Assembly (NCBI GenBank): GCA_020832665.1
Contig: JAFIEG010000015.1
Span: 1-64,000, forward strand
DNA: 64,000 bases
Source of the DNA: Pararhodobacter sp.
GTDB taxonomy: Bacteria > Pseudomonadota > Alphaproteobacteria > Rhodobacterales > Rhodobacteraceae
Direction: 5' to 3'
In this document: in pieces, positions 1 to 64,000 of the stretch
Layout of the letters: each line of letters begins with the position of its first letter
How positions within the stretch are numbered: the stretch's first letter is position 1
Made by a program: the position numbers and the translations under genes
Notes under the pieces: model-generated
Told to the model about the DNA's origin: nothing
Seen by the model: the letters and a program-made list of their open reading frames with translations, nothing else
Database searches by the model: none

Positions 1-6
1 TGAATG

Positions 7-34
7 ACGGCCCGGGAAACCGGGCCGTTTTTTT
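7..34 (+). terminator. Rho-independent terminator
   Basis: A perfect 9-bp stem (ACGGCCCGG / CCGGGCCGT) closes a GAAA tetraloop and runs into seven T on the plus strand. It must end a gene lying left of the window; the TGA at 1-3 could be that gene's stop. Confidence 0.85.
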
Positions 35-131
35 CATATGCAATTGCTGCGCCATCGGGGCGGGCGGGAATGGCCACCGACTTTCCGAAGCGATCTCCGG
101 CAAGCCGCATAACCCCTGATCGGAACAGGAA

Positions 132-158
132 ACCCCCGGCCACAAGGTGGCCGGGGGT
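132..158 (-). terminator. Hairpin terminator of the OmpA-domain gene
   Basis: A 12-bp perfect stem with a 3-nt loop (132-143 with 147-158) lies 62 bp beyond the stop of the minus-strand OmpA-domain gene. In that direction it is followed by only a short T run, so termination efficiency is uncertain. Confidence 0.6.
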
Positions 159-219
159 GCGTTCGTCGCGATGGGCTCTGCTCACACGCTCGGTGCATGC
201 CGCCTCGCTTGCTGTTGCC

Positions 220-1926
220 TCAGTATGGCCGCACCAGCGCGGTGATCCGGCGCACGGCAACGCGCCGGTTCAGGCGCTCGGCGGCCTGGGTGGGGATCTT
301 CAGGAAGCTTTCGCCGTAGCCCTGAACGACCATGTTTTCAGCCGGAACGCCGAAATACTCGCTGAAGGCCAGCGCCACCGATTCGGCCCGCCGGTCGGAC
401 AAGAGCAGGTTGTGACCCGCGCTGCCGATCGCGTCGGTATGGCCTTCGACGAGAAACAGCTCGACGGGATTGTCGCGAATGAGGTCTTGCATCAGCAGGC
501 CCATCTCGCGCAGCTGCTCGGCCTGCGATTGCTGTATGGCGGCCGAATTGGTGGCAAAGGTGATGCCGCCAAGATTGATCTCGGGCGCCAGTTCGCGCAC
601 TTCCACGATTTCGCGCACCTGCCGCAGGCTGAAGCTGCGCCCGATGTCGCGCCGGTCGGCGGCAAGCAAGGCCAGCCGCAGGCTTTCGCGATCACTGGCG
701 GCCTGGTAATCGAAGCTCTCCCGCGCCGGCCTGGGAAGATCGCGCACGATCACCGGCTCGAAATCGCGGGTGTCGTCGATCAGCAGGTATTCGCGTCCGT
801 CCGGCTCGATGCGCAGGCGGCGCAGCGCGCGGCCGCTGGCATCGCGGATGGTAATGATCCGGGTGCCGTCTTCGCGGATCACCTCGGTGCGGGTGGAGCC
901 GTCGGCGAACCGCTCGGTGCGCACTTCAGAGCCGGGCTGGCGCAGCAACGCATCGTCATCCTTGAACACACGATAGACGCCGTCATCATCGACCACGATG
1001 ATCCTGTCGCCGGTGTTCGATTCAACGCGCTGGCCGCTCGACAGGATGGCGCCGACGGCAACAGCGCCCAGCACGAACAGGCCCGCGCGCTCGAGATCGC
1101 TCATCCTGCTGCGTTCGGTGGTTGTTGTGCCAGCTTCTTCGGTTTCGCCGCGGTCGCGATCTTCGCGGCTCCAGTCACGAAACTCCTCGCGGCTGGAACG
1201 GCGTGAGCGCTCGGTGACGATCTCGGTTGTCACTTCGTCCGCTTCTTCGGTCTCTGCAGCAAGCGCCGCGGTGGTCTCATCGAGGAGCGTGCCGATCGGC
1301 TCCGCGGCTTCGGTTTCGGCGGCGGCGCGTGCCTCGGCTTCGGCATCGGCATCGGCGCGTGCATCGGCCTCGGCCTGTGCCTCGGCATCGCTTTCCCGCG
1401 CCGCGCGGATTTCAGCCTCATCTGCGGCGCGCGCTTCCGCCTCGGCAGCGGCATCAGCATCCGCCTCGACTTCGCGTGCCGCGCCGGCTTCCGCCTCGTC
1501 TGCGGCGTGCGCTGCGGCTTCGGCGGCGGCCTGTGCCTCGGCCTCGCTCTCCCGCGCCGCGCGGATTTCAGCCTCATCTGCGGCGCGCGCTTCCGCCTCG
1601 GCAGCGGCATCAGCATCCGCCTCGACTTCGCGTGCCGCGCCGGCCTCTGCCTCGTCCGCGGCTTCTTCCGCTGCCAGGGCTTCCGCTTCGGTTTCAAGCT
1701 CCAGAATGTAGAGCTCGCACGCCAACTCGTCCGTTATCCCCGCCTGCGAACAGATCTCCTGTGCGGTGCGCGAATTGAGCAGGCGGGCGCGCGAACTTGC
1801 CCCGCGCTCGGTATTCGTATTGTCGGATCTTGCTCCAGACGACGATTGAGCCAGCGCCGGCAAAGGCTGCAGAAACGACAGGGTAACGAGAATTGCCGTA
1901 GTGGATTTTAGAGAGTTGACGTTCAT
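220..1926 (-). CDS. OmpA-domain envelope protein with Glu/Ala-rich region
   Basis: 568 aa. Residues 1-27 form a signal peptide ending ALAQ. Residues about 78-225 are almost pure Ala/Glu/Asp/Arg and probably form one long charged helix. A hydrophobic helix lies near 283-303, and residues about 455-568 form an OmpA C-terminal domain (VEGHTDAIGS, then SDRRAESV and NRRV), the family's peptidoglycan-binding fold. The protein probably tethers the envelope to peptidoglycan; its exact role is not known. A strong AGGAGGG lies 7 nt before the ATG. The Ala/Glu region holds an internal duplication (see repeat). The Ala/Glu region also opens long false frames on both strands. Confidence 0.85.
   Translation of the reverse strand: MNVNSLKSTTAILVTLSFLQPLPALAQSSSGARSDNTNTERGASSRARLLNSRTAQEICSQAGITDELACELYILELETEAEALAAEEAADEAEAGAAREVEADADAAAEAEARAADEAEIRAARESEAEAQAAAEAAAHAADEAEAGAAREVEADADAAAEAEARAADEAEIRAARESDAEAQAEADARADADAEAEARAAAETEAAEPIGTLLDETTAALAAETEEADEVTTEIVTERSRRSSREEFRDWSREDRDRGETEEAGTTTTERSRMSDLERAGLFVLGAVAVGAILSSGQRVESNTGDRIIVVDDDGVYRVFKDDDALLRQPGSEVRTERFADGSTRTEVIREDGTRIITIRDASGRALRRLRIEPDGREYLLIDDTRDFEPVIVRDLPRPARESFDYQAASDRESLRLALLAADRRDIGRSFSLRQVREIVEVRELAPEINLGGITFATNSAAIQQSQAEQLREMGLLMQDLIRDNPVELFLVEGHTDAIGSAGHNLLLSDRRAESVALAFSEYFGVPAENMVVQGYGESFLKIPTQAAERLNRRVAVRRITALVRPY
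1381..1656. repeat. 156-bp-period direct repeat inside the OmpA-domain gene
   Basis: About 120 bp starting near 1381 recurs near 1537 with few differences, a 156-bp (52-codon) shift. It encodes the duplicated Ala/Glu block. An in-frame period lets copy number change without breaking the gene. Confidence 0.75.
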
Positions 1927-2228
1927 TTCATATCCCTCCTGAGATGCGGAAATTCTGGGAAAGGCCCGGTTCGTTGCCGAAGATGTCCGGGCCGAAGATG
2001 TCTGTGAACCGATGGTGGCCGGACAACTGCTTCGCGGGCCTTTTGCGCACTCACTGCGATGGCATCCCGGTCGGATTGTCCTTCATGATTCATTTACCGC
2101 GAACACAAGCGCGGCAGACTGATGCAGGTGAGTGTCGCCATCGCGAAATCCGTCAGGATCGGCGTTCAGGCGATTGCCCGTTGCGGGCAAGCGCCCGGCA
2201 CCCTCTGCCAATCCCGAAGGATAACATC
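1927..2228. other. Intergenic region between divergent genes
   Basis: 302 bp between the divergent OmpA-domain and DUF3185 genes. It holds the AGGAGGG ribosome site of the former, the GAAGGA of the latter, and a small hairpin (TTGCCCG-TTG-CGGGCAA, 2174-2190). I find no convincing -35/-10 pair and no gene. Confidence 0.5.
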
Positions 2229-2441
2229 ATGACAAGTTCCACCATCGTCGGCTTTGTCGCGCTTGCCCTGGGCGGCGTGCTGCTTTTCGTCGCCTGGCGC
2301 GCATCGAATGCGCCGGTCGATCAGTTGTCGCAGGCGCTTACCGGGCGCTACACCGACAATACAATGTGGTATGTGCTGGGCGGCGTGGCCGGGGTCGTGG
2401 TCGGCGCAGCCCTGCTTTACCGGGGTTATGTTCGCAACTGA
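2229..2441 (+). CDS. DUF3185-like small membrane protein
   Basis: 70 aa with two membrane helices (about residues 5-23 and 47-64) separated by a short polar segment containing TGRYTDNTMW. This matches the layout I know for DUF3185: two helices around a conserved T-D-x-T-M-W/L stretch. Function is unknown. I chose the ATG at 2229 because GAAGGA stands 8 nt ahead of it; the frame is open further upstream but the earlier part does not look like protein. Confidence 0.7.
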   Translation: MTSSTIVGFVALALGGVLLFVAWRASNAPVDQLSQALTGRYTDNTMWYVLGGVAGVVVGAALLYRGYVRN

Positions 2442-2509
2442 AAACGCCAGCGCCGGTTCCGGGCACCTGTGTGTTACCGGATCGGGCTGTGTTGCCGCGC
2501 CGACCTGCC

Positions 2510-2932
2510 TCAGTTTCCGGCCCCGTCCGAGCCGAGGAACAAGGCTTGAGCGAGGTAGAGGATCAGCATCACAACGGCCAGGATCGAGCCGATGCCCATC
2601 ATGCCGGCGGATGCCGGTCGCTCGATTGCCCGACTGGCCCGGCGACCGGCGGGCTCTGGCAGCAACTCGATCAGCCGCTGCGTGATCGCGCCATGATCGT
2701 GCCCCAGCGCCGGCACATCGCGAAACCGCGCCAGCATGTCGCCAAGGCGGCTGCGCGCCTCATCCCGCGTCAGTTCCGCCAGTTCGGCGGCAGCGTCCCA
2801 GGGCTCGACCCCCAGCCGGGCCAGCGTGGACAGCACGGTGACAACATTGCCGTTGCGATCCTCGCCGACAGTGGCATACAGGAACGGGTCGAGCGGGGTC
2901 CCGCCCAGGCGCATGTCATCCATTGTGGGCAT
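2510..2932 (-). CDS. Tail-anchored small protein of unknown function
   Basis: 140 aa. The first 100 residues are soluble and partly helical, and a single hydrophobic helix near the C terminus (starting GIGSILAVVML) leaves about six residues outside. This suggests a protein anchored to the inner membrane by its tail. AAAGGA lies 8 nt before the ATG at 2932. I do not recognise the family. It is convergent with the DUF3185-like gene and transcribed away from the next gene. Confidence 0.6.
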   Translation of the reverse strand: MPTMDDMRLGGTPLDPFLYATVGEDRNGNVVTVLSTLARLGVEPWDAAAELAELTRDEARSRLGDMLARFRDVPALGHDHGAITQRLIELLPEPAGRRASRAIERPASAGMMGIGSILAVVMLILYLAQALFLGSDGAGN

Positions 2933-3051
2933 GGTGTGATCCTTTCGAGGCAAGCCGCCCGGCATCCCGGGTATCGCCAGCCAGAGTGCTGCGAAGGGAA
3001 AATCGCCTGCGCTTTCTGAGAAAACTGTAACCCGGCCCCGAGCATCAGGCG

Positions 3052-3065
3052 CTGATGCAGATCAG
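3052..3065. promoter_or_regulatory. Possible FNR/CRP-family box
   Basis: CTGAT-GCAG-ATCAG, a symmetric site resembling TTGAT-N4-ATCAA with both outer bases changed. It lies between divergent genes, about 120 bp from one start and 140 bp from the other. Short and degenerate, so weak. Confidence 0.3.
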
Positions 3066-3205
3066 TGCGCCGGCGCATCGCTTGCGCCCGCGATACGATC
3101 CTGGGCGGGGCTAACACCGATCAGTCCGGCTGAGCCGCCGGGGCGTTAGTATCATTTTGAACCGGTGGCGCACCACGCGATACCCGGAAAAGGAAAGGAA
3201 AGACC

Positions 3206-3562
3206 ATGGAATCACCCGAATGGCTGAAACCCGCATTGCTCGGCGCCCTGGCCGGCGGCGTGATCGTCGCGGTGGGCGGTTTTACCTGGGGGGGATGGAT
3301 GACCGAAAGCAACGCAAACCAGTTGGCGCGCGGGATGGCCAATGAAGGCGTCATCGCGGCCCTGGTGCCCGTTTGCGTCGAGCGGGCGGGCAATGACCCT
3401 GAGCGCATCGCGAAGCTGGCAACCATTCGGCAGGCTACGACGACCATCAGCCGGCGCGATGCCGTGCTGGCAGCGGGCTGGGCAACGATCCCCGGCGATG
3501 CTGTCAACAGCCGCAGCCTGGCGACTGCCTGCCTGGCCGCGCTCGATCTTCCGGCGGCTTGA
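3206..3562 (+). CDS. Small membrane-anchored conserved protein
   Basis: 118 aa. One N-terminal hydrophobic helix (about residues 9-26) ending FTWGGWMT, then a soluble domain with PVCVERA and VLAAGWATIPG. I recall short proteobacterial proteins of this layout with a WGGW after the helix and two cysteines, function unknown. AAAGGAAA precedes the ATG by a few bases. The topology suggests a periplasmic soluble domain with the two cysteines (the second in ATACLAA) possibly forming a disulfide. Confidence 0.65.
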   Translation: MESPEWLKPALLGALAGGVIVAVGGFTWGGWMTESNANQLARGMANEGVIAALVPVCVERAGNDPERIAKLATIRQATTTISRRDAVLAAGWATIPGDAVNSRSLATACLAALDLPAA

Positions 3563-3709
3563 CCCGGCCTGCCTTGGGGTCACTCAAGCGGCAATCGCAC
3601 TTTTCCGACCAAAAGGCATGCAAGCGCACGCATATTGCCCATCATGGCGCCAACAGAATCGCATGTTTGCGGCATTCGCCCCAACCAGCGATCAACCGAA
3701 AGGAAACCG

Positions 3710-4213
3710 GTGGCTGGTCCCTTCAGCAAGACGACCGCAATTTTTGACCGGCCCTTCAGCATACCCGGTTTCGATGAATCGTTCCCTGCCGGTGAATACG
3801 ATCTGGAAACGGAAATCTCGGCACCGCCCGACCATCAGAACCCGGAACGGTGGAAGGCCTCGGTTCTGGTGCGACTGCATTCACGCGAATCCCATCCGGG
3901 CCTTGCCCGCAGCCTGACGGTACCGCTTGCAGTGCTCGATCATGCGTTGGCCCGCGACAAGCAGACGGGCCGTAGCCTTGTGGATTTCTTTGTCGAGGAG
4001 ATGCTGGCCGATCCAATGGTCCAGCTGGTGATGCATGCCGATCGTGTCACCGATGCCGAAATTCGCAGCATCTATTCACGCGACCGGCAGTCGTCGCCCT
4101 CGGTCATCGAGGCAGCCCAGGGCAGAACGAGGGCACAGCTGCTTCGTGCTGCACAGTACAGGACCGCGGTGCAGGTCGCCGAGAACGAAGGGATGCCGAC
4201 GCGTCATCGTTGA
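3710..4213 (+). CDS. Hypothetical cytoplasmic protein (GTG start)
   Basis: 167 aa from GTG at 3710, chosen because AAAGGAAA lies 5 nt upstream; earlier starts in this frame lack a ribosome site. The sequence looks like a real soluble protein (KASVLVRLHSRE, SLVDFFVEEMLADPMV) without signal peptide, membrane helix or cysteine pairs. I do not recognise the family. A shadow frame on the opposite strand is less protein-like. Confidence 0.5.
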   Translation: MAGPFSKTTAIFDRPFSIPGFDESFPAGEYDLETEISAPPDHQNPERWKASVLVRLHSRESHPGLARSLTVPLAVLDHALARDKQTGRSLVDFFVEEMLADPMVQLVMHADRVTDAEIRSIYSRDRQSSPSVIEAAQGRTRAQLLRAAQYRTAVQVAENEGMPTRHR

Positions 4214-4298
4214 AGGCTTCCGCGCCGGCAACATGCCCGCCCGCCCCGGCGGAGCACAGCCGTCACCGAAATGGCCCATGGCCAGAAGGACCAACGAG

Positions 4299-5105
4299 AT
4301 GAGCGAAATTTCGGCACTGCCGACCGGACACGGTCTTTTGCGTGCAGCGCGAGCGTGGCTGTGGGCGGCGCTGCTGGCCGCCCTCGCCTTGCCTTCCTTC
4401 GCGCAAGACGGCACCGGCCCCGCCCCCGACAATGCCCAGGACCGCCGTTATGGAAGCGGATGGGATTGCAACCCCGGTTACCGGGCCGCAGACGGCGCCT
4501 GCGTTGCGCTCGACATGCCTGAGAACGCCTTTCCGACCGGGCGTTCCTACGGTACCGGCTGGGCCTGCCGGCACGGCTATCGCGAAGTGCGCGGCAATGC
4601 TTGCGAGGCCATCGCCATTCCCGCGAATGCGTATCTCGATGTCTCGGGCCTGGGCTGGGAATGCGAGCGCGGCTACAGGAAGCAAGCCGATGGGTGCGCA
4701 TTGATCGAGGTGCCCGAGAATGCCTATCTCTCCGATAGCGGGCTTGGCATAGGCTGGGAGTGCAACCGCGGCCATGTCGCGCAGGCCGGTGCCTGTGTTG
4801 CCATCGCCATTCCAGAAAACGCCTATCCGACCAACGCAAGCCATGGCGCCGCCTGGCGCTGCGAACGGGGGTTCGTCCAGGCGGGCAACCGTTGCGATGC
4901 CGTGCCCGTGCCGGAGAACGCCTTCTTCGACGATCGCTCCCATGGCCCCGGGTGGCGGTGCGAACGCGGGTTCGAGCCTCGCCAGGCGCAATGTGTGGCG
5001 ATCGATCTGCCCGAAAACGCCCATCTCGACCGCTCCGGCAATCGCTGGCAGTGCAACCGGGGCTTTCAACTGTCGGAGGGTGGGCGATGCACCCTGACAC
5101 GCTGA
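4299..5105 (+). CDS. Exported protein of tandem cysteine-pair (PENAYL) repeats
   Basis: 268 aa. A signal peptide ends PSFAQ near residue 36. The rest is seven repeats of about 34 residues of the form G-W-x-C-x-x-G-Y/F-...-C-x-x-I/V-x-x-P-E-N-A-Y/F, each with two cysteines, so probably a chain of disulfide-stapled units in the periplasm or on the surface. I recall similar GWECNRGY/PENAYL arrays in other proteobacteria, with no known function. AAGGA sits 8 nt ahead of the ATG at 4299. The hydrophobic N terminus supports this start over earlier ATGs in the open frame. Confidence 0.75.
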   Translation: MSEISALPTGHGLLRAARAWLWAALLAALALPSFAQDGTGPAPDNAQDRRYGSGWDCNPGYRAADGACVALDMPENAFPTGRSYGTGWACRHGYREVRGNACEAIAIPANAYLDVSGLGWECERGYRKQADGCALIEVPENAYLSDSGLGIGWECNRGHVAQAGACVAIAIPENAYPTNASHGAAWRCERGFVQAGNRCDAVPVPENAFFDDRSHGPGWRCERGFEPRQAQCVAIDLPENAHLDRSGNRWQCNRGFQLSEGGRCTLTR

Positions 5106-5145
5106 CGGAGCGGCGACTGTTTCCAGGCACATGGCGGTGCCGGTC

Positions 5146-5982
5146 ATGCTGATCCGTCTGGGCTGTCGCCTGCAGCTGAGCCTGGCCCAGCCGACGCCGC
5201 TTCTGGCCATGCTCAACGTCCATCACAGCCGATACGGCGATCTGGTGCGCGCGGACGATCTTGTCGCCTCTCCTGCCGTACCTTTTTCGGGCTACCGCGA
5301 TGGGTTCGGCAACTGGTGCACCCGAATGCTGGCACCGGCGGGCGAGTTTGTTCTGTCCACCGACGGCTTGTTCAACGATTCCGGTCAGCCCGACCCGGTG
5401 GCCACCTCTGCCGGACAACACCCGGTGCAGGATCTGCCCGCCGAGACGCTGGTCTATCTGCTGGGCAGCCGTTATTGCGACACCGATCTGCTGTCGGAAG
5501 AAGCCTGGAGCCTGTTCGGCGCGGGCGATCCGGGTTGGGCACGCGTGCAGGCGGTTTGCGACTTTGTTCATTCACAGGTCACCTTCGGCTACCACCATGC
5601 GAGCGTCACCCGAACGGCTTCGCAGACTTTGGCCGAGGGCCGCGGCGTGTGTCGTGATTTCGCGCATCTGGCGATCGCGCTGTGCCGCTGCCTGAATATC
5701 CCCTCCCGCTACTGCACCGGCTATCTCAGCGATATCGGCCAGCCCTTGCCCCACCCGCCAGGAGATTTCGCGGCCTGGATGGAAGTGTATCTCGATGGCG
5801 AATGGCGGGTCTTCGATCCGCGCAACAACGCGTCGCGCATCGGCAGGCTGCTGGTTGCGCGTGGCCGCGATGCCGCCGATGTGCCCCTGACCCAGACCTT
5901 CGGCGAGCATGTGATGACGGATTTCCAGGTCTGGACGGACGAGGCCACGCAAGAAGACCTGCATCCCGGGGGTAACAAATGA
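5146..5982 (+). CDS. Transglutaminase-like cysteine protease-fold protein (His lost)
   Basis: 278 aa. It has the N-terminal beta domain of bacterial transglutaminase-like proteins (PTPLLAMLNVHHSRYGDL) and the core with the nucleophile Cys in GRGVCRDFAHL. At the usual catalytic His position (HAWxExY) it has DFAAWMEVYL, followed by the Asp region FDPRNN. I recall a subfamily with this same Ala, so it may be a family trait rather than damage. Such proteins act on peptides or amides, substrate unknown. The ATG at 5146 gives the usual family N terminus; 5131 is an alternative. Neither has a strong ribosome site. Confidence 0.75.
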   Translation: MLIRLGCRLQLSLAQPTPLLAMLNVHHSRYGDLVRADDLVASPAVPFSGYRDGFGNWCTRMLAPAGEFVLSTDGLFNDSGQPDPVATSAGQHPVQDLPAETLVYLLGSRYCDTDLLSEEAWSLFGAGDPGWARVQAVCDFVHSQVTFGYHHASVTRTASQTLAEGRGVCRDFAHLAIALCRCLNIPSRYCTGYLSDIGQPLPHPPGDFAAWMEVYLDGEWRVFDPRNNASRIGRLLVARGRDAADVPLTQTFGEHVMTDFQVWTDEATQEDLHPGGNK

Positions 5983-6159
5983 GCGCCCGGACCCCCATTT
6001 GTAAAACAGGGTCTGGGCAGCTGCGTTGCATGGCATGCCCCGTTTGTCGCCCCCTTGCCGGTTTTTCATGCTGCAACTGGCCCAACGGCAAGCGCCGAAG
6101 CAGAGCAGGCGCGCGCTTGGCCACATTGCGTGGCTGACGAAATACCAGGAGCGAAGGTG

Positions 6160-6372
6160 ATGAAAGCGATGAACGAGCCAGATACCGACTTTCGCCCGCC
6201 CAAGCCGGCGCGCGGCGACGAGCCCGCCCAGCGGCACTGCCTGCGCTGCAAGACCGCGTTCGCGAGCGAGGGTTTCGGCGAGCGCATCTGCAAGCGGTGC
6301 AAGGGCCAGGCCTCGTGGAAATCCGCCATCCCGACGGGCGATGGCGGCAGCCGCCGTCGCTCGGCCAGGTGA
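6160..6372 (+). CDS. Small zinc-ribbon protein
   Basis: 70 aa with two CxxC pairs (CLRC and CKRC) 15 residues apart, a classic zinc ribbon, in a basic Pro/Arg-rich context with ERICKRCKG. Similar small proteins are common in alphaproteobacteria with no assigned role. GAAGGTG stands just before the ATG at 6160. It lies between two transglutaminase-like genes on the same strand and ends 15 bp before the second, so it is probably cotranscribed with it. Confidence 0.65.
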   Translation: MKAMNEPDTDFRPPKPARGDEPAQRHCLRCKTAFASEGFGERICKRCKGQASWKSAIPTGDGGSRRRSAR

Positions 6373-6387
6373 TCGAAAGCGCGGGCC

Positions 6388-7281
6388 ATGCCGGTTCTGA
6401 ACATCACCCATCGCACCGAATACCGCTACACCTGCGCCGTTGCGCCGGGGCCGCACCGCCTGATGCTGCGCCCGCGCGAGACACGCGAGTTGCGGCTGCT
6501 GTCATTCGATCTGATCATCCGGCCCGAGGCGACGGTCACATGGGCGCATGACGTTGCCGGCAATACCATCGCCACCGCCAGCTTCGCCAGCCTGACCGAT
6601 ATCCTGACCGTCGAGAGCAAGATGAAAGTCGATCTCAACGCCCAGGCCTGGCCGGTGTTCGACATTGCTGCCTTTGCGCAGCGGTATCCGTTTCGGTATT
6701 CCAATGAGGACTGGATCGATCTCGGCGCGCTGGCACGCCCGCAATATGCCGATATGGCCGGGCGGCTGTCGGATTGGGTCGAGGGCTTTGTGATGCAAAG
6801 ACCCACCGATACCCTGTCGCTTCTCAAGGATGTCAGTAACGGCGTGTCCAGCCGGATCAGCTATCAAAGTCGCGAGGTCGAGGGCACGCAGGGCCCGCTG
6901 GAAACGCTGGACCGTGGCTGGGGTTCGTGCCGCGACATAGCGGTCCTCTTTGCCGAGGCCGCACGCACGCTGGGCTTTGGCGCCCGGATCGTCTCGGGCT
7001 ATCTGTTCGACACGTCGCGCAAACTCATCGGTTCGGCCGGCTCTGGCTCAACACATGCCTGGGTCGAGGTCTTCGTGCCCGGTGCCGGCTGGATCTCCTT
7101 TGATCCGACCAATCGCTCGATGGGTTCGGCCAACCTGATCCCCGTCGCCGCAGCGCGCCACATCACCCAGGTTGCGCCGGTGACGGGCAGCTTTCACGGC
7201 GGTTCGGGCGATCTGGCTGGAATGGCGGTGCAGGTCACTGTCGATCCGTTTTGCCGGGCATTGCCGTCGCCGGTCGCGTAG
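6388..7281 (+). CDS. Transglutaminase-like protein with complete triad
   Basis: 297 aa. The N-terminal beta-rich domain (THRTEYRYTCAVAPGPHRL) precedes a transglutaminase core with Cys in RGWGSCRDIAVLF, His in STHAWVEVF and Asp in ISFDPTN, so all three catalytic residues are present. Family members are thiol hydrolases or amidases of mostly unknown substrate and are often paired in genomes. There is no signal peptide. It complements the upstream paralogue that lacks the His. Confidence 0.85.
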   Translation: MPVLNITHRTEYRYTCAVAPGPHRLMLRPRETRELRLLSFDLIIRPEATVTWAHDVAGNTIATASFASLTDILTVESKMKVDLNAQAWPVFDIAAFAQRYPFRYSNEDWIDLGALARPQYADMAGRLSDWVEGFVMQRPTDTLSLLKDVSNGVSSRISYQSREVEGTQGPLETLDRGWGSCRDIAVLFAEAARTLGFGARIVSGYLFDTSRKLIGSAGSGSTHAWVEVFVPGAGWISFDPTNRSMGSANLIPVAAARHITQVAPVTGSFHGGSGDLAGMAVQVTVDPFCRALPSPVA

Positions 7282-7745
7282 CGCGCTGTTCGAGGCTCAT
7301 CGTCACAGCTTTGTTCAACCCGGTGTCGATCCAGTAGAGCGTTGACGCAGCTTGATCTTGCCGTGCCATCCTCCGGTTCGCCCCCATATCGCCAAACGGC
7401 AATACAAATCTGCATCAGGTCCGCGCCGTACGTCGCACTCAGTTTGCGCCACGGCCATGCCACGCTTCCCGGCATGATCGGTCCGGCCTAGAGTCAGTTT
7501 TTTTTGCATTTCGCTGTAACCTTTCCCGCTCAGCACCCGAATAAGACTTCGGTAGCGCCCGGCGTGTGGGCTGGTCCGGGTTTCCGGGGTTGCCGTAACA
7601 GCTGCGCTGCGGCGGTCGAGAACGACAGGGAAAGAGAAAATGTTGGGGGCCTGCATGCAACCGAACCCGAACGTCCGGCCAGACGCCAAATGTGGCAATC
7701 AAGCCTGACAACAGGGTCCACCAACCCGCTGACACGGAGGATGAC
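7282..7745. other. Gene-free region with candidate ECF promoter
   Basis: 464 bp with no convincing gene. It carries a run of eight T near 7499-7506, the candidate ECF promoter at 7517-7542 and a GGAGG at 7736-7740 serving the next ORF. A 5' leader of about 195 nt would result. A very short frame starting at 7640 (AGGGAAAG ahead, about 22 codons) could be a leader peptide, but I cannot support it. Confidence 0.5.
7517..7542 (+). promoter_or_regulatory. Candidate ECF-sigma promoter (GTAACC-N16-CGAA)
   Basis: GTAACC at 7517-7522 and CGAA at 7539-7542 with exactly 16 bp between. This equals the -35/-10 pattern I recall for the Caulobacter SigF/NrsF ECF system. It faces the P460-like gene. The match is 10 fixed bases with correct spacing; I saw no cognate sigma factor in the window. 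Confidence 0.45.
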
Positions 7746-8663
7746 ATGTCCGAAGACGAAAAGAAGTCGATGCTTCTGGCCAAACTTTCCAGGACTACGC
7801 GTTTCATGCCGCCAGCGATGATTGCCGCATTCGGTATCACGGTGGGGCCGGCACTTGTGTCGGACGCGTTTGGCGAGAATGGCGGATACTTCATGGCCGC
7901 CGCCAACGGCGAGGCGGAAGCGGAAGGCGAAGCTGAAGCGGAAGCGGAAGGCGAGGCTGAAGGAGAAGCCGAAGGCGAAGCGGAAGCGGAAGCGGAAGCG
8001 GAAGGCGAAGCTGAAGTTGAAGCAGAAGCAGAAGCAGAAGCGGAAGGCGAAGCGGAAGGCGAGGCTGAAGGAGAAGCCGAGGCCGAAGGTGAGGCGAGCG
8101 GCTGCTTTGTGCCCCGCCTGCAGGACGCCGGCGGCGAGACGCAGCCAGGCGATGTCAGCGACGACGAATTGCAAGCGCTCTATGACTGCATGATGGACGC
8201 GACGCAGGCTGTTCCCTCCGCCTGGACCGCTTCCGACAGACCCGAGGCGGCCGACTACGCCGACTGGCGCAATTTCGCCGCCATGCCCTATATCTCGGCG
8301 ACTCATGGCGAACGTTATGCCGCCAACTACGTCAACGAAATCGGCGCCGAGGCGTACGGGCGTTACGAGGATATCGGCGAGATGCCCGTGGGCGGGATCG
8401 TGGCCAAGCCCACCTTTAGCATCGGCGATGACGGCCAGGCCTATTGGGAAACCCTGTTCCTGATGGAAAAGGCCGCCGAGGGAACCTCGCCGGATACCAA
8501 TGACTGGCTCTACACGGCGGTCTTTGCCGATGGCTCGCTGATGGGCAGGACACTCGAATACGAATCCGACATGATGTTCTCATGCGCGGCCTGTCACATG
8601 GGTGCGCCCGAAGGCAGCGACGACCTGCTGTTCATGGAAGAAATGTATCGCGTGCGGGACTGA
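7746..8663 (+). CDS. Glu/Ala-repeat protein with cytochrome P460-like domain
   Basis: 305 aa. Residues 1-50 include a hydrophobic stretch (MPPAMIAAFGITVGPALV) that probably acts as signal or anchor. Residues about 55-117 are a near-perfect EAEGEA repeat. The remainder resembles cytochrome P460: HGERYAANYVN, then VAKPTFSIGDDGQ, ending with a c-type haem site CAACH. P460 proteins are periplasmic haem oxidases of hydroxylamine or NO-type compounds. GGAGG lies 5 nt before the ATG at 7746. The repeat is built of GAAGCG/GGCGAA hexamers and is likely length-variable. Assignment to P460 is from memory of motifs. Confidence 0.7.
   Translation: MSEDEKKSMLLAKLSRTTRFMPPAMIAAFGITVGPALVSDAFGENGGYFMAAANGEAEAEGEAEAEAEGEAEGEAEGEAEAEAEAEGEAEVEAEAEAEAEGEAEGEAEGEAEAEGEASGCFVPRLQDAGGETQPGDVSDDELQALYDCMMDATQAVPSAWTASDRPEAADYADWRNFAAMPYISATHGERYAANYVNEIGAEAYGRYEDIGEMPVGGIVAKPTFSIGDDGQAYWETLFLMEKAAEGTSPDTNDWLYTAVFADGSLMGRTLEYESDMMFSCAACHMGAPEGSDDLLFMEEMYRVRD
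7909..8097. repeat. Hexanucleotide Glu/Ala/Gly repeat tract
   Basis: About 190 bp of GAAGCG/GAAGGC-type units within the P460-like gene, encoding EAEGEA repeats. The unit length is a multiple of three, so slippage would alter length but keep frame. Confidence 0.85.
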
Positions 8664-8979
8664 TACTGTTTGCGGTTGAATGCCTCGGCATCCTGGGAAT
8701 GGTCTCCTTGCCGCCGGCTAGTGTGGAGCCGGGTATGGCGGGGTGAACCCCGCCCTACAACCCGGCACTCGCCCGCAGGGCGGGGTTCACCCCGCCCTCG
8801 TGGTTCGTTCGGACAGGGGCAGAGCCCGGCCCGTGCCGCCCGAGGTGATCGAGCGAATTCGTATGACAAGAATAACCCGGGCGTGTGCCCGGTTCGACCC
8901 GCCGTCGGGCGGCAATTTACGGATTTGTCGCCATGTGATACGCTGAATACGTATCCACCCTAGCTGGAGGGATGGCGTC
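8664..8979. other. Gene-free region with inverted repeat
   Basis: 316 bp between P460-like and lipase-like genes. It holds the 20-bp perfect inverted repeat at 8737-8796, a second hairpin CCGGGCGTGTGCCCGG near 8877-8892, and CTGGAGGGA just ahead of the lipase-like gene. No gene seen. Confidence 0.6.
8737..8796. repeat. Palindromic extragenic repeat
   Basis: Two 20-nt arms (8737-8756 and 8777-8796) are exact inverse complements, and each arm is itself a hairpin (GGCGGGG-TGAA-CCCCGCC). This nested form resembles REP/BIME-type intergenic elements; I recall GGCGGGGTGAACCCCGCC-like elements scattered in Rhodobacterales genomes. It could terminate the upstream transcript. Confidence 0.7.
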
Positions 8980-10746
8980 ATGGTCCGGCAAGTCGTTCGA
9001 ATTGCTGTCCTGGCTGCATTCATCATGCCCGGCCATGCCTTGGCCGATAGCGCGCTGGCGGTGCTGGGGGCAGAGGGGAATACGCCGCGCATGTCGCTGA
9101 GCGATGGCGACATGGTGCGCCTTTCCGTAACCCTGCCCGCGCCGGTCAATGCAGCGCAGGAAATCCCGATCCGGCTCGAAGGTATCTCCGTGGGCAACTG
9201 CATCGTGCCAGCCAGAGCAGACAGTTGCGTAACAACTCCGATCCGAGCCCTTGGCTGGGCCTGGAGCGAGGCAGGCGAGCCCGCGCCCAGCCGGCATCTG
9301 GTTGCGGGCCCGATTGAAGCGCCGATTGCCGAAACCACGGTTTCGGTCGATCCGCGGCCGGTAGTTCTGGTCCACGGGTTGATGTCCAGCGCCGAGACCT
9401 GGGACGGCTATAAGGGCCCCGATGGATTTCTCGCCCCGCTGGGGCTGAGCGGCTTTGCTGTAGGCGATGGCCAGGCCGAGGGGCTGATGAACACTGGCTC
9501 GGTCTCGGCCCCCTTCACCGCCACCAACACGATCGACCAGAATGCCGAGGAGCTGGCACGCTACATTGCCGGGGTGCGCCAACAGACCGGGGCCGAAATG
9601 GTGGATCTGGTGGTGCATTCGATGGGCGGGCTGATCGCGCGTCACTACATCGCCCGGATCATGCAGGAGCGCGACGTGGCGCAGCTGATCATGCTGGGCA
9701 CACCGAATTCGGGCAGCAACTGCTCGGTGCTGGGTTCCGCGCTGGGGCTCTTGCAGCCCGCGGCGATGCAGTTGCGCAGCAATTATGTCTCTTCGGTCTT
9801 CAATCCGCAAACTGACGAGCGCCGCGGCATTCGCTTCTTCACGCTGGCTGGCACGCCGGTCCAGCGCACGATCCTGTCGCCCTGCACGTCGGCGCCGCAT
9901 GATCTGGTCGTCTCGCTGGAAAGCGCGCTCGACGTCACCGATGACTGGCTGGCGGAACCTGTCTATCATACTGACATGACCGCATCCGCAGGGTTGTTCA
10001 CGGATGTTGTCGCCCCGCTGCTGCGCCGGGGTCCGAGTGCCTTTCTAGCCGATGTGCCGCAGGTGCCGCATGAGCGGGGCCTGGAGGAAAGCGCCTTCAG
10101 CCCGGTCTTCACCGGCCGTGTCGCGGCGGGCGAGGCGGTCGAACATGTCATCCATATCGACCATGATGTCGTCGTCGCCAGCTTCGGCATTTATGATCCG
10201 TCCCGCTCGGTCAGGGTGGTTGTGCGCGGGGCCACCGGAAACGTCATCGAACTTGACGAGATCACCCACGGATTCACCGTGATCGAGGACCCTGCGACAT
10301 TGCTCTATCTCGGCTATGGTTTCGAGAACCCGCGCCCCGGGCCCTGGCGCGTGACGATCGAACCCGGCCCCGACACCCCGCCGGAGGGGACGGATTATTC
10401 AATCATCGTGCGATATGTGGGTGGTGGTGGCATCGATGCGCGGCTCGACCGCCATCTGGTCGGTCGCGGCCATCCGGTCAACCTGAGCGCCCAGCTACGC
10501 CTTGGCGAGGGGCTCTTGGCCCATGACATGGCCGAAGTCACGCTGATCCGGCCCAATGGCGAGGAGGTGGCGCTGGAAGTGCCGCAAAGCGGCGACGGGC
10601 TGGAATTGAGCGTGGTTCCCGACAGGACCGGCGCCTGGGGCATCGATGTGCGCCTGCGCCACGAACTGGCCGACGGTTTCGTGGTCGAGCGGGCCGATTA
10701 TCTGGCTTTCAGGGCGCTTCGTCGCTCCCCGCGCGGCGCCGACTAG
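8980..10746 (+). CDS. Exported lipase-like alpha/beta hydrolase
   Basis: 588 aa with signal peptide (residues 1-22, ending GHALA). The oxyanion region is VVLVHGLMSSAETW near residues 127-140 and the nucleophile serine is in VVHSMGGLIARHY near residue 214, as in PGAP1-like and triacylglycerol lipases. A beta-rich C-terminal part of over 200 residues (from about 370) carries no recognisable motif and may be a binding module. It probably hydrolyses an ester or lipid outside the cytoplasm. CTGGAGGGA lies ahead of the ATG. Confidence 0.8.
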   Translation: MVRQVVRIAVLAAFIMPGHALADSALAVLGAEGNTPRMSLSDGDMVRLSVTLPAPVNAAQEIPIRLEGISVGNCIVPARADSCVTTPIRALGWAWSEAGEPAPSRHLVAGPIEAPIAETTVSVDPRPVVLVHGLMSSAETWDGYKGPDGFLAPLGLSGFAVGDGQAEGLMNTGSVSAPFTATNTIDQNAEELARYIAGVRQQTGAEMVDLVVHSMGGLIARHYIARIMQERDVAQLIMLGTPNSGSNCSVLGSALGLLQPAAMQLRSNYVSSVFNPQTDERRGIRFFTLAGTPVQRTILSPCTSAPHDLVVSLESALDVTDDWLAEPVYHTDMTASAGLFTDVVAPLLRRGPSAFLADVPQVPHERGLEESAFSPVFTGRVAAGEAVEHVIHIDHDVVVASFGIYDPSRSVRVVVRGATGNVIELDEITHGFTVIEDPATLLYLGYGFENPRPGPWRVTIEPGPDTPPEGTDYSIIVRYVGGGGIDARLDRHLVGRGHPVNLSAQLRLGEGLLAHDMAEVTLIRPNGEEVALEVPQSGDGLELSVVPDRTGAWGIDVRLRHELADGFVVERADYLAFRALRRSPRGAD

Positions 10747-11292
10747 GCTGTAACCGAAGCCGATAAAGGCCGGTGCGCGCGTCCTGTGCTGCCTTCACGC
10801 GATCCTCGTTTCCATTCCCAGAAGCGAAAACCGCCTCTGCGACCGTGGGCAGGGCCGGCGCGTCGATGTCATGACTGCGGGAGAGGATGTGGATGCGCGC
10901 GTTTTCAGCTTGTCTGTGCGGGTTGGAGATGGCCTTGGCATTGCCCGAGCCTCCGACGCCTTGGAAACCCCACACCATCGAGTCTGGCAGATCCGGCGCC
11001 TGCGCGAATGTTGCGGCCGGCTGACCAAAGCCGATGGCGGCAGGGGTAGTCCAGGTGTGCTTCCAGATATGCCTTATGTCTCTCCTGCCATTCTCACGTC
11101 TCTGCGCGCGGCCGCTTCGGCAGGCAGCGGCAAGCGAGTATCATTTTGATGGAGGAAAGCCGTTCTCTATAGGAAAAAAGTCTGGGCAAAGGCAGCATTC
11201 GGTGACAAGATGTGCTCGGCGCGCTGAATTGAGTTCAGCAAGCTGCTGAATCCCCGGGTCGCCCGGGCAAAGATGTCGGGGAAAAGGTATCG
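10747..11292. other. Gene-free region
   Basis: 546 bp. Frames here are short and not protein-like. Two small hairpins are visible shortly before the DUF35 gene: TTCAGCA-AGC-TGCTGAA (11234-11250) and a CCCGGG-TCG-CCCGGG near 11253-11267. Confidence 0.5.
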
Positions 11293-11700
11293 ATGGCGCA
11301 GGGCGACGACACGCACGGACCTGAGGCAATCTTTCGCGCGGCCCTTGCCAAGGGGCGCATCCTTTTGCAGCGCAATCCCGAAAATGGCGCCGTCGTCTTC
11401 TATCCGCGTGCGGTCCTGCCCGGCACGCACGGCGCGCGTGCCGGCGCACGGGCGGAGTGGATCACGGCGAGCGGGCGCGGTACGGTCCATTCCACCACCG
11501 TCAGCCACCGCCGGCCCGAAGCCGGGGGCGACCGGAACATCGCTCTTGTCGACCTTGTCGAGGGGGCGCGACTGATGTCCAGCGTGGTCGGAATCGCGCC
11601 CGAAGCGGTGCGCATCGGCATGGCGGTGCGCGCGCGGATTGACCTGTCGGGCGACGAACCCGTGCTGCTCTTCGAACCCGAGGTGGAGAGCGAGGCATGA
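11293..11700 (+). CDS. DUF35 OB-fold acyl-CoA-associated protein
   Basis: 135 aa. The OB-fold core is clear (EWITASGRGTVHSTTV, then NIALVDLVEGARLMS and AVRIGMAVRA). The usual zinc ribbon cysteines are absent: FYPRAVLPGT stands where CxxC would be. I recall a cysteine-free subfamily with the same sequence, so this may be normal. DUF35 proteins pair with thiolase-like enzymes and help bind acyl-CoA. Its stop overlaps the start of the following thiolase-like gene (ATGA), so the two are coupled. Confidence 0.8.
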   Translation: MAQGDDTHGPEAIFRAALAKGRILLQRNPENGAVVFYPRAVLPGTHGARAGARAEWITASGRGTVHSTTVSHRRPEAGGDRNIALVDLVEGARLMSSVVGIAPEAVRIGMAVRARIDLSGDEPVLLFEPEVESEA

Positions 11701-12545
11701 GCAGCTTGCGCGGATCCGCGGCCGTGGTCGGCGCGGGGCTTGCGGGGCTGGGCGAGGCGCCCGGGTTCTCGGCGCTCGAAATCCTTGGACTGTCGGTGGA
11801 TGCGGCACTTGAGGAATGTGGACTTGGGCTTGGCGATGTCGACGGGCTTTTCACCGCCTCGTCCTTTCACTCAATGCCCACGGTTTCGGTGGCCGAGTTT
11901 CTGGGGATATTCCCGCGCTTTTCCGACGGCAGCATGATCGGTGGGTCGTCATTTGTCGCGCAACTGCAACTCGCCGCGATGGCGCTTGACGCACGGCTTT
12001 GCGAGGTGGCGCTCATTGCCTATGGCTCGAACCAGCGCACCGCGGGCGGCAAGCTGGTCAGCATGACCGAGCCACAGCCCTACGAGCGGGCCTACCGACT
12101 GCGCTATCCAATCGATGCCTACGCGCTGGTCGCCGCGCGCCACATGCACGAATTCGGCACGACGCGGGCGGATCTTGCCGCCGTCGCCGTCGCCGCGCGC
12201 GATTGGGCGCAGCTCAACCCCGATGCTTTCCGACGCGATCCCCTGAGCCTTGAAGACGTGCTTTCCGCCCGAATGGTTTCCGACCCGCTGGGGGTGCTCG
12301 ACTGCTGCCTTGTCACCGACGGTGGCGGTGCGGTGGTCATGGTCCGCGCCGAGAGGGCGCGGGACTTCCCGCGCCCACCCGCCTATTTCCTTGGCGGGGC
12401 AACCGAGCTTTCGCACCGATCCATCGCCGAGATGCCCGACCTGACCACCACCGCCGCCGTGCGCTCGGGGGCGGCGGCCAATGTTTTCTGTGCCGACGGC
12501 GATCTTGCGGCGACATGGCACTATGATGGTTTTTCGGGGCGATGA
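11697..12545 (+). pseudogene. Thiolase-like (SCP2-type) gene, C-terminal third missing
   Basis: 282 aa where relatives have about 380-390. The N-terminal two thirds are normal (GGSSFVAQLQLAAMAL, LITYGS-like LIAYGSN, VTDGGGAVVMVRAERA, DLTTTAAVRSG). After residue about 262 the sequence leaves the family (NVFCADGDLAATW) and stops 20 residues later. The segment that would hold the conserved AxYDAFTIN and catalytic HPG motifs is absent. I infer a deletion joining the gene to the upstream region of the IclR gene. The product is unlikely to be an active thiolase. Confidence 0.7.
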
Positions 12546-12591
12546 CGACAGGATGTGACCCGGTGACGTGGCAGAATTGTAGGAAGCCAGA

Positions 12592-13389
12592 ATGAACGAA
12601 TCCGCCCCCATGTCTGCGCGCAGCGTCGGTGCCGTGGTGCATGCACTGCGCATCCTGCGTCATCTCGCCGGGCTCGGTGCCCCGGTGGGCGTCTCGGCCA
12701 TTGCCCGTGCCACCGGGGTCAACACATCGACCTGTTTCAACATCCTGCGCACGCTCGTCGCCGAGGGCCTCGTCGTCTTCGATCCCGGTGACAAGACCTA
12801 TCGCCTCGGCCTCGGCGTGCTGGAACTGGCGGTCGGGCTGCTGGGAGCCAACCATGGCGACCTGATCCGGCCCGAACTGGAAAGGCTCGCCGCCGACTCG
12901 CCTGCGCTGATCTGCCTGTGGCAGATCGTCGGCGAGGATCGCATCGTTCTGCTCGACCGGGCCTGGCACCCTGGTGCGGTGCGTGTCGATCTGCCGGTCG
13001 GAAAGCGCATGCCCAGCTTTGCCGGTGCGGTCGGGCGCGCCATCGCGCATGCACGCGGGTTGAGCGATGCCGAACTGCACAGGGGTTTCGCCTTGTTGCG
13101 CTGGCAACAGCCGATCAGCTTCGATGAGTACCGCGCCAGCCTGCGCGACATTCAACGCCACGGCTATGGCCGCGACGCGGGCGCCACCTATGCCGGCATT
13201 GACAGCGTCGCCGCGGTAGTGCCCGACGCGAGCGGAGAGCCGCGCTACGGGCTGGGCGCGGTGACGATACGCGGGCAGATGTCGGATGCCGGGATGCACC
13301 GGATGGGGTGCGAGCTTCACGCGGCCGGGCGGCGGATCGGCCAGGCTCTGTTTCGAAGCCCAGCCAGGGAAACCGGCACGCCGGACTGA
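12592..13389 (+). CDS. IclR-family transcriptional regulator
   Basis: 265 aa. An N-terminal winged helix (ILRHLAGLGAPVGVSAIAR, then TSTCFNILRTLVAEG) is followed by the IclR effector domain (WQIVGEDRIVLLD, GYGRDAGATYAGIDSVAA). IclR regulators sense small organic acids and control degradation genes. AGGA lies a few bases before the ATG. It follows the truncated thiolase and precedes the unknown/membrane pair by 49 bp, so it could control either; the usual target may have been lost with the deletion. Confidence 0.85.
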   Translation: MNESAPMSARSVGAVVHALRILRHLAGLGAPVGVSAIARATGVNTSTCFNILRTLVAEGLVVFDPGDKTYRLGLGVLELAVGLLGANHGDLIRPELERLAADSPALICLWQIVGEDRIVLLDRAWHPGAVRVDLPVGKRMPSFAGAVGRAIAHARGLSDAELHRGFALLRWQQPISFDEYRASLRDIQRHGYGRDAGATYAGIDSVAAVVPDASGEPRYGLGAVTIRGQMSDAGMHRMGCELHAAGRRIGQALFRSPARETGTPD

Positions 13390-13438
13390 GCGGCGGTTGG
13401 CGACGCCGGCTGCGGAATGTCGAATGGAGGGACAGTGG

Positions 13439-13864
13439 ATGGCGCAGGTTGCGCAGGCAGGCGGGTTTCTTGCGCCAATGGCGCCAAAGGCGCTGGCGAT
13501 CGTCGACGCTTCGGCCGATCCAGCACGAATTGGTGGGCGGCCGGTCGATTGCTCCTGCCGCGCGGGCTTCCGCGGCGCGCACTATCACTCGCCCCCCAAG
13601 AGTGCCGCCCCTCAGGCCGCGCAGCCAACCTTGGCGCGTTGCCTGCACGCGCTGATCATCGCCGCCGATGAGGCAATCTGCGCGGACCATGAATCCGACA
13701 GGCTGGTGGTTTTTTTCGATCCCGTTCTTGCGGTCGGCGCAATGGCCGCTCTTGCCCGGCAGTTTAAAAATATCGAGATCAATCCGTTTCAGCTGTGCGA
13801 GGCGGGGGCAGGGGAAGCGGCGCTCGATACGCTGATAGTGCCCCAGCAGGCCGCTCACGGATGA
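13439..13864 (+). CDS. Unknown protein coupled to membrane protein
   Basis: 141 aa from ATG 13439, chosen for GGAGGG 7 nt upstream; the open frame further upstream overlaps the IclR gene. Visible features are CSCRAGFRGAHYH and a hydrophobic ALIIAADEAICADHESDRLVVFF. I do not recognise it. Its TGA overlaps the ATG of the next gene (ATGA at 13861), so translation is coupled and the two proteins probably act together. Confidence 0.55.
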   Translation: MAQVAQAGGFLAPMAPKALAIVDASADPARIGGRPVDCSCRAGFRGAHYHSPPKSAAPQAAQPTLARCLHALIIAADEAICADHESDRLVVFFDPVLAVGAMAALARQFKNIEINPFQLCEAGAGEAALDTLIVPQQAAHG

Positions 13865-15243
13865 TTCCGTTCACGCAGTCCTTTGCAACACTGTCCGGCT
13901 ACGCGATGCTCGCGGCCTGGGCCACGGTGCTCGGCGGCGCGCTTTTCGGCTTGGGCGGGCAGGGCGCGGCGATCGCAGCGCTCTTGCTCTTCCTGACACT
14001 GCAGTTGCCGCAGACTGCGCCCGGGACCCGGGTGCATCTGGCAGTTGGCGCTGGGCTCGCTCTCTGGGTTCTGGCGGTGGTACCGGCACCAGGCGCGACG
14101 CTTTCCGAGGCAGCGCTCAGGGCCTGTTTCGTCAGTGTCCTGTTTGCCGCGCTGGGGGTGTTGCAGACAGCTGTCGCCGGCGCGCCGCGCTTCATCGCCG
14201 CGGGCGAAATGCTGGTCCGCCAGCCATCGGGGCGGCGCTATTTCGCGTTGTCGGGCGGTTCGGCGCTTTTTGGCGGCGTGCTGAATTTCGGCGTCTTGCC
14301 GTTGTTCGGCAGCTTGGTCCAGCGCGCCCGCCCGCCAGACTCAGACGTCCAGTCCAATGCAGCAATTGCGCTGCGCGAACGGCGGATGCTGGTTGCTCTC
14401 TTGCGGGGGTTCTCTGTCGTGATGTTCTGGTGCCCGCTGACCATGGCCTATGCGATCACCACCACCACGATCGAGGGCGCCAACTGGCTGGCGATGGTGG
14501 GCTTTGGCCTGGCAATGGCGGTGGCGGTGCTGATCCTCGGCCGCTTCTTTGGCACCGACCGAAGCGCGCCGGTCGTCAACCTCGCGCCGGCGAAGACGCC
14601 TTTCTCCTTCGTGGCCCTGCTGCCCGTCCTGGTGCTGCTTCTGGTCCTGTCGGCTCTCGCCGCGGGGGTGGAGGAGTTCACCGCTGGCCGGTTGGTGCAC
14701 GGGGTGATCCTGTTCGTGCCGCTGGCCGGATTGGTGCTGCTTGCCTATATTCGCGGGTGGGCGGGGCTGGCTCGGCTGGGCCAATACATCGCCGCCGACG
14801 TGCCCACGCAAAGAAACGAGATCGCGGTGCTGGGCAATGCGGCCTTTTGCGGCGCACTTCTGGCGGTGCTGCTCCCCGAGGGCTCGGTCGGGGGGGGGCT
14901 GCAGCAAATCATGCCGGTAGCAATGATCCCGGCGCTTTGCCTTGCGCTCGTGGTGCTTCTGGGGCAGGCCGGGCTCAACCCGTTGATCAGTGTCGCGGTG
15001 CTGGCCTCGACACTGGCCGATGCCGCTGCCATCGGGCTTGACCCGACGGTGTTCGCGGTGGCGCTGACCACTGGCTGGGGGCTGACCATCGGCTCGTCCT
15101 CGGCGGCGGCGGCAACGATGGTGGTCGGGCGGCTGACGGCGGCCAGCGCCTGGACCGTGGGTACCCGTTGGAACGGTGCCTTCACGCTCGCGGCAACCGC
15201 CACGACGATGATAGCGGTTACGGCGCTGGCACTGTTGCGCTGA
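13861..15243 (+). CDS. Polytopic membrane protein, probable transporter
   Basis: 460 aa, almost wholly hydrophobic with about 11-13 helices. Gly/Ala-rich segments such as GLTIGSSSAAAATMV and NPLISVAVLASTLADA recall ion-transporter-type (anion/dicarboxylate) carriers, but I cannot place it in a named family. The start at 13861 is set by the ATGA overlap with the preceding unknown gene. It follows an IclR regulator, in keeping with uptake of a small organic acid. Confidence 0.65.
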   Translation: MIPFTQSFATLSGYAMLAAWATVLGGALFGLGGQGAAIAALLLFLTLQLPQTAPGTRVHLAVGAGLALWVLAVVPAPGATLSEAALRACFVSVLFAALGVLQTAVAGAPRFIAAGEMLVRQPSGRRYFALSGGSALFGGVLNFGVLPLFGSLVQRARPPDSDVQSNAAIALRERRMLVALLRGFSVVMFWCPLTMAYAITTTTIEGANWLAMVGFGLAMAVAVLILGRFFGTDRSAPVVNLAPAKTPFSFVALLPVLVLLLVLSALAAGVEEFTAGRLVHGVILFVPLAGLVLLAYIRGWAGLARLGQYIAADVPTQRNEIAVLGNAAFCGALLAVLLPEGSVGGGLQQIMPVAMIPALCLALVVLLGQAGLNPLISVAVLASTLADAAAIGLDPTVFAVALTTGWGLTIGSSSAAAATMVVGRLTAASAWTVGTRWNGAFTLAATATTMIAVTALALLR

Positions 15244-15755
15244 TCGCAGCTTGAGGGTGCCTCTCGCGCGCCAGGCGTCACGCCAATGGCGTTCCCTCGG
15301 CACGTCCATGCTAAAAACCGTGATTCCGGAACGACGGCGCACGCCACCCGTGCACGAACCGAAGTGGAAAAACCGAATCCGGAATGACTTCAGTGGGGAA
15401 AGACCGTTGCAAGGCGCTTGCCTGGGTTGGTCAGACATGCAGCGGCATGACGAGGATCAAGGATGGCAGGAACCCGGGCGGCAACACTCGCGGCCTTGGT
15501 AATGGCGGGACGCAACTTGATGCCGAAACCGTCTTTTCCGCGCGTGGCGCTGGCATGCTCGCAGCGGCAGGCCATGCGTTCTGCGCGGCGCCAGATGTCG
15601 AAGGGTTGATCCTGCGCCCGCCTGGCTGCGGCACAGGTCCGGCTGTCCATTCCGGCGGCGCAGATATGCCGTTGAGACATCGCTTGCTCCAAGGGGGGCG
15701 CTGGCGAGCCCTTGATGCGGGCGTCGCGGCCGATCAAAGCATCCGGCGACGGTAT
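15244..15755. other. Gene-free region between convergent genes
   Basis: 512 bp between the stop of the membrane protein and the stop of livF. Frames here are short and not protein-like; I see no clear terminator hairpin. Confidence 0.5.
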
Positions 15756-16441
<686 letters not shown>

Positions 16442-16445
<4 letters not shown>

Positions 16446-17194
16446 GCGCCCTCCTCCCCCAGATAGGCGCGGCGAACCTCGGGGTCGTTGCGGATGTCGT
16501 GCACGCTGCCCGATGCGATGATCCGGCCATTGGCCAGCACCGAGATACGGTCGGCCAGGGCAAAGACCGCGTCCATGTCATGCTCGACCAGCAGGATCGG
16601 TGCCTCGCGGCGCAGCTCGTCCAGAAAGCCGATCAGCTCGCGCGCGCCCTCCGCGCCCATGCCCGCCATTGGCTCGTCGAACAGGAACGCCGCCGGCTCG
16701 AGCGCCAAAGCGGTGGCAATCTCCAGCCGCCGGCGCTCACCATGCGAAAGTTCCGAGGCCAGGATATGTGCGCGCCGTTCCAGCCCGACGCGGGCCAGAT
16801 ACTCCATCGCCGGCCCGGTCAGGCCGGCATCGCGCTGCACGTTGCGGAAGAACCTGTAGGGGTGGCCCAGCCGCGCCTGCACAGCCAGCATGACATTGCG
16901 TCGCGCCGAATATTCGGGGATCAGCGAGGAAATCTGGAAGCTGCGCCCCAGCCCCAGCCTTGCGCGCTGCGCCACGGACAGCCCGCTGATTTCCTGCCCG
17001 CGAAAATGGATCGAGCCGGCATCGGGGCGCAACCCGCCGCAGATCAACGCGATCAGCGTGCTCTTGCCCGCCCCGTTCGGCCCGATCAGCGCGTGAATCT
17101 CGCCCGGAACGAGAGTCAGCGTCACATCGTCGGTGGCGCGCAGAGCGCCGAAGCTCTTGGAAACGCCGCGGATGTCCAGAACCGGCTCAGCCAT
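16442..17194 (-). CDS. livG: Liv-type ABC importer ATPase
   Basis: 250 aa. Walker A GPNGAGKST, Walker B FLFDEPMAGM and H-loop VEHDMDAVF. The signature reads LSHGERRRLEIA, the usual LivG variant of LSGGQ. It pairs with the LivF-like subunit below it. The start overlaps the livM stop by 8 bp (ATGGCTGA), which indicates coupled translation. Confidence 0.9.
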
Positions 17195-18167
17195 GACGGT
17201 CCCTCCCGGCGATCAGCCCGATCAGCCCGCCGCGTGCAAACAGCACCACGCCCAGCAGCACCAGCCCCAGCCAGAACTGCCAGTGCTCGGTGATGCCGCC
17301 AAAGAACACCTCGAAGGCAACCAGGATACCCGCCCCGGCGACCGGGCCGAACAGGCGCCCGACACCGCCCAGGATGATGATGACGATCAGCTCGCCCGAC
17401 ATCTGCCAGGCCAGCATCGCCGGGCTGACGAAGCGCGTCAGATCCGCCATCATCGCCCCGGCAAGCCCGGTGATCATGCCCGACAGGGCAAAGGCCGCGA
17501 GTTTCACGCCAAAGGGCGAGATGCCCAGCGCCGCAGCCCGGTCGGGGTTCTGGCGGATGGCCATGAGCGCGGCGCCGAAACGCGCGTTGCGCACCATGCG
17601 AAACAGCAGGATGGCGATCATGAGCACGGCATAGCTGAGCAGGAAAAGCTCCCATATCCGCATGGTGTTGAGGCCGGGAAACTGGTTGCGCACGAAGATC
17701 GGCAGCCCGTCCTCGCCGCCATAGGCGGGCCAGGACAGGGTGAAGAAGAACAGCATCTGCGCGAATGCCAGCGTGATCATGATGAAGAAGATGCCCGAGG
17801 TGCGCAGCGACAGAGCGCCGATGATGGCGGCCAGCATGCCCGACAGCACGATCGCGACGATCCAGATGATGATCATCTGGTTGGTGCCGGGAATGCCCCA
17901 GAATACCGGGGTGCCTGAAAAGGCGTGATGGGCGAGCACGCCGGCAACATATCCGCCCAGCCCGAAAAAGGCGGCATGGCCGAATGACACCATGCCCCCC
18001 AGCCCCAGCGCCAGGTTCAGCCCCACCCCGGCCAGCGCCAGGATTGCAACCCGCGTGGCCAGCGTGATGAAGAAGGGCTCGTCGATCACATAGGCAACCG
18101 CCGGCACGACAAACAGCGCCACGGCGAGCACGATGTTGACGATGGTTTCTCTGCGCGCGTCAGCCAT
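17187..18167 (-). CDS. livM: Liv-type ABC importer permease
   Basis: 326 aa, about ten helices, with the LivM hallmark GLNLALGLGGMVSFGHAAFF and the EAA-like RQNPDRAAALGISPF loop. I chose the ATG at 18167 because the longer frame start lies inside livH and its extra residues are not LivM-like. It overlaps livH by 8 bp through the same ATGGCTGA seen at the livM/livG junction. Confidence 0.88.
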   Translation of the reverse strand: MADARRETIVNIVLAVALFVVPAVAYVIDEPFFITLATRVAILALAGVGLNLALGLGGMVSFGHAAFFGLGGYVAGVLAHHAFSGTPVFWGIPGTNQMIIIWIVAIVLSGMLAAIIGALSLRTSGIFFIMITLAFAQMLFFFTLSWPAYGGEDGLPIFVRNQFPGLNTMRIWELFLLSYAVLMIAILLFRMVRNARFGAALMAIRQNPDRAAALGISPFGVKLAAFALSGMITGLAGAMMADLTRFVSPAMLAWQMSGELIVIIILGGVGRLFGPVAGAGILVAFEVFFGGITEHWQFWLGLVLLGVVLFARGGLIGLIAGRDRHG

Positions 18168-19080
18168 GGGCAGGGAACAATCCTTTGGGGCGCAGCACCA
18201 GGACCAGCGCCATGAGAACATAGATCAGCATCGACGCCAGCGCGGCCCCCACGCCCATCGCCTGCGAGGTGTCCAGAAAAAGCGAGAAGAAGCGCGGCAG
18301 GAGGAACCGGCCCATGGTATCGATCACGCCGACCAGCAGCGCGCCGACCAGCGCGCCCTTGATCGAGCCGATGCCGCCGATCACGATCACAACGAAGGCC
18401 AGGATCAGCACGGGCTCGCCCATGCCCACCTGCACCGACTGGATGGCCCCCACCAGCGCCCCGGCCATGCCCGCCAGCGCCGCGCCCAGCGCAAAGACCA
18501 CGGTGTAGAGCGCCTTGATGTTGACGCCCAGCGCGGCGATCATCTCGCGGTCGCTTTCGCCGGCGCGGATGCGGATGCCCAGCCGGGTCCTGGCGATGAG
18601 CACCCATAATCCGATCGCCGTGGCGATGCCGAAGCCGATCAGCGCCAGCCGGTAGAGCGAATAGCTCACCCCGCCGCCCAGATTGACCGAACCGCGCAGT
18701 TCGGGCGGCACGCTGAGATAGAGCGGGAACGGGCCGAAAACCATGCGCACCGCCTCGGACAGGATGAGGATCAGCGCGAAGGTTGCCAGCACCTGATCAA
18801 GGTGGCCTCGGGCATATAATCGGCGGATCACCACCACCTCGATGATCGCCCCTGCCGCCGCCGCCGCCGCCAGCCCGGCAATCAGCCCCAGCCAGAAATT
18901 TCCGGTGGCCGCTGCCGCGGCGGCGCAGAAAAAGGCGCCGATCATGTAGAGCGAGCCATGCGCCAGATTGATCAGCCCCATGACGCCGAACACCAGCGTA
19001 AGGCCAGCGGCCATGAGAAAGAGCATCAGCCCGAACTGGACACCGTTCAGGAGCTGCTCGGCAAAGAGTGCGAAGCTCAT
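18160..19080 (-). CDS. livH: Liv-type ABC importer permease
   Basis: 306 aa, eight or so helices. The LivH hallmarks NGVQFGLMLFLMAAGLTLVF and GVMGLINLAHGSLYMIGAF are clear, as is the cytoplasmic loop RAGESDREMIAALGVN. It forms the membrane channel with LivM. It lies 66 bp after the binding-protein gene. Confidence 0.9.
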   Translation of the reverse strand: MSFALFAEQLLNGVQFGLMLFLMAAGLTLVFGVMGLINLAHGSLYMIGAFFCAAAAAATGNFWLGLIAGLAAAAAAGAIIEVVVIRRLYARGHLDQVLATFALILILSEAVRMVFGPFPLYLSVPPELRGSVNLGGGVSYSLYRLALIGFGIATAIGLWVLIARTRLGIRIRAGESDREMIAALGVNIKALYTVVFALGAALAGMAGALVGAIQSVQVGMGEPVLILAFVVIVIGGIGSIKGALVGALLVGVIDTMGRFLLPRFFSLFLDTSQAMGVGAALASMLIYVLMALVLVLRPKGLFPAHG

Positions 19081-19146
19081 GGTTCTGTCGGCTTTCGGAA
19101 AGGTGGTGGGCGCGGCAAAGCCCCGTGGCCGCCGCGCCCGGTCCGG

Positions 19147-20289
19147 TTACATCGAGCAGTCTTCGCCGTAGACGTCCTGATGCTCTTCGAAAGCCACGCC
19201 GATGATGCGGTTGGTTACTTCGCCATCCACCTCGACGACTTCACGCACATAGACCCGCTGGATCGGGTGCTGGTTCGACGCAAAGCGGAAATCGCCGCGA
19301 ACCGAGGTGAAATCGGCCTCGCGCAGTGCGGCGCGGAAGGCGTCCAGATCCGAGATATCGGCGGTTTCCATCGCCGACAGGATCAGGTTGGCCGTGTCAA
19401 ATCCCTGCGACGCGTAAAGCGAGGGCGTGCGGCCATAGGCCTCGCGGAAGGCGGCGACGAAGGCTGTGTTGGCCTCGTTGTCCAGATCAGGCGACCACTG
19501 GCTGGTGTTGAGCACGCCCAGCGCGGCTTCGCCAACCGCGGGCAGGATGTCCTGGCTGAAGGTGAAGGCCGCCGAGATCAGCGGCAGATCGACGCCGGAC
19601 TGCTCGTACTGGCGCATGAACGAGATGCCCATGCCGCCGGGCAGGAAGATGAACACGCTGTCAGCCCCGGATGCGCGGATCTCGGCGATCTCGGCGGCAT
19701 AGTCGGTCTGGCCGACCTGGGTGAACAGCTCGCCCGCCTGCTCGCCCTCATAGTAGCGCTTGAAGCCGGTCAGCGCGTCGGTGCCGGCCGGATAGTTCGG
19801 CGCCATGATGAAGGTGTTGGTATAGCCCTGCTCGTTTGCCACCGCGCCCGCGGCCTCGTGCAGCATGTCGTTTTGCCAGGCGGCGTTGAAGTAGTTGGGA
19901 TGGCAGTTCGCGCCCGCCAACGCCGACGGTCCGGCATTGGGCGATACGTAGATTACATCCTGCGCCACGGCGCTGGGCACGACGGCCATCGCCAGGTTGG
20001 ACCAGATGATGCCGGTCAGGATATGCGCCCGCTCGGACTGGATCATCCGTTCGGCAATCTGCACGGCCAGTTCGGGGCGCTGCGCGTCATCCTCGACCAC
20101 CAGGCGCAGGTTCTCGTTGCCGGATTGTTCGAGCGCCAGCCGGAAACCGTCGCGTACATCGACGCCCAGCCCCGCACCGCCGCCCGAAAGCGTAGTGATC
20201 ATGCCGACCGTCACCTGCTCGGCCGATGCCAGCCCCGCGCTGAATACCGCCGCCGTCGCGGCGAGTGCCAGTTTTCTACCAAAGGTCAT
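19147..20289 (-). CDS. Periplasmic binding protein of Liv-type importer
   Basis: 380 aa with signal peptide (ending GLASA near residue 23). The type I periplasmic fold is evident: TVGMITTLSGGGAGLGVDVRDGF, VVEDDAQRPELAVQIAERMI and FIMAPNYPAGTDALTGFKRYY. The partner genes (CoA ligase, hydroxylase) suggest that it binds an aromatic acid rather than leucine; Liv-type binding proteins for aromatic acids are known. It is third in the operon, 91 bp after the ligase gene, a gap large enough to hold a stem or RNA processing site. Confidence 0.85.
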   Translation of the reverse strand: MTFGRKLALAATAAVFSAGLASAEQVTVGMITTLSGGGAGLGVDVRDGFRLALEQSGNENLRLVVEDDAQRPELAVQIAERMIQSERAHILTGIIWSNLAMAVVPSAVAQDVIYVSPNAGPSALAGANCHPNYFNAAWQNDMLHEAAGAVANEQGYTNTFIMAPNYPAGTDALTGFKRYYEGEQAGELFTQVGQTDYAAEIAEIRASGADSVFIFLPGGMGISFMRQYEQSGVDLPLISAAFTFSQDILPAVGEAALGVLNTSQWSPDLDNEANTAFVAAFREAYGRTPSLYASQGFDTANLILSAMETADISDLDAFRAALREADFTSVRGDFRFASNQHPIQRVYVREVVEVDGEVTNRIIGVAFEEHQDVYGEDCSM

Positions 20290-20380
20290 CTTTCCCTCCC
20301 TTGTTTGTCGTTATTCTGTGCAGTTAGACAGCGCTGCCGCCACTTCGCAAGTCGTTTTCCGATCTGGCAGCATCGCCCTG

Positions 20381-21919
20381 TCACCGCCGGGCGGCAGATT
20401 CGGGCTCGATCCGGCGCAGGGCCTGCCGGTCGATCTTGTCGGTGCCGGTCTTGGGCAGGTCGTCCAGAAAGATCACCTGGCGCGGGTATTTATGCGGCAG
20501 AAGCTTCGCCTTGGCATGGGATTGCAGCGCCTTCGCGATGTCGTCACCCGCGACCTGCCCGGCGCGCAGGGAAACGAAGGCGCGGATGGTGGTGCGCCCG
20601 TCAGCCAACGGCACCGCCAGCACGCAGCTCTCGCGCACTGCGGGGTGTTCGTTGAGCGCCAGTTCGATCTCCATCGGCCAGACCCATTGGCCTGAAACCT
20701 TGACCAGATCATCGGCGCGGCCGCGGAAGAAGTAGTTTCCGTCGCTGTCGGCCACGAACCGGTCGCCGGTATTGAGCCATTCGCCGCGGATCGTTTCGGC
20801 GTTCTTGTCGGGACGGTTCCAGTAGCCCGGGGTGCGCGACAGCCCGCAAACCTCCATCACCCCCTCTTCGCCGGGCGCGGCCTTGTGGCCCTCGGGCGTG
20901 GTCAGCCGCACCGCGTAGCCCGGCACCACTTGCCCCGCAGAGCCCGGCACCTGCTTTTCGGCGGTGTTGGACAGGTAGATATGCAGCATCTCGGTAGAGC
21001 CCAGCCCCTCGATCACCGGCAGTCCGCAGCGGCCGCGCCACGCATTGGCGATCTCGGCTGACAGCACCTCGGCCGCCGACAGGCAAAGCCGCAATGAGGA
21101 CAGATCGGCCTGCGCGGCCTCGGGCGCGTGCATCAGGGCGGTGTAAAGCGTGGGCAGGCCGAAAAATGCCGTCGGGCGGTGACGTTCGATCTGGGCCAGA
21201 ACGCGCGCGGGCTCTGGCCGGCCCTGCATCAGCACCGCCGATGCACCGGCCGCCATGGGAAACACCACCGAATTGCCGAAGCCATAGGCAAAATAGATCT
21301 TGGGCACGCTGAAGCAGATGTCATCGGCCGTCAGCTTGAGGTAATGCGTGCCATAGGCAGCAGCGATATAGGGCACATCGCGGTGCAGATGCACCACGCC
21401 CTTGGGTCGCCCCGTCGAGCCCGAGGAGTACATCCAGAACGCCATGTCGGTTGCCGCGCTCGGATGCTCGGCCAACTCGGCCGGTGCATCGGCCCAGGGG
21501 CGCTCGGTGGCATCGAGAACCGTGCAGCCCATGCCATCAAGCGCCTTGGCAAAGCTGCCCGAGGCCACGGCAACCCTTGCCCCGGAATCGTCGAGGAAGA
21601 AGCGCAGCAGATCGGGCGGCGACAGGGTGTTGATCAGCATCGGCACCAGCCCGGCGCGCATCGCGCCCATGATGGCGGCGGGATAGGCGGGCTCGTCATC
21701 CATCAGCAGCAGCACGCGTTCGCCAGGTTCGGCCATGGCGCGCAGATGATTGCCGATGCGCGCCGCTTCTGCGATCAGTTCGCCATAGCTGACCTGCCCG
21801 CCGTCATGGATGATCGCCACACGCTCGCCATGGATGGCATTGTCCCACAGCAGGCGCGCGCAGTTGTATTGCGCGGGCACAGTGAACCCGATCTGCGCTG
21901 CCAGTTCCTTCACACTCAT
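20381..21919 (-). CDS. Benzoate-CoA-ligase-like aromatic acyl-CoA synthetase
   Basis: 512 aa. Adenylation motifs: YSSGSTGRPKGVVHLH (A3), GLGSTEML (A5), EWLNTGDRF (A7), FFRGRADDLVKVSGQWV (A8) and the catalytic lysine region KTGTDKIDRQ (A10). The sequence type is the benzoate-CoA ligase group, whose members also activate salicylate and anthranilate. It would form an aryl-CoA in the cytoplasm for the flavoprotein encoded just upstream. Start at 21919 by the 4-bp ATGA overlap with that gene; the longer open frame runs into it. Confidence 0.88.
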   Translation of the reverse strand: MSVKELAAQIGFTVPAQYNCARLLWDNAIHGERVAIIHDGGQVSYGELIAEAARIGNHLRAMAEPGERVLLLMDDEPAYPAAIMGAMRAGLVPMLINTLSPPDLLRFFLDDSGARVAVASGSFAKALDGMGCTVLDATERPWADAPAELAEHPSAATDMAFWMYSSGSTGRPKGVVHLHRDVPYIAAAYGTHYLKLTADDICFSVPKIYFAYGFGNSVVFPMAAGASAVLMQGRPEPARVLAQIERHRPTAFFGLPTLYTALMHAPEAAQADLSSLRLCLSAAEVLSAEIANAWRGRCGLPVIEGLGSTEMLHIYLSNTAEKQVPGSAGQVVPGYAVRLTTPEGHKAAPGEEGVMEVCGLSRTPGYWNRPDKNAETIRGEWLNTGDRFVADSDGNYFFRGRADDLVKVSGQWVWPMEIELALNEHPAVRESCVLAVPLADGRTTIRAFVSLRAGQVAGDDIAKALQSHAKAKLLPHKYPRQVIFLDDLPKTGTDKIDRQALRRIEPESAARR

Positions 21920-23049
21920 GCCATGGCCTCCAATGACAACCCGCGCGCCTCTGCGGCGGCGGCGAATTCCGGCGCCATGGCGCGCAGCCGCGCCGCATCC
22001 AGCCGCCCGGCGCGGCGGATATAGGACAGCGCGAAGGCCCAGGGCTCCAGCGCCATGTGCCGCTCGAATTCCTCGTACCACTGCGCCGAGGCGCGCGCGG
22101 CGCCGACGATCTTGCGCAGCACGGGTTCGCGCGCGCGCTGATAGGCGGGCAGCGCGGCGGCAATATCCCAGTCGTTTTCCTTGAGCGCGCGCACGAGCGC
22201 CACCACATCCTCCAGCGCCAGCCTTGTGCCCGAGCCGATCGAGAAATGCGCCGTGTGCAGCGCATCGCCGACCAGAACGCGGTTGCCGTCATGCCAGCGC
22301 GTGCAGGCCAGATCGGGAAACTGCCGCCAGATCGAGTTGTTGGGGATCAGCCTTGCACCCCCCAGCGTGCCGGTAAAAAGGCGCTCGCAGATCTTGCGAT
22401 AGGCAGGCTCGTCCATGCTATCGAAACCGGTGCGGTCAAAGGTCTCGGGTGTCATCTCGATGATGAAGGTCGCCCGCCCCGGCGCATAGGCATAGTGATG
22501 CGCGTTCATCGGGCCGAATTCGGTGTCGATGAAGGTCTGGGTGAGGGCGTCGAATTCGCGCTCGGCGCCATACCAGACGAAGCGGTTCTTCAGATAGGTG
22601 AGTTCCTCGCCGAAATCGCCCGCGGCACGCACCGCCGAGTTCAACCCGTCGGCGCCGATGACCAGATCGGCCTCGCCAAAGGGTGGCTCCAGCCGCACCC
22701 CGTATTCGGGCACGATGCCAATCTCGGCCGCGCGGCCCTGCAGAAGTTTCAGCATTTCCAGCCGCCCGATACCGGAAAAGCCCACCCCGTCGATAACGAT
22801 CCGCTGGCCGCGATGCTCCACCGCGATATCCTTCCAGCGCTTCATGTGCGGGGTGATCAGCGCCACGGTTTCGGGGTCATCGGCGGCAAGGAAATCGAGC
22901 GCCTGATCAGAAAACACCACACCAAAGCCAAAGGTGGCGTCGGGCGGGTTCTGCTCGAACACGCGCAAGTCGATATCGGGGCGTGCGCGGCGAATGAGGA
23001 TGGCGGCGTAAAGCCCGGCCGGCCCGGCGCCGACGATCGTTACCTGCAT
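21916..23049 (-). CDS. Aryl-CoA flavin hydroxylase (salicylyl/2-aminobenzoyl-CoA type)
   Basis: 377 aa. FAD-binding GAGPAGLYAAI at the N terminus, GFGVVFSDQALDFL, FSGIGRLEMLKLLQ, IGADGLNSAVR and VLVGDALHTAHFSIGSG are typical of the hydroxylase half of salicylyl-CoA 5-hydroxylase / 2-aminobenzoyl-CoA monooxygenase. Those relatives, as I recall, are about 770 aa with an added OYE-like domain that is absent here. It probably hydroxylates the CoA thioester made by the adjacent ligase. GGAGGGG lies 2-3 nt before ATG 23049. First gene of the operon; the substrate is inferred. Confidence 0.82.
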   Translation of the reverse strand: MQVTIVGAGPAGLYAAILIRRARPDIDLRVFEQNPPDATFGFGVVFSDQALDFLAADDPETVALITPHMKRWKDIAVEHRGQRIVIDGVGFSGIGRLEMLKLLQGRAAEIGIVPEYGVRLEPPFGEADLVIGADGLNSAVRAAGDFGEELTYLKNRFVWYGAEREFDALTQTFIDTEFGPMNAHHYAYAPGRATFIIEMTPETFDRTGFDSMDEPAYRKICERLFTGTLGGARLIPNNSIWRQFPDLACTRWHDGNRVLVGDALHTAHFSIGSGTRLALEDVVALVRALKENDWDIAAALPAYQRAREPVLRKIVGAARASAQWYEEFERHMALEPWAFALSYIRRAGRLDAARLRAMAPEFAAAAEARGLSLEAMA

Positions 23050-23096
23050 GTCCCCTCCGCATGGCGATGCAATAAGCAAAATCTCGTTCTCATAAT

Positions 23097-23125
23097 TTAT
23101 TACGCATTGCGTAACTGCGCGTCAA
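23097..23125 (-). promoter_or_regulatory. Sigma-70-type promoter of the aromatic-CoA operon
   Basis: Read on the minus strand: TTGACG (-35, 23120-23125), 17 bp, TAATAA (-10, 23097-23102), 48 bp before the hydroxylase ATG. Spacing is ideal and the bases are close to consensus. Confidence 0.75.
23100..23114. promoter_or_regulatory. Palindromic operator, probable IclR site
   Basis: TTACGC-ATT-GCGTAA, a perfect 6-bp inverted repeat around a 3-bp centre. It overlaps the -10 and lies in the spacer of the minus-strand promoter, so a bound protein would block transcription. The divergent IclR gene is the obvious candidate. Confidence 0.65.
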
Positions 23126-23220
23126 CCCGCACAATGGTCCTGGATCCCGGTTCGGGGCTATGAACGGACAGCAATCGGCCGCAGCCGGAATGCGAACAAG
23201 AGAGGGAGCACAGCAGAGCA

Positions 23221-23985
23221 ATGGACGCATCGCCAATCGAACAGGCCACCGCCCCTGAGCGCCGCCGTGGCGTGCAATCGGCCGAGGTGGCGGTGGCGGT
23301 TCTGCGCAAGCTGGCCGAGGCCGGCGCGCCGCTGGGGCTTAACACGCTGGCCACGCAGGTCGGGCTGGCACCGGCAAAGGCGCATCGCTACCTGGTCAGC
23401 CTGGTGGCCAGCGGCATGGTCGTTCAGCGCAACAGCGGCGCCTATGATCTTGGCCCGCTGGCCGCGCGCATCGGCACGGCGGCGCTGGCTCGGGTCGATT
23501 ACCTGAACCGTGCGGGTGACGCCTTGCCCGGATTGGTGGAACAAACCGGGCTGACGGGCATGCTGTCGGTCTGGGGGGCCTATGGCGCCACGGTGGTGCG
23601 CTGGGAAAAGGCCAGCGCGCAGCTGATCACGGCGCTGGGGGTGGGCTCGGTGCTGCCGCTGACCCGCTCGGCCACGGGGCTGGCCTTCATGGCCTGGTTA
23701 CCCGAGCGGCTGCTGGGCGAGGCCAATGCCCGCGAAGCACCCGAACTGGCAGCGCCCGAGTTGGCGCGCCTGCGCGTGCGCCTGCGCAAGGAATTCGTTA
23801 CCGAGGCGTCGGGCAGCTTCATCCCCGGGCTCTATGCCCTTGCCGCACCGGTTCTGAACGCGCAACGCATAGCCGAGGGCGTTATCACGCTGGTTGCAAC
23901 CGACCCGACGGTGATACACGCCGATGCCCCGGCCCGCCACGCGCTGGACAGGGCGGCGCGAGAGATCGGCGGTTACGACGGCTGA
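23221..23985 (+). CDS. IclR-family regulator of the aromatic-CoA operon
   Basis: 254 aa. Winged-helix N terminus (VAVLRKLAEAGAPLGLNTLATQ, then KAHRYLVSLVASGMV) and an IclR effector domain (SVWGAYGATVVRWEK, LPLTRSATGLAFMAW). It is transcribed away from the hydroxylase/ligase/Liv operon across 171 bp that contain one good promoter and a palindrome. It most likely represses that operon until its aromatic acid or aryl-CoA appears. Confidence 0.88.
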   Translation: MDASPIEQATAPERRRGVQSAEVAVAVLRKLAEAGAPLGLNTLATQVGLAPAKAHRYLVSLVASGMVVQRNSGAYDLGPLAARIGTAALARVDYLNRAGDALPGLVEQTGLTGMLSVWGAYGATVVRWEKASAQLITALGVGSVLPLTRSATGLAFMAWLPERLLGEANAREAPELAAPELARLRVRLRKEFVTEASGSFIPGLYALAAPVLNAQRIAEGVITLVATDPTVIHADAPARHALDRAAREIGGYDG

Positions 23986-24371
23986 TACCAGATTGGCTTG
24001 ATTGCGACGGTTGCAGCACGGGCAGCGACTGGCCTGAGTTGTGGGCGAGCAGCGCCCAGCCAAGCCGCGCTCCAGCCCGCGCTGCCTGTTGGATATGTGC
24101 TTTGCCAGGCGTGGCGGCAAGCCCGTCGCCCGCCCTGGGATGCAAGCCCGTGGGTGGCAGGGGCCGCCGCCGGTTGGGCTGGCAAGCCTGGACAGGGGCA
24201 TGTGCATGAAGCACGAGGATATGGACAGGACCCCGGAATGAAACCGGAACCCGTCGGCGTCGATCATTCGAAGGCATGGCTCGAAATCTTCAACCCCGAA
24301 TGCGGCCCGGCGCGGGGCGCGAATGCCGACACCGGCTCGCGTGTCTTCCTGCGCCAGTTCGGCGGGCGGGT
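23986..24371. other. Gene-free region
   Basis: 386 bp between convergent IclR and DUF2059 genes. No frame looks like protein; no clear terminator found. Confidence 0.5.
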
Positions 24372-24845
24372 TCAGTTCGGCATGAGGATTTCCATGACTT
24401 GCGGAAGTACCTGCTGGCCCACCTGCATCTGCATGGAAAGGATGCGCCGGTTCTGGGCGTCGTTGAGTTCCGTCAGCCTGGTCAGCGCCGAATGGCCTGT
24501 AGGTGTCTGCAGGAATTCGTGCAGCGCCTGCAATTCATCAAGCGTGAAGATATCGGCCATCACTTCGTCCTGCGTCAGCATGATCTCGCGCAGGGGTTCG
24601 GTGACATGCGCCAGGTATACCGCCTCCAGCCTTTCCAGCTGCTCATCCGAGATCGGCAGCCCCATTCCACGCATCTCGTCGATGGTCGGCCGGTATAGCC
24701 GAAGCACCATCGCCTCGAAATCGACCCACTCCATGACCTGCTGGGTGTAGCGCGTGGCGATTTCGAGCCGCGCGGGGCGATCATCGGCGGCGACCGGCGC
24801 GGTGAACAGGGCGAAGGCAATCGACAGTGCGAGCGGGCGAATCAT
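24372..24845 (-). CDS. Exported DUF2059-domain protein
   Basis: 157 aa with signal peptide (about 20 residues, ending APVAA). The helical remainder (RPTIDEMRGMGLPISDEQLERLEAV, EIMLTQDEVMADIFTLDELQ, LHEFLQTPTGHSAL) matches the DUF2059 pattern, in which a helical repeat ends FYxTPxG. Function unknown, periplasmic. It follows the 1162-aa gene by 96 bp on the same strand and could belong to that transcript. Confidence 0.8.
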   Translation of the reverse strand: MIRPLALSIAFALFTAPVAADDRPARLEIATRYTQQVMEWVDFEAMVLRLYRPTIDEMRGMGLPISDEQLERLEAVYLAHVTEPLREIMLTQDEVMADIFTLDELQALHEFLQTPTGHSALTRLTELNDAQNRRILSMQMQVGQQVLPQVMEILMPN

Positions 24846-24941
24846 GGCCTGAGCCTCCGGCAAGGGGGAATGGCTGGAAGTATGCGCAGTCGCGGGGCGG
24901 CTTGTCCATGACGGCGCGCCCGCGGTGCCGGCGATGGCCGC

Positions 24942-27900
24942 TCAATGGCCACTGGCGAAGTCTTGCAGCGCCTGGCGCGTCAGCGGGCCGTACTGGCCAT
25001 CAATGGCACCGGCATAATGCCCGGCATCCAGGGCCATGCGCTGCAAAGCCATCATGCTGCGCGCAGGCAGCCGGCCGGCCTGCTGCAAGACATGATCGAC
25101 CACCGCCTCGTTGCCCGAGCGCAGCGCCAGACCCAGCCAGAACGCCGCCCCGTCAGGGTCCATGGGCGTGCCGCTTCCCTGCGCCAGAGCCAGACCGAGA
25201 TTCATCATCCCCTGGGCATCTTCCGCCTGTGCTGCCTGCCTGAACCAGGCCACCGCCTGCGCCGGATCGCGCGCCACGATGCGCCCCTCGCGATACATCA
25301 CGCCAAGGTGGTTCATCGCAAGCCCGTGCCCGGCAGCGGCAGCCTGGCGAAACAGCCTGAGCGCCTCGGCGTCGTCGCGCGGGGCGCCGCGGCCATCGGC
25401 GATCATCCAGCCCAGCATCGTCAAAGCCTCGGGCACACCGCGTTCGACGGCATGGCGATACCAGAACACCGACTGCGCATCGTCGCGGGCAACTCCCTGG
25501 CCCCGAGCCAGCCGCCGGCCGGTCTCGAACATGGAAAGCGCATCGCCTTCCCATGCCGCGCGTTCATACCAGAAGAAGGCCTGCGCCGGGTCATGGCGCG
25601 GATCGGCGGCATCGTCGAAGTGCGCCGCGAGTTCGCGCATGGCCTGGGTATCGCCGGCCTCGGCGGCCTGTTGAAGTGCTGCCAGGGGATCAACCGGCGG
25701 TGCCGCGGGCGGCTCAGGCGCGGGCAGGGGGGGCGGCGCCGGCGGCTCGGCCACTGGCGGGGGCGGCGCGGGTTCCGGTGTGGGTGCTGGTACCGTTGGT
25801 GCCGGCGCGGGTGCCGGCGTGGCGTCAGCCGGTTCGACGCGGAGCGAGGCGACGATCCGGGCAACCGCTTCGTGGTAGCGGGCCTGATCGGCACTGGGGT
25901 ATTCCAGGTGCAGGATATGAAACCGGCCCCCGGCCAGCAGATGCACCCGCACCACCGTCTGCGCACCGCGGCGGCCTTCCAGGCGGTCGCGGCCTTCCTC
26001 GCGCTGCATGTCGGTCAGGGTTTCGATCAGCCCGCCGCCGGTGGTGGCGGCAAGCAGCCCGTTCAGCCCCTGCCCGAAATGATCGGGCTGGGTGAGCAGC
26101 AACAGCCGCGCCTGCCCGTCGGCACCTTCCAGCGCCAGCGAGCCATCGGGCTGGGCTGGGCGGGGCGGAAAGAGTTCGGTGGGGTAATCGAGGCGCAGGC
26201 CATGGGCGGGATCGGCAAAGCTGGCCCAACCCGGTGCCGGAGCGACCGGCGGCACGGCCGGGTCAACCGGCGCGGGCCCGGGTGCAGGCGGCGCAGGTTC
26301 CGGAACCGGCGGCGCGGCCGCCACGCCGATCACCGGGCGGCAGGGATGGGCGCCTTCGGGCAGGTTCAAGCGGATCGAGGCGACAACATCGCGCAACAGT
26401 GGGCGCTCTCGAAAATCGCCTTCCCAGCCGATGATGGTTACGCTGATCGGCGCATCATCAGGCAGGCACATGTCGGGCACGATGATGGCCTGCACGACGT
26501 TATCGCCAAGATCATCCGCCGCGGGTCCGATTGCCAGACGTGCGCTTAGCCCGAAGAAGGTTTCATCGGTGATCACCGGCGGTTCGGCGAATCCGCCAAG
26601 GCTTTCAAGCTCGGCACGCGCGACCGCGCCGGCGCGGATCGTGATAACCCCTTCGCGAAGGAATTGCGCGCTCCAGGTGTCGGCGCGGTCGGCATCGACG
26701 CCGAAACGATCGCGCGGCAGTTCAAGCTCCACCAGCCCGTCGAGCACCTCGCGCCGAAGCTCGGCGGGCGGCGCCGGTTCCGGCTCGGGCTCGGGCGCCG
26801 CCACAGCCGCGGCCAGATCGGAACGACAGGCGATGGCATCGGCGGGCAGGTCGATTCTCAGCCCCTCGACGAAGGCGCGCAGATTGTCCGTTTCCTGCCA
26901 ATGGCGCTCTCCGACCAGGGTCAGCACGATCAGCCCGCCATCTGCCAGGCAGCGATCGAACACCACCAATGTCATCGGCCCGCCCAGCACATGCCGGCTT
27001 TGCGAGGCGGCACCCTCTGCGATCTGCGCCGGCAGCCCCAGGAACTGGCCATCGCTGAATACGGGCGGCTCGGCAAAGCCGGCATGCGGCATGGCCAGCG
27101 CGCCTTGCGCGGCCATGCCCGTTTGCAGCATGGCCATGTCGTTGCCGCTGGCGAAAAGCTGGTAGCCGCGGCCCGAGAATGCCGAGCGCCAGCCCGGTGG
27201 CAGGGTAACCTGGAACAACCCGCCCAGCGCCGTCATCTCGGCCACCGGCGGCTCGAAACGCCGGCTGGGGCGCAGCCGGAGCGTGCCCAGCACGGTTTCG
27301 AACTCGGCCAGCGCGGCGGCCTCGTCGGACAGGTTGTAGCCCACGAACAACAACGACAGCCTGCGCCCGCGGCGGTCCTCGGCATCGGAATGCAGCAAGA
27401 TGGCGCGCAGGTCGAAATCGTCCTGGCTGAGCGCCATGTCCCGGCGAAAGAAGCGGTGCGTACCCTCGATCATCACCTCGGAACGGTCGATGACAGGAAT
27501 GAAGTCCTCCTCCACCTCGGCTTGATCCATCGGGCGCACGACGATGATGGTGCCCTCGAAGCCCGGGGGCGGCGCCTCGAGCAAATCGAGATCATCGGCA
27601 CGGGCCAGCGCCAGGTCGCTGTCCTCGGCGAACAGGACCTCGAAATCGGACGGCAGCGCGAAGGACAGGCCGGAACGGACCTGCCGCACCCAGCCCTCGG
27701 GCGCCTCGGGCGGCAAGGCACCAAAATAATCGGCCGCGTCCGGCGCCACAGGGCGCAGGGATCGGGCAATCTGATGCGGGTCGATATCGGGGCGGTTGGC
27801 GGCGAGGATGAGGGCCATGGCATGGCCCGGCCCGGAAGCTTGGGCATGCATCAGCATCAGCCCCTGCCCGCTGCCATGCGTGGGATCGAGCGTCAGCGCC

Positions 27901-28430
27901 AGCCGGCGCATCGACGTGCCGTCGGCCTGGGTGATGCTGTCCTCGGCGCCATTGATCCAGCCGTGGTCGGGGCCGAAATGGGCGAAATCATCCTCGCTGC
28001 CGAAAAAGAGCCCGACATAGAGCCCCTCATGCTGCGCCAGTTCCGGCCCCTCGGACAGGATTACGCCGTCATGCTCGTCCAGCAGCGCCCGCAGCGCGTA
28101 GGGCAGATCGACCGCCAGCCCGGCGCGGGATTCGTATGGCGCCGGCGCATCTGCGGGTTGCGGCTGCGGTGCGATGGCGACGGGGGCATCGGGTTCGGCA
28201 AAGGGCACTGGCGGCGCCTCGGCAACAAGGGGCGACGGTGCCGGATCGGCCATCATCTCGCCAACAGCCTCGGGCGCCACCTCCAGCCAGCCGGTGACGA
28301 AATCGTCGGCAAGTGCGCCGGCGGCAAGCAGCGTCGATCCGGCGAATGCCAGCGCGGCGCAGATCATCGCCAGGGGGCGGTGTCGGGGCGGGGCGCGGTG
28401 ATGTCCGGTCGCGTGAACGATGCTCGACAT
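24942..28430 (-). CDS. Large multi-domain exported protein with Sel1 repeats
   Basis: 1162 aa. Signal sequence or anchor about residues 21-42 (ending AGALA). Then several similar beta-rich units about 150-180 residues long, two of them clearly alike (each with GGFAEPPV/HAGFAEPPV and a late Cys pair around MCLPDD / RCLADGG), a Pro/Ala-rich linker near 830-880, about five Sel1/TPR-like repeats (AMRELAAHFDDAADP..., FRQAAAAGHGLAMNHLGVMYREGR) and a C-terminal peptidoglycan-binding-1-like motif (YAGAIDGQYGPLTRQALQDF). It looks like a periplasmic scaffold that binds cell wall; its activity is unknown. AGGGGAAG precedes ATG 28430. Confidence 0.7.
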   Translation of the reverse strand: MSSIVHATGHHRAPPRHRPLAMICAALAFAGSTLLAAGALADDFVTGWLEVAPEAVGEMMADPAPSPLVAEAPPVPFAEPDAPVAIAPQPQPADAPAPYESRAGLAVDLPYALRALLDEHDGVILSEGPELAQHEGLYVGLFFGSEDDFAHFGPDHGWINGAEDSITQADGTSMRRLALTLDPTHGSGQGLMLMHAQASGPGHAMALILAANRPDIDPHQIARSLRPVAPDAADYFGALPPEAPEGWVRQVRSGLSFALPSDFEVLFAEDSDLALARADDLDLLEAPPPGFEGTIIVVRPMDQAEVEEDFIPVIDRSEVMIEGTHRFFRRDMALSQDDFDLRAILLHSDAEDRRGRRLSLLFVGYNLSDEAAALAEFETVLGTLRLRPSRRFEPPVAEMTALGGLFQVTLPPGWRSAFSGRGYQLFASGNDMAMLQTGMAAQGALAMPHAGFAEPPVFSDGQFLGLPAQIAEGAASQSRHVLGGPMTLVVFDRCLADGGLIVLTLVGERHWQETDNLRAFVEGLRIDLPADAIACRSDLAAAVAAPEPEPEPAPPAELRREVLDGLVELELPRDRFGVDADRADTWSAQFLREGVITIRAGAVARAELESLGGFAEPPVITDETFFGLSARLAIGPAADDLGDNVVQAIIVPDMCLPDDAPISVTIIGWEGDFRERPLLRDVVASIRLNLPEGAHPCRPVIGVAAAPPVPEPAPPAPGPAPVDPAVPPVAPAPGWASFADPAHGLRLDYPTELFPPRPAQPDGSLALEGADGQARLLLLTQPDHFGQGLNGLLAATTGGGLIETLTDMQREEGRDRLEGRRGAQTVVRVHLLAGGRFHILHLEYPSADQARYHEAVARIVASLRVEPADATPAPAPAPTVPAPTPEPAPPPPVAEPPAPPPLPAPEPPAAPPVDPLAALQQAAEAGDTQAMRELAAHFDDAADPRHDPAQAFFWYERAAWEGDALSMFETGRRLARGQGVARDDAQSVFWYRHAVERGVPEALTMLGWMIADGRGAPRDDAEALRLFRQAAAAGHGLAMNHLGVMYREGRIVARDPAQAVAWFRQAAQAEDAQGMMNLGLALAQGSGTPMDPDGAAFWLGLALRSGNEAVVDHVLQQAGRLPARSMMALQRMALDAGHYAGAIDGQYGPLTRQALQDFASGH

Positions 28431-28446
28431 GGCTTCCCCTGCTTGC

Positions 28447-30450
28447 TTACTGGCCAAGGCCCATATCAAGACCCTGGCGGATCGCCTCGCGCATCTGGCG
28501 ACCGACCTCGCCTTCGAAACTGACGTAGAACCATTGACCCTGATCGCGCATGAACCCGCCCTGCAGGTCGATCCGGATGGGCGCGGTGCATTCCTGGCGA
28601 ACCGTCACCTGAACCCTGTCGGGCGGCGCCTCGAAGTCGCGCAGCAACAATGGCTCGCCGCCGGTTTCCAGCGCCGGCGCCGGCGGGTCGGCGCAGGGGA
28701 TGACCATCCGCATGCCCGATGTGCCTTCATAGACACAAAGCCCCTGCCGGCCCGGCGGCGCCGGCACCATGTCTTCGCTCTCGGCGATGCGCCGGACGGA
28801 GCAGCGCGCCCGCTCGAACAGCACACCCAGGAACAGCTGCGCCTCGCAGCTTTCCAGGGCGGTGATGTTGTCGAAAAGCGGTGGCGTGAAGTGCAGGTTG
28901 GCGCCGTCGGAGGCCCCGAAGCTGCGCTCGACCCAGCCGTCGATATCGTTGAACTGCCCCATGATCAGTTGCAGCCGCCCGCCGACCCCCATGTGAAGGA
29001 TGCCGGTGGGGTGCGGTGGCAGCGAGAGCGTTTCGGTGGTCTCGGGTTGGCCCGGATGCTGCCATGTGCGGGTGCAGCCTTGTGCCCCCTCCTCGCGCCG
29101 ATAGGCCAGCACATAAAGCGCCTCGGGTTCGCCGAACTGCACCGTGGCGCGGCGGTTTTCGTCCCAGATAACGAGTTGAGCCAGCGTGCCCTGCGGGGTT
29201 TCCAGTTCGATCTCCCTAGGTTCGTGAAGCCACCCCGGCCCGCTCTCGACCAATGTCTGCGTTTCCTGAATTTCGCCGCTGCGCTGATTGGCGCGCAGGA
29301 TGGCCAGCGTCGAGATATGCACCACGCGCGGCACGCCGGGTTCCAGCATGCCCGACCAGCCCCGGTGCCCCGGCACGCGAATCGTGAACCGGGTGGGAGC
29401 GTCGATGTCATGGGCGACGATGGTGAGTTCCCACAGGCTGTTCAGATGCGGGCGCAGATGGGTGTTGGCGTCGGCTGCGGCGGCATCGAGCGTGTCGAGC
29501 CACATTTGCCTCGCCGCGCGCGCAAAGACGACTGTGTTCAGGGTCTCGTTGATCCGCTCGCGCGCCCTGGCTTCGATCTCGGCGCGCTGCTCGGGGGTGA
29601 TCACGGCAAACCGCGTTATGCCCACGACCCGCGAACCGGTATCGGGCACGATCTCTTCCCAGAAATAGCTGTCGTCCCAGGGGCGGCTGACATAGGCGGC
29701 AATCTCACGCTCCAGCGCATCGGCTGCCTCTTGCGGCGAAAGCCGGTTGCGCAGAATCCGCGTGACGACCGCATACCAGTCATCAGCGCCGCGCTGATGC
29801 GCCGGCAACTCGAAGAACCGCCGATAGGCTGCTTCCGAGGCATCCAGCCGGCGGCCGTGGGTGGCCTCCAGCAATGCCGATCCGGTGCGGCGAACGGTGA
29901 ATTCCGTCACCAGAGCGGCCAGCGCCACCATCTGCACGCCGGGTGTGCCATAGGTTCCGATCAGAAAACCCACCGAACCCACGCTGGCGGTCCAGACCGC
30001 CTGGCCGGTCTCGCCGCGGGCAACATCATAGGCCACCTTGCCCGCGGTCAGACCGAGGCCGACATAACCAAGGCTGCTGGCCAGACTCTCCCACAACCCG
30101 CCCGGCCAGGCCGCACCTATCGGCCCGCCGATACCGCTGACGATGCCATAGTAATCCAGAAGGCTGCCAAGGACGGTTTCGTCGATGTTTTCCTGCAACC
30201 AGTCAGCCTGGGCCGTGGGGTGCGCGCGCGACAGGATCTGCACGAACGGATCGCTCTCGCTCAAGCCGTAGCGCGAATAGTAAACCTCGGCCATGGAATC
30301 GACGCGGAACCGAGACACCAACTCGCCGGGGCCGCTGTTGAGTGTCTCGATGCGGATGGGAAAACGCTCATAGGCAGTCTGTGCGCCCAGCGGCGCGGCA
30401 CCGGGCAGCGCGAGCGCGGCGGCAAGAATGCTCAGGCGGACTGCTTTCAA
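28447..30450 (-). CDS. Large exported protein of unknown function
   Basis: 667 aa with signal peptide (ending PLGAQ near residue 24). A Gly/Ala-rich hydrophobic segment (about residues 95-170, with GIVSGIGGPIGAAWPGG) may enter a membrane. The C-terminal half is beta-rich with scattered cysteines (TRTWQHPGQPETTETLSLPP, FNDIDGWVERSFGASDG). I do not recognise a domain. It lies 16 bp ahead of the Sel1-repeat gene, so both form one operon and probably act together at the envelope. Confidence 0.65.
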   Translation of the reverse strand: MKAVRLSILAAALALPGAAPLGAQTAYERFPIRIETLNSGPGELVSRFRVDSMAEVYYSRYGLSESDPFVQILSRAHPTAQADWLQENIDETVLGSLLDYYGIVSGIGGPIGAAWPGGLWESLASSLGYVGLGLTAGKVAYDVARGETGQAVWTASVGSVGFLIGTYGTPGVQMVALAALVTEFTVRRTGSALLEATHGRRLDASEAAYRRFFELPAHQRGADDWYAVVTRILRNRLSPQEAADALEREIAAYVSRPWDDSYFWEEIVPDTGSRVVGITRFAVITPEQRAEIEARARERINETLNTVVFARAARQMWLDTLDAAAADANTHLRPHLNSLWELTIVAHDIDAPTRFTIRVPGHRGWSGMLEPGVPRVVHISTLAILRANQRSGEIQETQTLVESGPGWLHEPREIELETPQGTLAQLVIWDENRRATVQFGEPEALYVLAYRREEGAQGCTRTWQHPGQPETTETLSLPPHPTGILHMGVGGRLQLIMGQFNDIDGWVERSFGASDGANLHFTPPLFDNITALESCEAQLFLGVLFERARCSVRRIAESEDMVPAPPGRQGLCVYEGTSGMRMVIPCADPPAPALETGGEPLLLRDFEAPPDRVQVTVRQECTAPIRIDLQGGFMRDQGQWFYVSFEGEVGRQMREAIRQGLDMGLGQ

Positions 30451-30514
30451 TACCGTGACCCCTGCAAGGGAAAGGGAAGCTCAACGAGCTTTCCCCACAA
30501 AGCACGCGCCCGCC

Positions 30515-30528
30515 TTGATCAAGATCAG
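30515..30528. promoter_or_regulatory. FNR/FnrL-like box
   Basis: TTGAT-CAAG-ATCAG matches TTGAT-N4-ATCAA at 9 of 10 defined positions. It is centred about 71 bp before the ATG of the 667-aa exported protein, a place suited to activation under low oxygen. Confidence 0.5.
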
Positions 30529-30905
30529 TTGCGACATCGGGTCATCACACTGTCTCGGCGGCGCGATCGCCGGAGAACCCGTGCGATTGTGCCAACCATG
30601 CCGGGGCCGCGCGCATTGGCTTGAACCGCTTGCCGGGCGGTCATTGCCAGGCGGCGCCATAGCCCTCGATGGCGCGGAGGGGCGCCAAGTCGCAGCGCGT
30701 CGGGCGAGACGTGATCAGCTCCGGCCAGACGGGCGCATTCGGCAATGGCTGCTGGCTCGGGTGTTTCGCTTTCGTCGGCCATCGCGCCGAAAACTCCGTC
30801 GAGGGCCACGCCGGGCAAGGCCAAAGCCAGCGACAGGAACAATCCACCGAAAACGCGCCGTGCGCCTGACAGGGTGCGGCTTGCTGCAAAGGCGGAAGCC
30901 CTCAT
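30525..30905 (-). CDS. Doubtful small exported protein
   Basis: 126 aa if real. It has a signal-like hydrophobic stretch (GGLFLSLALALPGVALDG) followed by an acidic then Arg-rich tail ending in CRN. No ribosome site precedes the ATG at 30905, the end overlaps the FNR-like box, and I recognise no family. Listed because the signal sequence looks genuine. Confidence 0.25.
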   Translation of the reverse strand: MRASAFAASRTLSGARRVFGGLFLSLALALPGVALDGVFGAMADESETPEPAAIAECARLAGADHVSPDALRLGAPPRHRGLWRRLAMTARQAVQANARGPGMVGTIARVLRRSRRRDSVMTRCRN

Positions 30906-31152
30906 CGTGCACATGGTCATCACCGATCACCCCGGCAGGCATGAAAAGCCCCGCCCGGGCGCAGTTTAAGCACCATCCCGACGCCGATACTTGATACAAA
31001 TCATGCGGACCGTTCCAGCGCACCGCCTCTGCCAGAAGTCGATGCTGCACGGCGTTGCCGGTCGCTGCCCGTGCTGTGCCCGGAGCCATCAGCCGAATCC
31101 GGCATGATGTGTGCGGAGACCGTCACTGGAGCAACGAACCCTCTTGGGATGA

Positions 31153-32007
31153 CTAGCCTTCGAATGCTTCGAACTCATCCTGAAGCGTGCGAAGTTCATC
31201 GACCCTGCTCGATACGCGATCACCGAGTTGCGCGATCACGTCGTCAAGCAGCAGCCCGCACAGGCTGACGAAGGGTGTTTGCGTATCCCAGAACAGGACC
31301 GATTCGGTCTGAACCGGAAACACGATATCGGTGAAATCCCACGCCCAGTGGCAATGCGTGTCGCATATCACCACCAGCGGCAGGTTTCGCCGTGCCGCCG
31401 CGCGCGCTAGCAGCAGGCTCAGCCGCGTGTAGCGCCGCATTTCGAAAAGGACGATGCAGGCCCTGCCTGATCCGGGGCCGATGATTTCGGCGAAGGTGCC
31501 ATCCGCGCCGTCGGCAAAATAAACGTCCGGGCGCAGATAGGACAGCCGGCTTGCAAAGTCCGAGGCGATGCCGCGAATGGTCTGAAAGCCGCTGACGCCG
31601 ACACGCTCGGCCGCCGCGATCGCCTCGACCGCTTCGCGCCATTGCGGGGTTGCGCGTTGTTCATAGGCACTGAGCAGTGCGCGGGTTTCGAGTTCGAAAT
31701 TCTCGGCAATCCGCTGGTTCTCGTCGCCCACGCGGCGGATGCGGTCGATGCGGTCGGACACCATGAGCTGACCGGCATCGAGCTCGGCGCGAATGGCGGC
31801 CTTGAAGGCGCCCGCATCCGGGAAGCCGATGGTCCGCAGGAAGCGACTGACCGTCATCTGGCTCACGCCGGCCGCTTCGGCGATGGAGGCCGCGGTATCG
31901 AAGGGCAGGCGTTCATGATGAGCAAGCATATAGTTGGCGATGTTCTTCTCGGCGCGCGTGAAGGCGGAATAGTCACGCTTCAGCCGCTCTATCAGTGTCT
32001 GGCTCAT
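31153..32007 (-). CDS. RpiR/MurR-family regulator (HTH + SIS)
   Basis: 284 aa. N-terminal RpiR helix-turn-helix (FTRAEKNIANYMLAHHERLPF, AAGVSQMTVSRFLRTIGFP) and a C-terminal SIS domain (VGVSGFQTIRGIASDFASRL). SIS domains bind phosphosugars or related ligands. Start at 32007 is supported by GGAG and the 4-bp ATGA overlap with the amidase stop. It probably controls the amidase and the divergent importer through the inverted repeat at 33495-33537. Confidence 0.88.
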   Translation of the reverse strand: MSQTLIERLKRDYSAFTRAEKNIANYMLAHHERLPFDTAASIAEAAGVSQMTVSRFLRTIGFPDAGAFKAAIRAELDAGQLMVSDRIDRIRRVGDENQRIAENFELETRALLSAYEQRATPQWREAVEAIAAAERVGVSGFQTIRGIASDFASRLSYLRPDVYFADGADGTFAEIIGPGSGRACIVLFEMRRYTRLSLLLARAAARRNLPLVVICDTHCHWAWDFTDIVFPVQTESVLFWDTQTPFVSLCGLLLDDVIAQLGDRVSSRVDELRTLQDEFEAFEG

Positions 32008-33431
32008 CCTGTGCTCCCGGGCCTGTGTGCCGACCATGGCCGTTCGGCTTCCAGCCGTGCGGCGAGGCGAAACAGCATGTCTTCCCTGCCATAGGGCGCC
32101 GTGAACATCACGCCGATGGGCAGGCCGTTTTCGGTGTGATGCAGCGGCACGTTCATGCTGGGCTGGCCGGTCATGTTGGCAAGCTGCGTGAAGGGTGAAA
32201 ACCGCGCCAAGGCCCGCTCGTAGCCGCGGATATCGTCGGTATTGGTGCGCAGCCGGCCCAGCGGCACCGGGGGTTGCGCCAGCGTCGGGCTGAGCAGGAG
32301 ATCAAAGCGCTCGTGAAAGGCGGCCATGCGTCGGCCCTGGGCATGGATGGCAAGAAGGGCCTCGGGATAGTCCTCGATGCGCAGCGAGTGAGCGAATTCC
32401 ACTGCATTCCAGCTGGTTGCATCGACCTCGCCCTGGGTAACCGCGCGCCCGCGCGCTTGCCCGATGGCGCGCAAGTGGCGGGTGACGTTGCTGGCGACAA
32501 GAATCCACAGCGCGCGGCCCAGTTCATCGGCGTCGCCCGGTGGCGCGGCCTCCTCGACGCGATGGCCAAGGGATTCGAGCAACCACGCCGTGTCAAGCGC
32601 AGCCTGGCGGCAGGCAGGGTCCACCGCGACCCCCGAGAGCGGGCGCAGTTGCAGCGCGACGCGCAGCTTGCCGGGATCGCGGCCGAGTTCATCCATATAG
32701 GGGCCGGCGTGACAGGGGGCAGCATAAGGATCGCCCGGCGCCGGGCCCAGCGTTGCATCCAGAAACGCGGCGCTGTCGCGCACCGTTCGGGTGAGCACAT
32801 GCGCGCAAGACAGGCTGCCCCAGCCCTCGCCCGCGGGCGGGCCATGCGGGATGCGCGCGCGCGACGGCTTCAGGCCGAACAGCCCGCAGCACGAGGCCGG
32901 GATGCGGATTGACCCGCCGCCATCGGTGGCGTGCGCCGCCGGCACCACGCGCGCCGCCACCGCTGCGCCCGACCCGCCTGATGACCCGCCGGCGCTGCGA
33001 CCGGTATCCCACGGGTTGCTGGTGCTGCCGTGCAGGCTGCTTTCGGTCGAGGCAGCGAGCGAAAATTCAGGCGCCGTGGTTTTTCCGAAGATCACCAGCC
33101 CAGCCGCACGATAACGCGAAACCAGCGTCGAATCGGCGGTTGCGGGGCGGTGCTGCAATAGCCTTGTGCCGTTTGCCGTGGGCGTTCCGGCCAGATCGGC
33201 CGAAGCGTCCTTCAACAGAAAGGGCACGCCCTTGAGCGGGCCCTCGGGCAACCCGCGCGCAATTGCATCGCGGGCGAAATCGAATAGCCGCTGCGACAGG
33301 AAGTTCAGGGCGGGATTGGCCAACTCGGCCAACGCGATGGCCGCATCGAGCAGCTCCTCGGGCGAAACCTCGCCCCGGCGGACGAGATCGGACAGGCCGA
33401 CCGCATCGAGATCTTCATAGGCCGTGAACAT
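32004..33431 (-). CDS. Amidase-signature hydrolase
   Basis: 475 aa. The Ser-Ser-Lys triad is visible: Lys74 in PFLLKDAS, Ser151 in [16 protein letters not shown] and Ser174 in [11 protein letters not shown]. It hydrolyses an amide bond in the cytoplasm; the substrate is not readable from sequence. It is the first gene of a two-gene operon with an RpiR regulator and faces a peptide-type importer, suggesting that it acts on what the importer brings in. Confidence 0.9.
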
Positions 33432-33494
33432 GGCGTATTCTCCTGATCTTCCGGTTGACGGCGGTCATCCCGGGGCGGCAACCCGCAAACTTTA

Positions 33495-33537
33495 GTTAGT
33501 GATATAACAGATATTGACATAATGTTATATAACTAAC
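33495..33537. promoter_or_regulatory. Long inverted-repeat operator, probable RpiR site
   Basis: Arms GTTAGTGATATAAC (33495-33508) and GTTATATAACTAAC (33524-33537) are inverse complements with one mismatch, 15 bp apart. The spacer carries the -35 of the plus-strand promoter, so binding would cover the divergent start region. Confidence 0.65.
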
Positions 33538-33542
33538 ATAAT
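33514..33542 (+). promoter_or_regulatory. Sigma-70-type promoter of the importer operon
   Basis: TTGACA at 33514-33519, 17 bp, CATAAT at 33537-33542, 63 bp before the binding-protein ATG. Five of six -10 bases match consensus. The local DNA is AT-rich unlike the surroundings. Confidence 0.7.
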
Positions 33543-33605
33543 CGTCAAGAGCTTCATCAAGAAAGCCCGGAATAACCGAAACTCACGAACAGAGAGGAAC
33601 GACCG

Positions 33606-35153
33606 ATGCCTGGAACTCCCCGCACATCGCTGTCTGCCCTGGCCATCATGGCCGGGCTCGGCCTGGCGCTGCCGGCAACTGCGGAAAGCGTCATCACCTG
33701 GGGCAAGCCCGCCGAGATCACCGGTTTCGATGTCCATGTCGCGGGCACGGTGGCGTCCTGGGAAATGTATCAGATGGTCTACGAGACCCTTCTTACCACC
33801 GATGACGATTTGAATCTGCAACCGGGCCTTGCCGAAAGCTGGGAGGAAGTATCGCAGACGCGATTCATATTCACGCTGCGCGAGGGGGCTGCCTTCTCGA
33901 ACGGCCGGGTGGTCGACGCGCAGGATGTCATCGGGTCGATCGAGCGCATCCGCAACCCGGAAACCGCGTCCTACTGGGCGCATCAGCTGGGCGAGATCGT
34001 ATCGATGGAGGCGCTGGATGACCGCCGCGTCGCCGTTGACCTCGCCCGTCCGCATGCCACCTTCCTGCCGGCACTGGCGCATATCACGGCGGCGATCATC
34101 CCGGTGCAGGAATACCAAGCCGGCGAGTTCAACCCGGAAAGCGAAATGCTCGGCTCGGGCCCCTTCATGGTGTCGGCGCATAACCAGGATGAAAGCTGGA
34201 CGCTGCTGCGCAACCCTCATTACGGGCGCGACGGTTATCCGCGCGCGGACCGGATGAATGTGGCAATCATCCCCGACGAATCGGCGCGCATGGCGGCGCT
34301 GCGCGACGGGCGCATCGATTTCACCACCTTCGAGAACCCCGACGCGCCGCAGATGCTGGGCACTACCGCCGGTGTCGCCCATCATCCGATCCAGACCACC
34401 AATTACTACCGTTTCGACGTCAACGCGCTGAGCGAGGACTCGGCCTTTCACGACCGCCGCGTGCGCCAGGCGATGAATCTTTCGCTCGACCGCGACGCGA
34501 TCAACATGCTGGTCTTCAACGGCACCTCGGCGGTGGACTACCCGGTGCCCGCCGCTTTCGGCACCGATGCCTGCCATGATCTCGACACCTATGCCCTGCC
34601 GCGCGAGGAACGGCTGGCGCGCGCGCGCGAGCTGCTCGCCGAAGCCGGGCAGCCCGCGCCGAGGGTCGAGCTGATGGCGGCGAGCGCCAACCCGGTGCTG
34701 GTGCGGATTGCCGAGGTGGCGCAGCAAAGCCTGGCCGAGGCGGGTTTCGACGTGCGCATTGCCGCTGTTCCCACCGCAGAATACCTGCAGCGCGTCTTCA
34801 CCGATGGCGATTTCGATTTCTCGGCCTCGTGGCTGGCCGGTTATACCGATCCCAGCATGGTCATCCAGTGGTGGAACCCCAATTTCGCGGTCTGGAACCT
34901 GGCCTTCCAGGAAGAAGTGCCCGAACTTAGCGAGGCACTGGCCGCGGTGCGCTCGGTCCCCGACAGCCCCGAACGCGACGAGGCCCTGCGCGATATCTGC
35001 GCGATGATCGACGAGGGCGCGAACCTGCTCGCGCTGGTCAGCAAGGTCGACTATGTCGTTTACCGGAGCGATCAGGTCGAGGTGCGGCTGGCCGATCGCA
35101 CCGGTTCGGCGAATACCTGGCAGTACATCGCCGAATTCGCCCCCGCCGAGTGA
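33606..35153 (+). CDS. Dpp/Opp-type periplasmic binding protein
   Basis: 515 aa with signal peptide (ending PATAES region, about residue 28). SBP family 5 pattern: ITWGKPAEITGFDVHVAG, EMYQMVYETLLTTDDDLNLQPGLAESWEE, YPRADRMNVAIIPDESARMAAL and VRQAMNLSLDRDAIN. This family binds peptides, opines, acyl-amino acids or glycosides. First gene of a six-gene run; GAGAGGAACG precedes it. Confidence 0.9.
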   Translation: MPGTPRTSLSALAIMAGLGLALPATAESVITWGKPAEITGFDVHVAGTVASWEMYQMVYETLLTTDDDLNLQPGLAESWEEVSQTRFIFTLREGAAFSNGRVVDAQDVIGSIERIRNPETASYWAHQLGEIVSMEALDDRRVAVDLARPHATFLPALAHITAAIIPVQEYQAGEFNPESEMLGSGPFMVSAHNQDESWTLLRNPHYGRDGYPRADRMNVAIIPDESARMAALRDGRIDFTTFENPDAPQMLGTTAGVAHHPIQTTNYYRFDVNALSEDSAFHDRRVRQAMNLSLDRDAINMLVFNGTSAVDYPVPAAFGTDACHDLDTYALPREERLARARELLAEAGQPAPRVELMAASANPVLVRIAEVAQQSLAEAGFDVRIAAVPTAEYLQRVFTDGDFDFSASWLAGYTDPSMVIQWWNPNFAVWNLAFQEEVPELSEALAAVRSVPDSPERDEALRDICAMIDEGANLLALVSKVDYVVYRSDQVEVRLADRTGSANTWQYIAEFAPAE

Positions 35154-35217
35154 CCGCTGCGCGCCGGGGGGCTGCCACCCCGGTGCCGGCCTCATCTTCT
35201 GACCGGAAGGCTGCGAT

Positions 35218-36177
35218 ATGCGACTTATCGCCTATCTACTGCCCCGCATCCTTGCTGCGCTGATCACGCTTTTCGGCGTCTCGGTGCTGGTATTCCTGTC
35301 GCTGCGGCTGTTGCCGGGGGGCTATGCCGACATCTTGCTTGGCCCCTTCGTCACGCCCGAGGCGCGCGCGCTGATCGCGCAGCGCTACGGGCTCGATCAG
35401 CCTCTTGTCGTGCAATATATGCGCTGGGTCTGGGCGATGCTGGGCGGCGATTTCGGCGTCTCGATGGTCACCCAGCGCCCGGTGATTGCCGAACTGCTTC
35501 GCCGCGCGCCGGTGACGTTGCAACTGGCGCTGATCGCGCTGACGCTGGCTCTGGTGGTGGGCTATCCGCTGGGCGTGCTTTCGGGCGTGCGCGCCGCCTC
35601 GCGGCGCAGGAAGCGCGATTTCGGGCGCGTGGTCGGCGCGATGGGCGCCAGCGTGCCCGATTTCGTCCTTGGCAGCGTGCTGATCTTCGTCTTCTCGGTC
35701 TGGTCGCTGTGGTTCCGGGTGGGTGGCTATGTGCCCTTCGGCACCGACCCGGTTGGCAATCTGCGCACCATGCTGCTGCCGGGGCTGACGCTGTCGGTCT
35801 TCGGGGTGGCGCTGATCCTGCGCACGACGCGCGATACGGTGCTGCGGGTAATGACCGAGCCGCATATCACCGCCGCGGTCGCGCGCGGTGCAACGCCGGG
35901 TGCCATCATCCGCTGCCATATCCTGCGCAACGCGGCGATTCCCGTGGTCACGGTCGTTGCCACCTATTTCGGCTTCCTGCTGGGGGGCGCGGTCATCGTC
36001 GAGGTGCTGTTCTCGGTGCCCGGGGTGGGGCTTTACATCTTCAACGGGTTGCTCAACCGTGATTACGCCATTGTCCAGGGCGGGGTGCTGCTGGCGGCGG
36101 TGGTCTTCATTACCATCAACATGCTGGCCGATGTGCTCTATGCGTTGATCGACCCGCGCGTGGGGGCGGCGCGATGA
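35218..36177 (+). CDS. Dpp/Opp-type ABC permease (B subunit)
   Basis: 319 aa, six helices, with the DppB/OppB-type features RLLPGGYADILLGP near the N terminus and the EAA loop TAAVARGATPGAIIRCHILRN near residue 218. It forms a channel with the next permease, whose start overlaps by 4 bp. Confidence 0.9.
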   Translation: MRLIAYLLPRILAALITLFGVSVLVFLSLRLLPGGYADILLGPFVTPEARALIAQRYGLDQPLVVQYMRWVWAMLGGDFGVSMVTQRPVIAELLRRAPVTLQLALIALTLALVVGYPLGVLSGVRAASRRRKRDFGRVVGAMGASVPDFVLGSVLIFVFSVWSLWFRVGGYVPFGTDPVGNLRTMLLPGLTLSVFGVALILRTTRDTVLRVMTEPHITAAVARGATPGAIIRCHILRNAAIPVVTVVATYFGFLLGGAVIVEVLFSVPGVGLYIFNGLLNRDYAIVQGGVLLAAVVFITINMLADVLYALIDPRVGAAR

Positions 36178-37025
36178 GCGGCGTGAGGCAAATCGCAAGG
36201 CGGCGCCTGCTCGGCGACGGGCTCACGCTCTTCGGCGCGCTGGCGCTGGGCTGCCTGCTGTTTCTCGGCCTATTCGGCCCCTGGCTGCCGCTGGGTGACC
36301 CCTTGCGCATTGCCGCCGGCCCGCGGCTGGGCGCGCCGAGCGCGCAGTTCCTTTTCGGCACCGACGAGCTGGGGCGCGATTTCCTGCCGCGCGTGGTGCA
36401 GGGCATCCGATCAACCTTCCTGCTTTCGGCCATCGCGGTGGCGATCACGGCGGTGATCGGCACGCTGCTGGGCTTGGCGGCGGGGTATCTTGGCCGCCAC
36501 ACCGACCAGATGATCGCCCGCGGCGCCGATATCCTGTTTGCCTTTCCCGCGCTCGTCGCCGGGCTTCTGGTGGCGGCGGTGATGGGGCCGGGGCAGGCCT
36601 CGGCGATCACCGTGATTTCCATCGCCACGCTGCCGCTCTTCATCCGCGTGGTGCGCTCGGTCACGCTGGGGGTGGCCGGGCGCGGATTCGTCACCGCCGC
36701 CGAAGTCGCCGGCGCCTCGACCCTGCGCGTGATGCTGGTGCATCTTCTGCCCAATGTCATGGGCGCGGTGATGGTGCAACTGACCTATGCGCTCTCGATC
36801 GGCATGATCATCGAAAGCGCGCTCAGCTTCCTCGGCCTTGGCGTGCAGCCGCCCGATGCCTCGCTGGGCTCGCTCCTGCGGCAGGGCAGCGCCTATCTGA
36901 CCATCGCGCCGTGGATGGTGCTCACCTCGGGGGCTGTGCTGTCGCTGGCGATCATGTCGGTCAATCTGGTCGGCGATGCGGTGCGCGATGCGCTTGAGCC
37001 GCTGAAGGGAAGGCCGTTGACATGA
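36174..37025 (+). CDS. Dpp/Opp-type ABC permease (C subunit)
   Basis: 283 aa, six helices. DppC-type signs: FGTDELGRDFLPRVVQGIR and the EAA loop TAAEVAGASTLRVMLVHLLPN, then LSFLGLGVQPPDASLG. Coupled by ATGA overlaps to the genes on both sides. Confidence 0.9.
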   Translation: MSGVRQIARRRLLGDGLTLFGALALGCLLFLGLFGPWLPLGDPLRIAAGPRLGAPSAQFLFGTDELGRDFLPRVVQGIRSTFLLSAIAVAITAVIGTLLGLAAGYLGRHTDQMIARGADILFAFPALVAGLLVAAVMGPGQASAITVISIATLPLFIRVVRSVTLGVAGRGFVTAAEVAGASTLRVMLVHLLPNVMGAVMVQLTYALSIGMIIESALSFLGLGVQPPDASLGSLLRQGSAYLTIAPWMVLTSGAVLSLAIMSVNLVGDAVRDALEPLKGRPLT

Positions 37026-38020
37026 CCGCGCGCGCCCAGGAACCCCTTGTCGATATCGCCGATCTGGTCATCGGATACGACACCGGCACAAGGCAGGTGC
37101 GCGCCCTTGACGGTGCCAGCCTGCAGGTTTTCGACGACGAGACACTGGCCATCGTCGGCGAAAGCGGCTCGGGCAAGACCACGCTGGGCATGGCGGCCGG
37201 GCGCCTGCTGCCGCCCGAGGCGCAGCTTCTGGGTGGGCGCATCAATGTTTCCGGCGTCGATGTCACCAGCGCCGATGACGCTGCGCTGCGCCGCTTGCGC
37301 CATGACCGGCTGGGCTTCGTGTTCCAGAACCCGACAGCGGCGCTTGACCCGACCATGCGCATCGGGCGGCAGGTGGCGTTGGCCATGGGTGGCCGGCCGG
37401 GCCCCGAGGCCATCGCCGAGCTGCTTTCGCGGGCCGAGCTGAACGAGCCCCAGCGCATCATGCGCGCCTTTCCGCATGAGTTGTCGGGCGGCATGGCACA
37501 GCGCGTGGTGATCGCCATGGCCATCGCCCGCCAGCCGCATCTGCTGATCGCCGACGAGCCCACGGCCTCGCTCGATGCCTCGATTCGCGAAAAGGTCATG
37601 GCTACGCTGGGCCGGCTGAGGGCCGAAAGCGGCGCCAGCCTGGTGATCCTGTCGCATGATCTGCGCCTGATCGCGCGACATGCCGACCGGGTGGCGGTGA
37701 TGTATGGCGGGCGCATCGTCGAGCTGGGCCCGGTGGTACAGGTCATGCAGGCGCCCGCGCATCCCTATACGAATGCGCTTCTCGCCGCCGCCGCCGGCAA
37801 CGAGGCCCCGGGCGAGCGCCTGCGCCCGATCCCCGGCACGCCGCCCGTGCTTGAGGCGCGCTGCGAGGCTTGCGCCTATGCCCCGCGCTGCGCCTTGCGC
37901 CAGCCGCGCTGCGAGGCCGAGCGCCCCGAGGCGCGCCGCCTTGCCGGGCGCGAGGTGGTCTGCCACCGCGCCGAGGCGGTGATCGGCGCCGAGCAACCAA
38001 CCCGGCAGGAGGCCCGCTGA
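37022..38020 (+). CDS. Dpp/Opp-type ABC ATPase (D subunit)
   Basis: 332 aa. Walker A GESGSGKTT, signature LSGGMAQRVVIAMAIA, Walker B LLIADEPTASLD, and a C-terminal extension with four cysteines (CEACAYAPRCALRQPRC) typical of oligopeptide importer ATPases, where I recall an iron-sulfur or metal site. It pairs with the following ATPase. Confidence 0.9.
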   Translation: MTARAQEPLVDIADLVIGYDTGTRQVRALDGASLQVFDDETLAIVGESGSGKTTLGMAAGRLLPPEAQLLGGRINVSGVDVTSADDAALRRLRHDRLGFVFQNPTAALDPTMRIGRQVALAMGGRPGPEAIAELLSRAELNEPQRIMRAFPHELSGGMAQRVVIAMAIARQPHLLIADEPTASLDASIREKVMATLGRLRAESGASLVILSHDLRLIARHADRVAVMYGGRIVELGPVVQVMQAPAHPYTNALLAAAAGNEAPGERLRPIPGTPPVLEARCEACAYAPRCALRQPRCEAERPEARRLAGREVVCHRAEAVIGAEQPTRQEAR

Positions 38021-38769
38021 TGCAACCGCCCGTCATCGCGCTTGAGCAGGTCACCGTTACCTATCGCAGCGGCTTTCTGGGCGGCACCGGCTTTGATGCG
38101 CTGCGCGGGGTCAGCCTGAGCGTGGGCGCGGGTGAAACCGTCGGGTTGGTTGGCGAGTCGGGCTCGGGCAAGACCACGCTGGGGCGCGTTTGCCTGGGTC
38201 TTCTGCCGCCGACAAGCGGACAGATGCGCTTTGGCGGCGAGGGTTTCGGCAAGCTGCGCCACCGGCGCGGGCAGCTTTCGGTGGTGCTGCAACACCCCGA
38301 ATGGGCGCTCAACCCACGGCTGCGCTGTGGCCGTTCGGTCGAGGAACCGCTGGTGCTGACCGGTGTTCGCGCCGCCGAGAGGCGCGAGCGCGTGGCCGAA
38401 ATCCTGCATCAGGTTGGGCTTGACCCCAGCTTTGCCGCGCGCCTGCCGGGGCAACTTTCCGGCGGGCAGCGCCAGCGTATCGCCATCGCCCGCGCGCTGG
38501 TCACCAATCCGCGCTTCATCGTCTTTGACGAGGCGGTGAGCGCGCTCGATGTCTCGGTGCAGGCGCAGGTCCTGAACCTGATCCGCGATCTGCAGGAACG
38601 CCACGGCTTCGGCGCGCTGTTCATCTCGCACGATCTCGCCGCCACGCGCTATGTCAGCCACCGCATCGCGGTCATGCTCAACGGCGAGATCGTCGAGGAC
38701 GGCCCTTCCGGGCTGTTTTACGGCACTCCCGAGCACCCCTACAGCCGAGCGTTGCTGGCAGCAGTTTGA
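38020..38769 (+). CDS. Dpp/Opp-type ABC ATPase (F subunit)
   Basis: 249 aa. Walker A GESGSGKTT, signature LSGGQRQRIAIARAL, Walker B FIVFDEAVSALD, H-loop FISHDLAA. Start at 38020 from the TGATG overlap with the previous stop and GGAGG upstream. The product lacks the cysteine-rich tail of the partner ATPase and is short for a DppF-type subunit. Confidence 0.88.
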   Translation: MQPPVIALEQVTVTYRSGFLGGTGFDALRGVSLSVGAGETVGLVGESGSGKTTLGRVCLGLLPPTSGQMRFGGEGFGKLRHRRGQLSVVLQHPEWALNPRLRCGRSVEEPLVLTGVRAAERRERVAEILHQVGLDPSFAARLPGQLSGGQRQRIAIARALVTNPRFIVFDEAVSALDVSVQAQVLNLIRDLQERHGFGALFISHDLAATRYVSHRIAVMLNGEIVEDGPSGLFYGTPEHPYSRALLAAV

Positions 38770-38839
38770 CCCGCCGGCCCGGGCAAGCGTTCCGAAACTC
38801 GCCGAGCGATCTCGCGACAAAAAAAGGCAGGCCACCGCC

Positions 38840-40144
38840 ATGACCGACAAGCTACCCACAAAAAAGCTGCTCGCCGCCGTCGATGCCGGGCGCGATGCGC
38901 AGACGCGGTTTCTGGCCGATTTCGTTGCCATCCCCTCGCTGCGCTTCGCCGAGGGCCCGGCGCAGGATTTCATGGCCGATGCGCTGCGCGCGCGCGGCTA
39001 CGAGGTCGATGACTGGATGCTCGATCTCGCCGATCTCGAGCCCTTGCCCGGTTTCGGGCCGATCGAGGGCGATTTCTCTCGGGCGCGCAGCGTCGTCGGC
39101 ACCCATCGCCCGCGCGGGCCGGTCAAGGGCCGCTCGCTGATCCTGCAGGGGCACCTGGATGTCGTCCCCGAAGGCCCGCACGAAATGTGGGCCACGCCGC
39201 CCTTCGAGCCGGTCATCCGCGACGGCTGGATGCATGGCCGCGGCGCCGGCGACATGAAAGCGGGCACGGTGGCGGCGCTGTTCGCGCTCGATGCGATCCG
39301 CAAGGCGGGCTACGAGCCGGCGGCAAGGGTGCATTTCCAGTCGGTGATCGAAGAGGAATCGACCGGTCTGGGCGCGCTCTCCACCCTGCAACGCGGGTAT
39401 CGTGCCGATCTTTGCATGATCCCCGAACCCTCGGATATGGGCATATACCGCGCCCAGATCGGGGTGCTCTGGTTCAAGCTGCGCGTGCGCGGCCGGCCCA
39501 CGCATGTGGCCACCGCCGGCGAGGGCGCGAACGCGATCATGGCCGCCTATCACCTGATCCAGGCGCTGCATGGGCTCGAGGAAGACTGGAACGCCCGCGC
39601 CGCCACCGATCCTGTCTATGGCGATGTCCACCATCCGCTGAACCTGAACGCCGGCAAGATCGCGGGTGGCGACTGGGCCAGTTCGGTACCGGCGTGGTGC
39701 GATGTCGATTGCCGCATCGGCCTGCTGCCGGGCTGGTCGCTCGATAAGTGCAAGGCCGAGATCGCGGCGCGGGTGGCAAAGGCCGCCCGCGCTCACCCGT
39801 TCCTTTCGAACAACCCGCCCGAGCTGGTCTGGAACGGGTTTCAGGCCGAAGGCTATGTGCTGGGCGATGATGCACAGCCCGGCCTTGACACGCTGCACGC
39901 GGCGCTGCGCGATGTGCAAGGGTCCGATGCCCCCCTGCCGGAACAGAAATCGACCGCGCTCACCGACACCCGTTTCTACGGGCTTTACTATGGCATCCCG
40001 TCCTTCTGCTTCGGCCCGCGCGCGGAAAATATTCACGGCTTTGACGAGCGTGTCGATCTGGAGTCGGTTTCCATGGTGAGTAAGGCGATGGCGCTGTTCA
40101 TTGCCCGCTGGTGCGGCCTCAACAAGCTGCCAGCCAGGGCATGA
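38840..40144 (+). CDS. M20-family metallopeptidase/deacylase
   Basis: 434 aa. Metal-binding motifs of the ArgE/DapE/M20 type: LILQGHLDVVP (His, Asp), GRGAGDMKAGTVAALFAL (Asp), VIEEESTGLGAL (Glu-Glu), and near the C terminus GPRAENIHGFDE (His). It removes an acyl group from or cleaves a small amide or dipeptide in the cytoplasm. It is the last gene of the importer operon, 70 bp after the ATPase, and with the amidase completes a transport-and-hydrolysis set. Confidence 0.88.
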   Translation: MTDKLPTKKLLAAVDAGRDAQTRFLADFVAIPSLRFAEGPAQDFMADALRARGYEVDDWMLDLADLEPLPGFGPIEGDFSRARSVVGTHRPRGPVKGRSLILQGHLDVVPEGPHEMWATPPFEPVIRDGWMHGRGAGDMKAGTVAALFALDAIRKAGYEPAARVHFQSVIEEESTGLGALSTLQRGYRADLCMIPEPSDMGIYRAQIGVLWFKLRVRGRPTHVATAGEGANAIMAAYHLIQALHGLEEDWNARAATDPVYGDVHHPLNLNAGKIAGGDWASSVPAWCDVDCRIGLLPGWSLDKCKAEIAARVAKAARAHPFLSNNPPELVWNGFQAEGYVLGDDAQPGLDTLHAALRDVQGSDAPLPEQKSTALTDTRFYGLYYGIPSFCFGPRAENIHGFDERVDLESVSMVSKAMALFIARWCGLNKLPARA

Positions 40145-40457
40145 CAGCCAGTCAAGCGCAACTGGCATGATACGCGCGGATCAACACTGTGGCCCGGCTG
40201 AACATGCAGGGGCCGTCAGCCCGCGCGCGTTCTACGTAATGCGGCCTGGTTCGCGCTTGACCGTCAAGGCAAGGAAAAATATGAAATTTCCGAAAAACAT
40301 TAGATAGCAAAATAAACATTGATCACAGGTGAATATTTGTTACCGTTCACTGTCGCTGCGGGCGGCGCGGGGGCAGGTGGCGGCTTGGCTGGGCGCATCC
40401 CGGGCAGCGCGCCGGTTCGGCGGCGCTTGAAAGCTTGCAACGCGACAGGATGGCACG
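40145..40457. other. Gene-free, AT-rich promoter region
   Basis: 313 bp ahead of the ThDP enzyme gene, with an AT-rich stretch around 40270-40340 much unlike the flanking DNA. It contains the imperfect MarR-type site at 40300-40311. No gene seen. Confidence 0.5.
40300..40311. promoter_or_regulatory. Imperfect copy of the TTAGATATCTAA operator
   Basis: TTAGATAGCAAA, 10 of 12 bases shared with the perfect palindrome at 46616-46627. It lies 147 bp before the ThDP enzyme start, in AT-rich DNA. Weak alone. Confidence 0.35.
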
Positions 40458-42236
40458 ATGACGAAACACGCACCCGAACGCCCGCAAGCCTCGCCTGCTG
40501 CGGCCGGCTGGGGCAGCGATGCGATCGCGCAGATGCTTCGCGCCTTGCAATTGCCCTTCATCGCGCTCAACCCCGGTTCCAGTTTTCGGGGGCTGCATGA
40601 CAGCCTGGTGAACCATCTGGGCAACGAGGCGCCGCAGATGCTGCTTTGCCTGCATGAAGAGCACGCGGTGGCGCTTGCGCATGGCTGGGCCAAGGTGACC
40701 GGCCGCCCGCTGGCGGTGGCGCTGCATGCCAATGTCGGGCTGATGCATGCCAGTATGGCGATCTACAACGCTTGGTGCGACCGCGTGCCGATGCTGATCA
40801 TCGGGGCCACCGGGCCGGTCGATGCCGCCGAGCGCCGCCCCTGGATTGACTGGATTCACACCTCGCGCGACCAGGCGGCGCTGGTGCGGCCCTTTGTGAA
40901 ATGGGATGATCAACCCGCCTCGCTGCCAGCCACCTTGCAATCGCTGCCGCGCGCCCATGCCATTGCCCGCACCGCGCCCTGCGCGCCGGTCTATGTCTGT
41001 CTGGATGTGAGCGTGCAGGAGGCGCCGCTTGCCGCCATGCCCGCCATGCCCGACCCGGCCCGATACCCCGTACCCGCGCCGGCTGTGTCGGCTGCGGCGG
41101 ATATCGCCACGCTTGCGCGATGGCTGCGCGAGGCCAGCGCGCCGGCGCTGATGCTGGGGCGCATGTCGCGCGCGCCGGGCGACTGGGCACGCCGCGTCGC
41201 CCTGGCCGAGGCTTTCGGCGCGCGCGTGCTGAGCGATTTCAAGACCGGTGCCAGCTTTCCCACCGATCACCCGCTGCATGCCGGCCCGCCGGGCTTTTTC
41301 CTGTCGCCGCAATCGGCTGGCGTTTTGCAGCAGGCCGATCTGATTGTCGCGCTGGATTGGGTCGATCCGGCGGGCACATTGCAGCAGGCGCCCGATGCGG
41401 TGCAGGCGCGGGTGGTTCAGGTGGGGCTCGATCACCATTTGCACAATGGCTGGAGCCTGGACCACCACGCGCCGCTGGCTTGCGATCTCAACCTTGCCTG
41501 CGACCCCGATCTGTTGATCTCGGCCCTGCTGGCGCATGCGGGCCTGCAAGCCGCCCCAGAGCCTGACGACACGCCACTGCCGCCCGCCGCGGCGCCATCC
41601 GCCGGCGCCATCGACACACCCCGGCTCGCCGCGGCATTGCGCGCGGGCCTTGCGGGCGAGACGGTGACGATGATGCGCCTGCCCCTCGGCTGGGACGGGG
41701 GCAGCTGGGATTTCCGCCACCCGCTGGATTATCTGGGCTATGATGGCGGCGCCGGTATCGGCTCGGGGCCCGGAATGTGCGTGGGCGCGGCGCTGGCCCT
41801 GCGCGACAGCGCGCGGCTGCCGGTTGCGGTGCTGGGCGATGGCGACCTGATGATGGGGGTATCCGCGATGTGGACGGCGGCGCGATACGCCATACCCATG
41901 CTGATCGTGGTGGCCAACAACCGCTCGTATTTCAACGACGAGATCCATCAGGAAAAGGTCGCCCGCATCCGGGGCAGGCCGGTCGAGAACCGCTGGATCG
42001 GCCAGCGCATCGCCGGGCCCGATATCGATATCGCCGCCGTTGCGCGCGCGCAGGGGGCAATCGGCCACGGGCCTGTCAGCGATGCCGCCGAGCTGGCGGC
42101 GCTGTTGCCGCAGGCCGTGGCCGAAACCCGCGCCGGCAATGTCGTGGTGATCGATGCCCGGGTCGAGCCGGGCTATTCGGCCAGCATGGCCAAAGGCATG
42201 ACCGAGGCCGCAACCGGCGGCGAAAAGGCGAGTTGA
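40458..42236 (+). CDS. ThDP-dependent decarboxylase-like enzyme
   Basis: 592 aa. Pyrimidine-domain glutamate in LHEEHAVALAHGWAKVTGRP, and the ThDP/Mg motif GDGDLMMG...NNRSYFND near residues 460-487. The family includes acetolactate synthase, benzoylformate decarboxylase and oxalyl-CoA decarboxylase. The substrate is not settled by sequence; an aldehyde dehydrogenase in the same neighbourhood would suit a 2-oxo-acid decarboxylase making an aldehyde. It is followed by the MarR gene on the same strand. Confidence 0.8.
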   Translation: MTKHAPERPQASPAAAGWGSDAIAQMLRALQLPFIALNPGSSFRGLHDSLVNHLGNEAPQMLLCLHEEHAVALAHGWAKVTGRPLAVALHANVGLMHASMAIYNAWCDRVPMLIIGATGPVDAAERRPWIDWIHTSRDQAALVRPFVKWDDQPASLPATLQSLPRAHAIARTAPCAPVYVCLDVSVQEAPLAAMPAMPDPARYPVPAPAVSAAADIATLARWLREASAPALMLGRMSRAPGDWARRVALAEAFGARVLSDFKTGASFPTDHPLHAGPPGFFLSPQSAGVLQQADLIVALDWVDPAGTLQQAPDAVQARVVQVGLDHHLHNGWSLDHHAPLACDLNLACDPDLLISALLAHAGLQAAPEPDDTPLPPAAAPSAGAIDTPRLAAALRAGLAGETVTMMRLPLGWDGGSWDFRHPLDYLGYDGGAGIGSGPGMCVGAALALRDSARLPVAVLGDGDLMMGVSAMWTAARYAIPMLIVVANNRSYFNDEIHQEKVARIRGRPVENRWIGQRIAGPDIDIAAVARAQGAIGHGPVSDAAELAALLPQAVAETRAGNVVVIDARVEPGYSASMAKGMTEAATGGEKAS

Positions 42237-42442
42237 GCGCGCTGCGGCAAGCGCATCGACGACGCGCGCATGGTTGGCGGTGACTTGCCTGAAATGCCAC
42301 CCCCGGTTGACCGGGCCGCATGTGGCCGGGTAGGGAAACGCGATATAGCCTGCAGGCCAGGCCGGCCCGTAGCCGGGCAGGGGCGGCGTTTTCTACAAGG
42401 CCTTGCCGGGAACCGGATTGAACAGGGATCGGATTGAACAGA

Positions 42443-42955
42443 ATGAACGAGATCGTTTCGCCCACGGATCTGGCACCCCCCTATGAAGGCGAGCGCATCG
42501 CGCATCTGACCCGGCTGGCCGCGCGCAGCTTCTCGCGCTCGCTGCAGATCAGGCTGGCCGAGCATGGCATCGCGTTCGGGCATTGGGTGTTCCTGCGTAT
42601 CCTGTGGCAAGAGGACGGGCTCAGCCAGCGCCGGTTGAGCGAACTGGCCAATCTGACCGAGCCGACAACGCATGCCGCGTTGCAAAAGCTGGAACAGCTT
42701 GAATACATCATCCGGCGGAACCTGCCTGGCAATCGCCGCCGTCTGCATGCGTTTCTCACCGAAGCCGGGCGCGATCTGCGCGCGCGGCTGGAGCCCCTGG
42801 CGGTTGAGGTCAACGATGTGGCGCTGGCCGGCGTGGTGGAGGAAGATCAGGCGATATTGCGACGCGTGCTGACTCAGATCATCACCAATCTGGCCGAGGA
42901 CGAGGCGCGCGCCGGCGCCGAGGGGCGTAAGGTGCCGCCAACCCGGTTGCGCTGA
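42443..42955 (+). CDS. MarR-family regulator
   Basis: 170 aa. MarR winged-helix: GIAFGHWVFLRILWQEDGLSQ, RRLSELANLTEPTTHAALQ (recognition helix), and the wing PGNRRRLHAFLTEAG. MarR proteins usually repress aromatic degradation genes through short palindromes. It lies between the ThDP enzyme and the phthalate-type genes, whose promoters carry a repeated 12-bp palindrome. The ATG at 42443 is preceded by a direct repeat CGGATTGAACAG (twice within 30 bp) and no clear ribosome site. Confidence 0.88.
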   Translation: MNEIVSPTDLAPPYEGERIAHLTRLAARSFSRSLQIRLAEHGIAFGHWVFLRILWQEDGLSQRRLSELANLTEPTTHAALQKLEQLEYIIRRNLPGNRRRLHAFLTEAGRDLRARLEPLAVEVNDVALAGVVEEDQAILRRVLTQIITNLAEDEARAGAEGRKVPPTRLR

Positions 42956-42992
42956 GGCGCGTTCGCGCCGCCCAGGTCACCTGCAGCCAGGC

Positions 42993-43445
42993 TCAGTTGT
43001 TCTCGGCAAGGCCGGCAAGCCGGCGCATCAGATCCTTGGCGCCGATCACCTCGCGCCGGGGCCGGTTTGCCGCTTTCGGCTGCTTGTCAACTTCGTAGCT
43101 CAGCGCCGATCCGTTCCAGTACCACCAGTAGACGATATCGCCGTTACGGTCGCGTATCGGGGTCGAGAAGGTGGGAAACTGGCTATCGGCCTCGGGCACC
43201 GGCGCATGGCCGACATGGGCGCCGCGCAGCGCCTGGCTGCGCAGCATCTCGGCGATCGGTATCAGCCCGGTGAAAGCAGTGGGCGCCTGCGCCAGTGCCG
43301 CCAGCTCATCGGGCCGCTTCTGGTGCAGCCCCGAAATGGCGCGCACCACATTCGGATAGACCGAGTGCAGATGCGTGACCTGCAGATAGGCCAGCCCGTG
43401 CGGAGTTTCGATCTCGATCACATCGCCGGGTGTCAGGGCTTGCAT
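42993..43445 (-). CDS. Unknown protein in phthalate-type operon
   Basis: 150 aa from ATG 43445; a GTG at 43460 is possible. No signal peptide. Sequence starts LTPGDVIEIETPHGLAYLQVTH and has IVYWWYWNGSALSYEVDKQP. The GDVxxI opening recalls small beta-barrel proteins such as Imm26-type, but I cannot name a family. It ends the minus-strand operon, 11 bp after the decarboxylase-like gene, so it may be an accessory enzyme or regulator of the pathway. Confidence 0.6.
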   Translation of the reverse strand: MQALTPGDVIEIETPHGLAYLQVTHLHSVYPNVVRAISGLHQKRPDELAALAQAPTAFTGLIPIAEMLRSQALRGAHVGHAPVPEADSQFPTFSTPIRDRNGDIVYWWYWNGSALSYEVDKQPKAANRPRREVIGAKDLMRRLAGLAENN

Positions 43446-43456
43446 CGGCTTTTCTC

Positions 43457-44449
43457 TCACAAGCTGTGGGTTTCAAGCGAGGCCGGATAAAACAGCTCGT
43501 CCAGCGACAGCCGGCGCGGCGAAAGCCCCTGCCGGAAATGATAATCCAGAAAGGTCTCCAGCGCCGCCTCGTTACCCTTCAGACCATAGCTCCAGGGGTC
43601 GGGCCCGATCAGGGCGCGGGAACGCGCCAGATTGTCCTCGACGAAGGGCATGGTCACCTTGGTGGCCGAGGTATCGGCCAGCATATCCTGCGCCATCCGT
43701 TTCGACTGCGTGAAGGCCTTGAGCAGCGCGCCCGGCAGCCAGGGGTGGGTATCGGCCAGGCTGCGGCGCAGGCCCAGAAGGTGCATGATGGGAAAGATGC
43801 CGCTGCGGCGATACCAATCCTCGGCGGCGGTGACGGAATCGGCAAACAGCCTTCCCACATGCTTGTGGCCCTCGGCAAAGCAGCGCGGCCAGCGCGGGCC
43901 GATGAAGCCGTCGATCTCGCCTCGCGCCAGCATGGCGTTGAGCGTCTCGCCCTCGGGGGCGGATTCCATCTGAACGTCATCGGGCAGGGTGATGGCTATC
44001 TTCTCGGGCCGGCCCGGCGTGTCCATGCCGCCGCGCACCCAGGTAATGTCGGCGGGCCTGACGCCGAAATCGTCCTCAAGGATGCCGCGCACCCAGACAT
44101 TGGCGGAAAGCTGATACTCAGCGATGCCAATACGCTTGCCCTTCAGATCGGCGGGGGTTTCGATGCCGCGATCGGTGCGGATATAGACCGAGGTGTGCCG
44201 AAACGCCCTCGACAGGAACACGGGGATGGCCACATAGGCGGCCTCGCCGTGCGCCAGTTTCACGCAATAGGAAGAAAACGACATTTCGCTGATGTCGAAG
44301 GCTTCGTGGCGAAAGACGCGAAAGAACATCTCTTCGGGCGAAAGCAGCATGGTAACCGGGTTCACCCCGTCGATGAGCACGCGCCCGTCATGAATGGGCC
44401 GGGTGCGGTCGTAATCGCCCATGGCGATGGAAAGCGTCAGTTTCGACAT
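43457..44449 (-). CDS. 4,5-dihydroxyphthalate decarboxylase-like protein
   Basis: 330 aa. Sequence type of Pht5-like proteins: LSIAMGDYDRTRPIHDGRV, DISEMSFSSYCVK, LSRAFRHTSVYIRTDRGI and IAEYQLSANVWVRGILEDDFGV. The fold is that of periplasmic binding protein type II, so some relatives are binding proteins, but no signal peptide is present here. With dehydrogenase, reductase and oxygenase next to it, decarboxylation to protocatechuate is the likely role. GGAGGAGA lies before ATG 44449. Confidence 0.8.
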   Translation of the reverse strand: MSKLTLSIAMGDYDRTRPIHDGRVLIDGVNPVTMLLSPEEMFFRVFRHEAFDISEMSFSSYCVKLAHGEAAYVAIPVFLSRAFRHTSVYIRTDRGIETPADLKGKRIGIAEYQLSANVWVRGILEDDFGVRPADITWVRGGMDTPGRPEKIAITLPDDVQMESAPEGETLNAMLARGEIDGFIGPRWPRCFAEGHKHVGRLFADSVTAAEDWYRRSGIFPIMHLLGLRRSLADTHPWLPGALLKAFTQSKRMAQDMLADTSATKVTMPFVEDNLARSRALIGPDPWSYGLKGNEAALETFLDYHFRQGLSPRRLSLDELFYPASLETHSL

Positions 44450-44463
44450 GTCTCCTCCTGGTT

Positions 44464-45648
44464 TCATACCGCCACCTGGTGGCGCAGAGGCACGCGCTCT
44501 CCACCGCGCGCCGATTGCAAAATGGCGTGGCAAAGCTCCAGGCTGGCCAGCCCCCAGTTTCCGTCCTGCACGACGCGTTCGCCCCTTCGCACCGCGCCGA
44601 TCAGCCGCTCCAGCACGCCGTGGCGCGGCGCGGGCCAGGCCGGGGCGGGCAGGAAATGGCGCTCGGTGTTGGCATAGACATGCACGCCTTGCGGGCTCAG
44701 CCGCAGATCGGCGCCTTCGAGCGAGGCGATGACGGGGCCGAAATGCTCGTGATGCGGGGCAGGGGGCGGGATATCCTCGGCGCCGAAGGTGCGGCGGCGT
44801 TTGAGCGCGGCTTCTTCTTCGGCGCCTCGCACATCGGCAAGGGCGCGCCGCGCCTTTCCATAGGCAGCCTCGTCCTTATCGTGGCCAAGCTCGCCCACCC
44901 AGCCCATCCATTCGTCGCTGTCGAAATGTGCGTAACCCGAATAGGCGATGTTTGCAAAGGCGCCGTTTTCGAAGTCCACCAGCGCGGCATAGGCGCCCTC
45001 GGTGGGGCGCGCGGCATCCCAGGCGCCGGTCATGGCGGTGACCGAGCGCGCCAGCCCGCCGGCGAGCAGGCGCACGATGTCGATCTGGTGCACCGCCTGG
45101 CTGAAGATCACCCCGCCGCCCTGATCGGTGACCAGCTCTTCGGGCCGGCGCGGACGGTAGAGAAAATCGGTGTAGTTGAACGCCTGCACCATCCGCAACC
45201 GCCCATGGCGCCCCGAGGCGATGATCTCGCGCGCCTGCGCCACCGGCCCGTCAAAGCTGTGGCTGGGCCCGACGATCATCGCGATGCCGGCAGCTTCGGC
45301 CGCCGCCACCATGCGTTCGCCATCGGCCATCGACACGGCCAGCGGCTTTTCCACCAGCACCGCCTTGCCCGCCAAAGCGGCGGCGGCGACGTGATCGGCA
45401 TGCATCTGGTGGGGGGTGGCGATATAGACGGCCTCGACCAGTGGATCGGCGCACAGCGCCTCGACACTGTCATGCGCCCGCCCGCCGAAGCGCGCCTCGA
45501 ATGCCGCGCGGGTTTCGGCGCGCGGCGCGGCGGCGGCGACCAGCGCGATGCCCGGATGGGACAGGATGCTGGGCGCGGTCAGCATGAAGCCCCGGCCCAG
45601 CCCGGCAACGCCCAGCCGCAACGGCCCTTCTGCGCGCTCAGAGCTCAA
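44464..45648 (-). CDS. Gfo/Idh/MocA dehydrogenase, dihydrodiol dehydrogenase-like
   Basis: 394 aa. N-terminal NAD(P) fold LGVAGLGRGFM, then IATPHQMHADHVAAA and VLVEKPLAVS, the Lys of EKP being the family's catalytic residue, with a C-terminal domain (GGGVIFSQAVHQIDIVRLL). The phthalate pathway uses such an enzyme (Pht4) to oxidise the cis-4,5-dihydrodiol. Its start overlaps the reductase stop by 11 bp. Confidence 0.85.
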   Translation of the reverse strand: MSSERAEGPLRLGVAGLGRGFMLTAPSILSHPGIALVAAAAPRAETRAAFEARFGGRAHDSVEALCADPLVEAVYIATPHQMHADHVAAAALAGKAVLVEKPLAVSMADGERMVAAAEAAGIAMIVGPSHSFDGPVAQAREIIASGRHGRLRMVQAFNYTDFLYRPRRPEELVTDQGGGVIFSQAVHQIDIVRLLAGGLARSVTAMTGAWDAARPTEGAYAALVDFENGAFANIAYSGYAHFDSDEWMGWVGELGHDKDEAAYGKARRALADVRGAEEEAALKRRRTFGAEDIPPPAPHHEHFGPVIASLEGADLRLSPQGVHVYANTERHFLPAPAWPAPRHGVLERLIGAVRRGERVVQDGNWGLASLELCHAILQSARGGERVPLRHQVAV

Positions 45649-46585
45649 TGACCAGATCCCCGCTTTTCGCGCGCGAAATGCAGATCATGATGTGGCTGTC
45701 CTTTTCGTCATCCATCAGCACCATGTCGCGGTGATCGGCCTCGCCCTCGATGAGCCGGCTCTTGCAGGTGCCACATGTGCCGCTCTCGCAGGAACTGACG
45801 GTGCGCTCGCCGGCATCGCGCAGCGCTTCCAGGATGGTCTTGTCGGCCGGCACCGCGATGCTGCGCCCGCTGCCGGCCAGCGTGACGTTGAAGGCGCGAT
45901 CATCGGCGCGCACCACCTCGACGGGCTTGAAATCCTCGAAATGCAGGCGCCCCTCGGGCCAGTGACCGGAAAGCGCCTTGATCTCTTCCATCAGCGGCGC
46001 CGGGCCGCAGCAATAGACATGTGCTTGGCTGGGCTTTTCGAAATGGTCCCAGAAATCGAAGAAATTGTCCTCGTCGCCCTCGTCGTGATGAATGGTGACC
46101 TTGCCGGGCAGGGCGGTGATCTCGTCCAGATAGGCGGTCTCGGCGGCGCTGCGGGTGCAGTAGATCAACTCGAAGGGCTTGCCCTGGCCGGCCAGTTGCC
46201 GCGCCATGGCGTAGATCGGCGTGATGCCGATGCCGCCGGCGATGAGCAGATGGCGCGGCGCCTCGACCAGCTCGAACTCGTTTTCGGGGGCGGTGAGCTG
46301 GAGCACCATGCCCTCGCTCGCCGATGCGTGCATCGATTCCGAGCCACCGCGCGAGGCCGGTTCGCGCTTGACGGCGATGACATAGTTTTCCGGCGCTGCG
46401 CCATCATTGATAAGCGAGTAGCGCCGCATCGCTCCGGAAGGGGTGCGAATCGTTACATGCGCCCCGGGGGTGAACGGCAATGGCGGCTCGTCACTGGTTG
46501 GCACGAGCGTGAATTCCATGATGTCATCGGTCAGAGGGCGCCGCGAGACCACTGAAAAGTCACGCGTTTCGAGGGTTTGTGACAT
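45638..46585 (-). CDS. Phthalate dioxygenase reductase-type oxidoreductase
   Basis: 315 aa. FMN/NAD(P)H reductase with HVTIRTPSGAMRRYSLIN (flavin site), LIAGGIGITPIYAMA and CCGPAPLMEEI (nucleotide site), and a C-terminal plant-type [2Fe-2S] domain with cysteines in SSCESGTCGTCKSRL and a fourth in HIMICISRA. It carries electrons from NAD(P)H to the divergently encoded Rieske oxygenase. First gene of the minus-strand operon. Confidence 0.9.
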   Translation of the reverse strand: MSQTLETRDFSVVSRRPLTDDIMEFTLVPTSDEPPLPFTPGAHVTIRTPSGAMRRYSLINDGAAPENYVIAVKREPASRGGSESMHASASEGMVLQLTAPENEFELVEAPRHLLIAGGIGITPIYAMARQLAGQGKPFELIYCTRSAAETAYLDEITALPGKVTIHHDEGDEDNFFDFWDHFEKPSQAHVYCCGPAPLMEEIKALSGHWPEGRLHFEDFKPVEVVRADDRAFNVTLAGSGRSIAVPADKTILEALRDAGERTVSSCESGTCGTCKSRLIEGEADHRDMVLMDDEKDSHIMICISRAKSGDLVIEL

Positions 46586-46615
46586 GAGCGCTCCTGCTTG
46601 AGGAATAGCTGAACC

Positions 46616-46627
46616 TTAGATATCTAA
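46616..46627. promoter_or_regulatory. Perfect 12-bp palindrome, probable MarR operator
   Basis: TTAGATATCTAA, symmetric throughout, 31 bp ahead of the reductase start. On the minus strand it follows TTGACA (46635-46640) and lies in the promoter spacer, so binding should repress. Confidence 0.65.
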
Positions 46628-46676
46628 AAAAATCTGTCAAGCACTGGACCGAAAGCCGGTGGCCGGTTAAGCTGAA

Positions 46677-46688
46677 TTAGGTATCTAA
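46677..46688. promoter_or_regulatory. Second copy of the 12-bp palindrome
   Basis: TTAGGTATCTAA, one base from the perfect palindrome, 25 bp before the Rieske oxygenase start on the plus strand. The distance places it near the -10 or transcription start. Confidence 0.6.
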
Positions 46689-46713
46689 GTACACTGGTGC
46701 CAGGGAGGGCAAG

Positions 46714-48006
46714 ATGCTGACACCGGAAGAGAACGATCTGCTGTGCCTGGTAACAGGTGATGCGCCGATGGGGCGGCTGATGCGCCAGCATTGGGTGCCC
46801 GTCTGCCTGATCGAAGAGGTGGCTGAGCCCGACGGCAAGCCGCTTCTGGTCGAAGCCATCGGCAACCGCTATGTCTGCTTTCGCGACAGTGAAGGGCGAC
46901 TGGGCCTGCTGGATGAGTTGTGCCCGCATCGCCGTGCCTCGCTGGTCTTTGGCCGCAACGAGGAATGCGGGCTGCGCTGCCTGTATCACGGCTGGAAATT
47001 CGACGTCGAGGGCAACTGCGTGGCAATGACCTCGGAACCCGAGGGCAGCCCCCTGCATGGCAAGGTCAAACACCGCGCCTATTCGGTGAAGGAATGGGGC
47101 GGCTTCGTCTGGGCCTGGCTGGGCGAGGAAGAGGACATGATTCCCTTCGAACCGCCGGCCTTTGCGCCGAGCGAGGACACGCGCGTTTCGATCCTGAAAA
47201 TCCGCATCCCGGCCAACTGGGCGCAGATCACCGAGGGACAGATCGATTCGGCGCATTCCTCCAGCCTGCATTCCTCGGACATGGTGCCGGCGCGGGTCGA
47301 GGGGGCGGCGGCCGATGACAAGTCGTGGTATCGCCCTTCGACCGACCGTTCGCCGCGCATGCAGACGCAGACCACCAGCTACGGCTTTCATTATGCCGCC
47401 ATTCGCAAGCCGATCAAGAAGGCGTCCACGCATCACTACCTGCGAATCACCGAGTATATCGCGCCCTTCACCTCGCTGATTCCGCCCAACAACAACTACA
47501 ATGTCGCCACCGTCATCGTGCCCATCGATGACGAGACATCGCATTTCCACTTCATCGCCTGGGGCGGCAAGGCCTGCCCATCAACCGAGGACTGGCGCAA
47601 GTTCAACCATGTGCAAAAGGGCATCCATCTGGATGAGCGCTGGGTGTCGAAGCGGCAGCTGCACAACAACTTCCTGCAGGATCGCCAGATGATGAAGCTG
47701 GGCAATTTCACCGGCATCCAGGGCATTCCCAACCAGGACATCGCCATGTGGGTGTCGATGGGCGCCATTGTCGATCGCTCAAACGACATACTGGGCGCAT
47801 CGGATCTGGCGATTGTCGAGTTTCGCCGCCTGATGGTGGATGCCGCCATCAAGGTCGCCGAGGGCGGCGTCGCCATCGGCCGGGAAGAGCCGCGCGTGCG
47901 CCATGTCGACATCTCCTCGAAGGAAGGGGTTTTCCCCAAATCGGTGGACTGGCGCGAAATCGACGGCTCGGCTGGCGCCAAAGGAAAGACCGAAGCCGCC
48001 GAATAG
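46714..48006 (+). CDS. Rieske oxygenase alpha subunit, phthalate 4,5-dioxygenase-like
   Basis: 430 aa. Rieske ligands Cys70, His72, Cys89, His92 (CPHRRAS and CLYHGW) and mononuclear iron ligands in EGQIDSAHSSSLHSSDM (His181, His186). The layout and the run of serines match the phthalate 4,5-dioxygenase type, which takes electrons from a PDR-type reductase such as the divergent gene. Substrate is a family-based inference; related enzymes demethylate methoxy-aromatics. Confidence 0.88.
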   Translation: MLTPEENDLLCLVTGDAPMGRLMRQHWVPVCLIEEVAEPDGKPLLVEAIGNRYVCFRDSEGRLGLLDELCPHRRASLVFGRNEECGLRCLYHGWKFDVEGNCVAMTSEPEGSPLHGKVKHRAYSVKEWGGFVWAWLGEEEDMIPFEPPAFAPSEDTRVSILKIRIPANWAQITEGQIDSAHSSSLHSSDMVPARVEGAAADDKSWYRPSTDRSPRMQTQTTSYGFHYAAIRKPIKKASTHHYLRITEYIAPFTSLIPPNNNYNVATVIVPIDDETSHFHFIAWGGKACPSTEDWRKFNHVQKGIHLDERWVSKRQLHNNFLQDRQMMKLGNFTGIQGIPNQDIAMWVSMGAIVDRSNDILGASDLAIVEFRRLMVDAAIKVAEGGVAIGREEPRVRHVDISSKEGVFPKSVDWREIDGSAGAKGKTEAAE

Positions 48007-48116
48007 GCGCGCGCAGACCCCGTTTGATTGCCGGCAAGGGGCCAACGGCCCCGCGCGTGGCGCATGCGTGGAAAGTGCATAAAAATCAATGCCTAAGGCG
48101 CCTGAAAAGATTGTTC

Positions 48117-48128
48117 TAAGATATCTAA
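48117..48128. promoter_or_regulatory. Third copy of the 12-bp palindrome
   Basis: TAAGATATCTAA, 11 of 12 bases of the perfect site. It stands just upstream of a TTGACT (48135-48140) and about 80 bp before the aldehyde dehydrogenase gene. Confidence 0.55.
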
Positions 48129-48207
48129 ATTTTCTTGACTCGGGGCGGGCGCAAACGATTTACTGATGCCGAGGGAGCCGGCAACGGCTCGGGGGAGAGA
48201 GACGCGA

Positions 48208-49683
48208 ATGGACGGAGATCGCAGCGCAGCGGCCAAAGCGCGCGCATCGGTTCTGCCAGGTCAGTCAGGGCTGTTCTATGGCGGCGCCTGGCACCCCGGA
48301 TCGGGGCGCATCGAGGTGCGCTGCCCGGCCGATGGCAGCGCGCTGGCAAGCGTGTCCAGCGCCGGGCAGGCCGAGCTTGACCAGGCGGTTGCTGCCGCGC
48401 GCACGGCGCAGCGCGACTGGAAGCGCAGCGCACCCCTCGAGCGTGCGCGGCTGATGCGCCAGGCTGCGACGGTGGTGCGCGCCCATGCCGAGGAGCTGGC
48501 GCTGCTCGATGCGCTCGACAGCGGCAACCCCCTCAAGGGCATGTTGTTCGATGTCGAACTCGGCGCCACCTTGATGGAATTCTTCGCCGGGCTCGCGACC
48601 GAGGTGAAGGGCAGCACCATCCCCGCCGGCGGGAACCGGCTGAACTATGTGCAGCGCGAACCGCTTGGCGTGGTGGCGCGGATCGTGCCGTTCAACCATC
48701 CGCTGATGTTTGCGTGCGCCAAGCTGGCCGCGCCCATCATTGCCGGCAACGCGGTGATCCTCAAGCCATCCGAGGAAACGCCGCTTTCGGCGCTTCGTCT
48801 GGCCGAGCTGATCGGCAATCTGTTCCCGCCGGGGCTGTTGAGCGTGCTCAACGGCGACGGCGCGCTGGGTGCGGCGATGGCGGGCCATCCGGGCATCAAC
48901 AATGTCAGCCTGGTCGGTTCGGTTGCGACGGGCCGCGCCGTGATGGCGCAGGGTGCTGCAACGCTCAAGCGCCTGACCCTGGAACTGGGCGGCAAGAACG
49001 CGCTCGTGGTGTTTCCCGATGCCGATCTCGACGCCGCGATTGCCGGCGCCGTCAAGGGCATGAATCTGGGCTGGACGGCGGGCCAGTCCTGCGGTTCGAC
49101 CAGCCGGATCTTCGTGCATGACAGCCTTCATGACGCCATGGTGGCCGGGCTCAAAACGGCTTTCGACAAGGTGGCGCTGGGCGACCCGGCAGACCCCGAG
49201 ACCGAAATGGGCTGCCTTTCCACCGCCGCGCAGTATGAAAAGACGCGCCAGTATATCGAAACCGCGATCGCCGAAGGCGCGCGCATGGTCTCCGGCGGGC
49301 CGGTGCCCGATACCCTGTCGGGCGGGTTTTATGTCCGCCCCACCCTGTTCGACGGGGTCACCCCCGACATGCGCATCGCCCGCGAAGAGGTATTTGGCCC
49401 GGTGCTGTCGGTGCTGCGCTGGTCCGATCGCGAAGCGATGATCGAGGCGGTGAACGCGCTCGATGTGGGGCTGACCGCCTCGGTCTGGACGCGCGATCTG
49501 CAGACCGCGCTGGATGCGGTCAACGATATCGAGGCGGGTTATGTCTGGGTGAACAATGCCAGCGATCATTTTCTCGGCGCCCCGTTCGGCGGAGTGAAAC
49601 AGTCCGGCATCGGCCGCGAGGAGTGTCTGGAGGAGCTTCTTGCCTATACCGAGCTGAAGAATGTCAGCATCGCGCTGACCTGA
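48208..49683 (+). CDS. NAD(P)-dependent aldehyde dehydrogenase
   Basis: 491 aa. Family motifs: VPFNHPLMFACAKLAAPIIAGNA (nucleotide site), LKPSEETPLSA, LELGGKNALVV (general-base Glu), the nucleophile Cys in GQSCGSTSR near residue 294, and EEVFGPVLSV. It oxidises an aldehyde to an acid. The start at 48208 follows GGGGGAGAG; the earlier ATG at 48166 is a weaker choice. It may act on the aldehyde made by the ThDP enzyme, or on a substituted benzaldehyde feeding the oxygenase. Confidence 0.88.
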   Translation: MDGDRSAAAKARASVLPGQSGLFYGGAWHPGSGRIEVRCPADGSALASVSSAGQAELDQAVAAARTAQRDWKRSAPLERARLMRQAATVVRAHAEELALLDALDSGNPLKGMLFDVELGATLMEFFAGLATEVKGSTIPAGGNRLNYVQREPLGVVARIVPFNHPLMFACAKLAAPIIAGNAVILKPSEETPLSALRLAELIGNLFPPGLLSVLNGDGALGAAMAGHPGINNVSLVGSVATGRAVMAQGAATLKRLTLELGGKNALVVFPDADLDAAIAGAVKGMNLGWTAGQSCGSTSRIFVHDSLHDAMVAGLKTAFDKVALGDPADPETEMGCLSTAAQYEKTRQYIETAIAEGARMVSGGPVPDTLSGGFYVRPTLFDGVTPDMRIAREEVFGPVLSVLRWSDREAMIEAVNALDVGLTASVWTRDLQTALDAVNDIEAGYVWVNNASDHFLGAPFGGVKQSGIGREECLEELLAYTELKNVSIALT

Positions 49684-49735
49684 GCGGGCAGGGAGCCGGC
49701 CTGCCCGCAAACCAACATAAGGGAGGAGAGGAACC

Positions 49736-50722
49736 ATGAAGATCAAACACGCCGTCCTTGCCATGGCAATGGCGTTCTCGGTGGGGGCAGCGAATGCCCA
49801 ATCCGAGGTCAATCTGACACTGTCCGGCGGCAATCCGGGCGGGCTGTGGTCACTTCTGGGCGCGGGCATCGACCGCGCCGCGAAAGAGGCCAACCCCAGT
49901 TCGGTGGTCACCTATCAGGCCACCGGCGGCGGTTTTGCCAATATCGCGCTGCTGGGGCAGGGGCGCACCGATCTGGGCCTGGTGCATGACGCCGAGGTGC
50001 AGATCGCGCTGGCTGGCGAAGAGCCTTTCAACGCCCCCGTGACCAACATGCAGGCCATTGGCTACATGTATAACTGGGCGCCGATGCACTTTTTCCTGCG
50101 CCGCGATATCGCCGAGCAATACGGCATCACCTCGCTGGCCGATATCGCCGAAAGCGGCGCGGCCATCCGAATCGGGGTTAACCGGCCGGGTAACATCACC
50201 GCCAATGTCGCGTTGGGCATGCTCGAAGCCGCGGGCGCGACGGTCGAGGTGATCGAGGGCAATGGCGGCTCCATCGTCAGGGCTGGTGCCAACGACCAGG
50301 CCGATCTGCTGCGCGACGGGCGTATCGACATGGTCACCAACGGTGTTTTCGTGCTGCACAGCTCGTTCCGCGCCATCGACGAAAACAACGAGGTGGTGGT
50401 GCTCTCCATCCCTGACGACGTGATGGAAATGGCCGGCGCGGCCTTCGGAACCACCGGTTTCGTCATCCCCGGCGGCAGCTACCGCTTTCAGCCTGACGAT
50501 GTGAACACTCAGGCGCTGGGGGCCATGCTGGTGACCCATGACGGCGCCGATGAAGAGGCGATCTATCGGCTCACAAACGCGCTGGTCGAGCATATCGACG
50601 AGGTGCGCGCCGTGCATAACTCGATGCAGGCGCTGGACCGCGAGCTGTTCGCGACCCAGTCGATCCTGCCCTATCATCCCGGCGCCGAGCGCGCGTTGCG
50701 TGAAGCCGGGCTGATCCAGTGA
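49736..50722 (+). CDS. TRAP-TAXI family solute-binding protein
   Basis: 328 aa with signal peptide (ending GAANA, about residue 20). TAXI pattern: LTLSGGNPGGLWSLLGAGIDRAAKE, VVTYQATGGGFANIALLGQGRTDLGLVHD. Periplasmic binding of an organic acid, handed to the fused permease. It follows the aldehyde dehydrogenase by 52 bp and is coupled to the permease by a 4-bp GTGA overlap. Confidence 0.9.
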   Translation: MKIKHAVLAMAMAFSVGAANAQSEVNLTLSGGNPGGLWSLLGAGIDRAAKEANPSSVVTYQATGGGFANIALLGQGRTDLGLVHDAEVQIALAGEEPFNAPVTNMQAIGYMYNWAPMHFFLRRDIAEQYGITSLADIAESGAAIRIGVNRPGNITANVALGMLEAAGATVEVIEGNGGSIVRAGANDQADLLRDGRIDMVTNGVFVLHSSFRAIDENNEVVVLSIPDDVMEMAGAAFGTTGFVIPGGSYRFQPDDVNTQALGAMLVTHDGADEEAIYRLTNALVEHIDEVRAVHNSMQALDRELFATQSILPYHPGAERALREAGLIQ

Positions 50723-52635
50723 GCGAATCCCTCGGGATCAAATCGCTTGTCACCACGGGCCGGCGGCGCAAGTTCGCCGGCCCGCAGGGGGTGGTGTTCA
50801 CCATCCTGGGGGCGCTGCTGGCTGTCTGGGTGATCTATGCCAATCTCTTCGTCATTTCCGACCGGCTGGTCATCGGCATCCTGTTCGTTTCGGGCATTTT
50901 CACGCTGCTGTTCCTGACCGTGGGCGGCAGCCCCAACGCCCCCGACCTGCCCACGCCTTTCGACTGGGCGCTTTCGGCACTCAGCGCCGCCTGCGGCATC
51001 TATTTCTTTGTCACCGCCGATGCGATCTCCAACCGCATCTCGCTGCTCGAGCCCTTCACGCCGGCGCAGTTCTGGTTCGGCACGGCGCTGCTGGTGCTCA
51101 CGCTCGAGGCCACGCGGCGCACTACCGGCATGGGGCTGACCGCCGTAGTGGTGCTGTTTCTGCTCTACAACTGGTTTGGCTATCTGCTGCCGCCACCCTT
51201 CGGCCACGGGATCAGCGATTTCGAGTATCTGCTCGATGTGCTGGTGTTCACCACCGACGGGCTTTTCGGCGTGCCCATCCAGGTGGTGGCCAGCTATGTA
51301 TTCCTGTTCGTCATGTTCGGCACGCTTCTGGCCAAGGCCGGCGGTGGCGAGTTCTTCTTCAACCTCGCCTCGGCGGTGACCGGCAAGACCCGGGGCGGGC
51401 CGGCCAAGATCGCCGTCATCTCGTCGGGGCTTTACGGCACCATGTCGGGCAGCGCCACTTCGGATGTGGTGACCACGGGCTCGATCACCATTCCGATGAT
51501 GAAGCGCCTGGGCTACAAGGCCCGCTTCGCCGGCGCGGTCGAGGTCGCGGCATCGACCGGCGGCAGCGCCATGCCGCCCATCATGGGCTCGGCGGCCTTC
51601 ATCCTGGCCGAATATACCGGCGTGCCCTACCGCGAGGTGGTCTATGCCGCCGTCATCCCCGCGCTGCTTTACTATATCGGCGTGTTCAGCCAGGTGCATC
51701 TGCGCGCGGTGCGTCACAACCTGCAGCCGGTGGCGGGGCTGGTGCCTTCGCTGCTGTCGACCTTCAGCACCGGCTGGGTGTTCGTCATCCCCATCGGGGT
51801 GATCGTGACGGTGCTGATGTATGGATACTCGCCCACCATGACCGCCGGTGTCGGCGCGGCCTCGGTGATCGTGGCCTCGACCATCTCGCACTGGACGCGC
51901 ATGTCGATCTGGCAGATCGTCGAGGCGCTGGGCGAAACCACGCTGCGCGTTCTGCCGGTGGCTGCGGCCTGCGCGGCGGCGGGGTTGGTCATAGGCGGGC
52001 TGTCGATGACCGGGCTGGGCATGAAGGCGGCCAACCTGATCATCACGCTCAGCGGGGGTGATCCGTATATCACGCTGATCCTCGCTGCCATCATCGCCAT
52101 CGTGCTGGGGCTCGGCATGCCAACGCCCAGCGCCTATATCCTGTCGGCCGTGCTGGTGGCGCCGGCCATGATCAGGCTGGGCTTTCCGCTGCTGGAATCG
52201 CATCTGTTCCTGCTCTACTACGCCGTGCTCTCGGCGTTGACGCCGCCCATTGCGGTGGCGGCAATGGCGGCGGCGGCAATTGCCGATGACGACCCCTTCG
52301 CCATCGCCTTCGATGCAGTGAAGCTGGCGGTGGTGGGTTTTGCGCTGCCCTTTGTGTTCCTGTGGAACCCGGCTATCGTGGGCCAGGGTGACTGGCCCGC
52401 CACAATCATGGCGGTGCTGGGCGGCTGCACGGCGGCTTTCGCGCTCTCGGTCGCGGTCGAGGGGATGCTGGAACGCAGTGTGCCCCGCCCCGAACGCATC
52501 GTGCTGTTCGCCGCGGCGGTCGCTGCTGTGGCGCCGCAGATGCCGGTAGCGCTGGGCGGCATCGCGCTGGCCGCATTGCTGATCGGGCGAAGGGTCCTGC
52601 GCCGGCCAGAGGTCATCATGGGCAACGACAGTTGA
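50719..52635 (+). CDS. TRAP transporter fused permease (TAXI type)
   Basis: 638 aa with GTG start. About 17-18 helices; the small and large membrane subunits are fused, as in TAXI systems. Sequence signs include MFGTLLAKAGGGEFFFNLASA, GLYGTMSGSATSDVVTTGSIT and GLGMPTPSAYILSAVLVAPA. Probably a sodium-driven importer of the aromatic acid used by the neighbouring genes. Confidence 0.9.
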   Translation: MSESLGIKSLVTTGRRRKFAGPQGVVFTILGALLAVWVIYANLFVISDRLVIGILFVSGIFTLLFLTVGGSPNAPDLPTPFDWALSALSAACGIYFFVTADAISNRISLLEPFTPAQFWFGTALLVLTLEATRRTTGMGLTAVVVLFLLYNWFGYLLPPPFGHGISDFEYLLDVLVFTTDGLFGVPIQVVASYVFLFVMFGTLLAKAGGGEFFFNLASAVTGKTRGGPAKIAVISSGLYGTMSGSATSDVVTTGSITIPMMKRLGYKARFAGAVEVAASTGGSAMPPIMGSAAFILAEYTGVPYREVVYAAVIPALLYYIGVFSQVHLRAVRHNLQPVAGLVPSLLSTFSTGWVFVIPIGVIVTVLMYGYSPTMTAGVGAASVIVASTISHWTRMSIWQIVEALGETTLRVLPVAAACAAAGLVIGGLSMTGLGMKAANLIITLSGGDPYITLILAAIIAIVLGLGMPTPSAYILSAVLVAPAMIRLGFPLLESHLFLLYYAVLSALTPPIAVAAMAAAAIADDDPFAIAFDAVKLAVVGFALPFVFLWNPAIVGQGDWPATIMAVLGGCTAAFALSVAVEGMLERSVPRPERIVLFAAAVAAVAPQMPVALGGIALAALLIGRRVLRRPEVIMGNDS

Positions 52636-52673
52636 ATGGCTGTGCCGGACCCGGTTACCTTGCGAGCTGACGC

Positions 52674-53594
52674 ATGATCGGCGAGGCGCTGGCGCTGTTT
52701 TCGGCCGCCTGCTTCGGTCTTGCCGGGGTGACCATCGCCCGTGGTACCGCCACGGCGCAGGGTGACAATGGCGCTTTCCTGTCGGTCGTGCTCACGGCAG
52801 TGGCCGGCGGCGGGCTGTGGCTGATGATCGGCACGCAGACGCTGGCACCGCTGAATGATGGTGCGGTGTGGCTGGGAATCACCTATTTCGTGATCGCTGG
52901 CGTGTTGTCCACGGTGCTGGGCCGGCTCACCATGTTTCGCTCGGTCATGCTTGCCGGGGCGATCAGCGCCAGCCTGTTCCGCCGGCTTATCCCGGTGTTT
53001 GCCGCTGTCTTTGCCTGGGTGCTGCTGGGCGAGAGAGTGGGCGGCATGGCGGCGCTGGGCATGGCGGTGGTCATGGGCAGCGTGCTTATGGCCATGACCG
53101 AGCGCCTGCCGGCCATCCGCAGCGACGATCGCGCCGCCGATGCGGCTGCACTGGCCGACAGGCGCAAGGGCCGGTTGCTGGGGGCGGCGTCATCGGCCTG
53201 CTTCGGCGGCTCATATGTGGCGCGCAAGCTGGGCATGACCCAGATCCCCGATGCCGCACTGGGCGCGCTGGTCGGGGCTTTGGCCGGTATCATGTGGTAC
53301 GGGCTCGCCGCCATTGGATCGCCCCGCTACCGCCGAACGGTGCTGGGCCTGTTGCGCCATAGCGGGCGCTGGCAGGTAATCACTGCTGCCGCCATGGCCA
53401 TCGGCCAGACATCGCAGTTCTTTGCGCTGGCCCATACCGATGTCGCGACCGTGGCGATCATCAATTCGACCGAGGTGTTCATCAGCATCTGGCTGGCCGC
53501 CTTTGTCTTTCGGACCGAGGCCAGGCCCAGCCGACGAGTGGTGCTGGCCTCACTGATCGCTGTGGCGGGGGTTGTGATCATCGCGTTGGCCTGA
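52674..53594 (+). CDS. DMT-superfamily (EamA) transporter
   Basis: 306 aa, ten helices in two EamA halves (SAACFGLAGVTIARGTA and SSACFGGSYVARKLGMT at the start of each). Usually an exporter of metabolites. It begins 38 bp after the TRAP permease gene, so it may close the same operon and release an intermediate or product. Confidence 0.8.
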   Translation: MIGEALALFSAACFGLAGVTIARGTATAQGDNGAFLSVVLTAVAGGGLWLMIGTQTLAPLNDGAVWLGITYFVIAGVLSTVLGRLTMFRSVMLAGAISASLFRRLIPVFAAVFAWVLLGERVGGMAALGMAVVMGSVLMAMTERLPAIRSDDRAADAAALADRRKGRLLGAASSACFGGSYVARKLGMTQIPDAALGALVGALAGIMWYGLAAIGSPRYRRTVLGLLRHSGRWQVITAAAMAIGQTSQFFALAHTDVATVAIINSTEVFISIWLAAFVFRTEARPSRRVVLASLIAVAGVVIIALA

Positions 53595-53898
53595 TGCCGG
53601 ATATCGGCTGTTTGCTTCGATTGGAGCAAGGGCAGCGACGCAAGCTGCGCTCCTACCCACCCGCCTGCGCACCCTGTCGCGCCGCAGGCCCTGCTCGTGC
53701 TGGCACATTTGCGGGCAAGCGAGCAAAGGCATGAGAACCGATCAGCCGAATCCAGCATGAGCAAGTCGGCGCTGCGTCAGGCGCGCAGGCAAGACGACAC
53801 TTGCCGTGACAGCGTTGCGTGGCATCCACCAAGGAGCGGGACTTGCCTCACCGCCCGCCTGTCATCCAGTTTGAGACTTGCTCGACCAACCCAGCCCC
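53595..53898. other. Gene-free region between convergent genes
   Basis: 304 bp. Frames are not protein-like; no clear terminator. Confidence 0.5.
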
Positions 53899-54321
53899 TC
53901 ACAGCTGTTGGGATCGGGGCGCCGCGCCGTCACGCACGGCCTGGATCGGGCCACTTCTGGCCAGTTTCCTTGCCATGTAGTGGGCGATCAGCGCCTCGAA
54001 CGCCAGTTCCAGCCGATGGTTCCGGCGCAATTTGCGCCGCAACTCCGGCACGTTCCAGCGGATGAGCCGTGCACCCGGCTGGGCGATCACACTTGCCGAG
54101 GATATCCCCCGGTTGAGCCAGGCGAGTTCGCCCACGAAACCGCTGCCATTCAGGCCGACTGCCGCCTGCCCGCGCCGCTCGAGACGCAGTTCACCTTCGA
54201 TGAGAAACCACAGCGAGTCGGGGGCCACCCCTTCCTGGGTGAGGATTGTCGACGCCTCGATCTCGATCGTCTCGCCGGCCTGGTTAAGCTGACGGAACAA
54301 CCCCGGTTCGATATTCCCCAT
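53899..54321 (-). CDS. Single-domain cyclic-nucleotide-binding-fold protein
   Basis: 140 aa. A cNMP-binding beta-roll: ILTQEGVAPDSLWFLIEGELRLERRG, then SGFVGELAWLNRG with the phosphate-binding-cassette-like GELA. There is no DNA-binding domain. It could be a nucleotide sensor or a truncated Crp-family regulator. The helical tail is basic. No strong ribosome site is seen. It is divergent from the polysaccharide gene, 249 bp apart. Confidence 0.75.
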   Translation of the reverse strand: MGNIEPGLFRQLNQAGETIEIEASTILTQEGVAPDSLWFLIEGELRLERRGQAAVGLNGSGFVGELAWLNRGISSASVIAQPGARLIRWNVPELRRKLRRNHRLELAFEALIAHYMARKLARSGPIQAVRDGAAPRSQQL

Positions 54322-54489
54322 CAGCCGTCACACCGCCTGCCCGCGGCAGGTGATGCTCCGGCGGCCGCCCGCCACCCTGACAACACCCGGGTCCATGTGC
54401 AAGCCGGTGATGAGTGCCGTTGCGGCGGATGAATACAACAGCGCCCGCCGGATACGGGCATCAGCGCTTTCCCGCCGTGGGTTGGGAAA

Positions 54490-54519
54490 TTGAACTCGAA
54501 CTGGTCACGAGGTTATGAT
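54490..54519 (+). promoter_or_regulatory. Candidate promoter of the NDP-sugar dehydratase gene
   Basis: TTGAAC (54490-54495), 18 bp, TATGAT (54514-54519), 51 bp before the ATG. Local DNA is AT-rich for this window. The following leader has no obvious ribosome site. Confidence 0.5.
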
Positions 54520-54570
54520 TTAATAGCAGACCGGATGCTCGCGCTCTGATTGTAATTCCAAGCGATTGAC

Positions 54571-56538
54571 ATGAATGAGGTGATCTCACATCTGACCGGT
54601 CTGACGCGACCTGCAAAGCGGGCGTTGCAGCTGCTGGCCGACAGTGTGCTGATCGTGCTGAGCCTTGTTGTGGCCATGGCGCTCAGGTTGGAGAGCCTTC
54701 ACTTTCTCACGCAACCGCTTTTCTGGCTGACCCTGTTGCCGGTAGTGCCGCTTACTTTGCTGGTATTCTGGCAACTCGGGCTCTATCACGCGATCATTCG
54801 CTTCATTGCCGGGCATGCGCTACGCGTCATGCTGGTCGGTGTCGTTGCCTCGGGCGTGATCCTGCTTGTCGCGGCGCAGGCGCTTTCGGCACCGGTGCCG
54901 CGCTCGGTGCCGGGTATCTATGCGCTCTTGCTCTTCTTCGCTGGCGGCGGGTTGCGGCTTCTGGTGCGCAAGCTGTTTCTGCGACCGGCGCAGCAGAACC
55001 GGATACCCGTCATCATCTACGGCGCCGGCGATGCCGGGCGCCAGGTGGCCAACGCGCTTTATCACGGCAATGAATACATGCCGGTCGCCTTCGTCGATGA
55101 CGACCCGGCGCTGCAGCACACCACGGTCATCGGCCGGCGGGTCTTCGAGCCCGGGCAGATTCCTTTTATCATCAGGGAAATGAGGGCGAATACGGTTCTT
55201 CTGGCCATACCCAGCGCCAGCCGCGCGCGCCGCCGCGAAATCGTCGCGAGGCTTGAGCCGTTGAGAGTGCGGGTCAAGACGATGCCCGGCATGGCCGATA
55301 TTGTCAGCGGGCGCGCCCGGTACAGCGACCTGCGCAATGTCACGCCCGAAGAGCTTCTGGGTCGTGATCCGGTGCCCGCGCGCCCCGATCTGATGGGGCG
55401 CAACATTACCGGCAAGGTGGTGCTGGTGTCGGGGGCAGGGGGCTCGATCGGCAGCGAGTTGTGCCGGCAGATCATCAAGCAGGAGCCCGCCGCGCTGGTG
55501 CTGCTCGAGGTTTCCGAACTGGCGCTCTACGACATTGCCACGGAACTGCGTGAAACCCTGGAACGTGACGGGCGCAGCCTGCGGATCGAGCCGGTCCTGG
55601 GTTCAGTGCAGAATCCCGGGCGCATCCGCGCCATTCTGAGCAGTTTCGGGGTGCAGACCATCTATCACGCCGCAGCCTACAAGCATGTGGTGATCGTCCA
55701 GGAAAACGTTGCCGAAGGGGTTCGCAACAATGTCTTCGGCACGCGGGTTCTGGCCGAGGCCGCAGCCGAACTTGGCGTGGAAAACTTTATCCTTGTTTCA
55801 ACCGACAAGGCCGTGCGCCCGGCAAATTTCATGGGCGCATCAAAACGCATGGCCGAACTCGTTTGCCAGGCGCTGGCGCAGAGTCACCCCACCACTGTGT
55901 TTTCCATGGTGCGCTTCGGCAATGTGCTGGGCTCGTCCGGCTCAGTGATCCCGCGCTTTGTTGCCCAGATCGAGCGGGGCGGGCCAGTAACTGTGACCCA
56001 TCCCGAAATCACGCGCTTTTTCATGACGATATCGGAAGCGGCGCAGCTGGTCATTCAGGCCGGGGCCATGGCCACGGGCGGCGACGTCTTCGTGCTGGAC
56101 ATGGGCAGGCCGGTCAAGATCTTGAAGCTCGCCAAGACCATGGTGCGGTTATACGGGCTGAAACCATATGTTGTCGAAGGCAACGAGTCCCCCGATGCCA
56201 AACGGGGCGACATTCCCATCAGGATCGTCGGGCTCAACAAGGGCGAGAAGCTTTTCGAGGAGCTGCTCATCAACGGCAACCCGCATGGCACCCATCATCC
56301 GCGCATCATGACGACAACCGAGGTATCGATGCCGGCGGATGATCTGAACCGCATGCTCGATCGGTTGATGGACGCCTGCCAGAATTTCGACTTGCCCGAG
56401 ATCCGCCAGATTTTCATCGAGGCACCACTGGCCTACAGCCCCAGAGATGACAAGTTCCACGACCTGGTATGGAACGCTGGTTCGCTATCCGAGGGCGGCG
56501 ACAAGGACATGATCAAGATTGTCGTTTCAAATTCCTGA
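54571..56538 (+). CDS. CapD/WbpM-type NDP-sugar dehydratase
   Basis: 655 aa. Four N-terminal membrane helices, a Rossmann-like CoA-binding domain (IIYGAGDAGRQVANALYHG near residue 150), then the dehydratase domain with VSGAGGSIGSELCRQI (NAD site), AAAYKHVVIVQEN and STDKAVRPANFMGASKRMAEL (catalytic loop). Such proteins make 4-keto-6-deoxy sugar nucleotides such as UDP-linked precursors of capsule or O-antigen sugars at the inner membrane. No other sugar genes lie nearby, so it is a solitary copy here. Confidence 0.92.
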   Translation: MNEVISHLTGLTRPAKRALQLLADSVLIVLSLVVAMALRLESLHFLTQPLFWLTLLPVVPLTLLVFWQLGLYHAIIRFIAGHALRVMLVGVVASGVILLVAAQALSAPVPRSVPGIYALLLFFAGGGLRLLVRKLFLRPAQQNRIPVIIYGAGDAGRQVANALYHGNEYMPVAFVDDDPALQHTTVIGRRVFEPGQIPFIIREMRANTVLLAIPSASRARRREIVARLEPLRVRVKTMPGMADIVSGRARYSDLRNVTPEELLGRDPVPARPDLMGRNITGKVVLVSGAGGSIGSELCRQIIKQEPAALVLLEVSELALYDIATELRETLERDGRSLRIEPVLGSVQNPGRIRAILSSFGVQTIYHAAAYKHVVIVQENVAEGVRNNVFGTRVLAEAAAELGVENFILVSTDKAVRPANFMGASKRMAELVCQALAQSHPTTVFSMVRFGNVLGSSGSVIPRFVAQIERGGPVTVTHPEITRFFMTISEAAQLVIQAGAMATGGDVFVLDMGRPVKILKLAKTMVRLYGLKPYVVEGNESPDAKRGDIPIRIVGLNKGEKLFEELLINGNPHGTHHPRIMTTTEVSMPADDLNRMLDRLMDACQNFDLPEIRQIFIEAPLAYSPRDDKFHDLVWNAGSLSEGGDKDMIKIVVSNS

Positions 56539-56562
56539 TTGCCGGGTAACATTGCCGGGATT

Positions 56563-56892
56563 TCAGTCGCGTGGCACCTGCACGGTGATGCCATCCTGCG
56601 CCGGCGACATGGCAAGCTGGCGGGAAAGGCGCGAACCTTCGCGTCTCGGTGCTTCGGTGATTTCGAGCATCGCGTCCTCATGATCGCCCATTTCGCCGGT
56701 TGAGCCGTGCCAGGCCTCGTCAACGACGACATGACAGGTGGCGCAGCTCATCGTGCCGCCGCATTCGCCGAGGATGCCGGGCACATTGGCGGCCATCGCC
56801 GCTTCCATCAGGCTCAAGCCCTGGGGCACCGCGGCTTCGATGCGGCTTCCGTCGTGCAATACCCAGAACGCTTTCATCGATTTTGACATCAT
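56563..56892 (-). CDS. [2Fe-2S] ferredoxin lacking the fourth cysteine
   Basis: 109 aa, adrenodoxin/putidaredoxin type: cysteines 44, 50 and 53 in GECGGTMSCATCHV. The fourth ligand should stand in the motif SRLSCQ; here the codon is CGC and the residue Arg91 (SRLSRQLAMSPAQDG). One base (TGC to CGC) separates the two. The rest is conserved, including EMLD-like DAMLEI. It would be the electron donor of the P450 encoded two genes upstream in the same operon. It may bind an altered cluster or be inactive, or the base may be an assembly error. Start at 56892 follows GAGGG. Confidence 0.8.
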   Translation of the reverse strand: MMSKSMKAFWVLHDGSRIEAAVPQGLSLMEAAMAANVPGILGECGGTMSCATCHVVVDEAWHGSTGEMGDHEDAMLEITEAPRREGSRLSRQLAMSPAQDGITVQVPRD

Positions 56893-56900
56893 GCGGGCCC

Positions 56901-58193
56901 TCATACGAACCAGATGTAGAAATCGCGCAGCGCCTCGGGGGTCATCTCGGCGGTTTTCCCGACCTCGACGCGCTTCATGTGAATGTGATGGGCGCAAAGC
57001 CCCTCGCCCACCGCCGCGCAAAGCGCGGAATCTGCCTGCAGATCGTCAAGCGCCTCGGACAGGCTGCCGGCGGTGCCCTCCTTGGCGTCCTGCCCGGTGA
57101 AGCAGTCGCCGCTTTCCGCTGCGGGCAGATCATAACGCTCCTCATAGCCCAGCCTTGCCGCCTGCAGCACGGCGGCGACGGCGGTGTAGGGGTTGGCGCT
57201 GGCATCGGCCATGCGATGCTCGAGCCGCGCCTTGGCGCCGGGCTCGCCGGCCGCGCGCACGGTGACGCCGCGGTGATCGACCGCCCAGTTGCGCCAGTAG
57301 CCCGACATCGAGGCCGGCTGCAGACGCGCATAGGAATTGACCGTGGGCGCGATCAGCCCGGCCAGCCCCTTGTGATGGCGCATCCAGCCCGAAACGCAGC
57401 CAGCGGCCAGCGCGTTCATCGTCTCGGCGCCGCTGTCGGGGCCGTCGGCAAGCGCGTTGTTGCCCGTGCCATCGGTGAAGGACAGGTTGACATGCAGCCC
57501 CGAGCCGCCGGTTTCGGCCACCGGCTTGGGCATGAAGGTCAGCAACACCCCGCGCCTGATTGCGATCTCGCGCGCCATCAGCCGAAACAGCACCAGGTCA
57601 TCGACCGCGCGCAGCGCCTCGTCATGCCACAGCGTGAACTCGAATTGCGGCGCGTCATATTCGGTGGTCATCAGCGCCAGACGAAAGCCCGCCATCTCGG
57701 CGGCTTCCCAGATGGCATCCATGAAGCCGGCCGGATCGGCAAAGGGGCCGGTGCCATAGACCGCGCCGCCCGGCGTGTCATAGGGTTTCAGGCTGCCATC
57801 CTCGGCGCGGGTGAAGGCGTAGCATTCCAGCTCCAGCCCCACCATCGGGGTCAGCCCGTGCCTTTGCCAGTCGGCCACCGCCCGGCGCAGCGCGTGCCGA
57901 CCGGCCACGGCCACCGGCTCGCCGTGGCGATCAAACAAATCGCCCACCACCACCCGCGTATGCGGCTCCCAGCCCTGGCGGATATCGCGCGCCTGCCAGC
58001 GCAGCTCCATGTCGGGCAGGCCGTTCATGCATTCGGTACCCGGCGCGTCGATGATCAGATCCTTGTCGTAATGCACCGCGAAATTGGGCTGGGCAAAGCG
58101 GGTGTAGCCGGCGCCGATCTTTTCCTCGGGCAGCACCTTGCCGCGCATGATGGAGAGATGATCGCAAAAGAAAGAGCGAAGCCTGTCGCGCAT
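56901..58193 (-). CDS. Glutamine synthetase-like gamma-glutamyl-amine ligase
   Basis: 430 aa. GS catalytic-domain motifs: MVGLELECYAF, GGSGLHVNLSFTDGTGN (substrate His), PTVNSYARLQP and LEHRMADASANPYTAVAAVL. The N-terminal beta-grasp is reduced compared with GlnA. Members of this group glutamylate amines (PuuA, IpuC, aniline AtdA1, gamma-glutamylmethylamide synthetase) rather than ammonia. ATG at 58193 is preceded by AGGGA. Its neighbours (P450, ferredoxin, glutamine amidotransferase) suggest an amine substrate. Confidence 0.82.
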   Translation of the reverse strand: MRDRLRSFFCDHLSIMRGKVLPEEKIGAGYTRFAQPNFAVHYDKDLIIDAPGTECMNGLPDMELRWQARDIRQGWEPHTRVVVGDLFDRHGEPVAVAGRHALRRAVADWQRHGLTPMVGLELECYAFTRAEDGSLKPYDTPGGAVYGTGPFADPAGFMDAIWEAAEMAGFRLALMTTEYDAPQFEFTLWHDEALRAVDDLVLFRLMAREIAIRRGVLLTFMPKPVAETGGSGLHVNLSFTDGTGNNALADGPDSGAETMNALAAGCVSGWMRHHKGLAGLIAPTVNSYARLQPASMSGYWRNWAVDHRGVTVRAAGEPGAKARLEHRMADASANPYTAVAAVLQAARLGYEERYDLPAAESGDCFTGQDAKEGTAGSLSEALDDLQADSALCAAVGEGLCAHHIHMKRVEVGKTAEMTPEALRDFYIWFV

Positions 58194-58237
58194 GGTGCTG
58201 TCCCTGTTGTCGGATTTGTCGTTGAATTGCTGCCGGG

Positions 58238-59494
58238 CTAGGCCGGTTCCACGCGAACCGGCAATTCCTTGATCCCGCCCACGAAATTCGAGCGCAGGAA
58301 CCGGTGCGGGCCGGCGGGCTCGATGGCCCTGATCCGCCGTGCCAGTTCCTGAAACAGCACCCGCACTTCCAGCCGCGCCAGATGCATGCCCAGGCAGACA
58401 TGCGGCCCGCCCTGACCGAAGCTGAGATGCCGGTTGGGGCTGCGCGCCAGGTTCACGCGAAAGGGGTCTTCGAACATTTCCTCGTCGCGATTGGCGCTGA
58501 CGAACCAGTACAGAACCTTGTCGCCCTCGCGGATGGTCTTGCCGTGCAGCTCGAAATCGCGCGTGGCGGTGCGGCGGAAATAGGTGGCCGGCGTCGCCCA
58601 GCGGATGATCTCGTCGGCCGCCGTATCCCAGACTTCGCCCTTCTGCATCTGCGCCAGCAATTCGGGCTGGTGGCACATCGCCTGAATGCCCGCGGCGATG
58701 GAATAGCGGGTGGTGTCGTTGCCCGCGGCCACCAGCAGGCAGAAGAAATTGCGAAACTCGGTCTCGCTGATCACCGCGCCGTCGGGGCCGGGTGTCAGGA
58801 TCATGTGCAGCACGCCCTCGGTATCGCCGCGCGCGGCCTTGTCGGCCATCAGGCGCTGTGCATAGTCGTAAAGCTCGGCGCCGGCGGGCGAGTTGAAGGG
58901 CATCATGCGGTACTCGTCGGTCTGCATGCGGTCGAGCACATGATCGGTGAAATCGGGGTCGGTATTGGCGATCAGCGCATCGCCCTTTTCCACCAGCCAG
59001 GGCAGGTCTTCATCGGGCGTGCCGATGATGCGGCCGAGCATGCGCATGGGCAGTTGCCGGGCGATCTCGCGCGTGGCGTCGAAGCTGCCCTTCGCAAGCG
59101 CGTCATCGAGGATCTCGTCGCAAAGTGCGCGGATCTGCTGCTCAAAGCCGGTCATCACGGGTTTCGAGAAGGCTTTCGCCAGCTTCATGCGCATGACCGT
59201 GTGTTCGGGCGGGTCGGTTTCCTGAAAGGTGCGCCGGGCAAGGTATTCCTCGTATGTCTGGTCTTCCATGCGGATGCCGCGCGCCGAGGAAAGCAGATCG
59301 GTCTGCCGGTTGAGCGCCGAGATATCGGCGTGCCGCGTGATCGACCAGAAACCCTGCCCGCCCGACCAGTCGCTCCAATGCACCGGATCCTCGCTCCGGA
59401 GCCGGGCGAAGGTATTGTACGGTGCGCCACGGGTGAATGTGTCATGCGAGGAAAGGTCGGCGTGACCGTCGTCATCGGGGTGCCAGATGGTCAT
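58238..59494 (-). CDS. Cytochrome P450
   Basis: 418 aa, a soluble class I bacterial P450. I-helix LLVAAGNDTTR, K-helix EIIRWATP (ExxR), and haem ligand Cys367 in FGQGGPHVCLGMHLAR. It needs an iron-sulfur ferredoxin and a reductase; the former is two genes away, the latter not in the window. GGAGGA lies 4 nt before the ATG at 59494. It is the first gene of the P450/ligase/ferredoxin operon. Confidence 0.92.
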   Translation of the reverse strand: MTIWHPDDDGHADLSSHDTFTRGAPYNTFARLRSEDPVHWSDWSGGQGFWSITRHADISALNRQTDLLSSARGIRMEDQTYEEYLARRTFQETDPPEHTVMRMKLAKAFSKPVMTGFEQQIRALCDEILDDALAKGSFDATREIARQLPMRMLGRIIGTPDEDLPWLVEKGDALIANTDPDFTDHVLDRMQTDEYRMMPFNSPAGAELYDYAQRLMADKAARGDTEGVLHMILTPGPDGAVISETEFRNFFCLLVAAGNDTTRYSIAAGIQAMCHQPELLAQMQKGEVWDTAADEIIRWATPATYFRRTATRDFELHGKTIREGDKVLYWFVSANRDEEMFEDPFRVNLARSPNRHLSFGQGGPHVCLGMHLARLEVRVLFQELARRIRAIEPAGPHRFLRSNFVGGIKELPVRVEPA

Positions 59495-59569
59495 GCTTCC
59501 TCCGTTGCGGTGCCTGTCCGGCCCTTGCCGCTGCCTCTCACGAAACGTATATTCTGGCCGGAACAAATT

Positions 59570-59591
59570 ATGCAAATGGAAATTGCATGCA
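59570..59591. promoter_or_regulatory. ATGCAA/TTGCAT sites in the divergent P450 promoter region
   Basis: ATGCAA (59570-59575) and TTGCAT (59583-59588) form an inverted repeat 7 bp apart, and TTGCATGCA (59583-59591) is also a compact palindrome. The latter recurs inverted at 61239-61247 ahead of the GntR gene. Palindromes with this ATGCAA core suit an FCD-type GntR repressor. They overlap the amidotransferase start codon. Confidence 0.5.
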
Positions 59592-60306
59592 TATCGCACT
59601 GCTGGACGCCAACACCGATGACTCGGCCTTTGCCGCCCGCCACCCCAGTGAGGCAGAGAAATTTCAGGCGCTGATGGCGCCGGCGGCGCCGGATATGCGC
59701 CTGCAGGGGTTTCGCGTGGTCGAGGGCCATTTCCCCGAGGCGCCGGGCGCGTTCGACGGGCTGATGATCTCGGGCAGCCCGGCCTCGGTGAATGATCCGG
59801 ATGAATGGATCGCCCGGCTCAAGGCGCTGATCAGGCAGGCGGTGGCCGAGCGGGTGCCGGTCTTCGGCGCCTGTTTCGGCCATCAGGCCGTCGCCGCGGC
59901 GCTGGGGGGCAGGGTGGGGCCCAACCCGCAGGGATGGGTGCTGGGCCGGGTCAAATCCGACAATCACAGCCCCGCCCCGTGGATGAGCGCGGCCCCGGCG
60001 CAGATGGCGCTGCATGCGGCGCATAACGAGCAGGTGCTCGCGCCCCCCGAATGCGCGCGGCTGCTGGGCGGCAGCGCGGGGTGCAAGGTGGGGCAGTTGG
60101 CATTGGGCGAACATGTCTTCACCACCCAGTATCACCCCGAGATTACGCGAGATTTCATGGATGAGCTGCTGGACGAACTGGCCGGCAAGGTGCCCGACGC
60201 GGTGCTGGGCGAGGCCAGGGCGGGGCTCGACGGGCCCGAACACAGCGCACTGATGGCGCGCTGCATCGGCGATTTCTTCGCCCGCGCTAGAGCGCGTCGC
60301 GTTTGA
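59587..60306 (+). CDS. Class I glutamine amidotransferase-like hydrolase
   Basis: 239 aa. The triad is Cys96 in VFGACFGHQAVAAAL, His183 and Glu185 in TQYHPEIT. Stand-alone members in amine pathways remove glutamate or assist gamma-glutamylation (PuuD- or AtdA2-like), although others are GMP synthetase-like. Start at 59587 lies in the shared operator region; the longer frame runs into the divergent P450 gene. It faces the P450 operon across about 90 bp. Confidence 0.82.
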   Translation: MHIALLDANTDDSAFAARHPSEAEKFQALMAPAAPDMRLQGFRVVEGHFPEAPGAFDGLMISGSPASVNDPDEWIARLKALIRQAVAERVPVFGACFGHQAVAAALGGRVGPNPQGWVLGRVKSDNHSPAPWMSAAPAQMALHAAHNEQVLAPPECARLLGGSAGCKVGQLALGEHVFTTQYHPEITRDFMDELLDELAGKVPDAVLGEARAGLDGPEHSALMARCIGDFFARARARRV

Positions 60307-60533
60307 CCGGACTCGTCCTGTTCCGAACAGAGGGCATGCGGCCGCCCGAGGTGGGCGCGAATGCGCCCGCCTGTGGGGCGGGCGGGCGCATGCCCGGGCC
60401 GCAAGCGGCCCGGGCGGGATGAAGCCGATCAAACGCGACGTGCTTTGAGCGTTGAGCGGTGGCCGGAGAGACGGGTTTTGCAAAGGCCGTCCCAAGCGAT
60501 TTCGAAATCGCGGGGCAAGCGCCTTGCAAAGGC
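60291..60533. repeat. Nested palindromic intergenic element
   Basis: Outer arms AGCGCGTCGCGTTTGACC (60291-60308) and 60427-60444 pair at 16 of 18 bases. Inside are 17-bp arms (60332-60348 with 60379-60395, one mismatch) and a 10-bp hairpin CCCGGGCCGC/GCGGCCCGGG (60393-60414). Further on are a perfect 16-bp palindrome GCGATTTCGAAATCGC (60496-60511) and a direct repeat TTGCAAAGGC (60478-60487, 60524-60533). The style is that of repeated extragenic elements in alphaproteobacteria. Its left arm covers the end of the amidotransferase gene. Confidence 0.65.
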
Positions 60534-60547
60534 TGCCCCGCGCCGGC

Positions 60548-61222
60548 TCAGCCGAGCGCGGTGAGCAGATCCATCGCCGTGACCTGATCGAACTGCACAT
60601 GCCGGCGCATCGTCTCTTCCGCGCCGGCGCTGTCGCGCGCCACGATCAGCGTGGCGATGGCGCGGTGGTCGCGCACCGAGGCCCTGATCGAACCGGCATA
60701 GGCGTAGCGCGCGCGGTAATAGGCCATCAGCTTGCGCGCATTTGTCTTGATCAGATCGAGCAGGAAAGGGTTGCCTGCCGCCTCGGCGACGGTGGCGTGA
60801 AAGCGCAGGTTGAGCTGGTAATAGGCCTCGGGTGCGGTTTCGCCCTTTCCGGCCAGATGCGCCTCGCAGGCCGTCACTGCCGCTTCCAGCTGTGCCGAAA
60901 AACTGGCCGAAAGGCGCCTTGCCGCCAGCCCCGCGGCCTGCCCTTCGAGCTTGGCATGCACTTCGAGAATCGCCAGGAATTCTTCCAGCGTCGGCTTGAA
61001 CACCGCCGCCCCCCGGCGCGGCAGACGGCGCAGCAGGCCCGTGGCCTCGATGCGGATGAGCGCTTCGCGCACGGGTGTGCGCGAGACGCCGAATTCGGCG
61101 GCCAGCGCCGCCTCGTCGATCTCATCACCCGGGTTCAGCCGGCCTGCATCGATCCACTCATGCAGGCTGCGCACGATGGTTTCGGTCTGGCTGGCCATCG
61201 GTCTTCCTGCTGCGTCTTGCAT
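60548..61222 (-). CDS. GntR-family regulator with FCD domain
   Basis: 224 aa. Winged helix (IVRSLHEWIDAGRLNPGDEID, EFGVSRTPVREALIRIEATGLL) and an FCD effector domain with the metal-binding HAKLEGQAAGLAARRL, LRFHATVAEAAGN and RDHRAIATLI histidines. FCD regulators bind small acids or amine-derived metabolites. It is encoded convergently with the amidotransferase and is the likely repressor of the P450 island. Confidence 0.88.
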   Translation of the reverse strand: MQDAAGRPMASQTETIVRSLHEWIDAGRLNPGDEIDEAALAAEFGVSRTPVREALIRIEATGLLRRLPRRGAAVFKPTLEEFLAILEVHAKLEGQAAGLAARRLSASFSAQLEAAVTACEAHLAGKGETAPEAYYQLNLRFHATVAEAAGNPFLLDLIKTNARKLMAYYRARYAYAGSIRASVRDHRAIATLIVARDSAGAEETMRRHVQFDQVTAMDLLTALG

Positions 61223-61247
61223 ATTTTAGCGCAGGCTGTGCATGCAA
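61217..61247. promoter_or_regulatory. TTGCAT/ATGCAA sites at the GntR gene start
   Basis: TTGCAT (61217-61222) at the start codon and TGCATGCAA (61239-61247) 16 bp further upstream, the latter the inverse of TTGCATGCA in the P450 divergent region. Suggests autoregulation. Confidence 0.45.
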
Positions 61248-61305
61248 ATCCAGCGCCGATTTGCGCAGATGCCGCCGGAAGCCGGGTTGGCGCAAGGCGC
61301 CGCGC

Positions 61306-64000
61306 TCAGCTTTCCTCGCCCTGATCGGCGACGCGCGCAACCGAGACCACCTCTTCGCCCTTGTCGTTGAGGTCGAGCACCTTCACCCCGCCGCCGGTGC
61401 GCGAAAGGAAGCGTATGCCCTCGACCGGCACCCGGATCGACTGCCCGCCCGAGGTGACCAGCATGACCTGATCGCCGGCTTCCACCGGGAACCCCGCCAC
61501 CAGCGTGCCACCGCGTCGTGCAGCGTCGGTGGCGCGCACGCCCTGCCCGCCGCGGCCAGTGAGCCGGTAGTCATGGCTTGAGGTCAGCTTGCCCAGGCCG
61601 CCCGAGGTGATGGTCAGGATCAGATCCTCGGCTGCCGACATCTCGGCATAGCGCTCGGGGCTCAACTGGCCGATCTCGGCGGTTTCTTCGTCGTCGCTAT
61701 CGTTCTCGGCCTCGTCGGGTGCGCCGGCCATCAGGCGACGCTGGCGCAGATAGGCGGCGCGCTCTTCGGGTGTCGCCTCGAAATGGCGGATCACGGCCAT
61801 CGAGACAACCTGATCGCCCTCGGTCAGGCGAATACCGCGCACGCCGGTTGAATCGCGGCCCTTGAAGACGCGTACATCGGTGCTGCGAAAACGGATCGCG
61901 CGGCCCTCGGCCGTGACCAGCATCACATCGTCGTTCTCGTCGCAGATATGCGCGCCCACCAGGCTGACCCCGTCGGGCAGGCGCATGGCGATCTTGCCGT
62001 TGCGCATGACATTGGTGAAATCGGACAGCGCGTTGCGCCGCACATTGCCTTGCGTGGTGGCAAAGACGATCTGCAGCTTTTCCCATTCTTCCTCGGGCGC
62101 ATCGACCGGCATCAGCGCGGCGATGCCCACACCCGAGGGGATGGGCAGGATGTTGACCACCGCCTTGCCGCGTGTGTTGCGCCCGCCCAGCGGCAGGCGC
62201 CAGCATTTCAGCTTGTAGACCATCCCGTCGGTGGTGAAGAAAAGCAGCTGGGTGTGGGTGTTGGCCACGAACAGCCTGGTGACCACGTCATCATCCTTGG
62301 TGGCCATCGAGGACAGCCCCTTGCCGCCCCGGCGCTGGGCGCGGAACTCGGCCAGCGGCGTGCGCTTGATGTAGCCGCCCGAGGTGATGGTCACCACCAT
62401 GTCCTCGCGCTCGATCAGATCCTCGTCGTCAAGATCGCCCGCCCAATCGACGATCTCGGTGCGCCGGGGCACTGCGAAGGCCTCGTTCACCTCGTCCAAC
62501 TCGGCCGAGATGATGGCCTGGATGCGCGCGCGCGAGCGCAGGATATCGAGGTAATCCTTGATCTTCGCGGCCAACGATTCCAGCTCGTCGGTGACTTCCT
62601 TCACCCCCATCGCCGTCAACCGCTGCAGGCGCAGATCGAGAATGGCGCGGGCCTGGGTTTCCGACAGGTTATAGGTGCCGTCGTCATTCATGGTGTGGCT
62701 GGGGTCGTCGATCAGCCGGATATAGGGGGCGATGTCCTCGGCCGGCCAGCGGCGGGTCATCAGCTTCTCGCGCGCTTCCGCCGGGTCGGCCGAGGCGCGG
62801 ATGGTCGCGACGACCTCATCGACATTCGACACCGCGACGGCAAGCCCGCAAAGGACGTGGCTGCGCTCGCGCGCCTTGTTCAGCTCATGCGCCGTGCGCC
62901 GCGTCACCACCTCTTCGCGGAAGGCAATGAAGGCGGTGAGGAAATCGCGCAGGGTCAGCTGCTCGGGCCGGCCGCCATTGAGCGCCAGCATGTTGCAGCC
63001 AAACGAGGTCTGCATCGGCGTGAAGCGGAAAAGCTGGTTGAGCACCACATCGGGCGTCGCATCGCGCTTGAGCTCGATCACCACGCGCACGCCCACCCGG
63101 TCGCTTTCATCGGCGACATGGGCGATGCCCTCGATCTTCTTCTCGCGCACCGCCTCGGCAATCTTTTCCACCATGGTGGACTTGTTCACCTGATAGGGGA
63201 TCTCGTCCACGATGATGGCGTAACGGTCCTTGCGCGTCTCCTCGATATGGGTGCGCGCCCTGATCACCACCGAGCCGCGCCCCAGCGTATAGGCCTTGCG
63301 CGCGCCCGATCGGCCGAGGATCAGCCCGCCGGTGGGGAAATCGGGGGCGGGGATGTATTCCATCAGCTCTTCCGGGCCCAGATCGGGGTTTTCGATCAGC
63401 GCCTTGGTGGCGGCGATGACCTCGCCCAGATTGTGCGGCGGAATGTTGGTGGCCATGCCCACGGCGATACCGCCGGCGCCATTGACCAGCATGTTGGGAA
63501 AGCGCGCGGGCAGGACGGTGGGCTCGCGGTCGCGCCCGTCGTAATTGTCCTGAAAATTGACCGTGTCCTTGTCGATATCGGCCAGCAAGAAGGCCGCGGG
63601 GCGGTCCATGCGCACTTCGGTATAGCGCATCGCCGCCGCACTATCGCCATCCATCGAGCCAAAATTGCCTTGCCCGTCCAGCAACTTGAGCGACATGGAA
63701 AAAGGCTGCGCCATGCGCACAAGGGCGTCGTAGATGGCGCTGTCGCCATGCGGGTGATACTTGCCCATCGTGTCGCCCACCGAGCGGGCGGATTTGCGAT
63801 AGGGCTTGTCATGGGTATTGCCAGCCTCGTGCATGGCGTAAAGGATACGCCGATGCACGGGTTTCAGCCCGTCGCGCAGATCGGGGATGGCGCGCGAAAC
63901 GATCACGCTCATCGCGTAATCGAGATAGGAGGCGCGCATCTCCTGCACGATCGAGACGGTGGGCACGCCTTGTGCCGGTTCGTCCATGTCTTCGGGGGTG
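61306..64000 (-). CDS. gyrA: DNA gyrase subunit A (5' end beyond window)
   Basis: About 893 aa visible from ATG at 63987, but the frame stays open to the window edge, so the true start may lie outside. Catalytic Tyr122 in [12 protein letters not shown], quinolone-region residues Ser83 and Asp87 ([18 protein letters not shown]) as in sensitive E. coli. The C-terminal beta-pinwheel follows ([14 protein letters not shown] and similar blades). It introduces negative supercoils with GyrB. A housekeeping anchor for the window. An acidic insert ([14 protein letters not shown]) lies between two blades. Confidence 0.97.

Follow-up and report, generated by a model that had tools for sequence, protein, structure and literature searches.

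A P450 and glutamine synthetase-like gene cassette that looks like a new route for the breakdown of tyramine-like aromatic amines

The cassette and its predicted enzymes

The window analysed herein, a 64,000-nucleotide stretch of Pararhodobacter sp. DNA, carries genes for a cytochrome P450, a glutamine synthetase (GS)-like protein, a ferredoxin, a class I glutamine amidotransferase (GATase)-like protein, and a GntR/FCD regulator. All five are present where a first-pass annotation of the same DNA had placed them, with Pfam backing each (p450, Gln-synt_C, Fer2, GATase, and GntR plus FCD, respectively). The features are as follows:

56563–56892, minus strand: [2Fe-2S] ferredoxin, third gene of the operon (Fer2, 32.4 bits against a cut-off of 21)
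56901–58193, minus strand: GS-like protein of 430 aa (Gln-synt_C, 225.6 bits), a predicted gamma-glutamyl amine ligase
58238–59494, minus strand: cytochrome P450 of 418 aa (Pfam p450), a predicted ring hydroxylase
59495–59586, no strand: divergent promoter region shared by the P450 and GATase genes, with a conserved site, AAATATGYAAA
59587–60306, plus strand: class I GATase-like protein (Pfam GATase, Peptidase_C26), a predicted gamma-glutamyl amide hydrolase
60548–61222 (or from a start at 61198), minus strand: GntR/FCD regulator (Pfam GntR, FCD)

The minus-strand operon runs from P450 through GS-like protein to ferredoxin, with 44 and then 8 bases separating successive genes; the ferredoxin gene starts 8 bases past the GS stop. 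While this operon had been correctly described, the GATase gene had been said to face it; instead, the P450 and GATase genes diverge from a 92-base region and thus lie back to back, and it is the GntR/FCD gene (minus strand) that is convergent with the GATase gene (plus strand).

By sequence, the GS-like protein matches glutamate-methylamine ligase (9qur) best among PDB entries, and its structure model (pLDDT 87.8) adopts a GS fold, with matches that include the 1-naphthylamine GS NpaA1 (8wwu/8wwv). Its Glu/Arg/His positions, which we take to be the active site, are conserved. Scores fall well below the cut-offs of the PuuA equivalog NF045547 (186.9 against 650 bits) and of ammonia-using GlnA of type I (138.6 against 429 bits) and type III (188 against 470 bits); a plain ammonia-assimilating enzyme was rejected on these GS scores. 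The protein is predicted from its sequence to be a gamma-glutamyl amine ligase. A PDB search with its GATase-like neighbour gave gamma-glutamyl peptidase 1 as top match (E 4.4e-22). This neighbour retains an intact Cys-His-Glu set (Cys96, His183, and Glu185, invariant among 15 aligned sequences), as expected of the GAT-like gamma-glutamyl amide hydrolase of an aniline-type system, and is predicted to be such a hydrolase.

In the P450, Cys368, Asp261-Thr262, and Glu296/Arg299 are invariant among 17 aligned sequences. P450 families are named at approximately 40% identity or more to named members; here, 40% is reached only with the reconstructed ancestor CYP125MRCA, with 31–33% identity to the natural CYP125 structures listed, placing the protein outside CYP125. 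A role as steroid hydroxylase was set aside, since CYP125 is only distant and the genome context is aromatic. The MorA and PipA P450s belong to CYP151; for the P450 of the window, CYP125 is nearest in the PDB. Ferredoxin reductase homologues are encoded away from the cassette in the window's genome (contigs C87 and C71), whereas in other lineages a ferredoxin reductase adjoins it.

In the aniline AtdA1-A5 and 1-naphthylamine NpaA1-A5 systems, a GS-like protein gamma-glutamylates the aromatic amine, an oxygenase acts next, and the gene for a GAT-like hydrolase accompanies those of the ligase and the oxygenase (PMC4539516, PMC11335346); the aniline parallel drawn in the first-pass annotation holds. 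GS-like, oxygenase, and GAT-like genes are common to these systems and to the cassette, which would be a variant of the aniline-type glutamylation strategy. There, a Rieske-type dioxygenase turns the glutamylated amine into a catechol; here, P450 and ferredoxin occupy the oxygenase place, the operon encoding a P450 rather than a two-component Rieske dioxygenase. Also unlike AtdA/NpaA, the cassette is predicted to be followed by transamination and ring-cleavage (hpa) steps that have genes of their own.

A parallel with actinobacterial morpholine/piperidine loci was likewise borne out: by locus-tag number, P450, ferredoxin, and GS genes are neighbours at the Gulosibacter MorA/PipA loci, the GS genes adjoining the P450 genes pipA and bioI, but the substrates are cyclic aliphatic amines and the accessible part of the source reports no ring-cleavage link (PMC9477822). 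PuuA, PauA, and GMAS are gamma-glutamyl amine ligases, accompanied by hydrolases of the PuuD/PauD type, and oxidation in those pathways is carried out by PuuB/PauB oxidoreductases (PMC10606097). The GS-like protein of the cassette shares their GS fold and has a glutamate-methylamine ligase as its best PDB match; unlike the PuuA/PauA pathways, the cassette has a P450, and its GS is far under the PuuA cut-off.

Recurrence of the cassette

Among 198 same-family genomes, GS was found in 45 and P450 in 44, with presence concordant in 195 (43 with both, 152 with neither, 2 with GS only, and 1 with P450 only). Around 46 GS-ortholog loci, some of them on short contigs, were P450 (43), GATase (40), GntR (22), and ferredoxin (21) genes. 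Across 80 named-genome loci, which scored highest among 506 or more relatives and are therefore the closest ones, the corresponding counts were 79, 78, 53, and 59; the two sets overlap in part, with some contigs common to both. Such retention across GS-ortholog loci means that the arrangement is not due to chance. A cassette private to the window's genome, the outcome that would have undone the original proposal, is clearly ruled out by this recurrence, the genes being adjacent in many genomes. Carriers of the cassette include the laboratory roseobacters Ruegeria pomeroyi (L130) and Ruegeria sp. TM1040 (L039). Exceptions do occur: L040, L075, L193–L196, and L204 yielded no GATase gene in the vicinity of the cassette, and no P450 gene adjoins GS in L050, L058, or L077 (in L077, from genome G145, it lies ~25 kb off). 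At L078, a GS of another clade (50%) comes with the usual P450 (77%), a pairing that suggests functional coupling.

Outside the family, hpa genes adjoin the cassette at L197 and L198, and four genomes of one genus carry P450-GS-ferredoxin behind HpaE-like and FAH genes, joined in the two examined closely by a LigB-type dioxygenase, an ADC-like protein, and a ferredoxin reductase. In distant alphaproteobacteria and on a Streptomyces plasmid, then, a related P450 gene and a GS gene occur with an unrelated LigB-type dioxygenase set and a ferredoxin reductase, the same kind of set being present in Streptomyces canus; a decarboxylase gene sought on the S. canus plasmid was not found. The LigB-type dioxygenases of cassette loci score 127–137 bits against an HpaD_Fe cut-off of 316, making their substrate assignment uncertain. 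An annotation as catechol 1,2-dioxygenase in L040 and L041 was discarded; these proteins match the LigB/HpaD_Fe family, below its cut-off.

Homoprotocatechuate meta-cleavage and the proposed pathway

The cassette is strongly linked to meta-cleavage of homoprotocatechuate (3,4-dihydroxyphenylacetate). An hpaD gene over the HpaD cut-off is present in 38 of 45 GS-positive versus 26 of 153 GS-negative same-family genomes (Fisher 1e-16) and, among 86 aminotransferase-positive genomes, in 37 of 43 versus 22 of 43 (p 0.0009), p-values that are optimistic because related genomes are not independent. It is absent over the cut-off from 7 of the 45, two of which (G003, G110) are well assembled. In the window's genome, HpaD scores 383 bits against a cut-off of 321 and hpaHGDEF homologues are contiguous (contig C135), as a homoprotocatechuate meta-cleavage pathway would have them; an aminotransferase-IclR-TctC-ALDH-Tm1 block lies on C130 and a decarboxylase gene on C55, and no PF03241 match for HpaB was found at E 1e-10 in this draft genome (G000).

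At L075, a same-strand run reads aminotransferase-hpaFEDGH-P450-GS-Fdx-TctCBA. In several loci, the cassette has as neighbours hpaFEDGH and genes for a class III aminotransferase and an aromatic amino acid decarboxylase. The decarboxylase gene occurs within 10 kb in 12 of the 80 named loci; it lies between hpaG and hpaD in L102, L106, L113, and L162, beside hpaD at the locus edge in L132, and between hpaD and hpaG near the cassette in G145 and G176. Cassette and hpaB are both missing from 20 of the genomes that carry hpaD, implying another way to a catechol there; in 5 of 12 examined, the decarboxylase gene is inside the hpa operon, and the decarboxylase-hpa link is thus independent of the cassette.

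From genes that are present, are conserved down to individual residues, and co-occur and co-localise, we infer the following reactions, substrate, and order. On balance, the cassette probably carries out the upper steps in the catabolism of an arylethylamine, with tyramine the likeliest candidate. At the expense of ATP, the GS-like enzyme would form an amide between the amine and the gamma-carboxyl group of glutamate. With electrons supplied through the ferredoxin of the operon and a reductase from another part of the genome, the P450 would then hydroxylate the ring at the position adjacent to the phenolic hydroxyl, yielding gamma-glutamyl-dopamine or an analogue. Amide hydrolysis by the GATase-like enzyme would release glutamate and dopamine, and the dopamine would be taken to 3,4-dihydroxyphenylacetate by the class III aminotransferase followed by an aldehyde dehydrogenase. 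Ring opening by HpaD and degradation by HpaE/F/G/H would follow. The glutamylate-oxidise-deglutamylate scheme of the first-pass annotation fits most of the findings, but we only infer its ligation, hydroxylation, and step order. The present analysis adds to that scheme a likely substrate class (arylethylamines whose breakdown leads into homoprotocatechuate meta-cleavage), genes for the downstream steps, and a reductase.

HpaBC starts 4-hydroxyphenylacetate/tyramine degradation by ring hydroxylation of the acid. The proposed pathway would share the same kind of lower pathway, from hpaD to hpaH, with the P450 instead acting on the glutamylated amine. The fuller claim, namely a glutamylation-dependent P450 route for tyrosine-derived tyramine in which the ring of the gamma-glutamyl amide is hydroxylated and HpaBC replaced, spread over two phyla and at least two unrelated extradiol dioxygenase pairings, stands in our judgement at about even chances.

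The same logic might serve a different amine, such as phenethylamine, 3-methoxytyramine (which the P450 would O-demethylate), octopamine, or a plant amine, since genome context indicates only that the product of the amine is channelled into catechol cleavage, and LigB-type sets may act on other catechols. We regard this as unlikely, though still to be weighed: at L075 both HpaD and HpaE exceed the homoprotocatechuate pathway cut-offs, a level from which tyramine is one ring hydroxylation away, and the linked decarboxylase resembles tyrosine and DOPA decarboxylases, these being the nearest PDB matches of the L063 protein.

Rather improbably, the P450 could act on the free amine or on 4-hydroxyphenylacetate in place of HpaB, with GS and GATase only assimilating or detoxifying the amine. 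Of the 38 genomes in which cassette and hpaD occur together, 33 indeed lack HpaB, and the aniline GAT-like enzyme keeps toxic glutamylated amine from accumulating (PMC4539516). Yet GS and P450 are nearly inseparable (both in 43 of the 46 genomes with either) and are neighbours across lineages, and cassette genomes show no hpaB depletion (5 of 45 versus 14 of 153, p 0.77), on which ground a reading in which the P450 simply stands in for HpaB, the two being mutually exclusive, was also rejected. A non-aromatic substrate, with the hpa association reflecting shared catabolic islands, is very improbable: P450-GS-ferredoxin neighbours of the morpholine/piperidine kind do exist (PMC9477822) and hpaD lies within 25 kb of GS in only 9 of the 38 genomes with both (in 29, the window's included, it is farther away or on another contig), but ring-cleavage linkage recurs with two unrelated dioxygenase families in two phyla.

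The tyramine-type pathway looks like a new route, and no description of it was found among the matches listed in the open-access literature. If true, it would be a further case in which glutamylation prepares an amine for an oxygenase, the Rieske enzyme being replaced by a P450. It would give a function to P450, GS-like, and GATase protein families that recur within this taxonomic family with only generic annotation in the record examined, and correct annotations that take these genes for nitrogen assimilation. It also predicts a biogenic-amine route in marine and freshwater bacteria and a regioselective P450 for tyramine-type rings.

Regulator and promoter site

Between the P450 and GATase genes, the window carries the site AATTATGCAAA at 59566–59576. 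The motif AAATATGYAAA, chosen from the same intergenic regions in which its occurrences were counted, is present with at most one mismatch in 72 of 92 distinct P450/GATase intergenic regions versus 0.6% of single-base shuffles. The GntR/FCD protein is likely the switch of the cassette. A site before the GntR gene was rejected as a feature of relatives, being weak there (at most two mismatches in 9 of 71 versus 1.2% of shuffles); with at most one mismatch it occurs in 1 of 71, the window alone. This second copy, AAATATGCAAG at 61216–61226, lies just upstream of Met9 of the regulator. The true start is probably this second Met (61198), and in the relative L070 the regulator begins at the equivalent position.

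Layout and catalytic features of the cassette

The five-gene cassette at 56563-61222, which the first-pass annotation read as glutamylating an amine, oxidising it with a P450 and deglutamylating it, was recovered in place with its genes and Pfam families confirmed. The class I glutamine amidotransferase (GATase) had been described as facing the operon; the two stand back to back instead.

58238-59494, minus strand: P450, first gene of the operon
56901-58193, minus strand: predicted GS-like ligase, second gene of the operon
56563-56892, minus strand: [2Fe-2S] ferredoxin, third gene of the operon
59587-60306, plus strand: class I GATase, divergent from the P450
60548 to 61198 or 61222, minus strand: GntR/FCD gene, convergent with the GATase

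Since its flanks, in translations read by eye, resemble a nucleotide-sugar epimerase/dehydratase and gyrA, the cassette is surrounded by unrelated genes in the window. AAATATGYAAA is found, one mismatch being allowed, in 72 of the 92 distinct regions between P450 and GATase, versus 0.6% in single-base shuffles, a count that is descriptive only because the motif was chosen from the same regions; the window carries it there, plus one copy before the GntR gene. The convergent GATase/GntR gap holds nested inverted repeats (60291-60444), perhaps a terminator or repeated element, with outer 28-nt arms (60291-60318/60417-60444; 82% complementary) and inner 17-nt arms (60332-60348/60379-60395; 94%). 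A separate catabolic group, read from translations, lies 7 kb from the cassette at 45638-49683, beside a TAXI-TRAP transporter:

46714-48006, plus strand: Rieske-type oxygenase
45638-46585, minus strand: phthalate-reductase-like protein, divergent from the Rieske-type oxygenase
48166-49683: ALDH

The GS-like protein matches Pfam Gln-synt_C at 226 bits but stays far under the cut-offs of the PuuA, type I and type III equivalogs; its closest solved structure by sequence is glutamate-methylamine ligase, and its predicted model (pLDDT 87.8) has a GS fold with matches including 1-naphthylamine GS. Glu130, Glu132, Glu187, Glu194, His243 and Arg/Glu332-336, which we take to be GS site residues, are invariant in 29 aligned sequences. 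Likewise invariant, in 17 P450 sequences, are what are presumably the heme cysteine, acid-alcohol pair and ExxR; this P450 shares 40% identity with a reconstructed CYP125 ancestor and 31-33% with natural CYP125 structures among the matches listed. GATase Cys96, His183 and Glu185 are kept in 15/15 sequences, and the top PDB match is gamma-glutamyl peptidase 1. The whole genome yields nine Gln-synt_C matches; judged by sequence, this organism has an expanded complement of GS-like ligases.

Conservation of the cassette

Across 198 same-family genomes, the window's own among them, GS (E 1e-60 or better) was called in 45 and P450 (E 1e-110 or better) in 44: both in 43, GS only in 2, P450 only in 1 (a fragment at a contig end) and neither in 152. 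Outside the family GS is rare: a class-wide search of 385 genomes, the window's own counted, added 8 more. At 46 inspected loci, 2 of them from plasmid records, P450 was present in 43, GATase in 40, GntR in 22 and ferredoxin in 21 (L040 counted although its ferredoxin is 6 kb away). The 80 named-genome loci, the top scorers among at least 506 relatives and sharing some contigs with the 46, gave 79, 78, 53 and 59, respectively. The genes are not always in the same order: L054 and L059 have the GATase downstream of GS, GntR is displaced in L068, and L078 joins the usual P450 to a GS from a different clade. Three observations count against the scheme proposed below: inconstant adjacency of GATase and ferredoxin, GS without P450 in L050 and L058, and a GS-P450 distance of ~25 kb in genome G145. 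At L058, which size and content place on the same contig as L140, GATase and GntR still adjoin GS despite the absent P450.

A proposed tyramine route and its neighbouring genes

We propose that the GS-like ligase would glutamylate tyramine, the P450 would hydroxylate the gamma-glutamyl amide, and hydrolysis of the amide would yield dopamine, with transamination, oxidation and homoprotocatechuate cleavage to follow. Tyramine/dopamine in Pseudomonas putida U is reportedly the subject of a published paper. No description of the cassette pathway appeared among the open-access matches listed. The aniline system (PMC4539516, PMC11335346) is the model for the glutamylation step; by analogy, glutamylation would mask the charged amine and offer the P450 a carboxylate handle. 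The cassette would work like that system, but its oxygenase does not match that of the aniline system, and we therefore regard it as a variant within glutamylation-dependent amine oxidation.

Genes near the cassette fall repeatedly into three groups: an aminotransferase block (class III aminotransferase with IclR, TctCBA, ALDH and a Tm-1-like gene), the hpa meta-cleavage operon and an aromatic amino acid decarboxylase, with the aminotransferase in 34, hpaD in 10 and the decarboxylase in 12 of the 80 named loci. The Tm-1-like protein recurs with the aminotransferase-TctCBA-ALDH block in L039, L075, L116 and others (25/80 named loci). L075 is a single-strand run, aminotransferase-hpaF-E-D-G-H-P450-GS-Fdx-TctC-B-A-Tm1, in which HpaD and HpaE exceed curated cut-offs, HpaH falls just under (342 vs 351.5) and HpaF and HpaG well under. 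The decarboxylase sits between hpaG and hpaD in L102, L106, L113 and L162, and adjoins hpaD at the locus edge in L132. Within ~40 kb, G145 and G176 hold P450, GS, GATase, aminotransferase, hpa genes and decarboxylase; G104 has the same set, in which no decarboxylase was seen.

An hpaD over cut-off occurs in 38/45 GS-positive versus 26/153 GS-negative genomes and, among 86 aminotransferase-positive genomes, in 37/43 versus 22/43, associations whose p-values overstate the evidence because the genomes are kin. Where both occur, hpaD and GS share a contig in 18/38 genomes and lie within 25 kb in 9/38. Several results count against the scheme: the 7/45 GS-positive genomes in which no hpaD over cut-off was found, the lack of HpaB (4-hydroxyphenylacetate hydroxylase) depletion in cassette genomes, and 20 hpaD genomes with neither cassette nor HpaB, 5 of the 12 examined having a decarboxylase inside the hpa operon. 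In the hpa operons L174, L175, L179, L181 and L182, from genomes in which neither the cassette nor an HpaB match was present, an aromatic amino acid decarboxylase lies between hpaD and hpaG, which suggests direct L-DOPA or dopamine catabolism. Single-contig genome G003, without a detected hpaD over cut-off, has one in-frame stop in its class III aminotransferase match (G003:C1:2401701-2403044).

The window's own genome, a draft of 157 contigs in which HpaB had no match, carries hpaHGDEF homologues (contig C135), aminotransferase-IclR-TctC-ALDH-Tm1 (C130), a decarboxylase (C55; 63% identity) and two reductase homologues (58% and 49%); it thus has candidate genes, scattered over different places, for the route proposed between tyrosine and the product of hpaH.

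P450-GS pairs in other lineages

In 4/4 genomes of a distant alphaproteobacterial genus, the P450-GS-Fdx run comes after genes for FAH and an HpaE-like ALDH, and in 3/4 also after one for a PLP decarboxylase; the two loci studied closely (L193, L196) have a ferredoxin reductase, a LigB-type dioxygenase and an ADC-like protein as well. Loci L197 and L198, which come from two further families, have hpa genes adjoining P450-GS, and L200 has a decarboxylase nearby. On a Novosphingobium plasmid, the same LigB, FAH, ALDH and ADC-like genes accompany P450-GS. In Streptomyces canus, a plasmid encodes GS (34%) and P450 (40%) together with a small ferredoxin, reductase, ADC-like, ALDH and FAH genes and a dioxygenase annotated as 3,4-dihydroxyphenylacetate 2,3-dioxygenase; the stretch read of an Embleya record holds GS, P450 and an ADC-like gene. 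LigB proteins of cassette loci score 127-137 bits against an HpaD_Fe cut-off of 316, and the two ring-cleavage families paired with P450-GS differ in fold. This recurrence with both is the strongest sign that the P450-GS pair prepares a catechol.

Streptomyces lunaelactis plasmid pSLUN1 (L041) combines GS and LigB dioxygenase with FAH, ALDH and ADC-like genes and a gamma-glutamyl-GABA hydrolase family protein, but a related P450 was absent from the 25 kb inspected; possibly, the same scheme serves here for an amine with the catechol already in place.
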